From Thermococcus sp. JdFR-02 (GTDB taxonomy: Archaea > Methanobacteriota_B > Thermococci > Thermococcales > Thermococcaceae), in contig MTLP01000031.1 of NCBI GenBank assembly GCA_002009975.1, forward strand, positions 62,001 through 126,000: DNA of 64,000 bases. The letters are read 5' to 3'. Numbering within the stretch: the stretch's first letter is position 1; each line of letters begins with the position of its first letter. The position numbers were made by a program, and so were the translations under genes. The notes under the pieces were generated by a model, which made no database searches, had not been told where the DNA came from, and saw only the letters and a list, made by a program, of their open reading frames with translations. This document shows, piece by piece, positions 1 to 64,000 of this stretch.

Positions 1-24
1 TTTGAAGAGGAAGAAGAGGAGTGA
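1..24 (+). CDS. C-terminal end of a gene with an acidic tail (partial)
   Basis: Read from base 1, the first seven codons give Phe followed by six Glu and then a TGA stop. This looks like the acidic C-terminus of a gene that starts before the window. The reading frame rests only on the poly-Glu composition, and the product cannot be identified. The gene would converge on the minus-strand gene ending at 65. Confidence 0.4.
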   Translation, partial: FEEEEEE

Positions 25-64
25 TTTTAATTTGCAGCATAGTGCTCAACTCTAGAACACCTTA

Positions 65-619
65 TCACCGATAGTCTAATGAGATTTCTACGCTATAATT
101 GGCTTCACCCCAGATATTTACTACTAACGTCTTAATTTTAACCTTTGGATTAATTTCAAGAACAGGCTGTGCAAGGATATCGAAACATCCTGCTTCAGAC
201 CTACATTCCTTATCGTCGCAAATCTTCCAACTTGGTCTTGGATCACATTTGTAAAAGTAAAACTTCAGGAAGAGGGTCTCATTTTCATAAGCACAAGTCG
301 TTAGGTTGAAAAAGGGATTTCCAGCACCATAGAATCCAAAAATTATGGTAATTTTATTATCCTTAATTAGCACACTACTATTATTAACTCTTGTCCTATT
401 TCCTTTGGGAATTTCTTCAAAGAAGGGCAATATCCTTCTGTATTCAACAAAATTAGAGCAGTTAGATTGCCAAATGGAGGGCTTTCTCACGACTTTAAAA
501 TGTTCATTCATGCTTATGTTGTTTGGGGTGGTTTCATTAATACTTATTTCCCGATTGTGATAAAAGAAAACAGCAACAAGCAAAAGCAGAAAAAGGGATA
601 TTAAAGCTTTCTTGAACAT
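65..619 (-). CDS. Small exported protein, paralogue of the 1394-1933 product
   Basis: A 184-residue protein of unknown function. Residues 4-20 form one hydrophobic segment behind a Lys-Lys start, so it is a signal peptide or membrane anchor. The rest is predicted to lie outside the cell and contains several Cys and N-glycosylation-type Asn-X-Ser/Thr sites. It shares the blocks NCS-F, IPKGN, NLT-CAYENETLFLKF and a 'LEI-PKVK' block near the end with the gene at 1394-1933, so the two are clear paralogues. The start is set by GAGGTG seven bases upstream. I do not recognise a characterised family. The location downstream of a secreted protease suggests an extracellular accessory role, which is inference only. 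Confidence 0.8.
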   Translation of the reverse strand: MFKKALISLFLLLLVAVFFYHNREISINETTPNNISMNEHFKVVRKPSIWQSNCSNFVEYRRILPFFEEIPKGNRTRVNNSSVLIKDNKITIIFGFYGAGNPFFNLTTCAYENETLFLKFYFYKCDPRPSWKICDDKECRSEAGCFDILAQPVLEINPKVKIKTLVVNIWGEANYSVEISLDYR

Positions 620-731
620 CTTGAGACACCTCAGGTATTACTTTCAAATCTTATCTAGTGTTAACCTTCATATTTTCATTTTTCGATAATTAAGTTATTG
701 TTAAAATCTATGTAAACTTCTTTTTAAGACA

Positions 732-1154
732 TTAATCCTTAAAGACAAAAATTTCTGTTTTTGTAACCTTCTTCAAAAACTCAACTTTTAAGCCGCCATA
801 ACCAACAAATTCACACCCCACCATTGTATCATTAGTTAAATTATATCTGTTCCTAGTTAAATTGAACACTTCCTCACATCTGTCATTAAGCCAAATTTTT
901 ACCTCTACAGTTTCATTTCCCTTTTTGCATTCTATCGCAGTTATCTTATCAATCAAAAAATTCTCCTCAAATAAAACTGCCCCAACAATGGAGCCTACGG
1001 AAATTGTCCTATTGTCAACAATTTTTGTTTCACTCCAATTTGGAATTATCTCCACTAGGATATATTTCTCACAGGATAAGGGCGAATATTGAGGTTTATG
1101 CATTATCAACAAGAAAATAATGAGAAAAAGAAGGATTAACACTTTCCTAAACAT
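732..1154 (-). CDS. Small exported protein of unknown function
   Basis: About 140 residues. Starting at 1154 it begins MFRKVL and enters a hydrophobic signal/anchor segment of about 18 residues; the remainder is hydrophilic with a few Cys and Asn-X-Ser/Thr sites. An upstream in-frame ATG at 1169 would add five residues, but the GGGGTGT ribosome binding site sits correctly only for 1154. Same orientation, size and layout as its neighbours at 65-619 and 1394-1933, although the sequence similarity is weaker. No recognisable domain. Confidence 0.75.
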   Translation of the reverse strand: MFRKVLILLFLIIFLLIMHKPQYSPLSCEKYILVEIIPNWSETKIVDNRTISVGSIVGAVLFEENFLIDKITAIECKKGNETVEVKIWLNDRCEEVFNLTRNRYNLTNDTMVGCEFVGYGGLKVEFLKKVTKTEIFVFKD

Positions 1155-1393
1155 TATGATACACCCCATGTTACATCACTCATTACTACTTCATTTAGTT
1201 CAGTCACACAGGAACTAGGAATCATTTACTATACTGTTATGACAAATTTTCCTTATATTTCTCTTTGTTATTTGTTCTAAGAGATTTCAATACTACAATT
1301 AGTATCATTATACATACAAACAGTCAACTTCTTAAGTTTGATTTTTAGTGTAATCTCAAGAATTGAGGATGCCAAGTCTCACAATTGTTGCGG

Positions 1394-1933
1394 TTATTTT
1401 TCACCTTCATGCCATTCCAGCGGATATCTCAGTGGAATTTCGAGTGTATAACGAAGCTTTCCCCAAGTTTGTATTACAAGCTTTTTGGCTTTTACTTTAG
1501 GAGTTATCTCAAGGATTGGAGGCTCTTTAATATCCAAGCATGTCCAAGTCACAGAAGAGACTTTGTTGTGATAGTAACAATCACCAAACTGAAACTTTAA
1601 AAAGAGTGTTTCATTCTCATAAGCACAAGAAGTCAAGTTAAAGTAATGGGGTATTGCTCCATAAAATCTCTCTTTTCTGAAAATTACTATAATTGTGCCA
1701 TTTTTGATTAATACCTCGCTATCCTCAACTTCTGTCCAATTTCCCTTAGGAACCCCTTCAACCGGTCTAAAAATCACCTTATAATCCACAAAGTCAGAGC
1801 AGTTAGGTTGCCAAGCAGGAAATTCTCTGGTTTTTGGGGAAATGTCAGTGTTGTGTTTTCCAACATTCCAAGTAACTATGATGATAACAAAAAGAAAAAG
1901 GAAAGTTAAAAATATTTGAACATTTCTTCGCAT
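1394..1933 (-). CDS. Small exported protein, paralogue of the 65-619 product
   Basis: About 179 residues with an N-terminal hydrophobic segment (residues 6-24) after MRRN, then an extracytoplasmic domain carrying the same NCS-F, VPKGNWT, NLTSCAYENETLFLKF and 'LEITPKVK' blocks as the gene at 65-619. Cys positions are largely shared, which suggests conserved disulfides. The TTG at 1948 overlaps the end of the protease frame, but AAGGTG six bases before the ATG at 1933 supports the shorter start. It directly follows the protease gene and is probably cotranscribed with it. Confidence 0.78.
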   Translation of the reverse strand: MRRNVQIFLTFLFLFVIIIVTWNVGKHNTDISPKTREFPAWQPNCSDFVDYKVIFRPVEGVPKGNWTEVEDSEVLIKNGTIIVIFRKERFYGAIPHYFNLTSCAYENETLFLKFQFGDCYYHNKVSSVTWTCLDIKEPPILEITPKVKAKKLVIQTWGKLRYTLEIPLRYPLEWHEGEK

Positions 1934-1944
1934 TTTAAACACCT

Positions 1945-3263
1945 TCAACTAATATCAAGCACTATTCCCAAATCCTCTTCAATTCCATCAATAGGGCTAT
2001 AACCTGCTACAGTTTCAGTCCCTCCCCAATGTATACCATAAATCACTGCAGCTTCATTTCTGTAGTTGTGGTAGACTGGGGCCCCACTATCCCCACTAGC
2101 ATGCTCGTAGTAGCTTCCATTTGACAATAGAGAACCCCTCCTCCCTTTGGATATGAAGTTACACACTTGCCTGTAATTGCACCAGAGGTTTTTCCTGTTG
2201 TTATACCTACTTTATATACTATCTCCCCGATATATTGGTTTGAGGAGTACCTCTTTCCTATAACATTGCCATTGCTATAAATTCCTGTTGAAATGTCTGC
2301 ATTAGTAACTTCAATCAACAGTGAATCACTATACCTCGGAAGTGGTGGATTATAAACAATTACTCCAATGTAATTATCTGACCCCTCTGTAGGTTGATAC
2401 ACCGGTTGTCCAGAGGTTCCATAGTCTCCAAAATGGCCAGCTGTTACAGCATATTTCCTGCTTCCATAGTAACCTACATAACCTAATGTACCGGCACCTC
2501 CCTTTTCTCCATTGACTATTTGTATTCCCCCAACTAACGGTCTAATTCTGTCTGTGTTGCTCTCTAATTTCATGTATTCCCTTTTTTCTATTCTTACTGC
2601 TTCTTTTGGTATTCCAAGTTTTTCTAATTCATTTTCAAGGAGTTTCAGTTTCTCTGGTGTTACCTCTGCCAAACCTATGGTTAAAGTGTTGTGAGCTTCG
2701 TCAGCATCAATCATTGTAACACCAAGTTTTTTTACATCAAGCTTTTCCACAAGCTTCTTCCACTTTACTAACTGATAAAAGCTGTATTCACCTTTTAGGA
2801 ATACCACGTTTACTTTTCCCCTGTGTTTTCCTAATGTTTGCTTGATTTTCTCCTTATCCTTCTCATCCTTCACGTACACGAAAATTAATCCCTTCTCCTC
2901 ATTAATAAACATTCCTCCATACGAGGGCACGTTCCTAGAGAATTTGCCGTGAAGCTCATCAATTCCCAGCAAATCAGTTAAATCCTTTGCAGCTTGATGT
3001 AAAACACTAACATCAGGCTTCTTAAAAATTCCGTAAGGCATTTCTTTGAATGCAAACCCCATGAAACCCTTAACTTTTTCAGGCTCTTGGCAATACCACC
3101 AGACTCTGGGCTCGCTCTTCTCAACCCACCGCCCATTCTCAAAAACCCAATAATTTACCATTTGACAAGTCTTGCCCTTATCACTACTTCTAATCCCCGC
3201 GCTCCCAAAAGAACCCAAAACCAATAAACCAAGCAATAAAATACCCAGTAGTTTCCATCGCAT
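1945..3263 (-). pseudogene. Trypsin-like (S1 fold) secreted serine protease, frameshifted before the catalytic Ser
   Basis: A signal peptide (MRWKLLG then a hydrophobic stretch) is followed by a pro-region of about 200 residues and then a chymotrypsin-fold domain. The His motif TAGH lies near base 2435 and the Asp motif YSDSLL near 2327. The Ser motif GDSGAP is present near 2088 but in a different frame from the rest. The first frame reads past the GGGVLYC segment into unrelated sequence; the second frame holds GDSG and a normal end at 1945. Joining them needs one extra base (or a -1 shift) between about 2166 and 2090, near an AAAGGGAGGAGGGG run. It could be a true pseudogene, a programmed shift or a sequencing error. 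The start at 3263 follows GGTGAT; the ATG at 3275 lacks a site. Confidence 0.8.
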
Positions 3264-3478
3264 TGGTATCACCATATAAAGTTTTCATAATTTTATATAA
3301 TCTCAAGATATTTAAAATTTTTGACTTTAAGATATCAAATTTATTTTAAAAAAAGTAAATGTTGGAAAGCCTCATTTTCGAAATAGAAGGAATTTAAAGC
3401 AGAAAAATCCCAGAAAGTAACCAAAATGTTGATACTTTTTTGATTATCTAAATAAATTACTACTTTAATGTGTTAAAC

Positions 3479-3493
3479 TGATAGAAGTTATCA
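3479..3493. promoter_or_regulatory. TGATA-N5-TATCA inverted repeat upstream of phosphorylase
   Basis: TGATA, five bases (GAAGT), then TATCA, a perfect dyad located 26 bases upstream of the putative TATA box. It has the same half-site and spacer length as the Thermococcales glycolytic motif (TATCAC-N5-GTGATA) but in the opposite order of arms. Regulator binding is inference. Confidence 0.4.
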
Positions 3494-3518
3494 CTCTCCT
3501 AATTTTCTCCCAAAACAC

Positions 3519-3542
3519 TTTTATGTATCACCGACAATGAGT
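3519..3542 (+). promoter_or_regulatory. TATA box with overlapping TGM-like half site
   Basis: CTTTTATGTA at 3519-3528 is positioned as a TATA box about 50 bases before the start codon. TATCAC at 3526-3531, five bases, then ATGAGT resembles the TrmBL1 target TATCAC-N5-GTGATA with a perfect left arm and a degenerate right arm. A site just downstream of the TATA box is where TrmBL1 is known to repress glycolytic genes. Confidence 0.4.
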
Positions 3543-3572
3543 ATAATAACAATTGCTTTATGAGGTGAGCTT

Positions 3573-6080
3573 ATGACTGAGGTAGAATCAAAGATTATGG
3601 AGAAGCTTCCCGAAAATATTAAAGGTTTGTTAGACCTTGCTTACAACTATTGGTGGACTTGGAATCACAAGGCTCAAAGACTGTGGATGTATATAGACGA
3701 GGAACATTGGAGAGAGTATAAGAATCCAGTGAAGCTTCTTCTTGAAGTTGATGAAAAGCGTTTAAAAGAACTCTCAAGAGATGAACAGTTCTTAAACCTC
3801 TATGAGCTCGTTATAGGGAATTTTGAAAAATACATGAACGAAAAAAACACATGGTTCTCAAGCAACTACCCGAAATGGGACAAACCCATAGTGTATCTTT
3901 GTATGGAATACGGGATTGGGAAGAGTTTGCCCATCTATTCTGGTGGATTGGGAATTTTAGCAGGGGATCACGTTAAAACTGCCAGCGATTTAGGATTACC
4001 CTTCATTGCGATTGGCTTGCTGTATAAACATGGATATTTTAAGCAGGAGATTGATACAACTGGAAATCAAATAGAAATTTTCCCAAGCTATGATCCAGAG
4101 GAAATGCCAATAAAACAAGTCCTTAAGGAAAATGGAGAGCCTTTATTGATTGAAGTTCCAATTGAGAACAAGATAGTCTATGCTAGGGTTTTTGAGGTAA
4201 ATGTTGGTAGGGTAAAGCTCTATCTCTTAGATACAGATGTCGAAGAAAATTCTTGGGAAGACAGAAAAATCTGTGATTACCTCTATAATGCAGAGCTTGA
4301 TAAGAGAATAAAGCAAGAAATTCTCCTAGGAATTGGTGGAATGAGATTATTAGAAAAATTGGAAATTGAACCAGGAGTAATACACTTAAATGAAGGTCAT
4401 CCAGCGTTTGCAAACTTCCAGAGAATCGCGTGGTACATGGAAAAAGGGCTAAGATTTGAGGAAGCTTTGGAAGTAGTTAGAGGAACAAGCGTTTTCACAA
4501 CTCACACACCCGTCCCAGCTGGGCATGATGTCTTTCCAGTATGGTTCGTTGAGGAAAAGTTGACAAAATTCTTTGAGAGCCTTCCAAAAGAGAAGTTCCT
4601 CAGCTTAGGAAAGGTTGAAGAAAAAGATCCTAACTTCAACATGAGCTTATTAGCTATAAGAACTTCTAACTTTGTCAATGGAGTTAGCAAATTACATGCC
4701 GACGTTACTAAGCTAATGTGGCAGAGCCTTTGGAAAGAGGTTCCATTAGACGAGATTCCGATTGAAGGCATAACAAACGGTGTGCACACTTCAACATGGG
4801 TTCATGAGGAGATGGCAAAGCTTTATGACAGATATATGGGCAAAGTTTGGAGAAATCATGTAAACTTAGAGGGTATTTGGTATGCGATAGAAAAGATACC
4901 AGATGAGGAACTGTGGGGCACTCATTTAAGGGCAAAGAGACAACTCATAGAGCTAATTAAAAGGAAGATAAAAGAGAGGAACGAGCGCTTAGGAATAGAT
5001 GAACCTATTCCAGAGATTGATGAAAATGCCTTGATAATAGGATTTGCAAGGAGATTCGCAACTTATAAAAGAGCAATTTTGCTACTGAGTGACCTTGAAA
5101 GGTTAAAGAAAATCGTAAATAACCCAGAGAAGCCCGTCTATATAATATATGCTGGAAAAGCCCACCCAAGAGATTTAGCAGGAAAAGAATTCTTAAGAAA
5201 AGTCTATGAAATTTCCCAGATGCCGGAGTTTAAGGGTAAAATAATCCTATTTGAAAACTATGATATGGGTTCTGCACGTTTAATGGTTGCTGGAGTTGAC
5301 GTTTGGCTAAACAATCCAAGAAGACCCATGGAAGCAAGTGGGACAAGTGGGATGAAAGCCGGTTTAAATGGAGTTCTAAACCTAAGCATATACGATGGAT
5401 GGTGGGTTGAAGGTTACAATGGTAGGAATGGATGGGTAATAGGCGAAGAGACAACAGAACCAGAAAGTGAAGCAGATGATCCTAAAGATGCTCAAAGCCT
5501 TTATGAACTTTTGGAGACCGAGATAATCCCATTGTACTATGAGAATCGCGAAAAATGGATACAAATAATGAAGGAGAGCATAAAGAGCATTGCTCCAAGA
5601 TTCAGCACTCACAGGATGGTAAAAGAATATATGGCAAAATTCTATACAAAGGCTATGGAGCATGGAATCTGGCTTGTAAGAGACAACTTCAGGTGGGCAA
5701 AGGAAATTGCAGAATGGAAAGAGAAAGTCTTTAAATCATGGGGCAACGTTAGGATAGAGAGCATTATAACGAAAGATGCAAGAGGAGTAGATGTTATAGT
5801 TAATCTTAATGGACTAAGTCCAGAAGATGTAAAAGTTGAGCTTTATTATGGAGTTAAGGCTTGGGAGTATATAATAGAAAAGCCGCATATAATCGAACTC
5901 AAAAATCCAGAAGATTTAGGTAATGGAAAATTTAGATACAGATACGAGGGCACTGCATTAAGAAATCTAAGAAACCCATGTTGGCACTATGCTGTTAGAA
6001 TTTACCCACACCATGCCAGATTGCCCTATAAATTCCTCTTTGGTGGATTAATAAAATGGAGAGGGCTCTTTGAAGAATAA
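3573..6080 (+). CDS. malP: Alpha-glucan (maltodextrin/glycogen) phosphorylase
   Basis: An 835-residue GT35-family enzyme that releases glucose 1-phosphate from alpha-1,4-glucans in the cytosol. The length and the N-terminal WWTWNHKAQRLW segment fit the archaeal/thermophilic glgP subfamily, which is shorter at the core than the muscle enzyme. Visible motifs are EYGIGKSLPIYSGGLG near residue 110, the TTHTPVPAGHD block near 310, and the pyridoxal phosphate site SGTSGMKAG near residue 590, whose Lys carries the cofactor. The start is fixed by GAGGTGA before ATG at 3573. It stands alone, with mbxN converging on it 8 bases after its stop. In Pyrococcus this enzyme works in maltose and starch breakdown. 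Confidence 0.96.
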   Translation: MTEVESKIMEKLPENIKGLLDLAYNYWWTWNHKAQRLWMYIDEEHWREYKNPVKLLLEVDEKRLKELSRDEQFLNLYELVIGNFEKYMNEKNTWFSSNYPKWDKPIVYLCMEYGIGKSLPIYSGGLGILAGDHVKTASDLGLPFIAIGLLYKHGYFKQEIDTTGNQIEIFPSYDPEEMPIKQVLKENGEPLLIEVPIENKIVYARVFEVNVGRVKLYLLDTDVEENSWEDRKICDYLYNAELDKRIKQEILLGIGGMRLLEKLEIEPGVIHLNEGHPAFANFQRIAWYMEKGLRFEEALEVVRGTSVFTTHTPVPAGHDVFPVWFVEEKLTKFFESLPKEKFLSLGKVEEKDPNFNMSLLAIRTSNFVNGVSKLHADVTKLMWQSLWKEVPLDEIPIEGITNGVHTSTWVHEEMAKLYDRYMGKVWRNHVNLEGIWYAIEKIPDEELWGTHLRAKRQLIELIKRKIKERNERLGIDEPIPEIDENALIIGFARRFATYKRAILLLSDLERLKKIVNNPEKPVYIIYAGKAHPRDLAGKEFLRKVYEISQMPEFKGKIILFENYDMGSARLMVAGVDVWLNNPRRPMEASGTSGMKAGLNGVLNLSIYDGWWVEGYNGRNGWVIGEETTEPESEADDPKDAQSLYELLETEIIPLYYENREKWIQIMKESIKSIAPRFSTHRMVKEYMAKFYTKAMEHGIWLVRDNFRWAKEIAEWKEKVFKSWGNVRIESIITKDARGVDVIVNLNGLSPEDVKVELYYGVKAWEYIIEKPHIIELKNPEDLGNGKFRYRYEGTALRNLRNPCWHYAVRIYPHHARLPYKFLFGGLIKWRGLFEE

Positions 6081-6088
6081 AAGAAAAG

Positions 6089-6673
6089 TTAAGCCTTCTT
6101 TTCTTCTTTCTTTTGTTGTAGCTTTGGAGGTTTAAGACCGTATCCCAAGATTTTGAATTCCACTGTTTCTCCATCTCTTAGAACGTATCTAACTTTTCCA
6201 TCTTCAAGCTTCTCAATCTTTGCCAATGGATGCCTATAGTCTGTGAATTTCTTGACCTTTTCTTCTGGAAGCGGAACCCAATCAAAGAGTTCCAACTCCT
6301 CATCTTTCCAAACTGTGGTAAGCATATAATTGCTTACAAAGCCTAAGGCATTTGTTGGACACACATCAACACAGAATTGACAGAAGGTACACCTTCCATA
6401 ATCCACCTTTGGATGCGGTCTTTTCTCCCCTTCAATCCATGTCATTTCTATAGCTCTTGCTGGACATATCTGCCCGCACATGTTACACCCTATACAGGTT
6501 TTCCAGTTTAGAGTATGGAAACCTCTATAGTTTTCAGCAATTTGAGTTGGTTCATAGGGGATTTTAATTGTAACAGGTTTTTTGAAAAGATACTTTAAGC
6601 TCATCCAAGGTTTGATAAATGATGGTCTTTTCTTAACTTCTTCCTCAGGTGCGACTTTAATTTTCATACCCAT
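6089..6673 (-). CDS. mbxN: Mbx complex ferredoxin-type subunit MbxN (NuoI-like)
   Basis: About 194 residues with two [4Fe-4S] motifs, CIGCNMCGQICP starting at Cys60 and CTFCQFCVDVCP starting at Cys95. This is the 8Fe electron wire of the membrane-bound sulfane reductase (MBX/MBS), taking electrons from reduced ferredoxin towards MbxJ and MbxL on the cytoplasmic side. It is homologous to complex I NuoI and MbhN. It is the last gene of the operon. The ATG at 6673 follows GGTGA, which overlaps the mbxL stop; the in-frame GTG at 6682 is less likely. Confidence 0.93.
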   Translation of the reverse strand: MGMKIKVAPEEEVKKRPSFIKPWMSLKYLFKKPVTIKIPYEPTQIAENYRGFHTLNWKTCIGCNMCGQICPARAIEMTWIEGEKRPHPKVDYGRCTFCQFCVDVCPTNALGFVSNYMLTTVWKDEELELFDWVPLPEEKVKKFTDYRHPLAKIEKLEDGKVRYVLRDGETVEFKILGYGLKPPKLQQKKEEKKA

Positions 6674-6678
6674 GATCA

Positions 6679-7854
6679 TCACCTATCTATATCTGGTGGA
6701 CAATTACCCAAGCTCATCAATATAACTGGGACATCAGCTATTCTTGCTCCAACTAAAAGCTGCTCCAAAACCCTAATCCCATGAGCTATGCTTGGTCCTC
6801 TAATTTGAACTCTGTAGGGTTTACTCCCTCCATCGCTTACTACATAAGCACCAAAGTCTCCCATCGTAGCTTCAACATGAGCATAAGCTTCACCTGCTGG
6901 AACTTTAAACCTTGGAAGAGCTTTTAATCGTGGATCTTGGACTTTATATGCTCCACTTGGAGGTCCCATCTCGAGGAGCTGCTCTAATATGTATAGGTCC
7001 TGCTCAAGCTCGAATCTTCTAACCAAAGCTCTCGCTAAAGCATCGCCTTCCTTTAATACTGGGATTTCAAAGTCAAGCTCTGGGTAAAATAGATATGGAT
7101 CAAGCTTTCTAACGTCTGCTGCAACTCCAGTAGCCCTTAAATTGGGTCCAGTTACTCCTTCATCCAAAGCAAACTTCTTGTCCATTACTCCAATTCCTTC
7201 CATTCTTCTATGAGTAATGTAGTTCTCAAAGAGCACATTATCAAAATCCTTTAGCTTGTCTTTTATGTACTCAACAGTATCTTTCAATTGTCTAAGCCAT
7301 TTATCGCTTGGAATGTCCCTTCTAACTCCCCCTGGAATTGTATAGATATGATAAACTCTTGCACCTGTTAATTCCTCAAAAAGTGCCATTAATCTTTCTC
7401 TATAAGCAGCAGCCCACTGACCAGCCGTATAGACACCAAGCTTAAATCCCAAACCCATTGTCCAAAATAAGTAAGAGCTGACCCTTGCCATCTCTAAAAC
7501 TACTGTCCTTATCCATTGAGCTCTCTCTGGAACCTCCCATCCCATTAGCTCGTCAACAGCCATTGAGTATATTGCCTCTGGAACATCTGGCTCTGGAACA
7601 CAGATTCTCAAAAGTAGAGCTATGTTAGTGTACCAAGGTCTAAACTCAGCTAACTTTTCAAAACCTCTATGCAAAAATCCTGGATTTGCAATGGCTTTAA
7701 CTACCCTATGTCCATCCATTTTAAGGATAATGCTAAAGTTCTCTGTAGCCATATGCTGTGGTCCAAAGAATAACTCGTAAGTGTCTTTATCTAAGGGTAA
7801 GAGCTCCATTCCGTTCTCCCTTGCTTCCTTAACTAACTCACTTTGTGAAACCAT
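6679..7854 (-). CDS. mbxL: Mbx catalytic large subunit MbxL (NuoD/hydrogenase-large-subunit-like)
   Basis: About 391 residues, related to the 49-kDa subunit of complex I and the large subunit of energy-converting [NiFe]-hydrogenases. In hydrogenases the cofactor is held by two CxxC motifs. Here only single Cys remain: Cys85 in RICVPEPD and Cys385 in GNCPPDIDR at the extreme C-terminus. The protein therefore cannot bind NiFe in the usual way, which is the signature that separates MBX (polysulfide/sulfane reduction) from MBH (H2 evolution). The start at 7854 (MVSQ) has GAGGTGA; the GTG at 7863 does not. Confidence 0.94.
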   Translation of the reverse strand: MVSQSELVKEARENGMELLPLDKDTYELFFGPQHMATENFSIILKMDGHRVVKAIANPGFLHRGFEKLAEFRPWYTNIALLLRICVPEPDVPEAIYSMAVDELMGWEVPERAQWIRTVVLEMARVSSYLFWTMGLGFKLGVYTAGQWAAAYRERLMALFEELTGARVYHIYTIPGGVRRDIPSDKWLRQLKDTVEYIKDKLKDFDNVLFENYITHRRMEGIGVMDKKFALDEGVTGPNLRATGVAADVRKLDPYLFYPELDFEIPVLKEGDALARALVRRFELEQDLYILEQLLEMGPPSGAYKVQDPRLKALPRFKVPAGEAYAHVEATMGDFGAYVVSDGGSKPYRVQIRGPSIAHGIRVLEQLLVGARIADVPVILMSLGNCPPDIDR

Positions 7855-7864
7855 AATCCTCACC

Positions 7865-8383
7865 TCAGATTACATAATTATCCTTATCCTCATCAAATCT
7901 GTCCAAAATCTTGTACTTCCTCTTTGTATAACCGAGCCAATCAAAGTCCTTTCTGTGCGGAAATAACCCCTGTTCTGCATCATCTAAAATCCAAGGCATT
8001 TCCATCTTTTCATTTCCTTCAAAGTAAACCCCATAAAAGTCGTGTGCATCTCTCTCATAAGTCTCTGCAACTGGATAAATATCCTTTACAGTTGGCATTC
8101 TTGCTTTATCTAAGTCCCTTGGAATCCTTGTCTTAACGAAAGCATGAACTGCATAGGTGTAGCTCCAAAGCTGATACACAAGCTCAAATTCTCCATCCTT
8201 TAACCAATCAACAACCGTTATCTGCATCATTGATTCAAAGTTGTTTTCCTTCATGATCATGAGGAATTCTCTAATCCTATCTGCTGGGACTTTGAACTCT
8301 ATTCTTCTTTCCCTCTTAACTTTCCCTTCTGCATAAGGAGCTTTTTCAAGTACCTTTTGAACAATCACTTCTTCTTTAGCCAT
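7865..8383 (-). CDS. mbxK: Mbx subunit MbxK (NuoC-like)
   Basis: About 172 residues, homologous to the 30-kDa NuoC subunit of complex I. The family region WSYTYAVHAFVKTRIPRD is followed by the YPVAETYERDAHDFYGVYFEGN block near residues 120-140. It is a peripheral-arm structural subunit that packs against MbxL and MbxJ. GGAGGTGG before ATG at 8383 sets the start, which lies inside the last codons of mbxJ (19-base overlap) and suggests translational coupling. Confidence 0.92.
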   Translation of the reverse strand: MAKEEVIVQKVLEKAPYAEGKVKRERRIEFKVPADRIREFLMIMKENNFESMMQITVVDWLKDGEFELVYQLWSYTYAVHAFVKTRIPRDLDKARMPTVKDIYPVAETYERDAHDFYGVYFEGNEKMEMPWILDDAEQGLFPHRKDFDWLGYTKRKYKILDRFDEDKDNYVI

Positions 8384-8925
8384 GGAATCCACCTCCTTGC
8401 TTCCTTCTCTCTCCAACCCTCACCAAATAGTTCGTCTTGGTTTTTCTTATACCACTCATAGTTCTCCTTATAGCGTTTCCATCCATCAGCGGTTCCATTT
8501 TCAATCATTTCCATTATTTTCTTGATTCCGTCCATTACAGCTTCTGGTCTTGGCATGCATCCAGCTATTGCAACATCAACGGGTATATACCTATCCAAAT
8601 GCTTTATCGCGTTGTATGAATCCCAATATATTCCACCATTAAGGGGACATGAACCGTGAGCTAAAACATATTTTGGATCTGGTTGAAGTTCATAGGTTAT
8701 TATTATTCTCTTTAGCGTCTTTGGGGTTACATAGCCAGTGATTAGGAATAAATCTGCCATTCTTGGTGCTGGATTTGGCATCATACCAAACCTTTCCAAG
8801 TCATAACGTGATGTCATTAGAGGTGGCATTTCTATACCACCACATCCCGTACAAAATGCTACAATCCAAAGACTCTTCTTTCTCGCATAGTTAAATAAGG
8901 GTTCAAAGAGACGCCAATCAACCAT
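8365..8925 (-). CDS. mbxJ: Mbx iron-sulfur subunit MbxJ (NuoB/hydrogenase small-subunit-like)
   Basis: About 186 residues. Four Cys that bind the proximal [4Fe-4S] cluster are visible in CTGCGGIEMPPL near residue 30, GSCPLNGG near 95 and AGCMPRPEA near 125, the NuoB/MbhJ pattern. It passes electrons from MbxN to MbxL. GAGGTGA precedes the ATG at 8925. The 3' end overlaps mbxK. The C-terminal tail after the last cluster Cys is longer than needed for cluster binding and is rich in Trp, Lys and Glu. Confidence 0.93.
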   Translation of the reverse strand: MVDWRLFEPLFNYARKKSLWIVAFCTGCGGIEMPPLMTSRYDLERFGMMPNPAPRMADLFLITGYVTPKTLKRIIITYELQPDPKYVLAHGSCPLNGGIYWDSYNAIKHLDRYIPVDVAIAGCMPRPEAVMDGIKKIMEMIENGTADGWKRYKENYEWYKKNQDELFGEGWREKEARRWIPWLKKK

Positions 8926-8935
8926 TTTTATCACC

Positions 8936-9823
8936 TCACAAACTTGCTAATATCGCGCCCAAAGCGGCTATTATAGTTGGCCACTTCCAGTAAAACTTAG
9001 CTGCTTGGTCAATTGTGAATCTTGGGAATATTGCCCCTATGAATATAGCTATCATAAGCACAGCTACTTGTTTAATAAGCAATACTAGAATGCTTCCTCC
9101 TCCAAGGAATATGTTTGCAAAGAATAATGTCTCAGCGAACAATGCTATTGCATGCTGTATTTGTAGCATTCCCATGTGTTTTCCTCCAAATTCCACCATT
9201 GGACCCAAAGAGATTTCTCCAGGAGCTATCATGATATCAAACGGCTCCTTTCCAAACATGGCTTGAAGAACTATGTCATAAGCTATCGCCGCCAAGAACA
9301 ATGGTAAGTGGAATATGCTCCATCCGCCCGCTTGCTGTGCCATAACTATCTCATAAGTGCTGAAAGTTCCATAAAACTGTGCTAAGGCAATTATTGCAAA
9401 ACCTAATGGAACTTGAATCGCCAAAAGTGTTAGTAAAGCCCTCTGAGCACCTAAACCCGCCCATGGATTCCCAGAACTCATTGCCGCAAACATTATTCCA
9501 AGCATTGGAATTTCGAGGAGGAAGGTAATTAAGATTAAGTCACCATAAGCCCTTAAGATGCTGATATTCCCAAGGGGAATAAACATTAAGGCTAAGATTG
9601 TTGCTCCTAATGCATAGATAATTCCAAAGTCGTAGATGAGTCCATGAGTAATGTTGCTTTTCTTTGAGAGTAACTTAATTGTATCAAGGATTGGCTGGTA
9701 AATTGGAGGTCCTACCCTCCTATGAATCCTTGCTGTTACTATTCTGATTATTCCCATGAACATGAAACCTACAAATGTTGCATAAATTAAAATTAGGAAA
9801 GCCCTTAAGGCAATTTCAAGCAT
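8936..9823 (-). CDS. mbxM: Mbx membrane subunit MbxM (NuoH-like)
   Basis: About 295 residues with seven or eight hydrophobic helices. It is the NuoH homologue that joins the peripheral redox arm to the ion-pumping arm. Conserved NuoH features include the RRVGPPIYQPILDTIKLL stretch after the first helix and the GKEPFDIMIAPGEISLGPM region near residue 200, which holds the acidic residues important for coupling. GGGGGTGG precedes the ATG at 9823. An upstream in-frame TTG at 9844 would overlap the previous gene and lacks a site. Confidence 0.93.
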   Translation of the reverse strand: MLEIALRAFLILIYATFVGFMFMGIIRIVTARIHRRVGPPIYQPILDTIKLLSKKSNITHGLIYDFGIIYALGATILALMFIPLGNISILRAYGDLILITFLLEIPMLGIMFAAMSSGNPWAGLGAQRALLTLLAIQVPLGFAIIALAQFYGTFSTYEIVMAQQAGGWSIFHLPLFLAAIAYDIVLQAMFGKEPFDIMIAPGEISLGPMVEFGGKHMGMLQIQHAIALFAETLFFANIFLGGGSILVLLIKQVAVLMIAIFIGAIFPRFTIDQAAKFYWKWPTIIAALGAILASL

Positions 9824-9824
9824 T

Positions 9825-11651
9825 TTACCACCCCCACAATGCAAGCACTACCAATACTATTGCTAAATACCATGCATAACTTTGTACATTTCCGTTGTAG
9901 ACATAATATCTCAAGGTCTCAGCCAAATCTTCTACACTCTTTCCAACGTCTTGATAAAGCCTATCAAAGCTCATTCTAAGCCAGAAAGCCAATGTTTCTT
10001 TCAATGGAAGGAAGAAGTTTCTCCTTATAGTTAGATTGTACTCCATAGTTACGGGATTTCCTGATTGATATGTATCTGTAACGGGAACTCTTCTAACTTT
10101 AGCCCCCATGAAGTACACTATCCCAGCAATTACAATGCCAATTACAAGCCAAATCGTTAATAGCAAAGCGTTGTATTTTCCAAAGCCGAGGTCAAGTATG
10201 AACAAGTCCCCTTTAATAACCTCCTTTCCCAGTATGCTGTTTAACTCCTTGGCAACTAAGCCTGGCGCAATTCCAAATACTACGTTAAGCAAAGCCAAGA
10301 TTCCCATTGCTATTGCTAAAGGCAATGGCGCATCTTTTGTATCATCTAAGTCTGTCGGTCTCTGTCCAAACCACACTGCGTATGTGAATCTAATGAGGTA
10401 AACAAACCCTATTGCACTTCCAAAGAAGATAAAGCCACCTAAAATTGGCAAGTTTTGACTTATAACAGCTTCAAATAGAAGCCACTTGCTTGCAAATCCA
10501 ACTAGTGGTGGAATTCCTGCTAAACTCAATATTGCAACAAACGCCATTGCAAAGGTTATTGGCATCTTTTCTGCTAAGCCTCCCATGTCTTTGAACTCTG
10601 TTTTACCAGTTCTATATACAATTGTAGCAACTATTAGGAAAAACAACCCTTTGAAAAGTGCATGGCTTAAAGTGTGGAATAGTGCCGCTTGAATACTCAA
10701 AGCAGTGCCAACACCTATACCTATAAGCACATAGCCAAGCTGACTTATACTCGAGTAGGCAAAGAGCTTTCTTATGTCTTCTTGGAGGGCTGCCAATAAA
10801 CCGCCAACGACTATAGTTAAACCTCCAATGAACGCTATGATATATCCAAACTTTGTTGTACTCCTAAATGCTCCAAAGTCATAGGCTAATTTACTTCCAA
10901 TTAAGATGTAAATCAATATAAATCCATAGACTCCTGCCTTACTTAAAGCACCGCTGAACATTGCAGTGTAGCTTTGGTTTGTTTCACTATAAGCATCTGG
11001 CGCCCAAACATGAAGTGGAAAGGCTCCAGCTTTTACTCCAAAGGCTATTAGGAAGAGCAAATAGATTAGGGCTAACTTCCACTTTGTTAGCATCATTGAA
11101 GCTACGCTCATTCCAGCAAAGCTTAAGTCACCTACACTAGCATACAAAATCCCAATTGCTATTAACATTGAATACGCTCCAAATAAGCTAAGTAAGAAGT
11201 ACTTTAGTGAAGCTTTCTTGTTGTACTTTAAGACCATCATGAATGAGCCAAATGTCATTATTTCCCAGAAAATGAAAAAGCTAACCATATCAAATGCTAA
11301 GAAAACCCCAAGTACTCCTGTTAAGCTCATCAAAGCGAAAAGCCACTCATAGCCATCTTTTGAAGTTGATGTCATGCCAAGTATTGCCGCAAATCCCACT
11401 AAAGCCGCTATTGTAGCAAAGAACCACCCAAGCTTGTAGAGCAAGAAATTGAACTCAAAACCACTTAAACTTAAGGTAAAGTTTATCGTCTCTTTGCTGA
11501 GCTGTTGGTAAAGGTAAGCTAAATAACCCAATGGAATTGCAGCGCTAATTACCCCAATTATCTCTCTAATTCCTTTAATGTTAATGAGCCAAGCTAAAAA
11601 ACCACCTATGAGGGGAGCTAATATTATAATTGGAATTGGATTGATGCTCAT
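9825..11651 (-). CDS. mbxH': Mbx antiporter-like subunit MbxH' (NuoL/M/N, MrpA/D family)
   Basis: A 608-residue polytopic protein of the Mrp/NuoL-M-N ion-translocating family with about 14-16 helices. Family signatures are the KAGAFPLHVWAPDAYSE segment near residue 205 (Lys in a broken helix) and the SSISQLGYVLIGIG block near residue 300. It carries a C-terminal extension of about 100 residues after the core, absent from its sister subunit at 11648-13129. Two such subunits in one operon are characteristic of mbx compared with mbh. Which copy is called H and which H' is assigned from gene order. Confidence 0.9.
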   Translation of the reverse strand: MSINPIPIIILAPLIGGFLAWLINIKGIREIIGVISAAIPLGYLAYLYQQLSKETINFTLSLSGFEFNFLLYKLGWFFATIAALVGFAAILGMTSTSKDGYEWLFALMSLTGVLGVFLAFDMVSFFIFWEIMTFGSFMMVLKYNKKASLKYFLLSLFGAYSMLIAIGILYASVGDLSFAGMSVASMMLTKWKLALIYLLFLIAFGVKAGAFPLHVWAPDAYSETNQSYTAMFSGALSKAGVYGFILIYILIGSKLAYDFGAFRSTTKFGYIIAFIGGLTIVVGGLLAALQEDIRKLFAYSSISQLGYVLIGIGVGTALSIQAALFHTLSHALFKGLFFLIVATIVYRTGKTEFKDMGGLAEKMPITFAMAFVAILSLAGIPPLVGFASKWLLFEAVISQNLPILGGFIFFGSAIGFVYLIRFTYAVWFGQRPTDLDDTKDAPLPLAIAMGILALLNVVFGIAPGLVAKELNSILGKEVIKGDLFILDLGFGKYNALLLTIWLVIGIVIAGIVYFMGAKVRRVPVTDTYQSGNPVTMEYNLTIRRNFFLPLKETLAFWLRMSFDRLYQDVGKSVEDLAETLRYYVYNGNVQSYAWYLAIVLVVLALWGW

Positions 11652-13129
11652 TTTACCACCTCCAAAAGAGGAACGTTCTTAATGTAAGCAGCCTTGTCAA
11701 AGATATCCCTTCCAGCCTCTTGTATGAAGTGCCAAAGTGAGTCTGGATAAATTCCTATGAGTACTATTATTGCTATTAACAGAGTCATTATTATCCCCAA
11801 AACAATGTTTTCTTCTCCTTTTTCACTTTCAAAGAACCACATTACATGGATTAATTTAATGTAATAAACCGCTTCAACCAAGCTTGCCCCAAGTATTAGT
11901 GCAACTACAAACGTCTTTCCCGCAACCAACGCAGCCAACAGTAATTTTATTTTACTCCAAAAGACGTTGAATAGAGGAATTCCAATTACACTCACAGCTC
12001 CAACTGTGATTGCAAAAGCCGTTAATGGCATTCTTTTTCCTAATCCCCTGAACTTCTCAAACTCTGCACCACCAAGCTCTAAAGCAACATAGCCTACAGC
12101 CAAGAATAAGAGAGCTTTTACTATTGCATGATTTACCATGTGAAATACACTCGCATCTATACCTGCTTGAGTTCCAAGTCCAAAGCCTACTGCAATTAAA
12201 CCTACTTGGGCTATGCTTGAGTAAGCTATCATTCTTTTGACGTTTGCTTGTCTCAAGGCACTTAACTCACCAATAACGACGGTTAAAGTTCCCAAAATTA
12301 TAAGCAGATTTAGAATGTTTTGCCATGTCTCAACACTGCTCAATAAGTAGACTATTCTCGCTATCGCATAGAGTGAAGCTTTAACTACGAAGGCAGAGAA
12401 CAATGTGGTTATTGGATGAGGTGCGGCTTGGTATGCATCTGGTGCCCAAGCGTTTAGTGGGAATAGCTCACCTTCAACTGCTAATCCAAAAATGAGCAAA
12501 GCTAAAGCTACTTGAGCAACTGTTGGATCAATAAGCGAAGCTTTTTGAGCTATATCCGCTAAGTTTAAAGTTCCCAAGCTTCCATAAATCAATGCAACCC
12601 CGACGAGGAAAAAGCTTGAACCAATCCCACCTAGGATTATGTATTTCATGCTCGCCTCACTTGCGTGAGCATCTTTGTTGTAAGCTGTCAAAGCATAAGC
12701 ACTAATTGCTGTAATCTCCATGAAAACGAAGAGATTGAAAATGTCCCCCGTTGCAATCATTCCCGTTGCACCAAGCATTAAAAGTAAAAACAGCATTGCA
12801 TACTTGTCCTTTGGCTCAATATTAATTGCCCTCATGCTAAACACTGCCATCAGAAATGATACTAAGGCTATTATTAATGCAAATAGAGAAGCGAAGTGTC
12901 CAATGTAGAGGTTAATCCCAACGGGTGGTCTAAAGCCACCAGCCATGATTATTATTGGGTTTCCAGTTGTATAAACATCTCTAAACACTAAAGCAGCTAT
13001 GATCGTTTGAATTAAGGTGATTAAAGTTAAGTAAGGCATTATAGCTTTTTTGCTTATCTTTTTGAGGATTGGGACAAAAAATGCACTAATTAGAGGTAAA
13101 GCAATGAGTAATGAAGCGTATTGGGTCAT
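11648..13129 (-). CDS. mbxH: Mbx antiporter-like subunit MbxH (MrpD/NuoN family)
   Basis: A 493-residue membrane protein with about 14 helices of the Mrp antiporter/complex I family. The sequence GELFPLNAWAPDAYQAAP near residue 215 is the broken-helix ion path, and AYSSIAQVGLIAVGFG near residue 305 is the second signature. It probably carries out ion translocation (Na+ or H+) driven by electron flow in the peripheral arm. The start overlaps mbxG by 4 bases (ATGA), with GAGGGG just upstream. Confidence 0.92.
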   Translation of the reverse strand: MTQYASLLIALPLISAFFVPILKKISKKAIMPYLTLITLIQTIIAALVFRDVYTTGNPIIIMAGGFRPPVGINLYIGHFASLFALIIALVSFLMAVFSMRAINIEPKDKYAMLFLLLMLGATGMIATGDIFNLFVFMEITAISAYALTAYNKDAHASEASMKYIILGGIGSSFFLVGVALIYGSLGTLNLADIAQKASLIDPTVAQVALALLIFGLAVEGELFPLNAWAPDAYQAAPHPITTLFSAFVVKASLYAIARIVYLLSSVETWQNILNLLIILGTLTVVIGELSALRQANVKRMIAYSSIAQVGLIAVGFGLGTQAGIDASVFHMVNHAIVKALLFLAVGYVALELGGAEFEKFRGLGKRMPLTAFAITVGAVSVIGIPLFNVFWSKIKLLLAALVAGKTFVVALILGASLVEAVYYIKLIHVMWFFESEKGEENIVLGIIMTLLIAIIVLIGIYPDSLWHFIQEAGRDIFDKAAYIKNVPLLEVVK

Positions 13130-13476
13130 CCCCTCAACCCCCTTATCTTTTCTATATCCAAAGTATTATAGCGCTCATAAACGTTAATTGCAACGCTTAA
13201 GGCTAAAGCGGTTGTAGCAACACCAATAACGATTGCAGTAAGAACTAACGCCTGTGGAATGGGATCAACGACATTTGTAGGAGTTGCATAGTCACTTAAA
13301 ATTGGAGCAGTGGCATTTCTTACATAGCCAACTGAAATGAGCAGAAGGTTAACACCAGTTTCCATTATGCTTAATCCTACGAGGATTTTAAGCAAATTCC
13401 TCTTGGTTAAAATGGCATAGAGTCCAATGAGAATCAATGAAATTGCTCCAAAGTAGTAAACGCCTATGCTGGTCAT
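13126..13476 (-). CDS. mbxG: Mbx subunit MbxG (MrpC/NuoK-like)
   Basis: A 116-residue protein with three hydrophobic helices, homologous to MrpC and complex I NuoK. The segment KILVGLSIMETGVNLLLI carries the conserved Glu in the second helix, and PIPQALVLTAIVIGVATTA is the typical third helix. It forms part of the Mrp-like ion-translocation module. GGAGGTGG precedes the start, and it overlaps its neighbours by 4 bases on both sides. Confidence 0.92.
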   Translation of the reverse strand: MTSIGVYYFGAISLILIGLYAILTKRNLLKILVGLSIMETGVNLLLISVGYVRNATAPILSDYATPTNVVDPIPQALVLTAIVIGVATTALALSVAINVYERYNTLDIEKIRGLRG

Positions 13477-14180
13477 CCTTCCACCTCCTTGGATTCCTTA
13501 ATCATGCGATCAATTATTCCCGTTAGCTCTGTTCCAACCTTGATTCCGATTATTGTGTAGATTATGGGGATGAATCCAGCACTTAAGAGCCTTCCAATAT
13601 CTCCAACTTCCCAAATTTGCCATATCCAATCAAAGAGGAAGTAGCCACCGATAGCTAAGCCTATTAGACCAACTGCAACATAGCTTACTCCACTTAGTCC
13701 CTCTAAAGGCTCGAATAGATTGTGATCAATTTCATATTCCTTGTACGCTAAGTAGATCATTAGAAATGCTGTTGCTATTGTCGCTCCACCCGGAAATCCT
13801 CCTCCAGGTGTTAAATGACCATGGATGAATATGTAGGCACCAAAGAGCATTATGAATGGCAGTAAAACCCTTGAACCGGTTTTTAGGATTAAGCTACCAT
13901 CAACTTCTGCACTTCTCTCTTCCCTTCTCCTCCAAAGCAAAGCTGCAACTCCAGTTGAAGCGATAAACAAAACTGTAACTTCTCCCAACGTATCAAAGCC
14001 TCTATAATTAACGACCACTGCTGTAACTGCGTTAATCGCTCCAGTTTGCTCTTTAACATTCTCTAAATAGTACTTTCCAACGAGCATTTTGTCTTCTCCA
14101 AAGGGAACCTTAGCTAAAGCATTCGCAATCCAAAATCCAATTACCAAGATGAAGATTATTGCCAATATTCGCTTCACCAT
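13473..14180 (-). CDS. mbxF: Mbx subunit MbxF (MrpB-like, with fused E-type N-terminus)
   Basis: About 235 residues. The N-terminal part (roughly 1-90) resembles MbhE/the MrpA C-terminal tail, with the NAVTAVVVNYRGFDTLGE motif. The C-terminal part is an MrpB domain with LLPFIMLFGAYIFIHGHLTPGGGFPGG. A fused E-F protein explains why the operon has 13 rather than 14 genes. The start is taken at 14180 because GGTGG sits five bases upstream; the ATG at 14192 is an alternative. Confidence 0.88.
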   Translation of the reverse strand: MVKRILAIIFILVIGFWIANALAKVPFGEDKMLVGKYYLENVKEQTGAINAVTAVVVNYRGFDTLGEVTVLFIASTGVAALLWRRREERSAEVDGSLILKTGSRVLLPFIMLFGAYIFIHGHLTPGGGFPGGATIATAFLMIYLAYKEYEIDHNLFEPLEGLSGVSYVAVGLIGLAIGGYFLFDWIWQIWEVGDIGRLLSAGFIPIIYTIIGIKVGTELTGIIDRMIKESKEVEG

Positions 14181-14449
14181 CTTACCCACCATCCTGTTCC
14201 TTCTTCCTCGCTCTCATACCTTTGAGTTCTCTTAATTGCGAAGATGAAGATAGCTGCACTCATAGCTGCTCCAATAGCCGCTTCTGTCATTGCAACATCC
14301 GGAGCTTGAAGGAAGAAAAACGCTATTGAGGCGAATAAACTTACAGCCGCCATTCCGACTACTGCAGCTAATAAGTCTCTCCACTCAACAGCAAATATTG
14401 CAGAAAGCACCATTAAAGCGACTATAAATATTCCAACCCATTCGCTCAT
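14174..14449 (-). CDS. mbxD: Mbx subunit MbxD (MrpA C-terminal-like)
   Basis: A 91-residue protein with three helices, corresponding to MbhD and a segment of MrpA. The motif LQAPDVAMTEAAIGAAMS is diagnostic of this family. It is a small subunit of the ion-translocating module. GGAGGG precedes the start, which overlaps mbxC. Confidence 0.9.
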   Translation of the reverse strand: MSEWVGIFIVALMVLSAIFAVEWRDLLAAVVGMAAVSLFASIAFFFLQAPDVAMTEAAIGAAMSAAIFIFAIKRTQRYESEEEGTGWWVRW

Positions 14450-14787
14450 TGCTCTCCCTCCTCTTTCAGGGCTTCTTTGTACTTATCCACAATGCTTCCT
14501 TCCCAAAGCGGAATTCCACTCCTATAGGCTGCTCTAATCAACGCATGGGCACTTATTGGGTTTGTAAGCAATAGGAACAGCGCAATCACAAGTGCTTTTG
14601 GAAAACAGCAAGGGCTGTAAATTCCAACTCCAATCATAACACCTAATGAAGCCAAAGTTGCACTCTTCGTTGCTGTCTGCATCCTATTGTAAACATCTGG
14701 CATCCTAATTAGACCGAGGGATGAGAGAACGTAAAAAAGTGACCCTGTGAATATTAAAAATGCTCCAATAGCTTCATTTATTGTCAT
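14446..14787 (-). CDS. mbxC: Mbx subunit MbxC (MrpG-like)
   Basis: A 113-residue MrpG family protein. It carries the family segment LIRMPDVYNRMQTATKSATL near residue 25 and NPISAHALIRAAYRSGIP near residue 78. Three hydrophobic helices place it in the membrane arm of the complex. It overlaps both neighbours by 4 bases. Confidence 0.92.
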   Translation of the reverse strand: MTINEAIGAFLIFTGSLFYVLSSLGLIRMPDVYNRMQTATKSATLASLGVMIGVGIYSPCCFPKALVIALFLLLTNPISAHALIRAAYRSGIPLWEGSIVDKYKEALKEEGEQ

Positions 14788-15038
14788 AACCCTCCCTCCA
14801 AGTACCTTGCAAAAGCTATCACTCCTAAGAAAGCTAAAACCGCATAAACCAATGCAACGTCAAGGAAAATCGCCCTCTTGTAGTACAGTGCAAAGAGAAC
14901 CATTAATCCAGTTGTAATTGTGGTCATTATATCAATAGCTATAATTCTGTCAACAGTTGTTGGACCTCTAAACACTCTATACATGCTCAGAACTGTTGCT
15001 ATGGCTATTAAAACTAGGGAAACTTCAATTATCGTCAT
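14784..15038 (-). CDS. mbxB: Mbx subunit MbxB (MrpF-like)
   Basis: An 84-residue MrpF family protein with three helices and the motif FRGPTTVDRIIAIDIMTT, whose Asp residues are typical of MrpF. It is a membrane subunit of the Na+/H+ antiporter-like module. It overlaps mbxA by 14 bases. Confidence 0.92.
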   Translation of the reverse strand: MTIIEVSLVLIAIATVLSMYRVFRGPTTVDRIIAIDIMTTITTGLMVLFALYYKRAIFLDVALVYAVLAFLGVIAFARYLEGGL

Positions 15039-15540
15039 GGAATATCACCCTTAGGAATTTTTCAAAAGGCTTTCCTATATGCTTAGATGCACCTTCAAGG
15101 GAAGGATCTTTGACATCAATCCAGTGAATGTAGAGTCGATCACCTTTAACATCAACACTCATTGTACCTGGTGTTAGTGTAATTGAGTTTGCTAAAACGA
15201 GCTTTGCAATATCATTTGTAAGATTTGTCTTTATTTCAACAATTCCTGGATTTATGGGTCTCTTTGGATGCAAAACTCTATAAGCAACGTCTAAGTTTGC
15301 CATTATCATTGCCCAGAGAAAATAAGGTATGTAGGCTACAGTGTAGAGAATTCGCTTTGGGTGCAAATTGCTTAGTCCATACTTGGTGAAAACCTGATAG
15401 GTTAATGCTGCTATTATTAAAGATAGCACAAATCCCATGGTAAGTTCTTGAGGATCTAAACTGTTTGTGAGAAATAACCAAATCACAAAAAGGATGATTA
15501 CCGTGTAGAGATAGCGACTTACTTTGCTTGCTTCGCCCAT
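15025..15540 (-). CDS. mbxA: Mbx subunit MbxA (MrpE-like), first gene of the operon
   Basis: A 171-residue MrpE family protein with two or three N-terminal helices and a cytoplasmic domain carrying NSITLTPGTMSVDVKGDRLY, the MrpE signature. GGAGGG lies before the ATG at 15540. The 13 genes mbxA-N run unbroken on the minus strand with overlaps or very short gaps, so they form one transcript from the promoter near 15613-15624. Confidence 0.93.
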   Translation of the reverse strand: MGEASKVSRYLYTVIILFVIWLFLTNSLDPQELTMGFVLSLIIAALTYQVFTKYGLSNLHPKRILYTVAYIPYFLWAMIMANLDVAYRVLHPKRPINPGIVEIKTNLTNDIAKLVLANSITLTPGTMSVDVKGDRLYIHWIDVKDPSLEGASKHIGKPFEKFLRVIFHDDN

Positions 15541-15587
15541 TTATCAACCCTCCTAAATCTTAAATTTGAAACTGATTACATACATTT

Positions 15588-15596
15588 GTTCTAAAC
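15588..15596. promoter_or_regulatory. SurR-type site GTT-N3-AAC at the mbx promoter
   Basis: GTTCTAAAC exactly matches the GTTn3AAC core bound by the sulfur-response regulator SurR in Pyrococcus. It lies about 22 bases downstream of the mbx TATA box, around the expected transcription start, and is followed by a degenerate GTTTTAAAA. This position fits repression when SurR is reduced and release when sulfur is present. The match is seen in the sequence; the binding is inferred. Confidence 0.6.
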
Positions 15597-15612
15597 GTTT
15601 GTTTTAAAATTT

Positions 15613-15624
15613 GCATATATAAAC
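15613..15624 (-). promoter_or_regulatory. mbx operon TATA box
   Basis: GTTTATATATGC on the minus strand, preceded by a purine-rich BRE-like AAAG, is a near-consensus archaeal TATA box about 75 bases upstream of the mbxA start. Confidence 0.65.
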
Positions 15625-15734
15625 TTTATCAAAGGAACCTTTGGTTCAAAACATTATGTTAAAAAACGCTCAAAAATGCTCTCTGTTGTAGAATAGAGTA
15701 CTATAAAATCCAAAGATCAGCATACAAAGTTTTA

Positions 15735-16328
15735 TCATTTCTTACATACCATAAGCCTAACAATTCCCAGATAGTACCTCTCTTCTCGTTCAATCTTAAA
15801 GAAATCTCTAACAAGGTTGTGAGTCTTTCTTAAAGTGTCATCTCCCAAGATAGGATAGAGAAAGAGCTTAAGGATTCTTAAAAAGAGCAGATTTAGAACT
15901 TTAGAATTGCTCAGAGTGTGCTCAAGAAAGATTATTTTTCCATTGGGCTTTAATACTCGCCTTAATTCACCCATCGCTCTAACAGGATTCGGTACTGTAC
16001 AGAAAACAAAGCTTACAATTATTGTATCAAAATATTCTGAGGGAAAGCTCAACTTTTCGGCATCCATCTTGAAGAACTTAACATCTAAACCAAGCTTTTT
16101 AGCCCTCTTTTGAGCTATTTTGAGCATCCCCTCACTTCCATCAATAGCGTAAAGCTCAACGTCCTTAGAATAATAGGGCAGATTCTTCCCTGTTCCAATA
16201 CCAACTTCTAGAGTCCTTCCTTTAGCATAGCTAACAGCTTTCTGCCTTAGAGGGAGGAAAAAAGAATCCAAAATCCTTTCAAACTTGTCGTAATTCTCAG
16301 CTATTGCATCATATTTATGGTGATACAT
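15735..16328 (-). CDS. SAM-dependent class I methyltransferase
   Basis: A 197-residue Rossmann-fold methyltransferase. Motif I is LEVGIGTGKNLPYY near residue 40; the acidic residue after strand 2 is in YAIDGSEGML; motif IV is FDTIIVSFVFCTVPNP; and LRRVLKPNGKIIFLEH closes the core. The pattern resembles the UbiE/phosphatidylethanolamine methyltransferase-like group, but the substrate cannot be told. GGTGA precedes the start, and it lies 19 bases after the upstream methyltransferase gene (16348-17181), so the two are probably cotranscribed. Confidence 0.85.
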   Translation of the reverse strand: MYHHKYDAIAENYDKFERILDSFFLPLRQKAVSYAKGRTLEVGIGTGKNLPYYSKDVELYAIDGSEGMLKIAQKRAKKLGLDVKFFKMDAEKLSFPSEYFDTIIVSFVFCTVPNPVRAMGELRRVLKPNGKIIFLEHTLSNSKVLNLLFLRILKLFLYPILGDDTLRKTHNLVRDFFKIEREERYYLGIVRLMVCKK

Positions 16329-16347
16329 GGAGTCACCAAACCTTTAT

Positions 16348-17181
16348 TTATCCTTTAAGGGTTTTAAACCTTGCAATTATCCATCCAACTGGTGGGTGTT
16401 CTTCTCCATATAGCCGAAGCTTTTTGTAAGCTTTTTCCCACCTCTCTAAAATATCCCTTTGCTTTTGCCTATCGCTAATTTTTTCAACATATTCTTTTGG
16501 AATGTAAGCTAAGAAATGAGGTAGATTAGGCTCAAAAACTCCAAAGTCTTCAACTTTCCCACCAGCTTTTCTTATGAACTCTAAGAGTCTTTCAAGAGGA
16601 AAATAATGCAAATCATCCTTTTCACCGTAAAGAGCTTCAAAGATCTCTTGTCTTAAATTGTACATCTCAAGATGAGCTTCTTGCGCTTTGTTCTTTGCTA
16701 TTGGCAAACTTTCAGCTATGAAAATTCTTTTCGAAACTCTCAACATTTCCTTTAGCACTTTGATTATTGTTCTTTCATTTCTTAAGCTCCTAATTCCATG
16801 AACTAGAACAGCTAAATCAAAACTTTTAAAGGGAAATGGCAACTCCTGAGCATCGCACTTTAAAGGGATAACTCTTCTCTTTAAACCAGCTTGTCCTACT
16901 ATCTCTTCAAAGTAAGCCCACCTTGCCTTATCAACCGCAACCACTCTCCCTTTTTCTCCAACCATGTAAGCTAAAGGAACAGTTGTTATAGCATGTGCTC
17001 CACAGCCAATCTCGAGAACATTCATTCCCTTTTGAATGCCAGCAAACTGTAAAAGCCTAAACCTTTCAAGCATTTCAATGTGAAGCCAGTTCTTTGGGAG
17101 AGGTTGCTCATTCCTTGGAGGGATTTTTGAAAGAATCTCATTCTTAAACCGTTCCTCAAAATTTTGCACAGTATTCACCAT
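16348..17181 (-). CDS. SAM-dependent methyltransferase, distinct family
   Basis: A 277-residue protein with motif I NVLEIGCGAHAITTVPLAY near residue 53, then VVAVDKARWAYFEEI and FDLAVLVHGIRSL. The helical N-terminus and a long C-terminal part beyond the core (from about residue 180) distinguish it from the neighbouring methyltransferase. The substrate is unknown. No strong ribosome binding site is seen, so a short-leader transcript is possible. Confidence 0.82.
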   Translation of the reverse strand: MVNTVQNFEERFKNEILSKIPPRNEQPLPKNWLHIEMLERFRLLQFAGIQKGMNVLEIGCGAHAITTVPLAYMVGEKGRVVAVDKARWAYFEEIVGQAGLKRRVIPLKCDAQELPFPFKSFDLAVLVHGIRSLRNERTIIKVLKEMLRVSKRIFIAESLPIAKNKAQEAHLEMYNLRQEIFEALYGEKDDLHYFPLERLLEFIRKAGGKVEDFGVFEPNLPHFLAYIPKEYVEKISDRQKQRDILERWEKAYKKLRLYGEEHPPVGWIIARFKTLKG

Positions 17182-17301
17182 TAAAAACTTAAAAACCCCC
17201 GTTTAAAGCGTTTTTGGAGAAAAAATTTAAAAGCTGGCGTTGATATTTAACCCGGACAAAATTTCGACAAAGTTAAATAACTTGAAAAGAAAGAAAAAAT
17301 T

Positions 17302-19017
17302 TCACTTGTGCGCAAATATTGCCCTAACCTTCTCTTCTTCAACTGCATCAATTCTTACAAAGCCAAACCTCTCGAACTGTACTATCTCATCAACCTTCAC
17401 ATTTGCATCGCTTTCCAAAAGCCCTTCTCTCAGTACTAACTCATCTCCCTCTGGAATTAGCACTTCACATAGCTTACCCTCTGGAACCCAGTGAATCATG
17501 TGCCATCTGTGCTCTCTTGCTTTCTCATACTCAATGCTATCAAACTCTGCCGTAACTTTCTTTTCACTAACTTCAAGAATCTTGACATTAAAGAGGTCTT
17601 TTAATCTAATGTATTCGCTTTTCTTCAAGAGTTCTAAATCATCCTTTGAAATATAAACTGGCTTCTCTGGAATGAACTTAAGTTCCCTATACCCTCTTTC
17701 TGGATGATCCGGGTGAAGTGGGACTTTTGCCATAAATTCCTCATTAAAACCTTTGATCTCCATTGGAATCGGGTCAGCAACAAAGAAATATCTATTAGCT
17801 ATTGGGTCAATCAGCTTTCTATTTATTGCTGCTAAATTATCCCAGCTTATTGTTGCATCGCTCTTCTTAATGCCAACGCTTATGATAAGCTCTCTAATTG
17901 CCTCTGGAAGAATTCCTCTCCTTCTTAAAGCTCTAATAGTTCCTAACCTTGGATCATCCCAGCCGAGATATTTACCCTCTTGAATTCCCCTTCTCGTCTT
18001 TGATTTACTTAAAATAACGCCTTCAATTGAAAGCCTTCCATGCTGAATTGCCACTGGATATTCCCATCCAAAATATCTGTAGATATAGCGTTGTCTCGTC
18101 TCGTTTTCAGCATGCTCTTGTCCTCTAAAGATGTGGGTAACTCCCAATTCATGATCATCAATTGCTGAGGCAAAGTTGTAAAGGGGCCAAACCCTATATT
18201 TATCCCCAGCTCTTGGATGGTCTGGATTGTCAATTATTCTTAAAGCGGGCCATTCTCTAACAGCAGGATTTGGATGATTTAAGTCAGTTTTAATTCTTAC
18301 AACAGCTTCTCCCTCTTTGTAAGTTCCATCAAGCATTTTTCTCCACTCTTCCAACTGAACTTCTGGAGGTAAATCTCTATGAGGACAGGGTTTTCCTTCA
18401 TCCCTACGTTTTCTAAACTGCTCCGAGCTACAAGTACAAACATAAGCTTTACCCATCTTTAAAAGCTCTTCAGCGTATCTATAATAAATCTCAAGCCTAT
18501 CACTTGCGTGGTGAATTTCATCTGGTTTAAGCCCAAGCCACTCTAAATCCTCAATAATCCACTCATAAAATATCGGTTCTGGTCTCTTTACCTTGGGATC
18601 AGTGTCATCAAACCTCAAAATAAATTTTCCGCCATATCTCTTTGCGTATTCGTAGCTCAAGACTGCGGCTCTTGCATTGCCTAAATGAAAAGCTCCATCT
18701 GGATTCGGTGCAAAACGAGTGATAACTTTTCCTTTCTCAGCCTTTGGTAGTGGAGGTAATTCATGCTTTTTCTCCTCTTTCTTTTCTTTAACCTCAAAGA
18801 ATTCTGGATAAATTTCCCTAAGCTTTGTCTCTTGCTCTTCTTTACTCATGGAATTAACTTTTTCAACAATATCATTAACAAGAGGGACTAACTCTCTTGC
18901 TTTGGGTCTGAGCTCTGGATTCTCACCTAAAATTTTACCAATTACTGCTTTTGGGTTAGCTTTTCCTCCATGTTGAACGGCATTGATGAGAGCGTACTTC
19001 AAAACTACCTTTTCCAT
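17302..19017 (-). CDS. gltX: Glutamate--tRNA ligase (archaeal GluRS, possibly non-discriminating)
   Basis: A 571-residue class I aminoacyl-tRNA synthetase that charges tRNA-Glu. Catalytic motifs are HLGN (HIGH-type) in the NPDGAFHLGNARAAV segment near residue 110 and LSKSKTRRG (KMSKS-type) near residue 345. The 100-residue N-terminal extension and beta-barrel anticodon domain are typical of archaeal/eukaryal GluRS-GlnRS type enzymes. In archaea the same enzyme usually makes Glu-tRNA-Gln for the GatDE amidotransferase. GGTGGTG precedes the start, and a TATA box lies at 19050-19060. Confidence 0.96.
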   Translation of the reverse strand: MEKVVLKYALINAVQHGGKANPKAVIGKILGENPELRPKARELVPLVNDIVEKVNSMSKEEQETKLREIYPEFFEVKEKKEEKKHELPPLPKAEKGKVITRFAPNPDGAFHLGNARAAVLSYEYAKRYGGKFILRFDDTDPKVKRPEPIFYEWIIEDLEWLGLKPDEIHHASDRLEIYYRYAEELLKMGKAYVCTCSSEQFRKRRDEGKPCPHRDLPPEVQLEEWRKMLDGTYKEGEAVVRIKTDLNHPNPAVREWPALRIIDNPDHPRAGDKYRVWPLYNFASAIDDHELGVTHIFRGQEHAENETRQRYIYRYFGWEYPVAIQHGRLSIEGVILSKSKTRRGIQEGKYLGWDDPRLGTIRALRRRGILPEAIRELIISVGIKKSDATISWDNLAAINRKLIDPIANRYFFVADPIPMEIKGFNEEFMAKVPLHPDHPERGYRELKFIPEKPVYISKDDLELLKKSEYIRLKDLFNVKILEVSEKKVTAEFDSIEYEKAREHRWHMIHWVPEGKLCEVLIPEGDELVLREGLLESDANVKVDEIVQFERFGFVRIDAVEEEKVRAIFAHK

Positions 19018-19049
19018 TCACACCACCTAAGTAAGGAAAAAGAGATGAT

Positions 19050-19060
19050 GGTTATAAAAG
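19050..19060 (-). promoter_or_regulatory. gltX TATA box
   Basis: CTTTTATAACC on the minus strand, about 38 bases upstream of the gltX start, leaving room for the GGTGGTG ribosome binding site in a short leader. Confidence 0.5.
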
Positions 19061-19098
19061 TTATGTGGGGGAAGAAAACAGAAAAGGATAAAAGGGCG

Positions 19099-20478
19099 TT
19101 ATTCTGCAAAAGTCAAAATTCTTAAGTCAATTGGTCTTCTAACAACGTTGGCTTTCCTTGCTCCAATTAAGTATTTAACACCCTTTTCACTGACTATATC
19201 AATCAATCTTTGGGTTATTATTCCATTGAAAATTATTGCATGAACACCTTCCTTCTCATTTAATGTGTTTAGTAAATCTCTAACTGGGATTTCAGCCACA
19301 ATGTTCTTGTTTTCATCTAAAAGTATTGCTGTTGAGTCATTTTTTACCTTTTCAACGAATTCACTGAACTTTTCAAGTTCAGATACTTTTGGAACCTGTA
19401 TTGGCTTAACAAACTTCTCTTCCCTTTCTTTTGCTTCTTGCTTTGCAGTTGTAACAGAGGGCTGAGGTTTAGGCTTCTCTTCTTTAGAGGTTTCTTCAAT
19501 TTTCTCTACTTTCTCTTTTTCCTTCACTATCTCATAGAAATTCTTTCCTCTGTAAAATAGCTCATTAATAACCTGCTCAGCTGGAACTTTACTCCTTAAG
19601 GATTTGATAATCTCTTTCTTTGTTAATTCCTCAACTTCTTTTCCCTCTGGTGCCCTTGCAACATAGTCAACATCAGCAACTTGCAAAAGCTCCTTGAGTA
19701 TTAACTCCCCTCCTCTGTCACCATCTGTAAATGCTGTTACGATTCTTTCCTTACTTAATTTAATGATTGTCTCTGGTACTGAAGTTCCTTCAACAGCTAT
19801 GGCATTTTTAATACCATGCTTTAGTAGATTTAAAACATCAGCTCTGCCCTCTACTACGATAATTGAGTCTGAAAATGGAACGTGTGGACCAGCTGGTAAT
19901 TTCTCTGGACCATATTCAATCAACTCCTTAGCCCTAACAGCTTTTTTAACTTCCTCTGTAAGCTCTTGGCTTTCTGGAATTTCCTCCTCCATTAAGGTCT
20001 CCAATATTTCTTTTGCCCTTTCAACTATGTATCTCCTCTTTGTTGCCCTAACGTCTTCAATCTTCATTACCTTTATTCTTGCTTCACAAGGTCCTACCCT
20101 GTCAATAGTTTCCAACGCTGCTGCCAAAATTGCAGTTTCTACCCTATCCAAACTAGAAGGAACGGTGATTGTCCCATATGTTTTTCCAGCTCTTGTATGA
20201 ACATCAACCTTAATTCTTCCAATTCTCCCAGTTTTTTGGAGTTCTCTTAAATCTAAATCATCACCAAGCAAACCTTCAGTTTGTCCAAAAATAGCACCTA
20301 CAACGTCTGGTCTTTCAACAACACCATTAGCCTCAAATTCAGCATAGATGACGTATTTTGTTGTTCCAAAATCGTCCCTTACCGCCATATCTTCACCACC
20401 TTCTCCTTTCTTTCTCTCGTATTCACGTCTTTGTTTTTCGGTCAAAATATGATGCAATATTGTCTTCTTCCTTTTCAA
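19099..20478 (-). CDS. dnaG: Archaeal DnaG (Toprim primase-like, exosome-associated)
   Basis: About 459 residues. The central Toprim domain holds VVEGRADVL (catalytic Glu) and TAFTDGDRGGE (the DxD metal site), near residues 210-265. Flanking regions match archaeal DnaG, which is reported as an RNA-exosome subunit as well as a primase-like protein. A Lys/Glu-rich linker around residues 315-370 separates a C-terminal domain. The start is uncertain. A TTG at 20478 has an excellent AGGAGGGA site and gives a basic N-terminus MKRKKTILHH; the ATG at 20388 also has GGTGGTGA. I favour TTG because a similar extension is familiar from Pyrococcus DnaG. Confidence 0.9.
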   Translation of the reverse strand: MKRKKTILHHILTEKQRREYERKKGEGGEDMAVRDDFGTTKYVIYAEFEANGVVERPDVVGAIFGQTEGLLGDDLDLRELQKTGRIGRIKVDVHTRAGKTYGTITVPSSLDRVETAILAAALETIDRVGPCEARIKVMKIEDVRATKRRYIVERAKEILETLMEEEIPESQELTEEVKKAVRAKELIEYGPEKLPAGPHVPFSDSIIVVEGRADVLNLLKHGIKNAIAVEGTSVPETIIKLSKERIVTAFTDGDRGGELILKELLQVADVDYVARAPEGKEVEELTKKEIIKSLRSKVPAEQVINELFYRGKNFYEIVKEKEKVEKIEETSKEEKPKPQPSVTTAKQEAKEREEKFVKPIQVPKVSELEKFSEFVEKVKNDSTAILLDENKNIVAEIPVRDLLNTLNEKEGVHAIIFNGIITQRLIDIVSEKGVKYLIGARKANVVRRPIDLRILTFAE

Positions 20479-20489
20479 GCAAATCCCTC

Positions 20490-20882
20490 CTAAAGGGGGT
20501 CAGAAACGGAGCGTTTTACCCTTAAATATAAACCATAGATGTCCTCAATGCCTTTAATGTCCTTTTTTGCAATTCTTTTGAGCTCTTTCCTAGTTCCTGT
20601 ATCTACTCGGCACTTATACCCAACTAAATATTGAGCCAACCTCTTTGCAAGTTCTTCTCCTTTTTCATCTAAATCCGTGAGTATCATGATTTCATGATAC
20701 TGTGATGCAATTAAGGCAATTTCAGAGAGCGGTAAACGGGAGCTTACCCGAATTATCTCCGCTCTGACCCCCAATTTTCTTAGCGCCACCTCGTCTCGCA
20801 TACCTTCAACTAAGATTACACCTTCAAACTCTCGCAATTTTTCTATCAGCAGTTCGAATCTTTTATAGTTTTCGGCATACAT
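20490..20882 (-). CDS. Stand-alone Toprim-domain protein (UPF0292-like)
   Basis: About 130 residues built almost entirely of a Toprim fold: VILVEGMRDEVALRKLG carries the Glu and MILTDLDEKGEELA the DxD pair. Such small Toprim proteins in archaea are assumed to be nucleases or nucleotidyl-transfer factors, but no function is proven here. The ATG at 20882 is chosen because the longer TTG start at 20912 would lie next to the TATA box at 20913-20926. That makes the mRNA nearly leaderless. It sits 11 bases upstream of dnaG and probably forms an operon with it. Confidence 0.82.
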   Translation of the reverse strand: MYAENYKRFELLIEKLREFEGVILVEGMRDEVALRKLGVRAEIIRVSSRLPLSEIALIASQYHEIMILTDLDEKGEELAKRLAQYLVGYKCRVDTGTRKELKRIAKKDIKGIEDIYGLYLRVKRSVSDPL

Positions 20883-20912
20883 TTTGCCGTCATGATGGTG
20901 AAAAGTTAACAA

Positions 20913-20926
20913 GGTTATAAATTTTT
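20913..20926 (-). promoter_or_regulatory. TATA box of the Toprim-dnaG unit
   Basis: AAAAATTTATAACC on the minus strand, 31 bases before the ATG at 20882. It predicts a transcription start around 20890-20895 and hence a very short leader without a ribosome binding site. Confidence 0.5.
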
Positions 20927-21052
20927 GGGAATCAGAATGGACATTAAGATGACAATCGAATTACTAACTTTATCCTAACCTTAAAACTGAAGTATGTGAG
21001 ATGGCTCTTCTTAAGCTTAAACACCTCCCCTTAGTTAACTTTGATATCTCAT

Positions 21053-22318
21053 TCAACAAACCTCCCTAATCTTCCCAACATAACTCATTGGTTCTTCATA
21101 GAATTCTTCAATCAACTTCTGAAGCTTTTTTGAAAGTCTGATCTGCTCGCCCCAAGAACCTTCTATTTTCCCTTCCCTTGCCATGTCTCCTAAAAATTTG
21201 CTCATCTCTTTGCTTAATGATGAAGGCTTGCACCTAGCAAAGGGCGTTCCTGGCAGAGGCATGAAGTAATGAGCCCTAACTTTTCCTCCCTTTCTCATGA
21301 TCCACTTCATGAGCTCAATGCTTTTTCTTTGCTTCTCTTCATCCTCATTTGGCAATCCAACTATAAAATCAACAACCGGCTCAATTCCATACTCAATCAT
21401 ATACTCAACAGCTTCCATAATGTGTGTAATGCTGTGCCCTCTATGCATAAAACGAAGCATTTCATCATCTCCACTTTGAGCTCCGATAGCCAGTCTTCTG
21501 TTGTCGGCATATTTAATTAAAAGCTCCAAAGTTTCTGGTTTAACAAATTCTGGTCTTACTTCACTTGGAAAAGTTCCATAGTAAAGCCTTCTCCCTTCTT
21601 TTCTAAGCGGTTGCAGTGCTTTCAACAATGCTTCAAGCTTTCTAATTTTCAAAGTTCCTCCAGGAGAACCGTAAGCAAAGGCATTTGGAGTTATATAGCG
21701 CATATCTTTCATTCTTTTTGAGTACTTCACTATCTGATCTATGGGTCTATGCCTCATAAGAAAGCCTTTCATATAAGGGGTTTGACAGTAACGGCAAGCA
21801 AAAGGACATCCTCTACTGATTTCAATTGGGGCAATAAGCTTGGATGTTTCTGCATATGGGGGAAACCTGGCAAAATCTTCAACCTTTGCAAAACCTGTAA
21901 AAGCAAATTGACCATTCAAATAGAAAGCTAATCCCTTGATATCTAAAAGTTCCTTTGTTATTTTAAATTTCCTTGATTTAAGAGCATTTAGAAGATAAAA
22001 GAGGGTTTCCTCTCCCTCACCAATCACAGCTATATCAAAAGTCCTTAAAGTGTGCTTTGGCATTGCTGTTGCATGATAGCCTCCAGCTATGAATAAGGCA
22101 TTGATTTTTTCTCTCAACAATTTAACCTCTTCTTCAACTTTCCATACCTCTTGAGTCATGAAAGAATAGAGAACAGCTTTTGGCTTAGCCCTTATTATAT
22201 CCTCAAGCTTTTTTGTTATCAAAATCTCATCGATATCAAAACCCTGAGCTTCTAAAGCTCCTAAAAGATGAACAAAGGTATTGTGGTTTCTATTGGTCAT
22301 TCTTATAGCTATCTGCAT
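21053..22318 (-). CDS. B12-binding/radical SAM protein (MJ_1487-like family)
   Basis: A 421-residue enzyme. Residues 1-130 form a cobalamin-binding-like Rossmann domain with LFIAGGYHATAMP and IAVIGEGEET. The radical SAM domain starts near residue 160 with ISRGCPFACRYCQTPY, whose three Cys (CxxxCxxC) bind the [4Fe-4S] cluster. The reaction is unknown; relatives are annotated only as a family conserved in Euryarchaeota. No ribosome binding site precedes the ATG, while a TATA box lies about 25 bases upstream (22339-22350), so the mRNA is probably leaderless. Confidence 0.85.
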   Translation of the reverse strand: MQIAIRMTNRNHNTFVHLLGALEAQGFDIDEILITKKLEDIIRAKPKAVLYSFMTQEVWKVEEEVKLLREKINALFIAGGYHATAMPKHTLRTFDIAVIGEGEETLFYLLNALKSRKFKITKELLDIKGLAFYLNGQFAFTGFAKVEDFARFPPYAETSKLIAPIEISRGCPFACRYCQTPYMKGFLMRHRPIDQIVKYSKRMKDMRYITPNAFAYGSPGGTLKIRKLEALLKALQPLRKEGRRLYYGTFPSEVRPEFVKPETLELLIKYADNRRLAIGAQSGDDEMLRFMHRGHSITHIMEAVEYMIEYGIEPVVDFIVGLPNEDEEKQRKSIELMKWIMRKGGKVRAHYFMPLPGTPFARCKPSSLSKEMSKFLGDMAREGKIEGSWGEQIRLSKKLQKLIEEFYEEPMSYVGKIREVC

Positions 22319-22338
22319 GTGAACAACTTAAGAAGAGG

Positions 22339-22350
22339 GGTTTTAAAGAT
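22339..22350 (-). promoter_or_regulatory. TATA box of a probably leaderless radical SAM gene
   Basis: ATCTTTAAAACC on the minus strand ends 21 bases from the ATG at 22318, the spacing expected when transcription starts at or next to the start codon. Confidence 0.5.
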
Positions 22351-22363
22351 TTAGGTTGCAAAA

Positions 22364-22375
22364 TTAAATAAAAAT
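22364..22375 (-). terminator. T-rich terminator after the histone gene
   Basis: CTATTTTTATTT-like run on the minus strand immediately past the stop, typical of archaeal intrinsic termination. Confidence 0.4.
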
Positions 22376-22385
22376 AGAACGGAAA

Positions 22386-22589
22386 TCAAGCCTTAATAGC
22401 GAGCTTAATGTCCTCGGCTTTGACTGTCTTTCTTCCAGCGTGTCTTGCATACTCAACAGACTTCTTAGCGAGCTCGACAGCGTAGTCCTCGAGGTATTCA
22501 GCCAATATTTTGGCTGCCTCCTCACTAACTCTCTCAGCACCAGCCTTCCTAATCAACCTGTCAATTGGGGCAATTGGCAACTCGGCCAT
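22386..22589 (-). CDS. Archaeal histone
   Basis: A 67-residue single histone fold ([20 protein letters not shown] onward) that dimerises and wraps DNA. The [10 protein letters not shown] loop and the [17 protein letters not shown] end are hallmarks of HMf/Hpy-type histones, with the conserved Arg/Thr residues that contact DNA. A strong TATA box lies at 22638-22649. It is monocistronic, with T-rich sequence following the stop. Confidence 0.97.
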
Positions 22590-22637
22590 TTATAACACCT
22601 CCACAAAGAGTTTTTCAATACTCTTTTTTGATTTGGA

Positions 22638-22649
22638 GATATATAAAGG
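22638..22649 (-). promoter_or_regulatory. Histone gene TATA box
   Basis: CCTTTATATATC on the minus strand with a purine-rich BRE (CCGAAA) just upstream, about 50 bases from the start codon. A strong archaeal promoter, as expected for an abundant protein. Confidence 0.65.
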
Positions 22650-22834
22650 TTTCGGTAAAAAGAGCGTTTTTACACCTTTTATAAGCCTATACTCTTATAG
22701 ACATAACTAAGCAAGCTATTGAAAATTTTTTGAAAGTATGTCAAAAATATAACCCCCATATTTAGGTGATCAACGAAATAGAAGGCACCACCCAGATATG
22801 GACTTGTATTTGTAAATAGACACATGCTAGAGAT

Positions 22835-22850
22835 TTAGACAATTGTCTAA
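22835..22850. promoter_or_regulatory. 16-bp perfect palindrome
   Basis: TTAGACAA followed directly by TTGTCTAA, a perfect 16-base palindrome in an otherwise empty intergenic region. It has the form of a dimeric regulator site, but no adjacent promoter is evident. Confidence 0.35.
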
Positions 22851-22975
22851 TAGTACAGACAATAAGGTATCTACGAATCACAATAAAAATGAGAAAACTC
22901 CTCAAAATATAGCCTAAAATCGTATTATCAAATTCAAACAATACAAGTGCTTTTAAAGCTTAAACTTAAAGTATT

Positions 22976-23052
22976 TGGCGGGCCCGGCGGGATTTGAACC
23001 CGCGACTGCCGGCTCCGAAGGCCGGTGCCCTATCCTCCTAGGCCACGGGCCC
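22976..23052 (-). tRNA. tRNA-Arg (anticodon TCG)
   Basis: The minus strand gives a complete cloverleaf. The acceptor GGGCCCG pairs with CGGGCCC, and the discriminator G is followed by an encoded CCA. The anticodon stem CCGGC/GCCGG encloses loop CTTCGGA with anticodon TCG, reading CGA arginine codons. The T arm is CGCGG-GTTCAAAT-CCCGC. The length is 77 bases with CCA. No intron is visible. Very G+C-rich stems stand out from the A/T-rich surroundings, as usual for hyperthermophile RNA genes. Confidence 0.96.
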
Positions 23053-23101
23053 GCAAAAGAGTTATAACCTTAAGCTTTACATAAACCTTGCGGTGGTAAA
23101 A

Positions 23102-23575
23102 ATGATTTTGCCAGATCATAAAATAGTGAAAGAAATTTTAATTGAGCCTTTTAATGAAAAGTCTTTACAACCAGCAGGTTACGATTTAAGGGTTGGAAAT
23201 GAAGCTATGATAAATGGAAAGTTTATCAACGTTAAAGAAGAGGGAAAAATAGTTATTCCCCCAAAAACCTATGCATTAGTTCTAACTTTGGAAAGAATTA
23301 AGTTACCAGACGATGTTCTTGGAGAAATGAGACTAAGAAGTTCGCTTTGCAGGGAAGGTCTTTTAGGTTCCTTTGCATGGGTAGATCCTGGATGGGATGG
23401 AAACTTAACCTTAGGCATCTTTAATAGCTCAAACGAGGAGATAATCCTTGAATATGGAGAAAGATTCGTTCAAATGGTTTTTCATCGCTTAGAAGAAGCA
23501 GCATCAAAGCCTTATAGGGGGAACTATCAAGGAAGTCAGCATTTAGCTTTGTCAAAGAGAAGAAAGAAGAACTAA
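23102..23575 (+). CDS. dcd: dCTP deaminase
   Basis: About 157 residues of the dCTP deaminase/dUTPase superfamily, which makes dUTP (or dUMP in bifunctional forms) for thymidylate synthesis. Visible family blocks are SLQPAGYDLRVG near residue 20, MRLRSSLCREGLLGSFAWVD near residue 77 and a GERFVQMVFHRLE block followed by PYRGNYQGSQ at the end. Whether it also has dUTPase activity cannot be decided. The start at 23102 follows GGTGG; the in-frame GTG at 23093 is too close to the site. The 3' end overlaps the convergent gene by 4 bases. Confidence 0.93.
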   Translation: MILPDHKIVKEILIEPFNEKSLQPAGYDLRVGNEAMINGKFINVKEEGKIVIPPKTYALVLTLERIKLPDDVLGEMRLRSSLCREGLLGSFAWVDPGWDGNLTLGIFNSSNEEIILEYGERFVQMVFHRLEEAASKPYRGNYQGSQHLALSKRRKKN

Positions 23576-24321
23576 CTTTTTCTTCTTTGTTCTTTATAGA
23601 CCAAAGCATAGACAACTGTAAACGCTGGTATCACAATTAAGTAGTTTAGAAGGGAACCAATTATTGGTATCAGTGAACTCACTGCAGAGGATACCAAAAC
23701 GTAAAGTATTCCCAAAATAAGGCTCTTTTTAAGATTAGCCCTGTAAACTTTCAAACTCTCAATTATGGCAAGCTTATGATCTAAGACAATTACTGGTAAA
23801 AATAAGAATAACGGTATTACTAAAAAGCTCAAGATAAAAACGTAGCCAAAAACTAAGAAAGGAGATTTAACGAGCATTATAGGTAAAAATGCAAGCACAA
23901 AAACAAGCAGCATTGCTATAAAGTTTCCAAATAAGAAAGGTGCTCTTGAAACCCCCACTTTAAAAGAATTCATATAATCTCGCTCCTTAATTGCAAAATA
24001 AGCAACTGATAATGATCCAATAAGGTAAGAGAAGACCGTGATAACTATTACAATGACAGTAACAAAAATAAAACTCTTTGATGCAAAAAATTCAATGGCT
24101 TCTGGATTAGTTGCAAATGAAAATATTCCATAAATAAAGAGTCTTTTGAATATATAAATGAGGTAAATCAAGTTAACGATAGCTGCTGGAAAGAACGGCA
24201 AAAGTATCTTTGGATGAGAGAGTATTAGATCAAAGCTATCAGAGAGATACTTGTCTATGCTTTTTTCATTTTTAACTTCTGGATGCTCTATCTTAACCTC
24301 AATTTCCCATTCCTTTTCCAT
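23572..24321 (-). CDS. Multispanning membrane protein of unknown function
   Basis: About 249 residues. A charged N-terminus of roughly 35 residues is followed by five or six hydrophobic helices. A polar stretch DHKLAIIESLKVYRANLKK lies between the last helices, similar to the DUF7847/glycerophosphodiesterase membrane-domain type. No catalytic motif is recognised. GGGAGAT precedes the ATG at 24321. It lies downstream of P1 on the same strand but 75 bases away. Confidence 0.75.
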   Translation of the reverse strand: MEKEWEIEVKIEHPEVKNEKSIDKYLSDSFDLILSHPKILLPFFPAAIVNLIYLIYIFKRLFIYGIFSFATNPEAIEFFASKSFIFVTVIVIVITVFSYLIGSLSVAYFAIKERDYMNSFKVGVSRAPFLFGNFIAMLLVFVLAFLPIMLVKSPFLVFGYVFILSFLVIPLFLFLPVIVLDHKLAIIESLKVYRANLKKSLILGILYVLVSSAVSSLIPIIGSLLNYLIVIPAFTVVYALVYKEQRRKS

Positions 24322-24396
24322 AGTATCTCCCAAAAGAGCTTAGTGTTTAGATGTTTAAACTTTTTTGTAAACAATAAATAAATGGGAGAAAAGGTT

Positions 24397-24711
24397 TCAG
24401 CCGAAGAGAGCTCCAAGTCCAGCAAGGGCCTCCTCTTCGCTAGCCTCTTCCTCTTCTTCCTCTTCCTCAACTTTCTCCTCTTCTGCTGGAGCCTCAGCGG
24501 CAGCTGGAGCAGCTGGAGCAGCGACTGCAACTGGCATTGCAGCTTTTTCAATTACCTCCTCGATGTTAACTCCTTCTAATGCAGCAACTAAAGCCTTTAC
24601 TCTTGCATCATCCACATTAACACCTGCAGCTTGTAAAACTGTTTTTATGTTCTCTTCGTTTATCTCCTTACCAGCGGCGTGTAATAGCAAGGCAGCATAT
24701 ACATACTCCAT
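24397..24711 (-). CDS. rpl12: Ribosomal stalk protein P1 (L12)
   Basis: A 104-residue acidic stalk protein. The N-terminal helical dimerisation domain [20 protein letters not shown] is followed by an Ala/Pro hinge and a Glu-rich tail ending [12 protein letters not shown], which recruits elongation and recycling factors. The tail is shared with L10 encoded immediately upstream. It is the last gene of the L11-L1-L10-P1 cluster. GGAGGTG precedes the start. Confidence 0.97.
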
Positions 24712-24784
24712 TTCTTTACACCTCCAAATCAGCTTTATTTTTAATTATTAAATCATGGATGCGTGGGAAAGTAAATAAGGGGGA

Positions 24785-25804
24785 TCATCCAAATAAAGCC
24801 CCCAATCCAGCAAGGGCTTCTTCTTCCTCTTTTTCCTCCTCTTCTTCCTCTTCCTCAACTTTCTCCTCTTCTTCAACTACCTGTGGTTGAGTAGCAACAG
24901 CTAATTGAGCTTGTTGGTTTAAAAGTTCTTTGGTCTTTTCATCGAGCAACTCCTCTGGCAATTGTTGAGCTATGAACAATGCAACTCTAAAGGCTTTGCT
25001 CAAGATATCTCCTGCAGTGTCTTTTGTGATGTAGTTTGCTTCAACAGCAACAGACTTTGCATTGAGGAATGCCTTTTGCAATATAGCTTCAATTGTTTGC
25101 TTTGTTGGGTATGCTATATTCACGGATAAGTTAAATGCATACATGTAAGCTTGTTGAAGCATTTGGATGTATTCCTCTGGATCAACTGCCAGTACGTTTG
25201 GTGTATAAATTATCCCATCCTCATAAACTGCTAAGACATCAAGACCCACTTCAAGTGGCTCGAGCCCTAATTTGTTTAGAATATTGGCTAATTGAGGAGT
25301 AATTATCTCACCAGCTTTTAATACGACAGTCTCTTTTTGAATTGTAACCTTACCCTTTTCAATTCTCGCTGGAATTCCCAAGGCTTGCATTTCACCGACA
25401 ACTGGACCTGGTGCTAGTGCAGTTGGACCAGCAGGAACTACCACATCCTTTGGGACTGGAACTCCTGGTTTAGCTGGAGCAGGTGTTTTGTTCTCTTGAA
25501 GGAACCTATAAAGCTTAAATGGATTCATTTCAGTTGCTAATATTGCGGCTCCACCTTGAATGTAATCAATTAGCTTTACCAACTCTGGCTTTCCAAGTTC
25601 TTCCGCCGCTTTCTTTATAGCAAGTTCGATCAAAGTGTTCCTTGAAACTCTGAGGACAGCTTTATCTCTGAGATTTTCTCTCATTTTTGATAATGGATAA
25701 GCTGGAACATTTGCAACATCAACCAATGCAATAACTGGATGTTCTTTGATGATGTTAGCCAAAACTTCAACTTCCTTTTTCTTCCATTCAGCAACATGAG
25801 CCAT
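24785..25804 (-). CDS. rplP0: Ribosomal protein L10 (P0)
   Basis: A 339-residue P0-type stalk base protein. The N-terminal domain ([20 protein letters not shown]) binds 23S rRNA with L11, and the middle domain is the archaeal insertion. The long C-terminal helical spine (about residues 220-300) carries three P1 dimers. It ends in a Glu-rich segment and the same [10 protein letters not shown] tail as P1. It lies 5 bases from the L1 gene in the same operon. Confidence 0.97.
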
Positions 25805-25809
25805 TTACC

Positions 25810-26460
25810 TCACCCCTCGATCTTTACAGCGGGGCCCATTGTTGTTTTAACGTATACTGACTTCACTTGGCTTTCTCCCCTCTCAAGCTTACCGATCACT
25901 GCATTCAATATTGCTTCTACATTTTCTGCAAGCTCTTCTTCATTCATAGTTTCTGTTCCTACTGGAGCATGAATACTTGGGTTATTCTTCAACTGTATTC
26001 TGACTGTTTTATTTAGCTTTTCAACTATTGGGGTTAAATCTTGGAGTGTTGGTGGAACTACAACTGGCATCTTGTTTCTTGGTCCCAAGAATCTACCCAA
26101 TATTCTACCTATCTTTGGCATTAATGGTGCAGCTGCTATGAAAAAGTCGTATTTTCTAGCTATCTTTCTCGCTTGTCTTGGATTATTTGCTAACTCCTCT
26201 AACTCCGCACCACTAATAACATCAAGCCCGAGCTTTTTAGCCGCTTCAGCTACAGCACCATCAGCAATGACCGCGATATTAATTTTTTTACCTCTCCCGT
26301 GTGGCAACACAACCTCAAGTTTAAACCTATTCTCAGGTTTCTTAAGATCAATATCCTTGAGGTTTATTGCCACTTCGACGGTCTGTGTGAAGTTACGCGG
26401 CTTAGCCCGGGCTTTAGCCTCCTTCACCGCTTCCACGATTTTTTGTCTGTCAAAGGCCAT
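25810..26460 (-). CDS. rpl1: Ribosomal protein L1
   Basis: A 216-residue L1 of the large subunit L1 stalk, which helps release E-site tRNA. Family blocks are [20 protein letters not shown] and [16 protein letters not shown] around residues 100-135. GGAGGTCAG lies before the ATG. In methanogens L1 represses its own operon by binding the mRNA; a similar control here is possible but no site was identified. Confidence 0.97.
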
Positions 26461-26551
26461 CTTTCTGACCTCCCTAAACTTTTTTATTTAAACTCACCTT
26501 TAACTCAAAAATCAAAAATTTCGTGAAAAGAGAAGCTTTTAAACTTTTCTA

Positions 26552-27043
26552 TCACTCACCAGCTTTTTCAAAGACTTCGTCATAAACTCCTTCATCTATC
26601 TCCTTTTGAACTACCCTTGGGTCCTTGCCCTCAACGGTAACACCCATAGTTAGAGCTGTTCCAATAACTTCTTTAGCTGCAGCCTTTAAGTTAGAAGCCA
26701 GCATTTGAGCTTTCTTTGCTTTTGCTATCTTAATTACTTGCTCCATTGTTAGGTTTCCTACTATGTTTCTTCCAGCTTCATCTGAACCTTTTTCTAGACC
26801 AAGTTCTTTTTTGATTAATTGGCTAACTGGCGGGGTACCGACTTCAATCTCGAACTGCTTTGTTGCTGGATCAACGATAATTTTCACTGGAACTTGCATC
26901 CCTGCAAAGTCTTTTGTTGCCTCGTTAATTTTTTGAACGACTTGCATGACATTTAATCCTAATGGACCGATTGCAGGACCTAATGGAGGACCTGGAGTAG
27001 CTTTACCACCCTCTACTAATACCTCAACTACTTGCTTTGGCAT
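26552..27043 (-). CDS. rpl11: Ribosomal protein L11
   Basis: A 163-residue L11 that binds the GTPase-associated centre of 23S rRNA. The N-terminal motif [20 protein letters not shown] is unmistakable, and the C-terminal rRNA-binding domain contains [14 protein letters not shown]. It follows spt5/nusG by 14 bases. A 91-base spacer separates it from L1. Confidence 0.97.
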
Positions 27044-27057
27044 TACTTTTCACCCCT

Positions 27058-27516
27058 CTACTCCTTTGAACGTTTGCTTATAAGTCTAACGTATTCTCCC
27101 CTAACTGTAACGGGGATTGGAACTATTGCGCCTATAAGCTCAACGACAATTTCATCTTTAGCTTCATCAACCCTAACAACCTTGGCTTTTTCACCCTTAA
27201 ATGGACCGGCAATAAGCTCAACAATATCTCCAGGCTCAAAGCCACTAACAGCTGGTCTTTCTTCTAAGAAGTGCTCAATCTCAGAGAATTTAACCTCTCC
27301 CGGCAAAGCTCCTTTTGCATGCCTTATTCCCCTTATTGCCTCATCCACAGCACTTTTGTTCTCAGCTTCAACAAAGATATAACCTTTAACCTTAGATGGG
27401 CTTAAGATAGCGTATATTGGGAGATTATAGGTTTTTGCTTTGCTATAAAGTAGGGTAGCGACATTTTCCTCTTGCCCAACTGTGACCCTCACTGCAAATA
27501 TTTTACTCTCGCTCAT
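27058..27516 (-). CDS. spt5: Transcription elongation factor Spt5 (NusG)
   Basis: About 152 residues. An N-terminal NGN domain, with [16 protein letters not shown] near residue 45, binds the RNA polymerase clamp. The C-terminal KOW domain starts at [20 protein letters not shown] near residue 92. It works with Spt4/RpoE'' to raise processivity. The start at 27516 follows AGGTGA; the GTG-type start at 27525 does not fit. The secE-nusG-L11 order is conserved between archaea and bacteria. Confidence 0.96.
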
Positions 27517-27533
27517 CTTTATCACCTAAAGGA

Positions 27534-27725
27534 TTACTTGCCAGTTATTAGTATTCCTATAATACGAATGAGCATGCCAATTATGCCTATTAATACTATA
27601 CCCATCCCAGTGACCTTAGCAGCCATCTTATATTCCTTTCCACTGGGCTTTTTTGTAACTAACAAAACCCTCTTGGACTCTGATAGGAAGTTTTTAAGCT
27701 TTTCCATGTACCCCTCTGTTGGCAT
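27534..27725 (-). CDS. secE: Protein translocase subunit SecE (Sec61 gamma)
   Basis: About 63 residues. An amphipathic region with KLKNFLSESKRVLLVTKKPS is followed by one membrane helix, MAAKVTGMGIVLIGIIGMLI, the archaeal SecE plan. It clamps SecY together with Sec61 beta. GAGGTG precedes the ATG at 27725; a second ATG (at residue 7 of this reading) is also preceded by GAGGGG, so the exact start is uncertain. Confidence 0.9.
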   Translation of the reverse strand: MPTEGYMEKLKNFLSESKRVLLVTKKPSGKEYKMAAKVTGMGIVLIGIIGMLIRIIGILITGK

Positions 27726-27771
27726 TTCTAACACCTCACATAATTATTAAAGAAAGAGAGAACTGAGTGGA

Positions 27772-28890
27772 TTAGAGCTCTTCCAAGTCTAAATGAATAA
27801 TTCTTCTTTCACCCTCCTCTGGAAGATGTACTTCTTCTTCAACAACCGCATATGGAGAGCTTACACCACTAACCACAATCATAACTCTAATTGTTTTTCC
27901 TAATTCTGGATCTAACTGTATTCCCCAAATAACTTGAGCCTCTGGATCAAGTTTACTTGTAACCAACTCAATTATCTGCTGGGCTTCCTCTAACTTTACA
28001 TCACTTCCACTTATGCTGATCAATGAACCCTTTGCACCGCTTATGTCAACATCTAAAAGTGGGCTGTTTAATGCTTGAGTAGCTGCTTCTAAGGCTCTCT
28101 TTTCACTATCGCTTTCACCAATACCAATCATTGCAACACCGCCATCTTTCATCACTGCTTTAACGTCAGCAAAGTCCAAATTAACTAATCCTGGCTTTGT
28201 AATTAGCTCTGTTATTCCTTTAACAGCTTGCACTAGAATCTCATCTGCAACTTTAAATGCCATGTGAATTGGCAAGTTTGGAGCAACTTCCATTAACTTG
28301 TCGTTTGGAATAACTATGACTGTATCACTGTTTCTTCTTAGTCTTTCCAAACCATATTCAGCATTTTTGATTCTTCTAATTCCCTCAACTGTAAATGGCA
28401 AAGTAACTACTGCAACTGTTAAAGCACCCATTTTCTTAGCTATCTCCGCAACAATTGGAGCAGCACCGGTTCCAGTTCCACCACCTAATCCACAAGTTAT
28501 AAAAACCATGTCTGCCCCTTCTAGTGCATCTCTAATGTCTCTTTCACTCTCTTTTGCAGCCTCCTCACCAATTTTGGGATTATTTCCGGCTCCCAAACCC
28601 CTTGTGAGTTCTTTACCAATTAAAATCTTCTTATGGGCTTTAACTTTAAGTAAATCTTGGGCATCAGTGTTTATCCCTATAATCTTAGCTCCTTCAACAC
28701 CAACTTCCATCATCCTATTGATGGTATTACAACCAGCTCCACCAACACCAACAACATAGATTTTTGCTTGTATTTGCTCCAATATTCTTCTAAGTTCTTC
28801 ATCTATGTCTGATTGAGGAACTTGAACCTCTTCAACCTTATTCATTTCGGCAGATGTCCTTTCGATTGCATTTTCTATTAGTTTCAACAT
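27772..28890 (-). CDS. ftsZ: Cell division protein FtsZ
   Basis: A 372-residue tubulin-like GTPase that forms the division ring. The Walker-like tubulin signature [13 protein letters not shown] lies near residue 145. [19 protein letters not shown] lies near residue 43, and the T7-loop residues are in [12 protein letters not shown] near residue 245. An archaeal N-terminal extension of about 40 residues precedes the GTPase domain. GGAGGGTG lies before the start and a TATA box at 28943-28956. It heads the secE-spt5-ribosomal protein series. Confidence 0.97.
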
Positions 28891-28942
28891 GCCTTCACCC
28901 TCCGGGAAATCAATCTAAAATCTGGTAAAATTTGTGATAAAG

Positions 28943-28956
28943 CAATATATAAATTT
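28943..28956 (-). promoter_or_regulatory. ftsZ TATA box
   Basis: AAATTTATATATTG on the minus strand, about 55 bases upstream of the ftsZ start codon. Confidence 0.6.
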
Positions 28957-28958
28957 AG

Positions 28959-29777
28959 CTAATCCTTAATAAATTCTAACCCTAATTCTTCCGCAAGTAA
29001 CTTAGCGAGTTGTTTTGTATCCCCTCTACTTCCCTTCCAATCAACATAAATTGCTTCAACTTCTGTATCAGTCCTTTTTATAGCCTTTAAAAGCATTTCC
29101 TTTGAAAGAGGATGAGCATATTTAGCCGCTATATGTCCAAATGCCAAATCACTGTCAAAGGCTATCTTAGTTTGCTTTGGTGCATAATGTCCACCACCAA
29201 TTCCAATAACTGATTTGTATCTCGCTTTCTCATAATTCTCTAAAACGTAAGTAATGGTTTCTGCCAATATCTCACCAGCTCTATCATTAACCCACTCTTC
29301 CTTACTACTTCCAATCTCTACGAACAGTGAGGGCACATCAATCTCACTGGGACCATGATGTGTCGCTTCATAACAAACAGTCCATCCTAGATCATTTAGT
29401 TCATTCAGCTTTAATAGGGCTAATTTCATTGCATTTGGTTGAGCTATTGCCAAACTTTGATCTTTACCACCATACATAGCATTTTTCCAATTGCCAGTTA
29501 TGTGAGTAGTTAATGCTGGCATTTTTGCTTGGCTTGAATGTCTCGAAGCAAAAATTATAATCTCAGGAATAATTCCAAGTTGCTTCTTGATTTCTTTATC
29601 AAGATAATCATAGTATATCATCTCATCGTTTGTAGTTAAAAGGAGAATGTCCCTTCTTCTATAGACTGGATTGCCATCAAAGGCTAAATCGCTCTCTTTA
29701 AATCCAAAGTTCTTCACAAGTTTCTCCTTAATGTTCATTGATGCTAAATCAATTTTCGTTGTCATTATAACCTTCAC
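28959..29777 (-). CDS. dtdA: D-aminoacyl-tRNA deacylase, archaeal/plant type (DtdA)
   Basis: About 272 residues of the GEK1/DtdA family, which hydrolyses D-aminoacyl-tRNA to keep D-amino acids out of protein synthesis. Recognisable blocks are [19 protein letters not shown] near residue 78, [20 protein letters not shown] near 147 and [13 protein letters not shown] near 195, with His residues that bind metal. The start is a GTG at 29777, spaced correctly from GGAGGTG; the GTG two codons earlier overlaps the site. Confidence 0.95.
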
Positions 29778-30145
29778 TTTCACACCTCCAAGAGATAGCC
29801 AAGGTTCATCGTTAAAAGACTTTTGTATAACCTTGAGAATTTTGTAGTAAGTTCAATTTTAAAATATGCTTTACATATAGCAAGTTTTGATAAAGTTGTG
29901 AATCAACTGAATTCATAGGTGTTTAGCAAATTTTTAGAAAGAATAATCTAAATATGTAAAAATTTTTCATTATATTGAATTTCAAACTTGAATTTTGTCA
30001 TGTTTTACAACCGTGTAAACGCAAAATATATAATATCATGAATGTTCACTAATTCTGTGGCATACTCTACAATGAGCTTAAATATACAGCAGCGTCCTAA
30101 ATTGTTAGGGTGTTCAAAATAAGGCATTGGCGGAGGGGTTTAAAA
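29778..30145. other. Divergent intergenic region, dtdA to kamA-like gene
   Basis: About 370 A/T-rich bases. CAAGGTT at 29800-29806 and AACCTTG at 29829-29835 form a dyad that encloses the probable dtdA TATA (CTTTTAACG). The kamA-like promoter elements lie at 30076-30109. No coding frame was seen. Confidence 0.5.
30076..30109 (+). promoter_or_regulatory. TATA box and CCTAA-N4-TTAGG dyad of the kamA-like gene
   Basis: GCTTAAATATA at 30076-30086 is a likely TATA box. A perfect dyad, CCTAA (30096-30100), ATTG, TTAGG (30105-30109), lies where transcription should start, a typical position for a repressor site. Confidence 0.4.
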
Positions 30146-32059
30146 ATGGAAAAACAAATGGAAAGTGCTGTTTCGACTTTCGATATAGAAGCCTCCCCAT
30201 GGGGGTTAAAACAAGGAATTAAACATGAAGAATTTTTAAGAATATTTGACCCGCTACCTCAGCTTAAAGAGATTTTAATAAAAAGTGAAAGTTTAGATGA
30301 AGCAAGAGAAAAGCTTGTTGAATTTTGTAAAGAATTAGAATGGAAAGTAAAGAGCGGAGAAATTGAGCTTGATGCTATGGATAGATGGCTCTCATTAGAG
30401 GCTATCAAAGTGTTTACAAACATGATATCACCCTATGGTGAAAAAGCTGCTGGCTTTAGCACACTCGAATATCTCTGGAAAGCTACAAAAGGAGATAAAA
30501 GAGTTCTCGGGATAATAACTGATGGGTTTATTGAAGAATTTAAGCATTTATTTTTAGCTATGTCAGGAAAAGCAGGATATTCAAAGGGATGGCTTGGACT
30601 AAGATTAGAAAAGGAAGGAGTCCAATTTGTCGATTTCAGCAAAATTAAAGGAAGAAAAGCAGCGTTAGCAAGATCGGAGTATCTTGACAAGGTTTGGCAA
30701 CACATAAAGAAATGGATAGAGAGATATCCAAGCGGTTTAGATAAACGGATCATTGAAAAGAGAAAGAAACAAAGAGAGCAGCTAATGGAATATTTCGGCA
30801 TAACAGAGGACGAGTGGTTTGACTATAGATGGCAGTTCTCTCATGTCTTGAAGAGAGAAAAAGGCGTTGAAATTCTTAAGGAGCTCAACGAACTTGGAAT
30901 AGTGAAGATACCCGAGGAGGATATAAAACAAGCAGAAATAGCTGTAAAATACGGCATACCTTGGGGAATAACTCCATACTACCTAAATCTCTTTGATTTC
31001 AAAAACCCATATAAAGAGGATCTACATGTAAGGAGACAAGTTATGCCACCAGTTTGGTATGTAAAAAACATGCTTCAGCACAAAGAGGATAGGGAATATT
31101 ACTTTGATTTCATGGGTGAACACGATACTTCACCAATTGATCTCGTCACGAGGAGATATGTCACGATAGCAATTCTCAAAGCTTATGACACATGCCCACA
31201 AATATGTGTCTACTGTCAAAGAAATTGGGAGGTTCTCGAGCCATTCATGGCTGGTTCATTCCCCGGATGGGAGACAATTGAAAAGGCATTAGAATGGTTT
31301 GCAGAACATGAATCAATGCTTGATGTGCTCATAACTGGTGGAGATCCACTAGCGTTAAGTGATAAGATAATTGACAAGATCATGAGCAGATTATCAGAGA
31401 TGGATCATGTTGTTAACATAAGATGGGGAAGTAGAATTTTCGTTACAGTGCCAATGAGAATTACAAACGAGCTTGCCGAAATTTTGGGAAGCTATATAGA
31501 GCCAGGAAAAAGAAATGTTTCGATTTCAACTCACGTTGAAACAGCTTATGAAGTAACTCCCGAAATGGCTGAAGCGGCGTATAAAGTAAGAAGACAAGGA
31601 ATTTACATCTATAATCAACTTGTTTACCAAAGGAATGTTAGCAGAAGGTTCGAAAACGTTGCACTGAGAATAGCGCTTAGAAAGGTTGGTATTGATCCAT
31701 ACTACACATTCTATCCAAAGGGCAAGATTGAGCAGAAAGACTACCTCGTGCCAATAGCGAGAGTTGTGCAGGAGAGAAAAGAGGAAGCTAGACTCTTACC
31801 TGGACAGTTTAGACCTGATGAACCAGTATTTAATGTGCCTAGAATGGGTAAGAACCACTTGAGAGCATGGCAAGATAGAGAATTAGTAGGCATCAGACCA
31901 GACGGAAGTAGGATATACTTAATGCATCCCTGGGAAAAGGGAATAAGCCAGACAAAGCTTTACACTTATCCCGATGTTCCAATTAAGGAGTATCTTGACT
32001 ACTTAGAAAGCATTGGTGAAAACAAAGAAGACTATGAAACTATCTGGTATTATTACTGA
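30146..32059 (+). CDS. KamA-family radical SAM aminomutase-like protein
   Basis: About 637 residues, larger than bacterial lysine 2,3-aminomutase (about 420). The extra length is an N-terminal helical region of roughly 250 residues. The radical SAM motif is CPQICVYC (Cys350, 354, 357), and LITGGDPLALSDKIIDKI near residue 395 is typical of the KamA family. Relatives move an alpha-amino group to the beta carbon (lysine or glutamate 2,3-aminomutases) or have unknown functions. The substrate is not assigned here. The start at 30146 has GGAGGGG; the upstream frame from 30110 lacks a site. Confidence 0.85.
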   Translation: MEKQMESAVSTFDIEASPWGLKQGIKHEEFLRIFDPLPQLKEILIKSESLDEAREKLVEFCKELEWKVKSGEIELDAMDRWLSLEAIKVFTNMISPYGEKAAGFSTLEYLWKATKGDKRVLGIITDGFIEEFKHLFLAMSGKAGYSKGWLGLRLEKEGVQFVDFSKIKGRKAALARSEYLDKVWQHIKKWIERYPSGLDKRIIEKRKKQREQLMEYFGITEDEWFDYRWQFSHVLKREKGVEILKELNELGIVKIPEEDIKQAEIAVKYGIPWGITPYYLNLFDFKNPYKEDLHVRRQVMPPVWYVKNMLQHKEDREYYFDFMGEHDTSPIDLVTRRYVTIAILKAYDTCPQICVYCQRNWEVLEPFMAGSFPGWETIEKALEWFAEHESMLDVLITGGDPLALSDKIIDKIMSRLSEMDHVVNIRWGSRIFVTVPMRITNELAEILGSYIEPGKRNVSISTHVETAYEVTPEMAEAAYKVRRQGIYIYNQLVYQRNVSRRFENVALRIALRKVGIDPYYTFYPKGKIEQKDYLVPIARVVQERKEEARLLPGQFRPDEPVFNVPRMGKNHLRAWQDRELVGIRPDGSRIYLMHPWEKGISQTKLYTYPDVPIKEYLDYLESIGENKEDYETIWYYY

Positions 32060-32061
32060 TC

Positions 32062-32073
32062 TTTCTTTTATTT
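32062..32073 (+). terminator. T-rich terminator after the kamA-like gene
   Basis: TTTCTTTTATTT begins three bases past the stop codon, consistent with archaeal intrinsic termination and separating this gene from the TRAP operon. Confidence 0.35.
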
Positions 32074-32104
32074 ACTGGTATGTAAATCTTTCAAAGAAAC
32101 AAAA

Positions 32105-32156
32105 AGGTAATAATACCTAACTTACAAACATTTAAGGTATTGCGGGGCATTGCCCC
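32105..32156 (+). promoter_or_regulatory. Dyad and G+C hairpin ahead of the TRAP transporter operon
   Basis: AGGTA-ATAA-TACCT (32105-32118) is a perfect dyad, and GGGGC-ATT-GCCCC (32144-32156) a perfect short hairpin. Both lie within 80 bases upstream of the start codon. They could be an operator and a leader hairpin. A TATA-like CATTTAAG lies between them. Confidence 0.4.
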
Positions 32157-32182
32157 ACTTCCATATTTAGAGGTGGTAAGAA

Positions 32183-33208
32183 ATGAAGAAATGGAAAACT
32201 TTGGGTTTGGTTTTTGTTTTGGTATTGGGTTTAGTTGCGGCTGGATGTACCCAGAAAGAAACTGCTACACAAACAACTCAAAGCATACCAACAACCGAAG
32301 AAGGGAAATATGAGATTACAATCTATACCGGTTCAGGACCTGGAAGTGTTTATTTCGCAATTGGTTCAATGTTTGCCAAGGTTTTGAACAAAAAGAGTGA
32401 GAATATCGCTGCAAAGGGTGTTACAAGTGGTGCAAGTGTATCCAATGCAAAGGCTATTGGAAAGGGTGAAGCCCAAGTAGCCATTATACAAAACGACGTG
32501 ACTTATTATGCTTGGAATGGGCTGTATCAATTCGAAGGCAATCCAATTAAGGAGCTAAGAGGAATTGGGACTCTTTACCCTGAACCAGTTCAGATCGTCG
32601 TTAGAGCTGATAGTGGCATTAAGACTCTTGAAGACCTAAAAGGTAAGAAAGTTGTAGTTGGCGCTCCAGGAAGTGGTGTTGCAGCTACTGCTGAGAGAGT
32701 TTTAAAGGCAGCAGGACTATGGGACCAAGTTGAAAAGATCTATCAAACATTTGAAGAAGCTGCTCAAAGCTTAGTACTTGGACAAGTAGATGCAGAATTT
32801 ACTGTTATCGCATATCCAGCCCCAGCAATTGATCAAATAGCAGTTAAAACACCAGTTCGTTTGATTCCAATCCCAGACGAACTCATAAAGAAACTACATG
32901 ATGAGGGATATCCATTCTATGTTAAAGTTGTTATTCCAAAGGGTACCTACAACGGAATGGATGAAGATGTCCAAACAATTGCAGTTAAAGCAACATTAGT
33001 AGTTGACAAAGATGTGCCAGATGACGTTGTTTATGAATTAACAAAAATCTTCTTTGAAAACACTGACGAACTTGCAAAAGCACACCAAGTGGCTAAACAA
33101 ATAGATGTTAAAAAGGCATTTGAAGGATTAATGATCCCACTACATCCAGGGGCAATAAAATATTACGAAGAACAAGGAATAACAGTCCCTGATGAACTTA
33201 AGCCTTGA
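32183..33208 (+). CDS. TAXI-family TRAP transporter solute-binding lipoprotein
   Basis: A 341-residue binding protein. The signal peptide ends in a lipobox, LVAAGC, with Cys22 as lipidation site, followed by a Thr/Gln linker. The TAXI hallmark TGSGPGSVYFAIGSMFAKVL starts near residue 54, and a further family block is KKVVVGAPGSGVAATAERVL near 160. TAXI proteins bind carboxylates such as glutamate or 2-oxoglutarate where tested. It delivers its ligand to the fused permease encoded downstream. GAGGTGG precedes the start. Confidence 0.94.
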   Translation: MKKWKTLGLVFVLVLGLVAAGCTQKETATQTTQSIPTTEEGKYEITIYTGSGPGSVYFAIGSMFAKVLNKKSENIAAKGVTSGASVSNAKAIGKGEAQVAIIQNDVTYYAWNGLYQFEGNPIKELRGIGTLYPEPVQIVVRADSGIKTLEDLKGKKVVVGAPGSGVAATAERVLKAAGLWDQVEKIYQTFEEAAQSLVLGQVDAEFTVIAYPAPAIDQIAVKTPVRLIPIPDELIKKLHDEGYPFYVKVVIPKGTYNGMDEDVQTIAVKATLVVDKDVPDDVVYELTKIFFENTDELAKAHQVAKQIDVKKAFEGLMIPLHPGAIKYYEEQGITVPDELKP

Positions 33209-33221
33209 AGGGGTGGATTTT

Positions 33222-33674
33222 TTGAAAAAATATTTTCTTTTTTTCCCATTAGCTTTTTTGCTTCTTACACTTTTTCCCATAACTGCTTTAGAGATAGAAT
33301 TTAATAAAAATGTGTGTTACTTTCCTCTAAGCTCAAATCCTACTCTTATAATCTCTTATACTCATAGTGTTTCTCTCACTAAAGTTGTAGACATATATCG
33401 AATTAACGGAACTGGTATATATGCAATACAAGAAAAATGGCAAGAGTTTATGGCCGGACAACCATTAGATGTTCAATACACCGAAGGACAATTTTACGTT
33501 AAGGACATGAACATGTACCTAGGAAAATCCTGGGAGTACTGGTTTATTCCATTAAATAACGTTACGGTAAAGATCAGCGATAAGATTGTTTTCACCCAGC
33601 TAAAAGAGGAGGGAATTATGAAATTTAAAGTCAAAAAAGTACCTTTTGTATTTTCCATAATTAGGAGGTGTTGA
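33222..33674 (+). CDS. DUF1850 protein of the TAXI-TRAP operon
   Basis: About 150 residues. An N-terminal hydrophobic segment (KKYFLFFPLAFLLLTLFP) suggests a signal or anchor, followed by a beta-rich domain with SYTHSVSLTKVVDIYRI, the DUF1850 pattern. These proteins regularly lie between TAXI binding protein and fused TRAP permease, but their role is unknown. The start is taken as TTG at 33222 because GGGGTGG lies 6 bases upstream. An ATG at 33192 would overlap the previous gene by 17 bases and lacks a site. Confidence 0.85.
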   Translation: MKKYFLFFPLAFLLLTLFPITALEIEFNKNVCYFPLSSNPTLIISYTHSVSLTKVVDIYRINGTGIYAIQEKWQEFMAGQPLDVQYTEGQFYVKDMNMYLGKSWEYWFIPLNNVTVKISDKIVFTQLKEEGIMKFKVKKVPFVFSIIRRC

Positions 33675-33676
33675 AA

Positions 33677-35974
33677 ATGAGCGAAAAGATTGAAAAGAAG
33701 ATAATTCTAGAGAAAACGAGAACCTTATCTCCAAAGCTTGAAACCATAGTTAAGATAGCAGCAGTTTTAATTGGAATTTATGAAATCTTATTTATATTCA
33801 ACTTTACTTATTCAATCTACGATCTCTTTGAAAAAGTTGGATTAAAATGGACATTCTTACGACTTGATTTCCAAGATAAGCAAGGAGAAGCATTTGTCTT
33901 AGCAATGATTCTGTTAATAGCATATCTCCGATATCCTATACTGAAAAAAAAGAAATATCTCAAAAAAGTACCTTTCTATGATTATATCCTAATTGTTTTA
34001 AGCTTGGCTACCATGTTCTACATGTTCTGGAGATTTCCAACGTACATGATATACTACGATGTAAATCAATACGATGTAATTTTTGGACTTTTAGCAATAG
34101 CTCTTGTACTAGAAGCAACAAGAAGAACACTTGGATGGATTTTGCCCGCAATAGTCACCGTGTTTTTAATCTATGGAATAAGAGATACTGGATTTAACTG
34201 GCAACGCTTTGTGCAGTATCTCTACCTCGATCAGGGTATATTTGGAATTCCCTTTTATGTCATGACAATCTATGTTTTCGCCTTTGTGTTCTTTGGAGCA
34301 TTCTTGTTAAAAATTGGAGTGAGTGATTATATAACAGAATTTATGATAACACTCTTTGGTCCTCGTTCTGGAGGACCAGCAAAGTCTGCAGTTGTTTCAA
34401 GTGGACTTATGGGTACTGTAAGTGGAAGTTCAGTAGCCAATGTTTTAACAACCGGAACTTTTACAATTCCTCTAATGAAGAAAGCGGGATATCCACCGGA
34501 AATTGCAGGAGCTGTTGAACCAGTTGCTTCGACAGGAGGACAGCTAATGCCTCCAATCATGGGTGCTGCTGCATTTATTATGGCACAATTCTTAGGAGTG
34601 CCTTATAACAAACTGATAATTGCAGCAGTATTGCCAGCTCTAATCTACTATTCAGGTGTTTACCTCTTTATCGATCTCGAAACTAAACGTTTGGGATTAA
34701 AAGGAATGCCAAGGGAATACTTTACACCATTAAAGTATTTCATCAGAAAGCTCTACATTCTACTGCCAATAGTGGTCATAACCGTGGCTTTAGTGTGGGG
34801 AATTGCTCCTCATATAGCGGCAATATCTTCATTAGGAATAGCAATCTGGGTGGCGTGGATATCAAAAGATGAAATACCAGGACATGAACAACTATATGTC
34901 GGTGTTGTACTCCTTACTTTACTTCTCATGTTCAGTGGAGAAAATGTTGCAAAATATGCCGCAATAACCCTTACCCTGATAGCAACCGCGCTGATAATAT
35001 TGGCGTTTACATCCAAACATGTTGAAATGAATGAAAAGTTTTACATAAGCTTGCTGTTCATAATTTTCATTGCTTTCGCAAAATTCTTGGGCATAAGAAA
35101 AGAATCAATTCTATTAATGACTGGGGTCTTTGGAATAGTGTTTTCATTAATAGTCGGTCGTCTTTCTAAGAGTGAAGAAGGGAAGACAATGTACAGTGCA
35201 ACTTATACATCGATGATTGATGCTGGAAAAACGAGTACGAGCGTTATGCTCGCAGCTGCAAGTGCAGGTCTAATCCAAGGAGTTCTTACTATGACTGGAT
35301 TAGTTACAAGTTTAGGCTACAGATTAGTGGATCTCGCTGGAGGAAATCTGCTACTACTCTTAATGATGGCAATGGTATTCAGCCTTATACTTGGAATGGG
35401 TGTTCCAACAACAGCTAACTACGTTATAACATCTCTCGTTGCTGCACCTGCAGTATTTAACGCTGTGGCTAATGTGGGGATGTATGGACAACCAGTTCCT
35501 GGATATGGAACCCCAATAGCACTTCTCGCAGCACACTTCTTTGTGTTCTACTTTGGAATCCTTGCTGATTTAACTCCTCCTGTAGCCCTAGCAGCATATG
35601 CAGGTTCAGCTCTAGCTGGAGGAGACTTCTGGAAAACAGCGAGAAATTCTGTTAAATATGCTTTAGCAGGATACATTGGTCCATACATATATTTCCACCA
35701 CCCAGAAATGTTTTTAATCACAGTAACCTCATGGAATTTAATGACAGCGCTTAGAATACTCTACTACTTCCTAGCAACAATAATGATCATGTACCTCTTT
35801 GCAATTGCAATAACCGGATACCTCAATAAGACCTTAAGAAAAGAAATCAGAATAGCTTTGGGAGCATTAGGCTTTGCAGGTGCAACGTTACATATAATTC
35901 CAGTAACCTTAGGAGTATTAGCATTAGTGGGCTTAAAGATATATACAAAGAAGGCACAAAAAGTTAGTTCTTAG
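33677..35974 (+). CDS. TRAP transporter fused permease (DctQ-DctM type, TAXI-associated)
   Basis: About 765 residues with some 18-20 membrane helices. The N-terminal part is the small DctQ-like module, and the rest the large DctM-like module. Conserved TRAP segments are GPRSGGPAKSAVVSSGLMG near residue 230, GQLMPPIMGAAAFIMAQFLG near 285 and LGMGVPTTANYVITSLVAAP near 575. Transport is driven by an ion gradient, commonly Na+. GGAGGTG precedes the ATG at 33677. It is the last gene of the three-gene operon. Confidence 0.95.
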   Translation: MSEKIEKKIILEKTRTLSPKLETIVKIAAVLIGIYEILFIFNFTYSIYDLFEKVGLKWTFLRLDFQDKQGEAFVLAMILLIAYLRYPILKKKKYLKKVPFYDYILIVLSLATMFYMFWRFPTYMIYYDVNQYDVIFGLLAIALVLEATRRTLGWILPAIVTVFLIYGIRDTGFNWQRFVQYLYLDQGIFGIPFYVMTIYVFAFVFFGAFLLKIGVSDYITEFMITLFGPRSGGPAKSAVVSSGLMGTVSGSSVANVLTTGTFTIPLMKKAGYPPEIAGAVEPVASTGGQLMPPIMGAAAFIMAQFLGVPYNKLIIAAVLPALIYYSGVYLFIDLETKRLGLKGMPREYFTPLKYFIRKLYILLPIVVITVALVWGIAPHIAAISSLGIAIWVAWISKDEIPGHEQLYVGVVLLTLLLMFSGENVAKYAAITLTLIATALIILAFTSKHVEMNEKFYISLLFIIFIAFAKFLGIRKESILLMTGVFGIVFSLIVGRLSKSEEGKTMYSATYTSMIDAGKTSTSVMLAAASAGLIQGVLTMTGLVTSLGYRLVDLAGGNLLLLLMMAMVFSLILGMGVPTTANYVITSLVAAPAVFNAVANVGMYGQPVPGYGTPIALLAAHFFVFYFGILADLTPPVALAAYAGSALAGGDFWKTARNSVKYALAGYIGPYIYFHHPEMFLITVTSWNLMTALRILYYFLATIMIMYLFAIAITGYLNKTLRKEIRIALGALGFAGATLHIIPVTLGVLALVGLKIYTKKAQKVSS

Positions 35975-35977
35975 CTA

Positions 35978-35987
35978 TTTTCTTTTT
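35978..35987 (+). terminator. T-rich terminator of the TRAP operon
   Basis: TTTTCTTTTT starts four bases past the permease stop codon. Confidence 0.4.
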
Positions 35988-36002
35988 ATCATTTATAAAA
36001 GC

Positions 36003-36833
36003 TCAGACACATCTTACACATTTTTCATAATCTTCCTTGCTTAACCTCCATCCCATTGCCCCAAAGTTTTCTTCTAAGTGTTTTCTGTTGTTTGCCTTTG
36101 GTATTGCTATTACATTTTCTTTCCAAATCAACCAGTTCAAGGCTACTTGTGCAGATGTCTTGTTGTATTTCTTCCCAATTTCGGCTAAGCATTTATTCTT
36201 AGCAAGTCTTCCCTTTTCTAAAGGAGTGTAAGCAATTAAAGCAATCCTTTCTTTTTCCATATAAGGCAAAAGCTCCTTTTCTACCCACCTATCCCTAAGG
36301 CTATACTTAACCTCATTGGCAACGACCTCATACCTCTTCATAACGCTCTGGGCTTCTTGTAAAAGGGAGAGATTGAAATTACTCACGCCTATATAGCGGA
36401 TTAAACCCTCATCCACAAGTTCTTCCATTGCTCTCATAGTCTCACTTAAAGGCACGTCTGGATTGGGCCAATGTAAAAGATAGAGATCAATGTAAGTGTT
36501 GAGCCTTTTTACACTATTCTTGGCGGCTTTTAGAACATCCTTATACCTAAAGTGGCTTGGCCAAACTTTACTTATAATAAAGATACTTTCCCTTTCATAT
36601 TCTTTAATCGCTTTTCCAACTATCTCCTCACTATGTCCAGCACCATAAAACTCTGCCGTGTCGATTAAATTGATTCCTAATTCCAATCCATATCTTAAAG
36701 CTTCAATACTTTCATTATCGTTTGAGTAGTCCGGAGTTTCATAACCTCCAATACCCCATGTACCCATCCCAATTGCCGTTACTTTATCTTCACCAATAAC
36801 TTTGAGATCTTTAAAAACATTAACTCCCTTCAT
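36003..36833 (-). CDS. Aldo/keto reductase
   Basis: A 276-residue AKR with the (alpha/beta)8 pattern. The catalytic tetrad is visible: Asp and Tyr in NLIDTAEFYGAGHSEE near residue 55, Lys in IFIISKVWPSH near 80 and His in DLYLLHWPNPD near 110. The C-terminal SAQVALNWLIWKENVIAIPK block binds NADPH. The substrate is unknown. The start at 36833 follows AGGTGA, while the GTG at 36842 overlaps the site. A perfect 17-base dyad lies in its promoter. Confidence 0.92.
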   Translation of the reverse strand: MKGVNVFKDLKVIGEDKVTAIGMGTWGIGGYETPDYSNDNESIEALRYGLELGINLIDTAEFYGAGHSEEIVGKAIKEYERESIFIISKVWPSHFRYKDVLKAAKNSVKRLNTYIDLYLLHWPNPDVPLSETMRAMEELVDEGLIRYIGVSNFNLSLLQEAQSVMKRYEVVANEVKYSLRDRWVEKELLPYMEKERIALIAYTPLEKGRLAKNKCLAEIGKKYNKTSAQVALNWLIWKENVIAIPKANNRKHLEENFGAMGWRLSKEDYEKCVRCV

Positions 36834-36861
36834 AGGTTTCACCTATAGAAAATTTGATATT

Positions 36862-36878
36862 CAAACTTATTAAGTTTG
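36862..36878 (-). promoter_or_regulatory. 7+3+7 inverted repeat in the aldo/keto reductase promoter
   Basis: CAAACTT-ATT-AAGTTTG is perfectly symmetric and contains CTTAATAAG, the likely TATA region, 29-45 bases upstream of the start codon. A dimeric repressor bound here would block TBP. Confidence 0.45.
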
Positions 36879-36993
36879 CGATTTGAACATTAAGATTAAT
36901 ATCGAAAACTATCTTTGAGTTTAAAAGAACTTGAAATTGTTATTCCACGAAAATTATAAACTTTAAGAGGGAATATTTAATTGGTGCCGATTA

Positions 36994-38136
36994 ATGGTAA
37001 GCTGGTATTTCAAAGAAATACTTCTAAAGCTAGGTGTTGATGAAGAAAGGATAGAGATCATGAGTGCTAAAGGTGGGTTTAGTGAAGATGAATTTGAAGG
37101 AATAAGGTACTTACGCTTTAAAGACTCTGTAAAAAAGCTTAGAAGAGGCACTGTTGTTTTTAGTCAAAATGATATAGTTCTGGGATTTCCCCATATAAGA
37201 AGAGTAGTGCAGTTGGAAAATGGTGTGCAGAGGGTCTTTAAGAACAAGCCATTTTATGTTGAAGAAAAAATAGATGGTTATAATGTCAGAGTTGTGAAAG
37301 TTAATGATAAAATTCTTGCCATAACTCGAGGTGGCTTTATCTGTCCCTTTACCACAGAGAGAATAGATGACTTCATTAATGTTGACTTCTTTAAAGATTA
37401 TCCCAATTTGATTCTCTGCGGAGAAATGGCTGGTCCAGAAAGCCCTTATTTAGTAGAAGGACCACCTTACGTTAAAGAGGATATACAGTTTTTCCTTTTT
37501 GATATCCAAGAAAAGAGAACTGGAAAATCTTTAACTGTTGAAGAAAGGCTAAAGTTAGCAGAGGAATATGGAATTCCTCATGTGGAAGTTTTTGGAAAGT
37601 ACAGCATAAAGCAGATAAAAGAGCTTCATGAACTGGTAGAAAGATTGGCTGAGGAAAGGAGAGAAGGAATAGTTATGAAAAGCCCAGATATGAAAAAAGT
37701 TGTGAAATACGTAAGTCCTTATTCAAACATAAATGACATCAAAATAGGTTCTAGGCTTTTCTTTGACTTACCATATGGCTACTTTATGCAGAGAATTAAA
37801 AGATTGGCATTTTATTTGGCAGAAAAGAGAATTAAAGGAGAGGAATTTGAAGAATATGCTAAAGCTCTTGGAATTGCATTGTTACAGCCATTTGTCGAGA
37901 GCATTTGGGATGTAGCCAACGGTGAAGAAATTGCCGAAACCTTCATAGTTAGAGTGAAAAAAATTGAGACAGCTTATAAGATGGTTTCCCACTTTGAGAG
38001 GCTTGGATTAAATATACACATTGAAGATATAGAAGAACTCAATAATGGCTACTGGAGAATAACCTTTAGAAGAGTTTATGATGATGCTACAAAAGAAATA
38101 AGAGAGCTATGGAATGGACATGCTTTTGTGGACTGA
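36994..38136 (+). CDS. ATP-dependent RNA ligase, Rnl3 family (Pab1020 type)
   Basis: A 380-residue nucleotidyltransferase. Motif I is VEEKIDGYNVR with the adenylated Lys92; motif IV is EGIVMKSP near residue 228 and motif V KVVKYVSP near residue 238. The C-terminal dimerisation region matches the archaeal Rnl3 family, whose Pyrococcus abyssi member circularises RNA and is a homodimer. The gene converges on the PIN-domain partner gene, 15 bases away. A GGTG motif lies before the start. Confidence 0.93.
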   Translation: MVSWYFKEILLKLGVDEERIEIMSAKGGFSEDEFEGIRYLRFKDSVKKLRRGTVVFSQNDIVLGFPHIRRVVQLENGVQRVFKNKPFYVEEKIDGYNVRVVKVNDKILAITRGGFICPFTTERIDDFINVDFFKDYPNLILCGEMAGPESPYLVEGPPYVKEDIQFFLFDIQEKRTGKSLTVEERLKLAEEYGIPHVEVFGKYSIKQIKELHELVERLAEERREGIVMKSPDMKKVVKYVSPYSNINDIKIGSRLFFDLPYGYFMQRIKRLAFYLAEKRIKGEEFEEYAKALGIALLQPFVESIWDVANGEEIAETFIVRVKKIETAYKMVSHFERLGLNIHIEDIEELNNGYWRITFRRVYDDATKEIRELWNGHAFVD

Positions 38137-38151
38137 TGCAGGAGAAGAATC

Positions 38152-38739
38152 CTATCTCCCATATTTTTCTATTAACTCCTCTAGAATCTCCTTAAACTTG
38201 GCAGCATCAACCCATTTTATGCCCATCTTTTCAGCCCAAGTTAAAATACCAACATCAGCTGAAACTATTATCGCATCGAGTTCTTTTGCCAACAAAATAA
38301 GCTCAAAATCCTCTTTACTATCGATCAATCCCTCTCTCAAAGCTCTTCTATAATTGCGTCTCAATTTGTTGATTATTTTATTCACATCAGCCTCCAAAAT
38401 GCCCTCTCTAACTGCAGTTTCAGCAACCCTTAAACCTTTATCGATTCTCCTCCTAATGTCTTCAATAAGTTCATAGACAACAAAAGCTGGAATTTTCATG
38501 TCATGCACATTAGGAGGCTTCCTTATTATATAAAGCTCAATATCTGGAGAAACTTCGCTCTCATCCACAAAATGCATAATTTCCTTGTATATTCCAGGAG
38601 ATACGTAAAACTCAACTTTACCAAAAAGCCTCTCAGCGTATTCTAAAAACTTCCTCATAGCTTCAGTTGGCGTATCCCCAAATTTTTTTCTAACATCTGG
38701 ATTAACAAAAATGCTCGTATCGAGGACAAACCTAATCAT
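38152..38739 (-). CDS. RNA ligase partner protein, PIN domain (UPF0278/MJ_0950 family)
   Basis: About 195 residues. PIN-fold acidic residues are in FVLDTSIFVNPD near residue 6, SKEDFELILLAKELDAIIVS near 145 and SADVGILTWAEKMG, forming a nuclease-like active site. This family is found beside Rnl3 RNA ligases in many archaea and is presumed to cut the RNA the ligase joins; the activity has not been assigned from sequence alone. The ATG at 38739 is preferred to the GTG three codons upstream. Confidence 0.88.
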   Translation of the reverse strand: MIRFVLDTSIFVNPDVRKKFGDTPTEAMRKFLEYAERLFGKVEFYVSPGIYKEIMHFVDESEVSPDIELYIIRKPPNVHDMKIPAFVVYELIEDIRRRIDKGLRVAETAVREGILEADVNKIINKLRRNYRRALREGLIDSKEDFELILLAKELDAIIVSADVGILTWAEKMGIKWVDAAKFKEILEELIEKYGR

Positions 38740-38794
38740 CGCGACCACAAGATTAATTATAGTCTTGCTTGCTTTTAATCTTTAGGTGAAAGCA

Positions 38795-39997
38795 ATGAAA
38801 ATAGGAGTTGTCTTCGGAATAAGTGAATTGGCAAATCCAAAATATTTTGAAAAGAAGGCTTCAAAGTTTTTGACAGACTTAGCTGGAGAGTTTGAAATAA
38901 AGGGTGGACTCTTTGTTTCTTCAAAAGAAGAAACGAGACAAGAGGAACTTGACTTTCATGATGTGGATGCCATAGTCTTATATCCTCTCACAGGAGGAAC
39001 AGAAAATCCACTGAAAGAATTTGCCTACTTCAGAAAGCCAGTAATCCTTTTTGGTGATTCTTACAACAATTCAATAGCTGCTGCAATTGAGCTTAGAGAG
39101 TATTTTAGAGAAAAACTAATTCCATCAACATTAGTTAAAACTTATGAAGAGCTTAAAGCCGCTTTACTTGGATATGAAGACATGAAAGAGATATTGGAGA
39201 AGTTTCTAAAATTAAGGCTTGGATTAATTGGGAGGGTTTCTCCTTGGTTAATTAACGAGGATTTTGAACTTCCTTACATTCATATAAGCCTAAAGAAGTT
39301 TTATGAATACTACAATAGAATAACAGATGCCGAAGGTTATAGAGCAGTTGAGAAGATAATAGGGAAAGCTAAGAACATTGTAGAGCCAAAAAGGGATGAT
39401 TTGATAAAAGCTGGAAGGATTTATTTAGCCATAAGACAGATAATTGAAGATTATAAGCTTGACGGCTTTACAATCGGTTGTTTTGATCTAATTGGAAAGA
39501 TAAAGGCAACACCTTGCTTAGCTTTAGCAATGTTTAATGCTGAAGGAATTCCCGCTGCTTGTGAAGGAGAGCTTAATTCCCTATTGGGCATGACCATAAT
39601 TAGAAGATTCTTTGATAAACCCGCATTCATGGGGAATATAGCTGATTATGGTGAAGATTACATCATTTTAGCTCACTGTACAGCTCCACTAATAGCAAAT
39701 TACAATCTAAGAAGCCACTTTGAGAGTGGAATGGGAGTTGGTGTTGAAGTTTTCCTACCAAAGGAAAAAGCATCATTGTTAAAAATCAAGGGAAGAAAAG
39801 CTGTTGTTGCTGGAGTTGAAGTTAAAGAAAGAGAGAGAAATGAGCAGAGATGCAGAACACAGCTTAAGCTTAAAGTTGAAGAAGCAAAAGACTTCATCGA
39901 TGGAACCCTTGGAAATCATCACCTTTTAGCTTACGTGGATAGTGAAGAGTTAGCAGATTTGCTAAGTGAGCTTGGCTTTGAAGTTATGCTCTATTGA
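38795..39997 (+). CDS. L-fucose/L-arabinose isomerase-fold protein of unknown substrate
   Basis: About 400 residues. An N-terminal Rossmann-like region, with VLYPLTGGTENPLKEFAY near residue 60, and the later blocks GFTIGCFDLIGKIKATPCLA and NAEGIPAACEGELNSLLGM near residues 230-270 match the fucose isomerase-like fold; the Glu of ACEGE would be a metal ligand. It is shorter than true L-fucose isomerase (about 590), so the substrate is open. AGGTGA precedes the ATG at 38795. It is divergent from the PIN gene with a 55-base shared promoter region. Confidence 0.78.
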   Translation: MKIGVVFGISELANPKYFEKKASKFLTDLAGEFEIKGGLFVSSKEETRQEELDFHDVDAIVLYPLTGGTENPLKEFAYFRKPVILFGDSYNNSIAAAIELREYFREKLIPSTLVKTYEELKAALLGYEDMKEILEKFLKLRLGLIGRVSPWLINEDFELPYIHISLKKFYEYYNRITDAEGYRAVEKIIGKAKNIVEPKRDDLIKAGRIYLAIRQIIEDYKLDGFTIGCFDLIGKIKATPCLALAMFNAEGIPAACEGELNSLLGMTIIRRFFDKPAFMGNIADYGEDYIILAHCTAPLIANYNLRSHFESGMGVGVEVFLPKEKASLLKIKGRKAVVAGVEVKERERNEQRCRTQLKLKVEEAKDFIDGTLGNHHLLAYVDSEELADLLSELGFEVMLY

Positions 39998-40006
39998 CTT
40001 TCCTTT

Positions 40007-40732
40007 TTATGATTTCAAAAATGCGTCAACAAAATTTCTTGTTTCTTTTAGTGCTTCTAAAGGAATTCCTTTGGGTAATCCACCGATTTCTCCTTGGACA
40101 TCTTTTAAAACCCCATCTCCCGCACCAAGGAACATTCCCTCACTTGTTATGCCTCTAAGGTTTGCTGGGGGAAGTAGAGCAACCGCAACCCTATCTCCCT
40201 CTTTAACGCTCAAATCATTCGTCACGACTGTTATTGCCCTTTCTCCGATGTTTACATTACAAACTAAGAGTTTATCTGCATTTGGATGCTTTCCAACGCT
40301 CATAACTTCTCCAACTTTAATGTCGACTCCAATCACTGGATCATTTATTTTGCCAAAAGCTAATCTTTTATCAAGGTTTGTTAAGGTGTTTATCGCAAAC
40401 TTAATTTTTGCTATAGCCTCTTCAACCTTTTCTCTTTCATCCTTATCTGCTAATCCTAAGAACCTCTTATACCACTCTCCCCCGCCTAAAGCTTCAATTA
40501 TTTCACCAACTTTTTGTTTTATACCCTGCATTTGGGGAGTGTTTACCAAATCCTTGGGGTCAAGATAGGAATACCTCATTGCTTGAAGCTCTGGGATTAT
40601 GTGCTTTGCAGTATCAATTGCTTTCTTTTTCTCCCATTTACCTTTAAACTTTGCATTTTCAAGTGTCCTTATCATTAATTCAACTGCTTTTTCAGCAACC
40701 AATAAGCGATAATCCTTACTTGTGTCCCACAT
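40007..40732 (-). CDS. tRNA-binding (EMAPII/MetRS-beta-like OB-fold) protein
   Basis: A 241-residue protein. The N-terminal 120 residues are helical. The C-terminal OB-fold has [20 protein letters not shown] near residue 137 and [20 protein letters not shown] near 163, the tRNA-binding domain found in MetRS C-terminus, Arc1p and EMAPII. It probably acts as a trans tRNA-binding cofactor of a synthetase. The start overlaps the preceding alpha-solenoid gene by 17 bases, with AGGGTGAG as ribosome site, so the two are coupled. Confidence 0.85.
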
Positions 40733-41795
40733 CTAACTCACCCTGAATCTCTTCTATAAGGCTTCTCCTAATACCTTTGTGAGGTATTGCTTTAATAATT
40801 TTTAGAGCCTTCCTTGTATTTCCCAACTTTATGAACATTCTAGAGAGATCTGCTAAGATCTGAGAAAGCTCAAGTTCATCGGATATATGCCCAGCAGTTA
40901 TTAAAGCTTCATCAAGAAATCCAAGGTTCATTAAGGTGTAAGCGATATAGGACAAACTACTATCAGAGACACTAATATCACCGTTTAGAATTTGAGAAGC
41001 GATATCCTTTGCTATCATCTCTGCATATTTCTTTTGATCATTGTTATAAAGCCATCTGGCAATTTCAACGAGAGCAACTAGCCTGTCTTCTGGAGTTAAG
41101 AACTTCACAACATCAATTGCAGAGTCTATATCGCCGTTCTCCAAGGCTTTTCTTACAGCAGCAACTCCTTCTTTAAACGCGCTTTTAATAAGTCCTATCT
41201 TATTTTCGATCCTTTTAGCCTTCACCTTCATATTGAGCAGAGAATAAATCTCATGAATAAGTTCATAGAATTTTATAGCATCTGGAGTTGTGGTTCTTTC
41301 AGCTATCTCTGTTATTCTCCTAATAAGTTTCATCATTGGATCAACGTAATTTCCCTGTGAATTCCTAAGGAATTCCTTAGCTAGCTTAAATATCTCAAGT
41401 GCTTCATTCAATCTTCCAGAAAGAGCCATGTAATAGGCTACTTCAGTCAAAGCGTTTGCTCTTCCAATGTATTCCTTTATTGAAGAGGAGTGCTCAAGGG
41501 CTAGATTGAAGTACTTCTCTGCTTCTAGCTCTTTTCCAGCTTCATGGGCAATATATCCCAATAGAGCAAAGGTTTTTGCTTTTTTCCATTCCTCACTAAG
41601 CAGCTCAGCTATCTCCATCATCTCTCTCGTAATGATGTTGTAGTACTCTTCATACTCCAAGTTCCTTCCAATTTTACGTGCAATATATCCCAAGAAGTCG
41701 ATTTTTGAGTCTCTCCCAGAAACTTGATGAGCAAGATCAATTGCCTCTTTAACTTTCCCCTCCTCAAGAAGTCTGTCAATCTTCTCGAAACGCAT
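40716..41795 (-). CDS. Alpha-solenoid (TPR-like) repeat protein
   Basis: A 359-residue all-helical protein built of repeated helix pairs such as [16 protein letters not shown] and [19 protein letters not shown], with the small/large residue periodicity of TPR or HEAT-like solenoids. No enzymatic motif. Such repeat proteins are common in Thermococcales and act as scaffolds. Coupling with the tRNA-binding gene suggests a shared complex, which is inference. GGTGAAAG precedes the start. Confidence 0.78.
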
Positions 41796-41849
41796 GAGCT
41801 TTCACCAACTCTTTGCCCACTGTAATAAGTAGACCGCTTATTTTTAAAA

Positions 41850-42176
41850 TTATTTCCTTGTTCTTCTATCCCACTCCTCTAACATGGTATTTAATGCGAG
41901 TAAATTTGTAAGCTTCAGCTTAACTCTCCTCCTCTCGTAGTCTATTCCACCTTCAAAATCATTCAGAAGTTCAAATACAACACCTGGCTCTTTCTCTCCC
42001 AAAGCTTTCCCATAAAATTCTTCACCACACCTAGGACATTTGAATACGAACTCACTAAAAGCTTTCAAGAATTCCTGCTTATCTCCCAAAAGTTCCCTAA
42101 AATTCTCTAAACTCAACATTTGCTCAATCAAATCTTCCCATTTCAATGCTTCACCACAGATCGGACATCTTGCCAT
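41850..42176 (-). CDS. Two-zinc-ribbon small protein
   Basis: A 108-residue protein with CPICG at residue 4 and CPRCG near residue 52, so four Cys make one rubredoxin-like zinc ribbon that brackets a helical insertion. The C-terminal half is helical and charged. Function unknown. It lies 4 bases downstream of... its neighbour DHH gene starts upstream on the same strand; the stop of that gene and the GGGGTGATGAT site are adjacent, which suggests cotranscription. Confidence 0.78.
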   Translation of the reverse strand: MARCPICGEALKWEDLIEQMLSLENFRELLGDKQEFLKAFSEFVFKCPRCGEEFYGKALGEKEPGVVFELLNDFEGGIDYERRRVKLKLTNLLALNTMLEEWDRRTRK

Positions 42177-42180
42177 ATCA

Positions 42181-43131
42181 TCACCCCAGACTCTTTAAAA
42201 ACTTCTCAATTTCTCTCACTAAAAACTTTATAGCCTTGTCAAAATTTCTCTTTCCATTTGCTCCAGCTGCTCCACTATGTCCACCACCAGAACCATCTAT
42301 AATTGGTCCAACTTTTTCCATTAGCTTTCCCAAATGAAGACCCCTTTTAACCAAATATTCCCTTGCCCTCGCTGAAATCCTAACTCCTTCCTTGTCACTT
42401 CCTACAATAGCAACATCAGCACCCAACTGAAGGAAGGTTTTACATGCTAAAGATTCATAAGCAGAAACCTTTGAAATTGCAATAACGTATCTCTTAACTT
42501 TCTTAACTTCCATTCTTTGGCAAGCTTTTAAAATTGCCATTCTTTTGGCTTGATCTATGTTCTCATCACTAACTGGAGCAACTAAGTTGAATATTTCCCC
42601 CATTTGAATATTAAAAATACTTAAAATTTCACTTACAGTTTTGAAAGTCTTAGAGTTTGCAAATCTAAAATTAGCGGTATCAGTAACAATCCCAGCTAAA
42701 ATTGCCTTAGCAGAGGTTAAATCATAAAAGTTGAGATACTTTAGGAGTTCCCATACTATCTCTGCTGTAGAAGTCCTCGAAGAGTCTACCACTCTAACCT
42801 TTGCTTTTATAGGCTTTTTCTTCTCAATATGATGATCTATTACAATAATAACTCTATCTTTTGGAATTTCAACAGGCTCAAGCTGTTCAGGAGAAGATGT
42901 ATCAAATATTACGACAACATCTTCTTTAACTTCAGGATCTTTTTCAACCTCTGCAAACTGCAAAAGTCTTTTAGCATAGGAAGAAACACTTTGAGCAACT
43001 CCAATACGATATTTCAATCCTAAGCTCTCAAGATAACGAGAAAAAGCAATAGCACTACCCAAAGCATCTGGATCAGCATTATGGTGACAAAGTAGCAAAA
43101 AGGATAAATTTTTTCCCTTTGCTTGATTCAT
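42181..43131 (-). CDS. DHH-family phosphoesterase (NrnA/RecJ-like)
   Basis: About 316 residues. The DHH domain has LLCHHNADPDALGSAIAF near residue 11 and VIVIDHHIEKKKP near 95; the DHHA1 domain ends with GSGGGHSGAAGANG near residue 285. The family degrades short RNA/DNA or dinucleotides and includes archaeal RecJ-like exonucleases. The start is uncertain: ATG at 43131 lies 7 bases after the upstream stop without a clear site, and a TTG at 43161 inside the previous gene would add 10 residues. Confidence 0.88.
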   Translation of the reverse strand: MNQAKGKNLSFLLLCHHNADPDALGSAIAFSRYLESLGLKYRIGVAQSVSSYAKRLLQFAEVEKDPEVKEDVVVIFDTSSPEQLEPVEIPKDRVIIVIDHHIEKKKPIKAKVRVVDSSRTSTAEIVWELLKYLNFYDLTSAKAILAGIVTDTANFRFANSKTFKTVSEILSIFNIQMGEIFNLVAPVSDENIDQAKRMAILKACQRMEVKKVKRYVIAISKVSAYESLACKTFLQLGADVAIVGSDKEGVRISARAREYLVKRGLHLGKLMEKVGPIIDGSGGGHSGAAGANGKRNFDKAIKFLVREIEKFLKSLG

Positions 43132-43138
43132 AAAACGC

Positions 43139-43453
43139 TTAAACTTTATTTTGCCCTGCAATTTCCCTCAACCGTTTCTCAACTTTTTCATAAGCTTTTT
43201 CCAAAGCCTCTTCAATTAGCTTATCAACATCAACCTTCACAAATATAGGAACCTCTATGTAAGCTTCAACTTCCAGGTTTAGTGTTTCGTTCCTGTTTAT
43301 CCTTGTAGTAACCTCAATGTCCTTTACTTCACTCTTTGATAGATGCTCAAAAATGTAATTTACAACAGTTTCCTGTGCTAAATCACCAATTTCAATTAGT
43401 TGTTCCTCACTAAGCTCTGGTAAGCCAATATGAACAACCCTTACATGCTCCAC
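43139..43453 (-). CDS. DUF3194 protein, linked to prefoldin beta
   Basis: About 104 residues with mixed alpha/beta content and a Glu/Lys-rich helical end. It matches the DUF3194 family regularly found beside prefoldin beta and DHH genes in Euryarchaeota. Function unknown. The start is a GTG at 43453 with AGGTGA at proper distance; the in-frame GTG at 43462 is part of that site. Confidence 0.8.
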   Translation of the reverse strand: MEHVRVVHIGLPELSEEQLIEIGDLAQETVVNYIFEHLSKSEVKDIEVTTRINRNETLNLEVEAYIEVPIFVKVDVDKLIEEALEKAYEKVEKRLREIAGQNKV

Positions 43454-43484
43454 TTTCTTCACCTAAAAGAGGAAGTAAAAGGAA

Positions 43485-43838
43485 TTAACCAGCAACTCCC
43501 CCTCTTAAAGCCGCCTGTATCTTTTGAGTGAGCTCCTTAATCTTCTCGTTGAGTTTTTGTTCTTGCCTTTCTAAAGCACTGAGTCTTACTTCCAAAGTTT
43601 CAAGCTTATCTTTAAGCTCATCTAGAGATTTCTGCTTATTGGTCTTGACGATTAAAGTCCCTACCGTTTTGTATATTGAAGTGTCCTCTTCGACTTTCTC
43701 TATTTCTTCTATTGCCTTCTTAACGTCATTTAAGTCAATTTGGACTTTTTGCTTTTGCTGAATAACCAATTGAAGTTGCTGTTGATAGCTCTCAAGCTGT
43801 CCCAATAAAGCTTGAACTTGGGGTGGAATGTTCTGCAT
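43485..43838 (-). CDS. pfdB: Prefoldin beta subunit
   Basis: A 117-residue beta-type prefoldin. Two long coiled-coil helices (residues 1-45 and 75-110) flank a short beta hairpin around IYKTVGTLIVKTNKQ. With prefoldin alpha it forms an alpha2beta4 hexamer that hands unfolded proteins to the thermosome. GGAGGTG precedes the start. Confidence 0.96.
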   Translation of the reverse strand: MQNIPPQVQALLGQLESYQQQLQLVIQQKQKVQIDLNDVKKAIEEIEKVEEDTSIYKTVGTLIVKTNKQKSLDELKDKLETLEVRLSALERQEQKLNEKIKELTQKIQAALRGGVAG

Positions 43839-43941
43839 CTTAACACCTCCATAACCGTGAATTTCACTTCCTCTTTAAGTTTAGACATTTGCTTAAAAAG
43901 GCTTTCCATCGGTTTCTACAAAGGTCACCTAATTTTGGAAA

Positions 43942-44190
43942 TTAGAGATCAGAAACATCCATAGCTATCTTAATCCATCTCAAATAGGAGTTCAAAGTTC
44001 CCCTCAAAGCAGAATTATCCTTTGCGATGAACTTTATTTTTATCTTATTCCCCTCTCTCTCAAATTTAATCCTGCTCCTTCGATATGGAACGCTTTCATG
44101 TTCCAGAAGAACGCTCTCATAAACAACCTTTGCTATCTCTTCATTTGGGAATTCAATCTCAATAATGCCCTTTATTGGGGCTTTTGGCAT
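43942..44190 (-). CDS. pcc1: KEOPS complex subunit Pcc1
   Basis: About 82 residues with the Pcc1 pattern: IEIEFPNEEIAKVVYESVLL at the N-terminus and NSALRGTLNSYLRWIKIAMD near the end. Pcc1 dimerises in KEOPS (Kae1, Bud32, Cgi121) and helps tRNA binding for t6A37 synthesis. AGGAGTG precedes the ATG at 44190, five bases after the Brix gene stop. Confidence 0.92.
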   Translation of the reverse strand: MPKAPIKGIIEIEFPNEEIAKVVYESVLLEHESVPYRRSRIKFEREGNKIKIKFIAKDNSALRGTLNSYLRWIKIAMDVSDL

Positions 44191-44195
44191 GAAAA

Positions 44196-44828
44196 TCACT
44201 CCTTGCTTTTAACTTTAATTCCTAAAGCCTCTTTATAGTCCCATCTTCTCCCATCTTCCATAATCCAAATTTTAACACTGATTAAAGGTCCAACAGGTTT
44301 ATCCTTAACAATATCTAAGCGATAGAAATTAATTGCCATACCTCTTGGATGTCTCTCAACAACACCCAAAACATCGGTGTTGTATTTATCTGCAATAGCC
44401 TGCAAGCTTAAATCCATTCTTGGAACGAATTTACCATTTGTTAGCTCAGCGAATACTTGGGCAAAAGCGACATGATCTAAGCCAACTCTCTTAGCGGTTG
44501 TAACTATAAAGGGCATATCTTCCTTAATTAACCTTATATTCCTAAACCCGATTTCTCTCTGCAACTTAATTCCATGCAAGTAAAGATAACCCAAATATCC
44601 CCAATCAGTAGGAGAAACTTTAATGAAAGTCATTTTGAGTGGATTACCCTTCCATACATTAATAATCAAAAGTCTTTCATAACCCCGATCATAAGCTTCC
44701 ATAAGAAGATCTTGAATAGTCTTTTTTCCCCTCGTCAAATAGGTAGAATTAGGGAAAACTCTTTCTAAATCATGACCAAAACTCCTTGTCCTCCGAGTAG
44801 GTCTATGAGAAGTTGTTATTAGAATCAT
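44196..44828 (-). CDS. Brix-domain rRNA maturation protein (Imp4/Rpf2-like)
   Basis: About 210 residues. The N-terminal ILITTSHRPTRRTRSFGHDL is the Brix sigma70-like motif, followed by NVWKGNPLKMTFIKV near residue 58. Archaeal Brix proteins bind rRNA and are thought to act in ribosome assembly like eukaryal Imp4. The start is placed at ATG 44828, since the GTG two codons earlier belongs to the GTGAGTGA site. Confidence 0.92.
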   Translation of the reverse strand: MILITTSHRPTRRTRSFGHDLERVFPNSTYLTRGKKTIQDLLMEAYDRGYERLLIINVWKGNPLKMTFIKVSPTDWGYLGYLYLHGIKLQREIGFRNIRLIKEDMPFIVTTAKRVGLDHVAFAQVFAELTNGKFVPRMDLSLQAIADKYNTDVLGVVERHPRGMAINFYRLDIVKDKPVGPLISVKIWIMEDGRRWDYKEALGIKVKSKE

Positions 44829-44848
44829 TTTCACTCACGAATTGTTTT

Positions 44849-44998
44849 TCAAATTGCCTTAACCCTTCTTGCAACCTTAGTCCTTGGTTTATAGAGTATC
44901 TTGCTTCCACAGAAAGTACATCTAACTTCTCTTGTGGTTGCTAAATCAATCTTAACTTCCTTACCACATTTCGCACATCTATATATTACTTCCACCAT
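44849..44998 (-). CDS. rpoP: DNA-directed RNA polymerase subunit P (Rpb12)
   Basis: A 49-residue protein too short for most gene finders. It begins MVEVIYRCAKCGKEVKID and ends with a basic Arg/Lys tail. The CAKCG and CTFCG pairs form the single zinc ribbon of Rpb12/RpoP, which stabilises the Rpo3/Rpo10/Rpo11 assembly platform. GGTGATA lies before it; the ATG at 44998 has better spacing than the one at 45001. It lies between L37Ae and Brix, its usual archaeal location. Confidence 0.95.
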   Translation of the reverse strand: MVEVIYRCAKCGKEVKIDLATTREVRCTFCGSKILYKPRTKVARRVKAI

Positions 44999-45028
44999 CA
45001 TTATCACCAAAAAGATGTTTTAAGGGGA

Positions 45029-45298
45029 TTAACCCCTTGACTTTTCGCTAATTATTCTTTGAGCAACCTTTCCAGCTGGTGTGACTGGTAAATAAGCTCC
45101 ACCAGCAAAGACCGCACCACACTTTTGGCATTGCCATATTCCAGTGCTTATTCTCTTAACAGCTTTTCTTCCACATACTGGACAAGTGTGCTTTTGCCTC
45201 ATCTTTTCCTCTACTGCTGCAACTCTTCTTCTAATCTTCAAACCGTATCTCGGACCAAACCTTCCAGCTGAACCAACTTTTCCTGCTTTTTTAACCAT
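45029..45298 (-). CDS. rpl37ae: Ribosomal protein L37Ae
   Basis: An 89-residue zinc-ribbon ribosomal protein. It opens with [16 protein letters not shown], and the zinc site is CPVCG near residue 37 plus CQKCG near residue 56. GAGGTGATG precedes the ATG at 45298. It has its own TATA box at 45340-45355, so the L37Ae-RpoP-Brix-Pcc1 part can be transcribed apart from the exosome genes. Confidence 0.96.
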
Positions 45299-45339
45299 GA
45301 GCATCACCTCTAATAATCTTTAAGCTGATGAGTATAGCG

Positions 45340-45355
45340 GAGTTTTATTTAAAAG
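45340..45355 (-). promoter_or_regulatory. TATA box upstream of L37Ae
   Basis: GCCTTTTAAATAAAAC-like element on the minus strand about 45-55 bases before the L37Ae start. It suggests an internal promoter of the superoperon. Confidence 0.5.
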
Positions 45356-45409
45356 GCTTTTCCTAAAACCTAACTAAAGAACAAAAATTTAATTTATAAA
45401 TCTTTCTTG

Positions 45410-45946
45410 CTAAATGCTCCTAATTTCTCTGTGGGAGATTTTCCATGTTAAGACTACAAAAGCTTCTCCAACTAAGAGACATAATCTCATACTCCACGGA
45501 CCCCATGACTGATTGTAAATTGCACACTCCCAACCAGCGATCCAAAGAGCTGGAAAAAGAAAACCCATTAGGCGAATTGTCCATCTCTCTAATTTCGTGA
45601 CTTTAGGAAGTGCTTTCTTTTCATGGAAAGCTATGAATGCAAAGATTAAAGCCAATATCAGAAAAAATCTCCCCGTAGCCATTAATGCTGGAATAAAGAC
45701 CAAAAATAGCACAAATCCAATGACTACAACACCAAGAAGTGTCTTTTTATAATCAATGTCAGTCAAAAGCTCAACTAATCCAAGAATAATAATAGATAAT
45801 AGTAACGCAGGTATGAAAGTTCCCAGGTAGTCAGAAAATGATATGCAAGCACCAGGAGCAAAAAAAGTTAGTCTAAGTAACCAAAAAAGAAAAATAATGA
45901 GGGAATTAAGGAGCAACTTCTTTTTCTCTGGAGATACCTGAATCAT
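45410..45946 (-). CDS. Multispanning membrane protein of unknown function (cassette gene 3)
   Basis: 178 residues with five or six hydrophobic helices (about residues 12-30, 40-62, 68-88, 90-108, 125-142, 150-167). The loops hold a few Cys and Trp. No family recognised. GGAG lies 7 bases before the ATG. It follows 45967-46377 by 20 bases on the same strand, so the two membrane genes and the secreted peptide gene upstream look like one transcription unit. Confidence 0.75.
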   Translation of the reverse strand: MIQVSPEKKKLLLNSLIIFLFWLLRLTFFAPGACISFSDYLGTFIPALLLSIIILGLVELLTDIDYKKTLLGVVVIGFVLFLVFIPALMATGRFFLILALIFAFIAFHEKKALPKVTKLERWTIRLMGFLFPALWIAGWECAIYNQSWGPWSMRLCLLVGEAFVVLTWKISHREIRSI

Positions 45947-45966
45947 ATGATGCTCCTCCCTTTATC

Positions 45967-46377
45967 TTAGACCAGATACACCCTCCTAAGCCGCATTTTT
46001 ATTGTGTAATATGCCAAGACAACCCCACTAAGCCATGAGACCAAAATAAGCCATCTATCATCTTTAGGAAGAGCAAGCCAAAAATCAAGAAAAAGTATTG
46101 AAAATAATCGGATTAGCCATTTTTCGTGAGATAAAGCCTTATCCAGCTCATTAGCTTTAGAGAAAGCGTTAGCCAATAGCTCATAAGAAAAAATCAAGAA
46201 AGTGCTAAGTACAGTGTAGCCAATTAACGCCTCATAAAAGGCTTTTGATGAGAGGTCTTTTATATGAAGATGGGGATAAAGGACTCTAAAAGCGCACAAC
46301 ACAGTAAAACCGAGTACAATCAATAGGAAGTCCTTACTTTTGATTATCCTACTGGAAGCTATATCATGATATGACAT
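45967..46377 (-). CDS. Multispanning membrane protein of unknown function (cassette gene 2)
   Basis: About 136 residues with four hydrophobic helices: DFLLIVLGFTVLCAFRVLY, ALIGYTVLSTFLIFSYELL, WLIRLFSILFLDFWLAL and WLILVSWLSGVVLAYYTI. A charged cytosolic-type loop (KANELDKALSHEK) lies between helices 2 and 3. It ends in a basic tail. GGGGGATG precedes the ATG at 46377. No homologue recognised; size and topology would suit an immunity or channel-like partner, but that is inference. Confidence 0.75.
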   Translation of the reverse strand: MSYHDIASSRIIKSKDFLLIVLGFTVLCAFRVLYPHLHIKDLSSKAFYEALIGYTVLSTFLIFSYELLANAFSKANELDKALSHEKWLIRLFSILFLDFWLALPKDDRWLILVSWLSGVVLAYYTIKMRLRRVYLV

Positions 46378-46400
46378 TGTTACATCCCCCAATTGAGAAA

Positions 46401-46580
46401 TTAGAAAACAAGATCGTTAAGCCATCCACCTTTCAGAAGCAGTTTATGATATTCATTAAATACCTTCTCAATCTCAGTTCTTGACACTTCCTTACTAGTT
46501 CCAAAGGGAAATGCCATTGCTGTTCCAGCTGTTGCTCCAACCATTAACAATCCAACCAACAGGGCAAAAAGTTTCTTCAT
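46401..46580 (-). CDS. Short secreted peptide precursor (cassette gene 1)
   Basis: 59 residues. A textbook signal peptide, MKKLFALLVGLLMVGATAG, ends with TAMA, giving predicted cleavage before FPFG. The mature peptide has 36 residues, mostly one amphipathic helix (roughly residues 30-50) with a Gly-Gly-Trp motif and a hydrophobic C-terminus; it has no Cys. The ATG at 46580 has a perfect GGAGGTGG site; an upstream in-frame start at 46622 does not. The TATA box lies at 46626-46640. Unknown function; a secreted signalling or antimicrobial peptide is one possibility. Confidence 0.75.
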   Translation of the reverse strand: MKKLFALLVGLLMVGATAGTAMAFPFGTSKEVSRTEIEKVFNEYHKLLLKGGWLNDLVF

Positions 46581-46625
46581 GTATCCACCTCCATGAAATA
46601 TTTGCATTAATAAATTGGGCATTAT

Positions 46626-46640
46626 GGCTTATAAATTTTT
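46626..46640 (-). promoter_or_regulatory. TATA box of the secreted-peptide cassette
   Basis: AAAAATTTATAAGCC on the minus strand, about 46 bases upstream of the peptide start codon, gives the cassette a promoter independent of the exosome operon. Confidence 0.55.
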
Positions 46641-46804
46641 CCTTTTATTTAAAGTAATTTATCTTTTTTCTTTTTTCGTAAGAAATTCTTTCAAACTGTA
46701 GTTTTGCTTGCCCTTTTATTCAAAACGGGCCAAAGTAAAAGAGTGGATATAAATGTACATTACAGTATAGAAGCAATAAATTTCAAAGGAAAAGAAGACA
46801 AAAA

Positions 46805-47617
46805 CTACTCCCTCTTTCCCACAGCTTCAAGAATCTTTTCCCTAATCTCTTTAGCCCTCTTAAAGGCTACATCAACTGCATACATGACCTCTTCAAGTTT
46901 GAAACTTCCTCCCTCGCTCTTTTGCACTGCTGAAATCATTCCATTTTCGTCTGTAGTTATTGTAAGCTTCCCCTCCATCACTTGTTCTTCTTCTAAGTTT
47001 GGATCAACTACCAAGTTTCCACCAATTTTTGCAAAGCTCACTGGAATTGGTATCTTTGTCACTGGCAATGGCTCAAACTCCTCCAATAGCATAACTTCCC
47101 CTGTTTCCTCGTTATATTGAACTTTTGGCATTTTTGTGTTCAAAAGAGCCGCGATTGCACCAATTCCACATGCATCTACTAAATTTCCGTCGTGATCTAA
47201 GACGTGAACATCTATAAACACGACCCTAACGAGCTTTCCTGGAACGATAACTAGCTTTTCCAAGTCAATAGTTTGACTTTCCCTTATACCTCTGTCCACA
47301 ACTCTAGCTAGTTCAATTGACCTCTCATCCGGAGGACCTGGTTCAAAGCTTGGTGAAGCCAATGGTACAAGCTCAACGTTTGTTGTCATGACACCCATAT
47401 TAGGCAGATCTGGAAAAGGCTCTCCCAAATCTATCTTTATACCTACAAGAACTTGAGTGTTGCCAAGTTTAACCCAAGCAGAACCTTCAGCTTTCTCAAT
47501 TACCCCAACTTTTACTTCTAATGGTCTTATATCTTCCAAGTCTCTGCCGTCTATTCTCTTCCCATTCTTGAGCAATTCGAGAATGTGATCTTTCATAATT
47601 GATGCCATTACTTCCAT
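46805..47617 (-). CDS. rrp42: Exosome core subunit Rrp42
   Basis: About 270 residues of the RNase PH fold. GKRIDGRDLEDIRPLEVKVG near the start and GPPDERSIELARVVDRGIRE near residue 98 are the family blocks. Rrp42 forms the hexameric ring with Rrp41 and helps bind RNA but lacks the catalytic Asp pair. The start at 47617 is supported by GGAGGAGTG. The gene begins 3 bases after the rrp41 stop. Confidence 0.96.
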   Translation of the reverse strand: MEVMASIMKDHILELLKNGKRIDGRDLEDIRPLEVKVGVIEKAEGSAWVKLGNTQVLVGIKIDLGEPFPDLPNMGVMTTNVELVPLASPSFEPGPPDERSIELARVVDRGIRESQTIDLEKLVIVPGKLVRVVFIDVHVLDHDGNLVDACGIGAIAALLNTKMPKVQYNEETGEVMLLEEFEPLPVTKIPIPVSFAKIGGNLVVDPNLEEEQVMEGKLTITTDENGMISAVQKSEGGSFKLEEVMYAVDVAFKRAKEIREKILEAVGKRE

Positions 47618-47619
47618 TT

Positions 47620-48357
47620 TCACTCCTCCTCTATAATCTTAAGATATTTTTCTTTCAAAGCTTCTCTCTGCTTTTGATAAACTGCTTTTGCACCTTTTAT
47701 AGCTAATCTCACGGCTTCAACGAACTCCTCTTTACTTAAATAGCCATCCATTTGTAAGAGCGTTATATCATTCTTTATTGGCATTATTGCAACTGGAACA
47801 TCTGCTTCTCCATAGTTGTCTTCCTCTTTATTTAAATCCAAAACTAGCTCCCCATCGATTTTTCCTGCTGCACATGCTGCAACTAAATCCTTCATTGGAA
47901 TCCCAGCATCTGCTAAGGCTAATGAAGCAGCGGTAATTCCAGCAACTCTTGTTCCAGCATCAGCTTGTAAAACTTCTATGAAAACATCTACAGCTGTTCT
48001 CGGAAATAATTCAAGAATTAGAGCTGGTTCCAAAGCCCCTCTAATCACTTTGCTAATTTCCACACTCCTTCTATCTGGACCGGGTTTTTTACGTTCCTCA
48101 ACACTAAATGGAGCCATATTATATCTTACTCTTAAAATTGCCCTATCTGGTCTTTGCAAATGCTTTGGATGAATTTCCCTTGGACCATAGACAGCGGCTA
48201 AAACTTTATTTTTACCCCATTCTACATAAGCTGAGCCATCAGCACTTTTTAAAACACCAATTTCCATTTTTATTTTTCTAAGCTCATACTTCTTTCTACC
48301 ATCTATTCTATAGCCGTTTTCATCGATAAGCTTCAATCCCTCAGGCTTCTCCATCAT
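47620..48357 (-). CDS. rrp41: Exosome catalytic subunit Rrp41
   Basis: About 245 residues, the phosphorolytic active subunit of the archaeal exosome. RNase PH blocks are [40 protein letters not shown] near residue 95 and [20 protein letters not shown] near 133. The catalytic acidic residues lie in [15 protein letters not shown] near residue 180. GGAGAGTG precedes the ATG at 48357, inside the end of rrp4. Confidence 0.97.
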
Positions 48358-49114
48358 TTCTTTCACTCTCCTCTACTTTGAATTCGGGGATATCTTCAAC
48401 AACTCCTTGCTCTTTAAGCTCTTGCAACCTCTTTACTAAGAAATCCTTAACCCTATCAGTTAATCCCTGAGTGTGGCTTTCTCTATTCACCTTTAGAATA
48501 GCTTCAATAGCTAATCTTTCAAGCTCTTGCTTCTTGCCACTCAACCAAACCCAACCGTTTTGTCCAACTATTATGCGCGTTTGTGTCAACGTTTTGATTG
48601 TGTTGATCATTGAACCTCCTTTCCCAATTAAGCGAGGCACTTTTGATGGTGTAATCTTTACTATCTGACCGCCCCTAAGAGGACCTCCACCAAAGGGCAT
48701 TCCCTTTGTCATTAAGTCTATTTGATTCACTTCATTAAAGGCCTTCACTTTTGCATAGATTATATCTCCTATGTCGAAGAATCTCCTTAGATCTACCTTA
48801 AGAAGGTCTATTTTTTCTTCTAAAGCATCTTGAATTCTAAGCGTTGCTTGATAAGGCGCACCAATATCTACTACCCAATTTGAGAATTTTACATCTATTA
48901 TTTTTCCGATGACATTGTCTCCAACTTCTGGAATGTAAGGACCTTCCAGTGGAATAACTCTTATAGTGTCTCCCCTTATGTCTACCAATCCTATAACGGT
49001 AGAGTAAACCCTCGTTCCTTCTTTAAAAGTTCCTTTGCCAGATTTGAATGGTCCTTGAGCTAAAAGCGTTCCTGGAACCACTAACTCCCTATTTGATACA
49101 AAAACCTTTCTCAT
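48341..49114 (-). CDS. rrp4: Exosome cap subunit Rrp4
   Basis: A 257-residue RNA-binding cap protein. The domains in order are an N-terminal beta domain, an S1 domain (about 65-145, with [20 protein letters not shown]) and a KH domain with [16 protein letters not shown] near 160. It sits on the Rrp41-Rrp42 ring and selects substrates. It overlaps both rrp41 and the SBDS gene. Confidence 0.96.
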
Positions 49115-49821
49115 AGTCCCTTCCTCTCTATAAGTTTAGTCATAACATTGCCCTTTGTAAGGGCGTTTAGTTTTTCATAAAATTCTTCTTCAACTCCACC
49201 TGGAATTTCAATTAAAAACATCCACGAGCCATCTCTTCCCCATTCTTCTTTTTTAATATTTCCAAATTTCCTTACTTCTCCAAAGGCTTTTCCAACGTAT
49301 TCTGAAGGTATTTTAACTGCAATTACTTTTGTTTCAATCTTAAGAGGTAGGACCCTCCTCAACGCTTTAATAATCTGTGGCACTTGGGCTTCAGCATCTT
49401 TAAAGATATCCACATGAACACCAACTTCTTCCATAGCCTTCAAAACCCTATCCGGTGGATGTGGATAACCTGTTCTTGGATCAACAGCATGTCTGTGAAT
49501 TATCATTGCTATTTGCTTCTTTTTCTCCTCAAGCATCTCTCTCCTTTGCTGAGCTGTAAGCTGAACTTCACCTTTTCTAAGGATAATCTTTGCAACCTCG
49601 TAGGGATCGCTTGTCCCAAAGATCTTCTGCATTTCGTTTTCACTGGCTTTATCTCCTTTATGAGCATCTTTAAAAACATAAGGAGTGGCGAGAATTTCTT
49701 CTATTGGAACTTCCTTTCCTTCTTTGAAATCCCTTGCCAAGTAAGGATCTACTAAGATTTCAAAAACATCCCCATGTGTCTTTAATCGAGCAATCACTGC
49801 TTTATCAACGCTTATGGGCAT
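49111..49821 (-). CDS. sdo1: Ribosome maturation protein SBDS
   Basis: About 236 residues in three domains: the N-terminal FYSH domain ([20 protein letters not shown]), the helical middle domain ([20 protein letters not shown]) and a ferredoxin-like C-terminal domain. In eukaryotes SBDS with EFL1 evicts eIF6 from 60S subunits; the archaeal role is assumed to be similar. The ATG at 49821 follows GCGGTGA; the GTG at 49830 belongs to that site. Confidence 0.95.
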
Positions 49822-49832
49822 TGTACTCACCG

Positions 49833-50615
49833 CTAATAATTGTTGTCCAAGTCAGCATAATCAACTTCCTTTTCATCTACTTCTTCAGCCTCAACCTTTT
49901 GGAGAATGTCGGCGAAATACTTTTCAAGCTCCTCTTGGCTTAGCTTTCTAAACTTCTTCTCTTTAACATCAATTACGGCAACTTCAACATATTCTGCCTT
50001 TGGCTCTTCCATGGTCTTAGCTAGGGCAAGCATTGCAAGCTTTATTGCATCTTCTAAAGTCATGTCATCAGTGTATTTCTCCTCAAATATTGCCATTGCT
50101 GTGTTTCTTCCACTTCCTATTGCTACAGCCTTCCACTCAAAGTATGCACCACTTGGATCCGTCTCAAAAAGTTGTGGTTTTTCATTAACTCCAGCCATTA
50201 ACAAAGCGGCACCAAAAGGTCTTACACCACCGTATTGGGTGTGCATTTGCTTTAAATCACAGATCTTTTTAACTAAAACTGCAAGATGAACGGGTTCTCC
50301 ATAAGTTAGGCGATAAATTTGAGCTTCTAAACGAGCTCTATCAACTAAAATTCTTGCATCTGCTATTATTCCACTTGAAGCAGCAGCTATATGCTCATCA
50401 ATTTGGAAAATCTTCTCATAGCTTTCTGGTTCTATTAATCTACTTGTTACTCTTTTTTCTACAGCCAAAACTACTCCATCTTTACATTTTATTCCTACAG
50501 CAGTTGCTCCTCTTTTTACGGCTTCTCTTGCATATTGCACTTGGAAAAGCCTTCCATCCGGGCTAAAAACAGTTATTGCCCTATCATACCCAGCTTGCGG
50601 TGGTACAAACGCCAT
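49833..50615 (-). CDS. psmA: Proteasome subunit alpha
   Basis: A 260-residue alpha subunit of the 20S proteasome. The N-terminal gate and signature [20 protein letters not shown] are clear. The core includes the [17 protein letters not shown] block near residue 150. The Glu-rich C-terminus is typical of archaeal alpha subunits. It forms the outer rings that dock the PAN ATPase. It heads the exosome operon; GAGGTGATG precedes the start. Confidence 0.97.
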
Positions 50616-50740
50616 TTTACATCACCTCTAATGATTATCGTAACAGTTATACAATATTCCCTCTCTCCACTTATAAGCTCTTTTAAATATTGGATACTTA
50701 AACTTTTGCATGAACGACAAAAGGAAAACACCGTCTCACA

Positions 50741-51103
50741 TTACTTCCAATCAAATTCTTTCAAAAACTTCATCTTAAGCCTCTTTATTGTCCCAGATAC
50801 ACCAAGCGTTCTCATTATAACCTTTGAACCATTTATCTGGGTAAGCATTGTCAAAGCAAATCTAACTTGCTCCACATAAGCCCTATCGCACCTTACAATT
50901 CCAGTCTGACTCTTCTCATCAAATCTTATGAACCAAATCTTAGCTTTAGCAGTTCCCAATTCCCCCAAAACTCTGAGAGAAGCCTCCCAAATTGCCTTTT
51001 TGATCTCTCCACTCTTAAATGTCCTCTCTCCAATAACCTGAAAAGCTATATATCTTTGCTTATCCCTAAGTGTTGGAGGTAGGGTTTTAGGTTTTTTGTT
51101 CAT
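50741..51103 (-). CDS. rnp2: Ribonuclease P protein component 2 (Pop5)
   Basis: A 120-residue Pop5-like protein. It starts with a basic [19 protein letters not shown] segment, followed by the RNP-like alpha/beta fold with [20 protein letters not shown] near residue 55. Together with Rpp30 (encoded at 52800-53450) it activates the catalytic domain of RNase P RNA for tRNA 5' processing. It lies upstream of psmA on the same strand, separated by 125 bases. Confidence 0.93.
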
Positions 51104-51457
51104 GGAGAAGACTAAAGCAAATGACTTATTAATCTTTATGTTTTGTCAAAATGTCAGAACTCCTCAAAATCTAAGATTCATTTTAGACAATCAACAATGA
51201 AAATTTGATTTTGTCAAATTTTGACGGAAATTCTCCCAAAAAAGCTTTAAGAGTAAAGTTCATTTAAAGACCTTGATGCCCTATGATGTTCAGGAGTGAG
51301 TGTCTTTGGAATAGGAGTTAGAGAGTTTAGAATTCTTCTGGTTAGCTTATTCTTCAAAATCAAAGGGCGGGATTGTTTTTGGAATACACATTCTTAGGTT
51401 TGAAGGTATGAATAACGCTTATTCTGATCTTTTTAAACTTTTTAGGAGGTGTTTTAG
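51104..51457. other. Divergent intergenic region between rnp2 and trpB2
   Basis: About 350 bases. It contains the palindrome at 51213-51225 and possible TATA elements for trpB2 near 51258 (CATTTAAAG) and 51430. If the first is used, the trpB2 leader is about 170 bases long. No convincing gene was found. Confidence 0.5.
51213..51225. promoter_or_regulatory. GTCAAA-T-TTTGAC palindrome
   Basis: A perfect 6+1+6 dyad in the rnp2-trpB2 intergenic region, about 40 bases upstream of a TATA-like CATTTAAAG. A second TTGTCAAA half-site copy occurs near 51145. Candidate operator. Confidence 0.35.
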
Positions 51458-52798
51458 ATGAGAAGAGTTAAGGCAGTTTTAAAAGCCGAAGATATGCCAA
51501 ATAGGTGGTACAACATTTTGCCAGACTTGCCAGAGACTCTACCATTGCCTTTAGATCCAGAGACAAACAAGCCCATAAATCCAGCTAAGCTTGAGAGGAT
51601 TTTTGCAAAGGGATTGGTTAGGCAAGAAGTTAGCGACAAAAGGTATGTAAAAATTCCAGAGGAAGTTTTGGAGAAATACGTAAAAGTTGGTCGTCCAACA
51701 CCGCTTTTTAGAGCAACACATCTAGAGAAGGCATTGAAGACCCCAGCAAGGATTTACTTTAAATATGAAGGGGAAACGATAACGGGAAGCCACAAAATAA
51801 ACACCGCTTTAGCACAGGTCTACTACAACAAGCTTGAGGGAATTGAAAGGGTTGTAACAGAGACGGGAGCAGGACAATGGGGAACTGCTTTATCATTAGC
51901 CGGAGCTTTGTTTGATCTAAAAGTTAGGGTTTACATGGCAAGAGCCAGCTATCAACAAAAGCCATATAGAAAAGTGCTCATGCAAGTGTATGGAGCAGAG
52001 GTTTATCCTTCTCCAAGTGATAGAACGAAGGTTGGAAGATACTTCCTATCGCAAGATCCAAATCACCCCGGTGGATTAGGCATAGCAATAAGTGAAGCGA
52101 TTGAAGATGTATTAACGGATGAAAAAGCGCGCTACTCGTTAGGTAGTGTCTTGAACCATGTATTAATGCACCAGACAATCATAGGGGAAGAGGCTAAACT
52201 TCAAATGGAAATTCTTGGGGAAGAGGCAGACATAATAGTTGGCTGTGTTGGAGGAGGGAGCAACTTTGCTGGAATAGCATATCCCTTCATTAGGGATGCA
52301 ATAAAAGGAAGAAAGGAGATTAAATTTTATGCAATAGAACCTAAAGCCGCACCATCGATGACAAAGGGTATTTACACTTACGATTACGGAGACAGCGGGA
52401 GGTTAACGCCTTTAATAAAGATGCACACCTTAGGGCACATCTACAATGTTCCACCAATCCATGCGGGTGGCTTAAGATATCACGGTGTCGCACCAACTTT
52501 GAGTGTTTTAATTAATAACAACATCGTTAGTCCAAAAGCCTACCATCAAACCGAGATTTTTGAAGCAGCTATGCTCTTTGCAAGGACTGAGGGAATTGTT
52601 CCAGCACCAGAGAGTGCCCATGCAGTTAAAGGGGTTATAGATCTTGCTTTAAAAGCTAAGGAGAAAGGCGAAGAAAAAGTAATACTTTTTAACTTAAGTG
52701 GACACGGACTTTTGGATTTAAAAGGCTATGAAGACTATTTGGATGGAAAAATCCAAGATTATGAACCAAAAGAGATTCCAATTTTGAAAAGCTATTAG
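51458..52798 (+). CDS. trpB2: Tryptophan synthase beta-like protein TrpB2
   Basis: A 446-residue PLP enzyme of the TrpB2 branch, longer than TrpB1 (about 390) because of N-terminal and internal insertions. The cofactor Lys is in [14 protein letters not shown] near residue 112. The Glu/Gly block [17 protein letters not shown] follows, and the phosphate-binding loop is [12 protein letters not shown] near 265. TrpB2 condenses indole (or O-phosphoserine-derived aminoacrylate) with serine and is often encoded away from the trp operon, as here, where it stands alone. AGGAGGTG precedes the start. Confidence 0.95.
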
Positions 52799-52799
52799 T

Positions 52800-53450
52800 T
52801 TATCTTTTTTCCAGCTTTTCTAAAATTTTTCTTGGATAAAAACTGATCGAAGCCTTTGCTTGGGGAATTTCCATTCCAATTGCAATTCCAAAGCTTGCTA
52901 AGTCTCTTGGAGCTCTTACTTCCCAAAAACTTTCTGCTGAAGAAGTTAAAAATCTTGGAACCTTGTATTTTTCTATCAATCGCCAGTTTCTCATCATAAA
53001 CTTTAAAATGTTCGCCCTCTCGTAGGGATTTGCCCTTAAAAGGGGAGCAAGAGAAAAGCCTATTGCAACATCATTCTTAGCCGCTAATCTAGCAAGAACA
53101 TGATCTAAGCCAGAGTCTCTTCTTCCAAATTCTGGGCTTATTAAAGCATCGACACCAATTTCAAGAGCAAAGCGGTTGATTTTTAAGCTCCCACCTTGGA
53201 CATATATTAAAGCTTTGAGATTCCTATTTTTCACTTCCCTAATCAAAGAAGGTTTGTTTGTTATCAAAAGCAGGGCAACTTTTTTATAACGCTCTCTAAG
53301 TTCTTTAAGCTCTTCTTTGAGCTTCCCATAATCTGGACTTTTCTCTAACTTAAGCTTTTTTGTAAAGACTACTTCATCAAACCATTCTTCAGCCAATTCG
53401 TAAGCCTTTGCATCCCTAATATCCATCTCAATGAACTGTAATGATGTCAT
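52800..53450 (-). CDS. rnp3: Ribonuclease P protein component 3 (Rpp30)
   Basis: About 216 residues with the TIM-barrel-like Rpp30 fold. Blocks include [20 protein letters not shown] near residue 105, [20 protein letters not shown] near 135 and [20 protein letters not shown] near 170. It pairs with Pop5 in RNase P. The start at 53450 overlaps the upstream RNA-binding gene by 4 bases, so the two are coupled. Confidence 0.94.
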
Positions 53451-53902
53451 TCGCTCAACCACTCTCCAATAGCCCTTACAACGGTCTCTTTCTTCATTGG
53501 GAAGGATTTAACCTTTATTCTAACATGAATTACATCCTCTCCATCTAAAACTTTAATCTCTCCAAGGTAAGCCTTCTGCTTATCAAAGCGAATGTAGAAG
53601 GTTCCGTTCTCATCTACCTTTTCCTCTAAATTCTCCAAGAGAAATGCTTTATCTTCCTCGCTTAAGATGTTTTTGAGGTTTTCTAAAAACTTTCTAACGT
53701 TCCTACTTCTCTTTATCTCTGCATCAATAACGAGTATGGGATTTCCAAAGTATCCCTCTGTCTCAACCATTTCAAACTCCACATCTTTTGGAGACAAATC
53801 TTCAGGGAAGAGAGTTTCTAAAGCTTCTAAAACCTTTTCAGGATCTTCAGTGGCATGGACAAATGTTCTAATTTTGACATTATGAGCATTAAGCTTAACC
53901 AT
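53447..53902 (-). CDS. RNA-binding protein, COG1325 family (predicted exosome/RNase P-associated)
   Basis: About 151 residues of a conserved archaeal RNA-binding family (COG1325). Visible segments are [20 protein letters not shown] near the start and [20 protein letters not shown] near 53. The gene is usually adjacent to Rpp30 or L15e. Its exact function is not settled. GGGGTGA precedes the ATG at 53902. Confidence 0.85.
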
Positions 53903-53984
53903 AAATTTCACCCCAAAGTTAATTGGAAATAAGGTTTAAAAGCTTTTAACTGCCAAAAATACCTAAGAAAGAAATTAAACACCA

Positions 53985-55481
53985 TCAGCGATTTCTCAGC
54001 AATATCAGTACAATAAGTGCCGCAATTCCAATGATTATCGTTACAACGACTTTGTTTATGGGGATAAGAGCGCTGTTATCCCTTCTATTCTCTACTGTTG
54101 GTGGTAATCTTACACTCTCTTTAGAATTGTTAAATGTGGTAGCTTCAAGAAAAGCTACAATCTCTGGAGTTAGGTTTTCAATTCTTTGTCCGTCAAATTT
54201 TAAAATTATCCTATCGCTTGCCAAAATCCACTCCCTTCCATCCCAACCAATCCACCTTATCCACAAAGCGTCATTCAAAACTTGTCTAAGAGTTCCGTTA
54301 AAGAAGTAAAGTGAAGAACCATTATAAATCAACCAGCCCTTAGGACTCCACAAAACATTGGTGTTTTCTTTAAAATATTCCTTACGGCAGTCAAGTGTTA
54401 TGTAAAAGAGCTTGTGAAATTCAGATGCATTGAAGTTTTTGAGATTCATTTTCCCAACTTGAACAATGCTATCTGAGACTTCATAGAGCGTGCCATTGGC
54501 AAAAAGCAAAGCTTCACCATTGTGAAACTCAGACATCTGGGCTTTAGGACTCACAACAGTATTAAGGCTTGCATTTTTTGCATCATAGAGGTATGTCCCA
54601 TTGATGCTCACTAAAAAGAGCCTTCCCTTATATGCTTCTATGAGGGTGAAGTTGCCCGAAAAGCTTGCAACCTTTCTGAAATCTTCTGGAAAGTGATAAT
54701 AGCCCTTCAAAGGTTCTATTGCATAAAGAATTTTGTTATAGAGCAGATAAACTCTTTCAGAGTCATAAATTAGCTGGGAACTATTAAGAGAAAACTGCGA
54801 CGTTATTTTTAGCACTGGAACCGCATCTATGAGAATCACTGCCTCAGTAAAGTTTTGATTAAAAATCGCTAAGGCACCGTTCTTAAGGTTGCGAACAAAG
54901 TACAAGTATCCTTTTTGGGCCAACAAAGGTGAAGATGCATTTTTGAAATCTCCCGTTAAATATCCGTACTTCTTCACCTTCACTTGTCCATCCTTGATAG
55001 TAGACAACCAAAGGAGGGAATCAAAATGCTCCAAATTGCACCACATAGAGAAGCAGTAAAAGGGATGAAGTACAAGGTAGTAATCTCGATTCCAGAAAAT
55101 ACTCACTGCTCCATCATTCCGAAAGCTGAGCAATTCCCTAAATTCCCCGCTGGGATAAAGGTAGCCATAGTGATCATACACCCTACCGGGTAAGGGTCTA
55201 TCACACCCCTCACATCCATAAAAGAGACATCCTTGAGAAGAGCAGTGAATCGGAATCATAGTAAAGTTGGAGCAAACGTTGGTTTTGCATGGAAATGCTG
55301 TCAAGTTCAACAGTTCAAATCTATACTCTGAAGGAAAATAAACTACTAAAAGTTGAGTTGATGAATTTGTAATGTTAAAAATTGTTGGGTTTCCTATTAG
55401 AACGTTGTTAATAGTCAAAGAATAAGCTAAGTGAGTAAAGAGGAGCATAAAAAAGCAAAAAATGAGAAGTCTTCCCTTCAT
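53985..55481 (-). CDS. Exported, C-terminally anchored beta-propeller-like protein
   Basis: About 498 residues. A signal peptide (KGRLLIFCFFMLLFTHLAYS) starts it, and one membrane helix near residues 473-492 followed by RNR ends it, so the body lies outside the cell. The body has repeated beta-rich units such as GKLFLVSINGTYLYDAKN and NGEALLFANGTLYEVSDS that look like propeller blades, with many Asn-X-Ser/Thr sites and a Cys cluster near residues 75-90. No enzyme motif seen. The ATG at 55481 is spaced 4 bases from GGTGA, which overlaps the stop of the upstream gene, so the two genes form an operon. Confidence 0.8.
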   Translation of the reverse strand: MKGRLLIFCFFMLLFTHLAYSLTINNVLIGNPTIFNITNSSTQLLVVYFPSEYRFELLNLTAFPCKTNVCSNFTMIPIHCSSQGCLFYGCEGCDRPLPGRVYDHYGYLYPSGEFRELLSFRNDGAVSIFWNRDYYLVLHPFYCFSMWCNLEHFDSLLWLSTIKDGQVKVKKYGYLTGDFKNASSPLLAQKGYLYFVRNLKNGALAIFNQNFTEAVILIDAVPVLKITSQFSLNSSQLIYDSERVYLLYNKILYAIEPLKGYYHFPEDFRKVASFSGNFTLIEAYKGRLFLVSINGTYLYDAKNASLNTVVSPKAQMSEFHNGEALLFANGTLYEVSDSIVQVGKMNLKNFNASEFHKLFYITLDCRKEYFKENTNVLWSPKGWLIYNGSSLYFFNGTLRQVLNDALWIRWIGWDGREWILASDRIILKFDGQRIENLTPEIVAFLEATTFNNSKESVRLPPTVENRRDNSALIPINKVVVTIIIGIAALIVLILLRNR

Positions 55482-55483
55482 TT

Positions 55484-56395
55484 TCACCATCTGAGGCACG
55501 TATTCCTAATGTATGAAACTATGTTTATATCCCAGTCAAAGTAATATGCCCTATTTTCCCATATATTGCCACTTACGGCCTCTTGAGCAGACACATAATC
55601 ACATGCTCTCTGTAATTTATACTCAGAACTTCTAACAGCACCATCAGCCTCCATTTCTATATAAACATTGGAAGGATTACTGTTTCTTATCCATCTTAGA
55701 ATATCAACTAAGAGGCTGTAAGTGTACTCTATTTGGTTGCAGTTTGCACCAATCTTATCTGCAAAGCAGTATCCTGGTTGCGGAAATACATAGTCAAAGT
55801 ACTTTGACAACAGAGCAATTTCCGAGTATTTATTTAACCACAGTATTACATCATTATTTGTTATTACCCCATCACCATCTTGATCTGTTATTGTTCCGGA
55901 GCATAGAACACTCCTTAGTGTAGGGATCCAAATAAACTGCAAATCTTTTTCCAAGTCTCTTTCTACTTCTTGAATACGCCCTGAAATGGCATTGATTTCA
56001 TATTCAGTAATACGTCCGCTTTGTATAGGCTTAGCATCCTCTAAACTCCAATAGAATCCCTTAAAATAATAACTTTCAATACTTGCAACTCCATCAATCC
56101 AACCCTCCCAGTAACTCAAGCCTCTTTTTCCTCCACTGAGAGTAAAATAGGGTATTGTTACTAAATATGGAATACCGCTTGTTCCACCTAACCATTCTTT
56201 CACTCTCAAAGCAAGCTCTCTGCCATCATTATATCCATCACTATATGAAGAACCACTGAATTTTGTTCTTGTTCCTTCTCCATCCAAAGCCACTGCAAAG
56301 TGAAATCCATTAATATACAAATCATCTGGTGTTGCATTGCTAACTTGGATATATTCTCCATTGTATTTATACCACCACAGTGCATACCTTGCCAT
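55484..56395 (-). CDS. DUF4855-like protein with EF-hand-type calcium loop
   Basis: About 303 residues. It begins MARYALWWYKYNGEYIQ without a signal peptide. KGFYWSLEDAKP near residue 115 recalls DUF4855, a glycoside-hydrolase-like group, but the match is from memory and weak. DQDGDGVITNNDVILWL near residue 177 is an EF-hand/dockerin-type calcium loop. GAGGTGATG lies before the ATG at 56395, and a TATA box (AAAGTTTAAATAGTC) near 56422-56436. Cotranscribed with the exported protein downstream. Function unknown. Confidence 0.75.
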   Translation of the reverse strand: MARYALWWYKYNGEYIQVSNATPDDLYINGFHFAVALDGEGTRTKFSGSSYSDGYNDGRELALRVKEWLGGTSGIPYLVTIPYFTLSGGKRGLSYWEGWIDGVASIESYYFKGFYWSLEDAKPIQSGRITEYEINAISGRIQEVERDLEKDLQFIWIPTLRSVLCSGTITDQDGDGVITNNDVILWLNKYSEIALLSKYFDYVFPQPGYCFADKIGANCNQIEYTYSLLVDILRWIRNSNPSNVYIEMEADGAVRSSEYKLQRACDYVSAQEAVSGNIWENRAYYFDWDINIVSYIRNTCLRW

Positions 56396-56597
56396 GACAT
56401 CACCTCGATCCATAGTTCTTATTATGACTATTTAAACTTTTTGATTTTTTAACACTCTTGTTAGTATTAATGAAATTTTACCTCGTTATTCAGGTTTAGT
56501 TTAACCACCTAAAATCACAAAATGAATTGATAATTAGAAATTAGAACCAAATGCATAAAATCTAACAGAAAAGGGAACAAGAAGAAAGCTAAAAGCT

Positions 56598-57182
56598 TCA
56601 CTTACCCTTTCTACCTTTTGCCCTAATGCTTGGTCTAATCTTCTCAGCACCTTTACCCTTATTGAGCAATCCTCTACTTCTTTTTCCAGCTGATGTTAAA
56701 CCTCTAAATACTCTACCCTTATGGCCTCTTCCAGCGATCCAAGCTATCTTTGGATCAGATTTAATAACTGGGTGATGTGGATCAACTAAAATTACCTCAA
56801 ACCACTTATACATTCCATCCTCGCCAACCCAATATGAGTTTAGAACTTCCAAGTTTGGATATTTTCTTGCTGCCTTTTCCTCAGCAATCCATTGTAAGCT
56901 CTTCTTTGGTGAATATTTGACTTGACCCATCTTACTTGGCTTTCTTCCGCCTCTCCACCTTGGTCTCTTTCTTCCGCCTCTCCTAACCCTAACTCTCACA
57001 ACAACGTAACCTTGCTTTGCTTGATAACCCAAGCTTCTTGCCCTATCTAATCTGGTTGGTCTCTCAATTCTAATAATGCTTGGCTCTCTTCTCCACTTAA
57101 TCATTCTAACCTTCAACAATTCCCCAACATAGCTCTTCTTTGGGCTTTTCCAAGCTTCTCTAATGTACTTGTACATTCCCAT
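56598..57182 (-). CDS. rpl15e: Ribosomal protein L15e
   Basis: About 194 residues, very basic. Signatures are [20 protein letters not shown] at the start and [20 protein letters not shown] near residue 70. It is an archaeal/eukaryal large-subunit protein that contacts domain II of 23S rRNA. GAGGTGAAG sets the start at 57182. The leader upstream carries two G+C-rich hairpins (57215-57249). Confidence 0.96.
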
Positions 57183-57214
57183 CTTCTTCACCTCGCTTTC
57201 ACTGTTTGTGGTTC

Positions 57215-57249
57215 TCCGCAGAGCGGAACATCCCGCGGGCTAAACCCGC
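57215..57249 (-). ncRNA. G+C-rich double hairpin in the L15e leader (candidate structured RNA)
   Basis: On the minus strand two adjacent perfect hairpins occur: GCGGG-TTTAG-CCCGC (57235-57249) and TCCGC-TCT-GCGGA (57215-57227). The second can be extended by GTTC/GAAC across a two-base bulge. They lie between a TATA box (57275-57288) and the L15e start at 57182, and their G+C content stands out from the A/T-rich background. They could be a regulatory leader (for example, an L15e binding site) or a separate small RNA. Confidence 0.5.
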
Positions 57250-57274
57250 TTAGTCGTGGTGAGTTTAGAGTTTA

Positions 57275-57288
57275 GGTTTTTAAAGGTT
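57275..57288 (-). promoter_or_regulatory. L15e TATA box
   Basis: AACCTTTAAAAACC on the minus strand predicts a transcription start near 57255, just before the double hairpin. Confidence 0.5.
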
Positions 57289-57298
57289 ACGATGGATT

Positions 57299-57493
57299 CT
57301 AAGTTTGCACTTTCCTTTTGCGATCCAAGAGTAGTTCTCCATCAATCCCAACATTCTCAGGAGAATTTTCCTTTATAAGCACAGTTATATGTCTTATTCC
57401 ATAAATCTTAGATGCTACCTCTGTAAGTTCCCTAACTAACTTCCTCTTCTTTTCAATATCAATTGGTGGTCCTTCGATGATTATGGTCGGCAT
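57299..57493 (-). CDS. 4-oxalocrotonate tautomerase-like protein
   Basis: A 64-residue tautomerase-superfamily monomer. The N-terminal MPTIIIEGPPIDIEKK exposes Pro1, the catalytic base, after Met removal; KRKLVRELTEVASKIYGI forms the main helix. The physiological substrate in archaea is unknown. GGGTGATA precedes the ATG at 57493. Confidence 0.88.
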   Translation of the reverse strand: MPTIIIEGPPIDIEKKRKLVRELTEVASKIYGIRHITVLIKENSPENVGIDGELLLDRKRKVQT

Positions 57494-57550
57494 CGTATCA
57501 CCCATTAAAATTTGCGTTGAAACATCATAAAAATTTCCTATCTTCCAAAA

Positions 57551-57560
57551 CTTTTAAATA
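57551..57560 (+). promoter_or_regulatory. leuS TATA box
   Basis: CTTTTAAATA, about 25-30 bases before the start of the hairpin RNA at 57585, predicts transcription from about 57580-57586 and a leader of some 145 bases. Confidence 0.5.
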
Positions 57561-57584
57561 CTAAAACCTCAAAAATAACGCCGA

Positions 57585-57652
57585 TGCCAATGAGGGGGGA
57601 TAGAGTTCTCAACGATTAAAGGTTACTTCTATGCTGATCCCCCTATTTGGCA
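57585..57652 (+). ncRNA. Stable two-stem hairpin in the leuS leader (candidate structured RNA)
   Basis: TGCCAA (57585-57590) pairs with TTGGCA (57647-57652). After a TGA/AT internal loop, GGGGGGAT (57594-57601) pairs with ATCCCCCT (57637-57644), enclosing a 35-base apical loop. Fourteen pairs with a G-run stem are very unlikely by chance in this A/T-rich sequence. The element begins where transcription should start and ends 75 bases before leuS. It does not fit tRNA, C/D or H/ACA patterns I know. A cis-regulatory leader or an independent small RNA are both possible. Confidence 0.55.
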
Positions 57653-57727
57653 CTATCAACGCTTTTCCCCTTTTGAAATGCAAACTGTTTTAAGTTCCCA
57701 TTTTAACAACTTCAAGGAGGTTAGGGT

Positions 57728-60592
57728 ATGGTAGATTGGAAAGCAATTGAAGAAAAGTGGCAAAAGAAATGGAGCGAAGAGAAAGTCTTTGAACCTCAAA
57801 TTGGTGAAAAGCCAAAATTCTATATAACGGTAGCATTTCCTTACTTATCTGGGCATTTACATGTAGGACATGCAAGAACTTATACAATCCCAGACGTAAT
57901 TGCAAGATTCAAGAGAATGCAGGGATACAACGTATTATTCCCAATGGCTTGGCACATAACAGGTTCACCAATAGTTGGAATTGCAGAAAGAATTAAGCAT
58001 AGAGATCCCCAAACAATTTTCGTTTATAGAGACGTCTATAAAGTCCCTGAGGAGATTCTATGGACATTTGAAGATCCAGTGAATATCGTGAAGTACTTCA
58101 TGAAAGCAGCAAAAGAGACTTTTAATAGAGCTGGATTTAGCGTAGATTGGAGTAGAGAATTCCACACAACATCTCTACATCCGCAGTTCAATGCTTTCAT
58201 AACTTGGCAGTTCTTAAAGCTAAAGGAGAAGGGATTAGTTGTTAAAGGAACTCACAGAGTTAGATGGGATCCTGTTGTTGGGACTCCTTTAGGAGATCAC
58301 GACTTAATTGAAGGCGAAGATGTTCAAATCTTAGAATATATCCTAATCAAGTTCATCTTAGAAGAAAATGGTAAGCGTATTTATTTACCAGCCGCAACCC
58401 TAAGACCAGAAACAGTTTATGGAGTAACTAATATGTGGCTAAATCCAGATGCTACATACGTTAAAGCAAAGGTTAATGATGAAATTTGGGTCATAAGCAG
58501 AGAAGCCGCTTATAAGTTAAGCTTTCAAGACAAGAAGATTGAAGTCTTAGAGGAATTCAAAGGAGAAAAATTAATTGGAAAATGGGTCAAAAACCCAGTA
58601 ACTGGCGATGAAATTATCATTCTACCAGCAGATTTTGTTGATCCAGATAATGCAACCGGTGTAGTTATGAGTGTTCCAGCACATGCGCCCTTTGATCATG
58701 CGGCATTAGAGGACATTAAAAAGAATACTGAGCTATTGTTAAAGTACGACATTGATCCTAGGATTGTAGAAAACATAAGCTACATTTCTTTAATTAAGTT
58801 AGAGGGATATGGAGAATTCCCAGCAGTTGAAGAGGCTCAAAAATTGGGTGTTAAGAGTCAGGAAGATAAAGAAAAGTTAGAGCAGGCAACAAAGAACATC
58901 TACAAAGCTGAGTTCCATAAGGGTGTGTTCAAGATAGAACCATACAAAGGAGTTCCTGTGAGCAAAGTAAAAGACCTGATTGCCAACGATATGAAAGAGA
59001 AAGGAATAGCTGATATGATGTATGAATTTGCTGAAAAGAACGTTATTTCGAGATTTGGAAATAGAGCGGTAATTAAAATTATTCATGACCAATGGTTCAT
59101 AGATTATGGAAACCCAGAATGGAAAGAAAAGGCGAGAGAAGCTTTAGCCAACATGAAGATTTTACCAGAGTCAAGAAGAGCTCAATTTGAAGCTATTGTC
59201 GAGTGGTTAGACAAGAAAGCTTGTGCAAGGAAAGTGGGTTTAGGAACATCACTACCTTGGGACAGGGAATGGGTTATCGAAAGCTTGAGCGATTCAACCA
59301 TTTATATGGCTTACTACACAATTTCAAGAGTTATCAACAAGCATGGAATTAAAGGGGAACAATTAATCCCAGAGTTATTTGATTACATATTCTTAGAAGA
59401 GTTCAGTGGAGCTAGGGAGGAAGAGCTAGGCAAAAAGACCGGAATTCCAAAGGAAGTTATTAGAGAGATGAAAGAAGAGTTCGAGTACTGGTATCCATTA
59501 GACTGGAGATGCTCAGCTAAGGACTTAATTCCAAATCACTTAACATTCTTCATATTCAACCACGTTGCAATATTCAAGAAGAAGCACTGGCCAAGAGGAA
59601 TTGCTGTAAACGGGTATGGAACATTAGAAGGCAAGAAAATGAGCAAGAGTAAGGGTAATGTCTTGAACTTTATTGATGCAATTAAGGAAAATGGAGCAGA
59701 TGTAGTGAGATTTTATATCATGAGCTTAGCTGAACATGACAGTGACTTCGATTGGAGAAGAGCAGAGGTTGCAAAGTTAAAGGGACAATTGGAGAGATTT
59801 TACGAACTAATAGAACAATTTGCAAGCTATGAAATCAGAGAAGGCGTTAAACTAAAAGATATTGATCGCTGGCTATTACACCGCTTAAACAAGGCAATTT
59901 ATGAAACCACAAAAGCTTTAGATGAATTTAGGACAAGAACGGCATCTCAATGGGCATTCTACAGCATTTTAAATGACCTAAAATGGTACATGAGAAGAAC
60001 TGAAGGAAGAGATGACGATGCAAAGCGCTATGTGTTAAGAAGCTTAGCAGATGTTTGGGTTAGGTTAATGGCACCGTTTACACCTCACATCTGTGAAGAA
60101 TTGTGGCAAAAATTAGGCGGAAATGGATTCGTGAGCTTAGCTAAGTGGCCCGAGCCTAAAGAAGAGTGGTGGAACGAGGAGCTGGAAATTGAGGAGGAAT
60201 ACATCAAAGACCTAATTGATGATATCAAAGAAATTCTAAGCGTTGCAAAGATTGAGAATCCAAAGAGGGCTTACATTTATACAGCTGAAGATTGGAAGTG
60301 GAAGATAGCGGAGATAGTTGCCCAAAAGAAGGACTTCAAAGCGGCAATGAGTGAAGCCATGAAAGACCCAGAGATGAGAAAGAAAGGTAAAGAAGTTGCC
60401 AACCTCGTGAATAGATTAATAAAAGAGAGGGTCTTTGAAGTGAAGCGCATTGACGAAGAAAAAGCATTGAGAGAATCAAAAGACTTCATTGAGAAAGAAA
60501 TTGGTTTAGAAATAATTATCAATCCAGAAGAGGATAAAGGTGGAAAGAAGAAGCAAGCAATGCCAATGAAACCTGCCGTGTTTATTGAGTAA
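57728..60592 (+). CDS. leuS: Leucine--tRNA ligase (archaeal/eukaryal type)
   Basis: A 954-residue class I synthetase. HVGH (HIGH motif) is in [17 protein letters not shown] near residue 42, and KMSKSKGNV lies near residue 640. The CP1 editing domain holds the [13 protein letters not shown] block near residue 225, which hydrolyses mischarged tRNA. The C-terminal extension that contacts the long variable arm of tRNA-Leu is present. GGAGGTT precedes the start. The gene follows a structured leader and stands alone. Confidence 0.97.
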
Positions 60593-60593
60593 T

Positions 60594-61094
60594 CTAAATT
60601 TTGCCTTCTTTCTTTAGTTTTAGAAGTTTTTTGCCAAGTTCAGTCAAAACTCGCTTGTTATGTTCTACCTTTATTATCCCTGCAGATGATAAATATGATA
60701 AATATGCTACTAGAGTGTTTTTAGACATGTCTGTTTTTTCTTCCATTAACTTAATAATCTCCTTTGTTGTCTTTCCATTTATTTCTTCCAGATCAAATAA
60801 GTTAATTAATTTCATAATGTTATTTAAAGTGTAACCACTCCCTTTTTTATTTTTTATGTTCTCTTCAATTTCTTGGAGAATGTCATCTAATTCAAAGTTT
60901 AAGTTTTCAATATTTTCATGACTTTGTTCTTGCTGAATTTTTATTAAGTTCATCATTTCTAGAAGTCGAATCCTATAAGGTTCTAAAAGTCTTCTAATAA
61001 GCTCCTGCACTGTTATTCCTCTAATCTTCGCTTCAAGTTCCAAATTTTCATAAAAATCCTTCGGAAGTTCAATTTTAATTTTTATGATTTCCAT
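60594..61094 (-). CDS. Predicted DNA-binding partner of ParA (RHH N-terminus, winged-helix C-terminus)
   Basis: About 166 residues. Residues 1-40 (IKIKIELPKDFYENLELEAK then RGITVQELIRRLLE) have the beta-strand-helix-helix form of a ribbon-helix-helix or CopG-type domain. A coiled middle follows. The last 65 residues (MSKNTLVAYLSYLSSAGIIK) look like a winged-helix domain. It is encoded just after the ParA-like gene, the place of a ParB or SegB centromere-binding protein. The start at 61094 follows GGTGGTGA; an earlier ATG lies at 61118. Confidence 0.78.
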   Translation of the reverse strand: MEIIKIKIELPKDFYENLELEAKIRGITVQELIRRLLEPYRIRLLEMMNLIKIQQEQSHENIENLNFELDDILQEIEENIKNKKGSGYTLNNIMKLINLFDLEEINGKTTKEIIKLMEEKTDMSKNTLVAYLSYLSSAGIIKVEHNKRVLTELGKKLLKLKKEGKI

Positions 61095-61114
61095 GAAATC
61101 ACCACCATTAATAT

Positions 61115-61990
61115 TCATAATGACATTCCTCTGAAGCGCTGTATCCTTAGCTCAAATTCATTTGTTAAGCTTTCAAAGAATTTTTGTGCCTTCTCATTTT
61201 TTCGAAGTATCCGTTCAATTGGAGATTTCCTCTTTTTTGTTGCATAAAGAGAGATTCTTCTTAAGTCCGAAATTGAGTACACTACTGTATTAAACAATAA
61301 TTCCTCATACAAAAGTTCTCTAAGTGGTGTATCTTTAAATTTTTCTTTAATTTTGTGTTCTAAATAATTCTTAACTTTTTTAAGTCCAGTAGTTACTCGT
61401 GAGTTTACATTATTCAGAACAATACCAATTAGTTTTGGTTTATCTTTTCTTTCATCAATAAGGGCATAATAGGCATAGAGAATTTTGTTTACAAAGAAAA
61501 TTGTACCATTTACGTTCAGATCACCAAGGTCAGTAGGGACAATTATGTAATTTGACACTTCAAGTCCATAACGAGCAAATATCGGATCGGGTGGGCAATC
61601 AATTATCACATAATCAAACTTATCCAAACTTCTCTCTTGTCTAAAATACTGTCTAAGAGTTTCTGGACCTAATAATCCAGCTCCAAATCTTCTCAGGAAT
61701 ACATCTGCAAAGAAGTTCACTGAAGAAGGTATTATTTTTAGATTCTCCCTAACTTTATTGTTCTCAATAAGTTCTGGTTTTGAATATGGGAACTTTCTAT
61801 TTTGAAGTAAATGATAAACATTCTTATTAGGAGTTGCCTTAAAGAATACTGATGTTAAATGGGCTTGAGGATCAAAGTCAATAAGACAGACTTTTTTATT
61901 TTGCATAGCTAATGATACACCCAAGATGGCAGATAATGTTGTTTTCCCAGTTCCTCCTTTTAAATTCACAATAGAAACAATATTTGTCAT
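61115..61990 (-). CDS. ParA/Soj family partition ATPase
   Basis: About 291 residues. The deviant Walker A motif KGGTGKTTLS (residue 11 onward) has the signature Lys of ParA/MinD proteins. Walker A' is CLIDFDPQAHLT near residue 38, and FDYVIIDCPPDP near 120 is the Walker B region. It would segregate DNA in concert with the downstream DNA-binding protein. Low G+C content and the absence of other replication genes suggest either a chromosomal segregation pair (SegAB-like) or a remnant of an integrated plasmid. GGTGAGG lies before ATG 61990. Confidence 0.9.
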   Translation of the reverse strand: MTNIVSIVNLKGGTGKTTLSAILGVSLAMQNKKVCLIDFDPQAHLTSVFFKATPNKNVYHLLQNRKFPYSKPELIENNKVRENLKIIPSSVNFFADVFLRRFGAGLLGPETLRQYFRQERSLDKFDYVIIDCPPDPIFARYGLEVSNYIIVPTDLGDLNVNGTIFFVNKILYAYYALIDERKDKPKLIGIVLNNVNSRVTTGLKKVKNYLEHKIKEKFKDTPLRELLYEELLFNTVVYSISDLRRISLYATKKRKSPIERILRKNEKAQKFFESLTNEFELRIQRFRGMSL

Positions 61991-62302
61991 AAACCTCACC
62001 AAATATAAAATATTACGCTAAGAATTTAAAAATTTTTCACAATTTGACATAACATAAATAAGCCATTTTTTGAGCATAAGATAACAAATAACAATTATGC
62101 TATGTTTACTTAATAAAAGCAGTTAATAACTTAAAGGATTCACTCAAATACCTAATTCTCAACTTGTTAGAAAAGTATGATTGAAAAAAACTATAATGGC
62201 TTTTAAAATATAATAGGGATAAGGAATATAAAACTATTTTTCCCTTTTAGTAAAATGATAAAAGTAAAATGAAAGTCAAAAAGGAGAGAATCTTTTCATG
62301 AT
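61991..62302. other. A/T-rich gene-free region upstream of the ParA-like gene
   Basis: About 310 very A/T-rich bases. It carries the parA promoter (ATTTTTAAATT near 62025), several AACATA or TATGTT words in both orientations, and the dyad at 62073-62101. No open reading frame of note. Confidence 0.5.
62073..62101. repeat. AGCATAA...TTATGCT inverted repeat near the par-like genes
   Basis: A perfect 7-base dyad with a 15-base spacer containing GATAAC and AATAAC words. Its place about 85 bases upstream of the ParA-like gene is where a centromere-like site would be expected. Confidence 0.4.
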
Positions 62303-63331
62303 CTAATACTCCCTTTCCACTATGAAATCGGCGAGCAGTTCAAGATTTTTCCTTGCTTCGCTCTCTGGGAGAACCTTTAAAGCATCTTTAGCATCTTTTA
62401 TCAGATCCTTTGCGATCTTTGAAGCGTATTCGATACTTCCATACTTTTTCAATAGCTCAATCGCCTTTTGAACCTCTTCTCTAATATCTTCCTTAATGAC
62501 AGCATCACCTTTAACATCGCCAGCATATTTTCCAAAGACCTTAAAGAACTCCTGTCTATCTTCCTCACTTGCATTTTCCAAAAAGTGAGCAACTATTAAA
62601 GTCCTTTTGCCTTTCCTTATGTCGCTTCCCACAGGTTTTCCAAGCTTCTCCTCATCAGCTATTAAGTCCAAAACATCATCCCAAATTTGGAACGCAATTC
62701 CAACATTTCTGCCGTATGTAGACAAAGCTTGAATATATTCCTCATTATCAGTCCCGATTATTGCTCCAATAGTAGCTGAAGCATCAAATAAAGCTCCAGT
62801 TTTTCCACTAATCATCTTCATATATTCCTCAACAGTAACATCGTTTCTCGTCTCAAAGTCAATATCCATGGCTTGACCTTCACACAGCTCATTTGAAGTT
62901 TTTGCCATAACATCTAAGATTCTCACCACTTTTTTAGCATCTATTGGGATTTTTGCTATTGATTCAAAGACCTTTGAAAACAGCAAGTCTCCAGCCAATA
63001 TAGCCAAGTTAATGCCCCAGAGGACATGAACTGTTGGTTTCCCTCTTCTTTTTTCATCCATATCCATTATATCATCATGAACGAGTGAATAGTTATGTAA
63101 AAGCTCAACTGCAACAGCTCCATAAACGGCTTTATTTGGATCTCCTCCCACCGCTTCACTCGCGCTCAAAACCACAAAGGGTCTAACCCTTTTTCCTCCA
63201 GCTAGTGGATAATGCCTTGCGGCATCGTAGAGCTTCTTTGGATCTTTTTCTGGAATAAGTTCAAATATAGCTTCATCGACAGCTTTAGCCTTTTCTTTTA
63301 TTGCTTCAAAGAGAGATTCAAACTTTTCCAT
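62303..63331 (-). CDS. idsA: Geranylgeranyl diphosphate synthase (polyprenyl synthetase)
   Basis: A 342-residue trans-prenyltransferase making C15/C20 chains for ether lipids. The first Asp-rich motif is LVHDDIMDMDEKRRGKPTVH near residue 88; the second is QIWDDVLDLIADEEKLGKPV near residue 217. The GGKRVRPFVVLSASE block is at residue 45. GGGGTGA precedes the start. It follows the RNase J gene by 4 bases, a pairing seen in other Thermococcales. Confidence 0.97.
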   Translation of the reverse strand: MEKFESLFEAIKEKAKAVDEAIFELIPEKDPKKLYDAARHYPLAGGKRVRPFVVLSASEAVGGDPNKAVYGAVAVELLHNYSLVHDDIMDMDEKRRGKPTVHVLWGINLAILAGDLLFSKVFESIAKIPIDAKKVVRILDVMAKTSNELCEGQAMDIDFETRNDVTVEEYMKMISGKTGALFDASATIGAIIGTDNEEYIQALSTYGRNVGIAFQIWDDVLDLIADEEKLGKPVGSDIRKGKRTLIVAHFLENASEEDRQEFFKVFGKYAGDVKGDAVIKEDIREEVQKAIELLKKYGSIEYASKIAKDLIKDAKDALKVLPESEARKNLELLADFIVEREY

Positions 63332-63335
63332 GTTA

Positions 63336-64000
63336 TCACCCCGTTATCTCAACTTTATACTCATTCCTTGATACAAACACATCTTTTCCAATCAAATACC
63401 CTTCTTCTTCAGCCATTTCAGCATAGTGAGTAAGCATCCTAAATTCTCCGTGAGCAGGAACAATATTTTCAGGATTTAAAAGCTTAATTAAATATCTATG
63501 ATCCTCTCTACTTGCATGTCCCGATACGTGTAAATCCTTAATCATTCTAACGCCTCTCATCCTAAGCTTTGTCTCTAAAGCATATCTCTGAGCAATGTTT
63601 AATGGATTTGGAATCACACCAGCTGAGAAAACAACTGTATCTTCCTTTCCAAGGTTATAAAGTTCACCATTAGCCATTCTTGTTAAAACGGCTCCAGGCT
63701 CTCCTTGATGTCCAGTAACTATCAAAAGATAATTTTCCTTAGCTTGGGCAACTTCTCTTAAGGTTTTTTGAACTGCATTTGGACTTCTAACCACTTTTGA
63801 GCCTTTCATTTTTATTAAACCCAATTGTTTAGCTATCCCCGTGTATTTTGCCAGCGAACGACCAACTAAAATAGCCTGCCTTCCCATTTTGTTTGCTATG
63901 TCTATAAGCTCTTGAAGTCTTGCAATATGGGAGGCAAAAGTAGTTGCTATCAACCCTTTCTCATCCATTCCTTCGTAGAGAAAGAAGTCTTCTAAGAGCA
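63336..64000 (-). CDS. rnj: Ribonuclease J (metallo-beta-lactamase/beta-CASP), C-terminal part
   Basis: At least 221 residues up to the window edge, where the frame stays open (LLEDFFLYEGMDEKG), so the N-terminal metallo-beta-lactamase half is outside. The beta-CASP region contains LLIVTGHQGEPGAVLTRMAN, then LHVSGHASREDHRYLIKLLN with the conserved His, and IVPAHGEFRMLTHYAE. Archaeal RNase J is a 5'-3' exoribonuclease. An apparent internal ATG at 63968 is not the start. Confidence 0.93.
   Translation of the reverse strand, partial: LLEDFFLYEGMDEKGLIATTFASHIARLQELIDIANKMGRQAILVGRSLAKYTGIAKQLGLIKMKGSKVVRSPNAVQKTLREVAQAKENYLLIVTGHQGEPGAVLTRMANGELYNLGKEDTVVFSAGVIPNPLNIAQRYALETKLRMRGVRMIKDLHVSGHASREDHRYLIKLLNPENIVPAHGEFRMLTHYAEMAEEEGYLIGKDVFVSRNEYKVEITG

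Follow-up and report, generated by a model that had tools for sequence, protein, structure and literature searches.

The systems closest to the locus described here are lysine 2,3-aminomutase (LAM; AblA/KamA, structure 2a5h, model TIGR03820), glutamate 2,3-aminomutase (GAM; eam, model TIGR04368) and, on the importer side, VcGluP and TtGluBP. We take Asp293 and Asp330 of LAM to be its lysine-binding residues and Lys337 to be its PLP lysine, and Ruzicka and Frey reportedly described in 2007 a GAM with Lys and Asn at two substrate positions. Long archaeal KamA proteins, among them presumably MJ0634, also exist. No publication on a KamA-TAXI cassette or on the long KamA subfamily was recognised among titles and abstracts of CC-licensed papers. 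TAXI is the sole TRAP type in archaea (PMC11574862). According to passages of a 2005 review, early NMR work excluded an aminomutase acting on glutamate as the origin of beta-glutamate in methanogens, a CoA route is proposed instead from activities in M. jannaschii, and the methanogen route is described as incompletely identified (PMC1224877).

The window, i.e., the whole stretch of 64,000 nucleotides of Thermococcus sp. JdFR-02 that was analysed (contig MTLP01000031.1, positions 62,001 to 126,000), carries the following features:

30004..30032, plus strand: predicted KamA promoter, with the inverted repeat TTTAC-N6-GTAAA at 30004-30019 and a TATA box at 30027-30032
30146..32059, plus strand: 637-residue radical SAM/PLP aminomutase of the long KamA type; the reading frame is open from GTG 30110
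30206..30793, plus strand: N-terminal helical domain (residues 21-216), almost wholly outside the KamA family model
31193..31216, plus strand: CxxxCxxC iron-sulphur motif (C350, C354, C357), invariant in the family alignment
31718..31720, plus strand: Lys525, aligned with LAM Asp293, invariant
31832..31834, plus strand: Asn563, aligned with LAM Asp330, invariant
31850..31852, plus strand: Lys569, likely PLP lysine (putative, from the alignment), invariant
32071..32086, plus strand: second TTTAC-N6-GTAAA copy, between the KamA and binding-protein genes
32183..33208, plus strand: TAXI-family TRAP solute-binding protein (TIGR02122), with a lipobox-like VAAGC near the N-terminus
33192..33674, plus strand: DUF1850 protein (PF08905)
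33668..35974, plus strand: fused TRAP permease (TIGR02123)

The enzyme gene is real, but the start first given for it, 30076, lies slightly 5' of the gene. The ORF runs from GTG 30110 to 32059 (a 649-residue form), and translation likely begins at ATG 30146, which has ggaggggt just 5' of it and is kept across an alignment of 14 upstream regions. The match to TIGR00238, the KamA family, reaches 387 bits against a cut-off of 199.2 (residues 224-580 of the 649-residue form), in agreement with the predicted large KamA-like radical SAM protein, and both the CxxxCxxC motif and Lys569, presumably the equivalent of LAM Lys337, are present. The predicted core resembles LAM 2a5h with Z 41.4 and rmsd 1.9 over 337 aligned residues, and the next structure reaches Z 14.3. 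No other KamA-family match was found in the genome, and the search of the whole genome with TIGR03827 gave no ablB match at E <= 0.001; the original prediction had noted the lack of an ablB neighbour. The long subfamily occurs in Thermococcales, Methanocaldococcus, Pyrodictiaceae, Atribacterota and Chloroflexota records, with 105 invariant positions in 46 sequences (< 90% identity); the Methanocaldococcus members L029 and L030 are 66-67% identical to the enzyme over nearly the full length.

The residues expected to contact the substrate set this enzyme apart from LAM, which it otherwise resembles in predicted fold, CxxxCxxC motif and PLP-lysine region. All 73 long-family rows (72 distinct) carry Lys and Asn at the positions of LAM Asp293 and Asp330, and none has Asp at both. 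These are the residues favoured at the substrate positions by the GAM model TIGR04368, a preference judged from that model alone, without a curated GAM sequence, by swapping residues into a real LAM sequence and rescoring it with both models. Lys at the first position raised the GAM score by 2.7 bits and lowered the LAM score by 3.4 (controls with GAM: Ala 0.0, Arg +1.2), and Asn at the second raised the GAM score by 2.9 and lowered the LAM score by 2.7 (controls with GAM: Ala -0.7, Lys -0.4). The enzyme itself scores 192.5 bits with the GAM model and 140.7 with the LAM model, and the second long member scanned 244 and 211, whereas the LAM model scores higher in eight of nine shorter KamA paralogues, the ninth being 0.3 bit higher with GAM. 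The GAM match starts at model position 3 and thus covers the N-terminal segment before the LAM start, but it breaks off at position 331 of the model's 404, about 180 further residues precede it, and the score lies far below the cut-off of 650 bits, so that assignment to TIGR04368 was rejected. No curated-grade GAM passed this cut-off in 151 Chloroflexota-phylum genomes or two plasmid-collection records; the plasmid collection yielded LAM-like, arginine-type and Bacteroidota relatives of KamA. The LAM cut-off of 525.4 bits is likewise missed, and a lysine aminomutase for acetyl-beta-lysine was rejected on the replaced Asp pair and the ablB search. Because the lysine-binding Asp pair has given way to invariant Lys and Asn, the residues indicate that the substrate is likely glutamate rather than lysine; of the proposed amino acids, a glutamate-type one agrees with the active site and the TAXI pocket, and lysine does not.

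The TAXI-TRAP importer proposed to lie directly 3' of KamA is borne out. Both of its defining parts, the binding protein (TIGR02122, 342 bits, cut-off 84.35) and the fused permease (TIGR02123, 554 bits, cut-off 320.65), score over cut-off, as does the DUF1850 protein (PF08905, 32.7 bits, cut-off 27). The binding protein keeps the equivalents of VcGluP Tyr45, Ser75, Gln93, Glu125 and Gly156 and differs at the positions of Tyr200, Met201, Asp157 and Gly203; unlike VcGluP and TtGluBP, it is archaeal and tied to an aminomutase gene. The Tyr45 and Gln93 equivalents occur in 14 of 14 KamA-linked and 16 of 16 other Thermococcales TAXI proteins examined, but they are only weakly specific for glutamate because both are common in TAXI at large (78% and 54%; PMC11574862). 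Thermococcales TAXI proteins with and without KamA differ at 45 group-fixed positions of 341, which include 2 of 13 pocket positions and 43 of 287 columns aligned to TtGluBP; the pocket share is the expected proportion, without enrichment, and the idea that the KamA-linked binding protein has switched its specificity was rejected.

JdFR-02 shares its gene order with other genomes. All 18 Thermococcales genomes that have this KamA type carry the TAXI gene about 120-170 bp 3' of KamA, so the unlinked distribution that would have spoken against the pairing was not found for this type. KamA presence changes at least five times on the tree of neighbouring genes and once each on the binding-protein and permease trees, and from this difference we conclude that KamA, TAXI and permease form a mobile cassette: the KamA and importer genes travel between species as one package. 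The coupling first suggested from proximity is thus supported by gene order, co-inheritance and a shared promoter element. Outside Thermococcales, among 33 loci whose sequence runs on for at least 900 bp 3' of KamA, TAXI lies near KamA in seven and a Liv-type ABC binding protein in five. A separate neighbour count, made by greedy ORF choice, understates TAXI linkage, since in L012 and L025 it lost the binding protein, which is present there, to an antisense ORF. The second Thermococcales KamA type has no TAXI neighbour at its six places. Upstream of it, three of four loci read have genes for flavin, Fer2 and Fer4 oxidoreductases together with a DAO-family gene, presumably resembling dye-linked proline dehydrogenase; at L158, the fourth, greedy ORF choice did not show the DAO-family gene. 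An apparent amino-acid kinase 3' of this type proved to be UMP kinase.

The KamA and binding-protein genes each have their own predicted promoter and share the operator-like TTTAC-N6-GTAAA, and with separate promoters a single KamA-TAXI transcript is not implied. The genome holds eight exact copies of the repeat, which is below the count of 15 for the reversed control, and the other six copies have no evidently related genes (flanks of all six, ORFs of three), so a regulon was rejected. With one mismatch allowed, the window holds eight matches against 4.17 expected, a number reached by 6 of 100 shuffles, and the motif is unremarkable there. Rfam gave no match over gathering scores in 29500-36200.

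Taken as a whole, we somewhat favour a glutamate 2,3-aminomutase-type enzyme that interconverts L-glutamate and beta-glutamate and operates as one unit with a TAXI-TRAP system that takes up a glutamate-like amino acid. Outside the cell the TAXI lipoprotein would capture this amino acid, which the fused permease would then import; inside, glutamate would form an aldimine with PLP on Lys569, and cleavage of SAM at the CxxxCxxC cluster would start the radical chemistry by which the amino group migrates from C2 to C3, with Lys525 and Asn563 holding the side-chain carboxylate where LAM holds the side-chain amino group of lysine. The analysis itself yields the predicted fold, the active-site residues, the linkage to the importer, its co-inheritance and the shared promoter element; we infer the substrate, the product, which way the reaction runs and any solute role of beta-glutamate. 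In favour of glutamate, KamA lies near 2-oxoacid enzymes in an Atribacterota locus, where the beta subunit of a ferredoxin oxidoreductase scores highest with the 2-oxoglutarate model, yet below cut-off (340 vs 364), and in a Pyrodictiaceae locus with (homo)citrate-synthase-, aconitase- and isocitrate-dehydrogenase-type genes. The missed GAM cut-off counts against a glutamate aminomutase, as do the NMR verdict and the CoA proposal (PMC1224877), the latter drawn from M. jannaschii, an organism with a TIGR00238 match. The importer part is weakened by the second Thermococcales KamA type without a TAXI neighbour, by the 56 of 74 TAXI-bearing Thermococcales genomes with no KamA beside TAXI, and by Met and Ala in place of the amino-group-holding Gln and Glu in five of six KamA-linked Atribacterota TAXI proteins.

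This loss of the alpha-amino-binding pair would also suit scavenging, a possible though unlikely reading in which TAXI imports beta-glutamate that methanogens or other neighbours release, and the enzyme makes L-glutamate for catabolism, to 2-oxoglutarate and then through a ferredoxin oxidoreductase. The patchy, mobile cassette is in line with it, as are the 2-oxoacid ferredoxin oxidoreductase genes a few genes 3' of KamA in Atribacterota, the IclR regulator and Liv-type ABC importer flanking KamA in Chloroflexota, and the position of the two differing Thermococcales pocket residues near the side-chain end. However, KamA-linked Thermococcales TAXI proteins retain the alpha-amino contacts, the pocket changes are not enriched, and no TAXI lies in what was read around the long archaeal KamA genes of L029, L030 and L032, Methanocaldococcus loci included. 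Another free amino acid, i.e., lysine, 2-aminoadipate, aspartate or arginine, is an improbable substrate. Curated KamA-related families do act on several amino acids, and the HMGL-synthase, HacA-type and homoisocitrate-type genes next to KamA in Pyrodictiaceae could make 2-oxoadipate and, being perhaps homocitrate-type, would point to 2-aminoadipate or lysine; but the LAM aspartates are replaced, two arginine-type relatives carry Asp and Thr instead, and ablB was not found in the genome. Modification of a macromolecule, as by EpmB on EF-P with the helical N-terminus for docking, is highly improbable, since the large conserved domain and the adjoining D-aminoacyl-tRNA deacylase gene dtd in Thermococcales would fit it but KamA is co-inherited with the importer and the dtd side is shared by Thermococcales genomes without KamA there.

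The long helical N-terminus, described at the outset as unexplained by known lysine aminomutases, is indeed predicted as helical: modelled alone it has 11 helices (pLDDT 87), with nine invariant residues in 46 rows. Pfam and NCBIfam gave no domain on this part save the GAM-model match starting at residue 182 (649-residue form), and there was no confident PDB match with Foldseek (best E 0.27) or VIA-align (best Z 5.0, under the tool's meaningful level for helical models); this is no proof of a new fold.

On the glutamate aminomutase reading, the long KamA may form beta-glutamate in hyperthermophilic archaea and several anaerobic bacteria, the TAXI proteins of Thermococcales and Atribacterota may be adapted to it, and heterotrophs may recycle what autotrophs make in the same vents and sediments, an extension that we regard as quite unlikely. 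The widespread subfamily with its glutamate-type residue pair, present in Methanocaldococcus too, makes the methanogen beta-glutamate route directly testable. The cassette predicts a ligand class for an archaeal TAXI importer, and the subfamily adds a conserved domain, about 200 residues long, for which no confident structural match was found.

The KamA-family gene lies upstream of a TAXI-TRAP importer, as in the original prediction, with the genes of a TAXI binding protein, a DUF1850 protein and a fused TRAP permease downstream on the same strand. The predicted lack of an ablB partner was also confirmed and holds for the whole source genome, where an ablB match was absent; no second KamA-family match was found in this genome. 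The window spans positions 62001-126000 of contig 3 in a Thermococcales genome, and the closest homologues were in Thermococcus-titled records with identical gene order. The reading frame is as follows.

From GTG 30110, + strand: open reading frame of the KamA-family enzyme

The start is likely ATG 30146, which is kept across 14 aligned upstream regions and preceded by ggaggggt. Residues are numbered in the 637-residue form unless the 649-residue form is stated; the TIGR00238 (KamA family) match covers residues 224-580 of the 649-residue form.

In lysine 2,3-aminomutase (LAM), the side chain of lysine is bound by Asp293 and Asp330, and the glutamate 2,3-aminomutase (GAM) of C. difficile carries Lys and Asn at these positions. 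LAM residue 293 was aligned to Lys537 of the 649-residue form, i.e., Lys525, by phmmer alignment to the LAM structure 2a5h. In the joint alignment, the first substrate site reads 'YYLYQCD' in LAM versus 'YYTFYPK' in the window type and the second 'DAPGGGGK' versus 'NVPRMGK', the latter alignment being anchored by a vioD-adjacent protein with a lysine 2,3-aminomutase annotation, which carries 'DVPMAGK' with equal loop length. Lys525 and Asn563 were invariant in 73/73 rows. Residue preference was probed by point changes in a real LAM (L137), rescored with the GAM model TIGR04368 and the LAM model TIGR03820. The TIGR04368 score rose from 465.6 (Asp) to 468.3 bits with Lys at the first site (controls Ala 465.6, Arg 466.8) and to 468.5 bits with Asn at the second (controls Ala 464.9, Lys 465.2). 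The same two changes lowered the TIGR03820 score from 738.6 to 735.2 (Lys) and 735.9 bits (Asn); the GAM model therefore prefers Lys and Asn, and the shifts are of the size possible from one column. The window KamA scored 192.5 bits against the GAM, 140.7 against the LAM and 128.3 against the arginine model, each far below its cut-off, and a distant long member scored 243.7 (GAM) versus 211.1 bits (LAM). Among nine shorter paralogues scanned, LAM was higher in eight, and GAM was ahead by 0.3 bit in one (221.8 vs 221.5). A KamA-family protein of Bacteroides finegoldii (L150:1943-4084, about 715 aa) has an N-terminal extension and Lys and Asn at both substrate positions, and the glutamate-type pair may extend to Bacteroidota.

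The scan of genome contigs gave 48 distinct loci with KamA homologues, whose titles include Thermococcus, Methanocaldococcus, Atribacteria, Chloroflexi/Anaerolineae, Pyrodictiaceae and Desulfurococcales, and in 44 of them the match began no later than residue 43 and ended no earlier than residue 634. This long subfamily, which exceeds the 331 positions of the KamA family model, is strongly conserved. Aligning 73 long rows, 72 of them distinct when compared from residue 61, gave 102 invariant positions; the 46 rows that share less than 90% identity gave 105, including nine in the N-terminal part. Order-wide, long KamA was found at 24 places in 23/94 genomes. In the class of one Methanocaldococcus genome, long-form alignments were found at 20 places in 19/36 genomes (46-69% identity), the remaining matches listed being short KamA proteins, one 29-residue fragment and one weak match. 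In a Methanomethylicota-titled record (L061:7896-9742), the enzyme is divided between overlapping ORFs in different frames, one of 145 aa for the N-terminal domain and one for the remainder, either a natural split or a frameshift. Two records (L148 and L149, 2.1 and 2.6 Mb) are filed as plasmids, yet chromosome-like in size. The AlphaFold model of KamA (mean pLDDT 91.5, pTM 0.90) matched 2a5h over residues 207-600 (Z 41.4, rmsd 1.9, 337 aligned; second-ranked entry Z 14.3), and Foldseek concurred (E 2.9e-19). The N-terminal domain alone (196 residues; pLDDT 87, pTM 0.66) had no confident structural match in Foldseek (best E 0.27) or VIA-align (best Z 5.0).

The expected linked distribution of enzyme and importer held for one of two Thermococcales groups. 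Of the 24 KamA places, the 18 of type 1 (82-100% identity) all had a same-strand TAXI gene, with a gap of 122-169 bp between the two matches; the other six, of type 2 (77-78% identity), had no TAXI neighbour. A best TAXI match with 76% or more identity to that of the window occurs in exactly the 18 type 1 genomes; in the other 56 of 74 TAXI-bearing genomes it is 53-63%, and four of these (G026, G029, G039, G041) carry type 2 KamA elsewhere. In the type 2 loci L156, L157, L158 and L159, KamA is preceded by flavin and Fer2/Fer4-type oxidoreductase genes, and in the three scanned for it (L156, L158, L159) a UMP kinase gene comes after KamA.

The TAXI locus adjoins dtd and ftsZ whether KamA is present or absent, and KamA, where present, sits between dtd and the binding-protein gene. 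The genomes read were 13/17 of the other type 1 genomes and 16/56 of those without KamA beside TAXI. Identity to the window separated fully for the binding protein (76.2-83.1% KamA-linked vs 54.0-60.9% others) and DUF1850 (50.3-69.7 vs 31.9-44.0) and overlapped slightly for the permease (73.5-80.9 vs 65.4-75.0); the ranges for dtd, ftsZ and L11 overlapped. A flank tree of these last three was built for 27 genomes, 14 with KamA (window included) and 13 without, leaving out three of the 16 (G019, G024 and G033), where they were missing from the stretch read. KamA changes state at least five times on the careful flank tree and six on the quick one, versus a single change on trees of the binding protein and the permease from these genomes, and placing all KamA-bearing genomes in one clade was rejected for the flank tree (p-AU 1.6e-83). 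This tree is weak in its deep branches; the grouping of genome G083 with G085 is supported 98/100, whereas by cassette sequence G083 groups with KamA-bearing genomes. This pattern is interpreted as the cassette having been transferred into one locus. The window also encodes a 403-aa protein (38786-39997) with no Pfam match and weak NCBIfam matches only (sulfoquinovose and arabinose isomerase models), and other Thermococcales genomes have its homologues near their TAXI locus.

The element TTTAC-N6-GTAAA occurs twice in the window, 5' of KamA and of the binding-protein gene (expected 0.10; two copies in 1/100 shuffles), a count that alone is not an independent test because the pattern was picked after alignment and the genomes are related. 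The source genome has it at 8 places versus 15 for the reversed control, and with one mismatch allowed the window count is unremarkable. The rate was 0.0116 per 200 bp in the fetched stretches, these promoters included. Upstream of KamA, 11/14 genomes have the exact element and 13/14 a looser pattern, with 23 bp from repeat start to TATA box start in 13/13; upstream of the binding protein, the same genomes gave 6/14 and 13/14, with a 36-bp spacing in the 12 also showing TATATA. Genomes without KamA at the locus have the exact element in 7/16 and a TTTAC-N4-GTAAA form in 5/16. Each of the two genes thus seems to have its own promoter, and both promoters carry the operator-like element.

The ligand residues of VcGluP, a known glutamate-binding TAXI protein (PMC11574862), served as the pocket reference. 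Tyr45, Ser75, Gln93, Glu125 and Gly156 are kept in 14/14 KamA-linked and 16/16 other Thermococcales proteins examined, and Asp157 is Ala in both; Tyr200 is Thr (KamA-linked) versus Ile (others), and Gly203 Ala versus Gly. The binding protein of L034, a MAG contig titled Atribacteria, averages 71.5% identity to the KamA-linked type and 53.9% to the other, and has KamA-linked letters at 36/45 group-fixed positions; the KamA beside it groups with Atribacterota KamA. In five other Atribacterota-linked proteins (about 30-36% identity; 6-12/45), Gln93 is replaced by Met and Glu125 by Ala, and the ligand may thus be one without an alpha-amino group.

Outside Thermococcales, the neighbour count used the 33 of 40 loci that extend at least 900 bp beyond KamA. 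TAXI was near KamA in seven, six Atribacteria-titled (directly downstream) and one Desulfurococcales (divergent), and a Liv-type ABC binding protein in five. Four loci have the following genes.

L038, Atribacterota, in order: RpiR-type regulator, KamA, TAXI, DUF1850, permease, GntR-type regulator, 2-oxoacid ferredoxin oxidoreductase
L040, Chloroflexota, in order: IclR-type regulator, KamA, C45 acyltransferase, FGE-sulfatase-domain protein, Liv-type ABC transporter
L050, Pyrodictiaceae: HMGL-type synthase, aconitase-family pair, isocitrate/homoisocitrate-type dehydrogenase
L028, DHVE2: pyruvate/2-oxoisovalerate-type ferredoxin oxidoreductase before KamA, isocitrate/homoisocitrate-type dehydrogenase after it

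The L038 oxidoreductase alpha subunit scores above the cut-off of the general 2-oxoacid model, and the best model for beta is 2-oxoglutarate (340 vs cut-off 364). These neighbours would fit glutamate or 2-aminoadipate metabolism, and none proves it.

The substrate of KamA is most likely glutamate. The chief point against the overall reading is a review's statement (PMC1224877) that for methanogens early NMR ruled out beta-glutamate synthesis by an aminomutase. PMC9337991 names eam, yielding beta-glutamate, among Na+ riboswitch-associated genes. In Thermococcales type 1, the enzyme most likely functions as a unit with the importer, and the cell would either make beta-glutamate from imported glutamate or recover glutamate from imported beta-glutamate.

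What the first reader, a model, noticed from the sequence alone, without database searches (positions are those of the whole stretch)
45410..46640. Secreted 36-residue peptide plus two membrane proteins inserted in the exosome superoperon
A perfect signal peptide, a Cys-free amphipathic mature peptide and two multispanning proteins sit in one unit with its own TATA box and good ribosome sites. They split the otherwise conserved L37Ae and Rrp42 genes. Peptide plus membrane partners is the layout of bacteriocin/immunity or peptide-signalling loci, and none of the three is recognisable. It is the best candidate here for an undescribed system.
Basis: partly seen in the sequence, partly recalled or inferred. 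Interest (0 to 1): 0.65.

Follow-up and report, generated by a model that had tools for sequence, protein, structure and literature searches.

The report
Truncated secreted toxin-like gene, immunity-like partners kept
The "36-residue secreted peptide" is the front stump of a gene for a secreted protein of about 300 residues that lost its remainder by deletion, while the two downstream membrane genes stayed intact; complete copies in related hot-vent archaea look like an undescribed family of secreted toxins paired with matching membrane immunity proteins.

Summary
The three ORFs, the signal peptide and the insertion between Rrp42 and L37Ae are real. The peptide is not an evolved small peptide. 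In three relatives the same signal peptide and next ~34 residues (84-89% identical) continue into a 299-322 aa secreted protein. At two of these loci it sits at the same Rrp42/L37Ae site; at the third a transposase gene also intervenes. In the window everything from codon 58 to just past the stop is missing, joined at a 3-4 bp microhomology; the last two residues are former intergenic DNA. Both membrane genes are intact. The full-length family was found in 19 of 94 Thermococcaceae and in none of 21 other genomes of the phylum; no Pfam, NCBIfam or PADLOC model matches. Fourteen intact members have a conserved core, a hydrophobic C-terminal tail and a small multi-TM gene next to them. Tail type follows partner family. 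Eight other loci, the window included, have a broken secreted gene beside an intact membrane gene; four genomes keep an orphan membrane gene; one locus shows the reverse. Best reading: a Thermococcaceae-specific polymorphic secreted, probably membrane-active toxin with membrane immunity proteins; the window is a toxin-dead relic. Function is inferred, not tested.

The parts
46401..46580 (-). Truncated remnant of the secreted ~300-aa gene (called SecA in the notes; no relation to the SecA ATPase): signal peptide plus first 34 residues of the mature protein, then VF and stop
   Evidence: codons 1-57 84-89% identical to the N-terminus of 299-322 aa proteins of G093, G078, G081
46512..46580 (-). 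Signal peptide MKKLFALLVGLLMVGATAGTAMA
   Evidence: by inspection; conserved in the intact homologues
46410..46413 (-). Deletion junction (CTT/TCTT microhomology); relative to G078 about 742 bp are missing
   Evidence: the two blastn blocks abut at window 46410-46413 and lie at subject 321 and 1063
46401..46409 (-). Out-of-context codons GTT TTC TAA (VF*) from former intergenic DNA
46630..46640 (-). TATA-like element AAAAATTTATA of the original operon promoter
   Evidence: also present upstream of the intact gene in G093 and G078
45967..46377 (-). P0002, 136-aa membrane protein, four predicted TM helices; partner of the type-A secreted protein in G078, G081, G071, G048
45410..45946 (-). P0003, 178-aa membrane protein, ~4 TM; partner of the type-B secreted protein in G093; frameshifted in G078/G081
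46805..47623 (-). Rrp42 exosome subunit gene, upstream edge of the insertion site
45029..45307 (-). Ribosomal protein L37Ae gene, downstream edge of the insertion site

Best explanation
The locus is a relic of a two- or three-gene toxin/immunity-like module inserted between Rrp42 and L37Ae. In intact relatives the first gene makes a secreted protein of ~300 residues: signal peptide, N-terminal helices, beta-rich core, and a 60-90 residue hydrophobic C-terminal tail. The next gene makes a small polytopic membrane protein matched to that tail. Proposed mechanism (inferred): the protein is exported by its signal peptide, its tail inserts into or disrupts the membrane of neighbouring related archaea, and the cognate membrane protein blocks this in kin. 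In the window a deletion at a short microhomology, or an illegitimate join between a G093-like (type B) front end and the end of a type-A module, removed codon 58 onward. The original promoter, ribosome site and both membrane genes remain, so the cell probably keeps immunity to two toxin types without making either toxin. Shown: truncation, insertion, recent exchange, tail-partner pairing, repeated loss of the secreted gene. Inferred: toxicity, membrane action, immunity.
For: Truncation. Insertion and empty sites. Horizontal exchange: against G093 the remnant with promoter is 94-95% and P0003 80-94% identical, core flanks mostly 73-82%; synonymous differences pS 0.05 (remnant) and 0.25 (P0003) versus 0.75 (Rrp42) and 0.63 (L37Ae). 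Pairing: same-partner pairs have tails about as conserved as, or more than, the core (-7 to +16 points); all 15 different-partner pairs with core identity of at least 40% have less conserved tails (-6 to -42); the observed grouping is the best of 60 distinct label partitions. The partner families are mostly unrelated by profile comparison. The tail is the most hydrophobic part of the mature protein in all 15 members. Loss: secreted gene broken beside an intact membrane gene at eight loci (window, G001, G003, G006, G008, G029, G060, G089-C197), and orphan membrane genes in G039, G072, G038, G052. P0002 and P0003 are intact with pN well below pS. Stacked membrane genes in the window and on contig C6 of the same genome.
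Against: No toxicity, pore or immunity assay exists, and no sequence match to any known toxin or immunity family. The loss asymmetry is only suggestive: the secreted gene is ~2.3 times longer, and 12 versus 1 one-sided losses give about p = 0.06 under a length-weighted null (my estimate). One exception: in G078's second locus the secreted gene is intact but the partner is frameshifted in its last ~22 residues. Several disrupted copies are in draft assemblies, where frameshifts can be errors. Fold searches gave only weak generic beta-sandwich matches (query TM-score at most 0.27).
Confidence: 0.62

Rival explanations
1. The short ORF is a genuine secreted bioactive peptide (bacteriocin or signal), neofunctionalised after truncation, with the membrane proteins as immunity or receptor.
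For: Signal peptide, promoter and ribosome site are intact, so a 36-residue peptide could be made and secreted.
Against: No relative has a peptide of this length; the closest ones continue into 299-322 aa. The last residues come from former intergenic DNA. G003, truncated independently, stops at a different place. Six non-synonymous against two synonymous differences from G093 (omega about 0.9), versus about 0.15 between intact genes over the same codons, fit relaxed constraint, though counts are small. The hydrophobic tail that covaries with the partner is gone.
Confidence: 0.04
2. The module is not antagonistic: the secreted protein is a surface or envelope protein and the membrane proteins are its anchors, export helpers or receptors.
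For: Beta-rich core; tail-partner pairing would also fit anchoring; no toxin domain is recognised.
Against: An anchor or helper would be useless without its client, yet membrane genes persist intact without an intact secreted gene at 12 loci and are stacked. Sporadic distribution and exchange between lineages are less expected of a housekeeping surface protein.
Confidence: 0.22
3. The module is a cell-cell recognition or signalling pair: secreted ligand plus cognate membrane receptor, polymorphic for kin discrimination.
For: Covariation of ligand tail and membrane partner; receptor-only strains could listen without sending.
Against: The partners are small (104-178 aa) with no recognisable output domain; no regulator is consistently linked in the neighbourhoods read.
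Confidence: 0.1
4. The deletion in the window is an assembly artefact and the gene is full-length in the organism.
For: The genome is a 44-contig draft; reads were not available.
Against: The join is inside a contig, needs only 3-4 bp of homology, and the missing sequence is nowhere else in the assembly. A similar out-of-frame internal deletion occurs in G003.
Confidence: 0.04

Closest known systems
TspA/TsaI of the Staphylococcus aureus type VII secretion system
   Same: Polymorphic secreted toxin whose C-terminal domain depolarises membranes; downstream polytopic membrane immunity genes in strings of non-identical copies; toxin gene fragments at the locus (PMC9484751).
   Different: No DUF443 similarity here; export by signal peptide rather than type VII; lineage-specific archaeal proteins with no sequence similarity detected.
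Orphan immunity gene arrays of the Vibrio cholerae type VI clusters
   Same: New effector-immunity modules replace old effectors, often keep the old immunity genes, and leave effector remnants (PMC5361080); compare P0002+P0003 here and the C6 array.
   Different: No contractile injection system seen; membrane partners only; here also internal deletions and frameshifts.
VARTIG modules of Thermococcales (Makarova et al. 2021)
   Same: Thermococcales-only, sporadic, exchanged; secreted lead gene with a variable C-terminus followed by small membrane genes; proposed to resemble polymorphic toxin systems (PMC8416519).
   Different: Lead protein ~300 aa rather than mostly over 500 aa, no Ig/CARDB match, no DNNxxxGG C-terminus, other sites.
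SdpC/SdpI killing factor of Bacillus subtilis
   Same: Secreted precursor with a hydrophobic toxic segment and a small multi-TM immunity protein (from general knowledge).
   Different: No SdpA/SdpB-like genes noticed and no Pfam match; processing unknown; a functional analogy only.

Membership tests
Polymorphic toxin/immunity systems (as a kind) | Conserved N-terminal part with an exchangeable C-terminal domain | tested here: met
   core 73-85% but tail 31-53% between A/B (G078 vs G093) and C/D types
Polymorphic toxin/immunity systems (as a kind) | Adjacent cognate partner gene that covaries with the C-terminal type | tested here: met
   seven partner groups, mostly unrelated, each with one tail type
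Polymorphic toxin/immunity systems (as a kind) | Orphan immunity genes and loss of the toxin gene alone | tested here: met
   one reverse case in G078; suggestive rather than significant under a length-weighted null
Polymorphic toxin/immunity systems (as a kind) | Toxicity of the tail and protection by the partner | not testable with these tools
   needs expression in a laboratory archaeon
VARTIG | Large Ig-domain protein (arCOG07710) with DNNxxxGG C-terminal motif | tested here: not met
   no Ig or CARDB match; C-termini end otherwise
TspA/TsaI | Sequence similarity of the membrane protein to a known immunity family such as DUF443 | tested here: not met
   no Pfam/NCBIfam match above cut-off
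   homologues are 299-322 aa; the short form is a deletion product
Known anti-phage defence systems (PADLOC) | Match to a PADLOC model | tested here: not met

The most novel reading that the evidence does not exclude
Thermococcaceae carry an undescribed, lineage-specific family of polymorphic secreted toxins with membrane-active C-terminal tails, each matched by a small membrane immunity protein, and they accumulate orphan immunity genes after losing toxins, as bacterial T6SS/T7SS loci do.
Probability: 0.6. Interest if true: 0.65.

Novelty: new variant of a known kind. Interest (0 to 1): 0.5.

Why it matters
Inter-archaeal antagonism is poorly characterised, and in the papers searched I found no tested secreted protein toxin of Thermococcales. 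This family offers small, paired, swappable genes, with natural tail swaps and natural strains that lost the secreted gene but kept the partner. That makes toxicity and specificity directly testable in the genetically tractable, harmless Thermococcus kodakarensis. It also warns that a convincing 'secreted peptide' ORF can be a deletion stump.

Tried and rejected
Pfam, NCBIfam and PADLOC scans of the three proteins, the full-length relatives and (Pfam) the partners: nothing above cut-off. Fold search of the full-length model against PDB and viral models: hits to adhesins and beta-barrel pore-formers with query TM-score at most 0.27 and large rmsd, not used as evidence. PDB sequence search: no relative. 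Plasmid and viral collections and the named GTDB contigs: no relative; near relatives may be hidden there, so organism names stayed unknown. tRNA or repeats as an integration target at the site: none convincing. A strict rule 'no intact secreted gene without intact partner' was dropped after finding one exception. The test for relaxed selection on the stump rests on 8 substitutions and is not decisive.

Full report
WHAT IS THERE. The ORFs are as described: 46401-46580 (-) with a signal peptide, 45967-46377 (-) and 45410-45946 (-), both membrane proteins. Profile libraries recognise none of the three.

THE PEPTIDE IS A STUMP. Searching the 94 genomes with the 59-aa ORF gave three strong hits besides itself, G093, G078 and G081, in which the matching 57 residues open a frame of 309-338 codons. 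In G093 and G078 that gene follows Rrp42 directly, at the window's own site; in G081 a transposase-like gene lies between. DNA alignment shows two blocks: window 46606 to 46410 matches the first 57 codons and their leader, and window 46413 onward matches G078 about 742 bp further on, 13 bp beyond the stop codon. The blocks overlap by 3-4 bases (CTT/TCTT). The final VF and stop are therefore intergenic in origin. The missing part occurs nowhere else in the assembly.

AN INSERTION, RECENTLY EXCHANGED. In 11 relatives Rrp42 and L37Ae are adjacent. Against G093, core flanks of the window are mostly 73-82% identical in DNA while the promoter plus stump is 94-95% and P0003 80-94%. Synonymous differences are 0.05 for the stump, 0.25 for P0003, but 0.63-0.75 for L37Ae and Rrp42. 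The element has thus moved between lineages, probably by recombination in its flanks (inference). The 3' end of Rrp42 is a favoured place: in G071 and G048, where L37Ae lies elsewhere, the intact pair sits convergent to Rrp42, and G039, G072 and G038 keep only the P0002 homologue there.

THE INTACT FAMILY. A profile of 11 members found the family in 19 of 94 genomes of the family and in none of the 21 other genomes of the phylum. The protein has a signal peptide, N-terminal helices, a beta-rich core ending near a conserved HTYGN, and a 60-90 residue tail that is the most hydrophobic part of the mature protein in 15 of 15 members. A small membrane gene lies next to each. Seven tail types go with seven partner groups: A (G078, G081, G071, G048) with P0002-like; B (G093) with P0003-like; C (own genome contig C6, G064); D (G078 second locus, G008); E (G071 second, G072); F (G032, G048 second); G (G071 third, G063). 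Partners of C and D are distant homologues, A and B marginal, the rest unrelated by profile. Types C and D have cores 81-85% identical but tails 52-53% identical and different partners; the two C members, of different genera, have 86% cores and 98% tails. The observed grouping is the best of 60 distinct partitions (6 of 360 label orders, all the same grouping).

LOSS PATTERN. The secreted gene is damaged beside an intact membrane gene in the window, G003 (internal out-of-frame deletion), G006 (only the tail end left), G001, G060, G029, G089-C197 and G008 (frameshift in the signal peptide). Orphan partners occur in G039, G072, G038 and G052. One locus, the second of G078, shows an intact secreted gene with a partner frameshifted near its end. 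In G078 and G081 the P0002 partner of their type-A protein is intact and the extra P0003 has decayed. Allowing for gene length the asymmetry is suggestive, not significant.

READING. The window seems to have had a type-A module (P0002) next to an older P0003, with a front end now nearly identical to type-B G093; the secreted gene was then cut, or was cut in the act of joining the two. Both membrane genes are intact with pN far below pS, and the operon promoter and ribosome sites survive, so they can still be expressed. The simplest account is orphan immunity to two toxin types, as in TspA/TsaI strings and Vibrio T6SS arrays. Membrane action rests on the hydrophobic tail and the membrane partners only. 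Membership in any named family was not met. Known Thermococcales VARTIG modules resemble it in style but not in sequence.

LIMITS. No expression or activity data; no second strain of the species; unnamed and partly draft genomes; TM counts by hydropathy and one low-confidence model.

Noticed in passing
L116:4356-7817 (G000:C6, same genome as the window): Intact type-C secreted gene followed by three membrane genes (133, 114, 142 aa) of types found as partners of types C, D and a further C-like variant elsewhere, preceded by another secreted 315-aa protein: an apparent immunity array.
   Followed up: partly
L117:5066-6579 and L118:4383-6083 (G000 C3 and C10): Two further loci of the same genome with a secreted 341-378 aa protein sharing promoter/signal-peptide similarity with the stump, each followed by a 163-179 aa membrane-anchored protein; unrelated bodies, no Pfam match for the secreted ones.
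   Followed up: partly
L106:6264-7556 (G090) and L107:569-1541 (G079): Other, unrelated genes occupy the same Rrp42/L37Ae gap in these relatives, so the gap is a general insertion hotspot.
   Followed up: no
L115:4623-5419 (G081): A split transposase-like gene pair sits between Rrp42 and the intact secreted gene, absent from the otherwise near-identical G078 locus.
   Followed up: no
L108:4140-5327 (G071): Secreted 395-aa protein with a similar signal peptide lies near L37Ae in a genome where L37Ae is not in the exosome operon.
   Followed up: no
L149:299-2061 (G071): Third family member of this genome, with two different membrane genes behind it (173 and 140 aa).
   Followed up: partly
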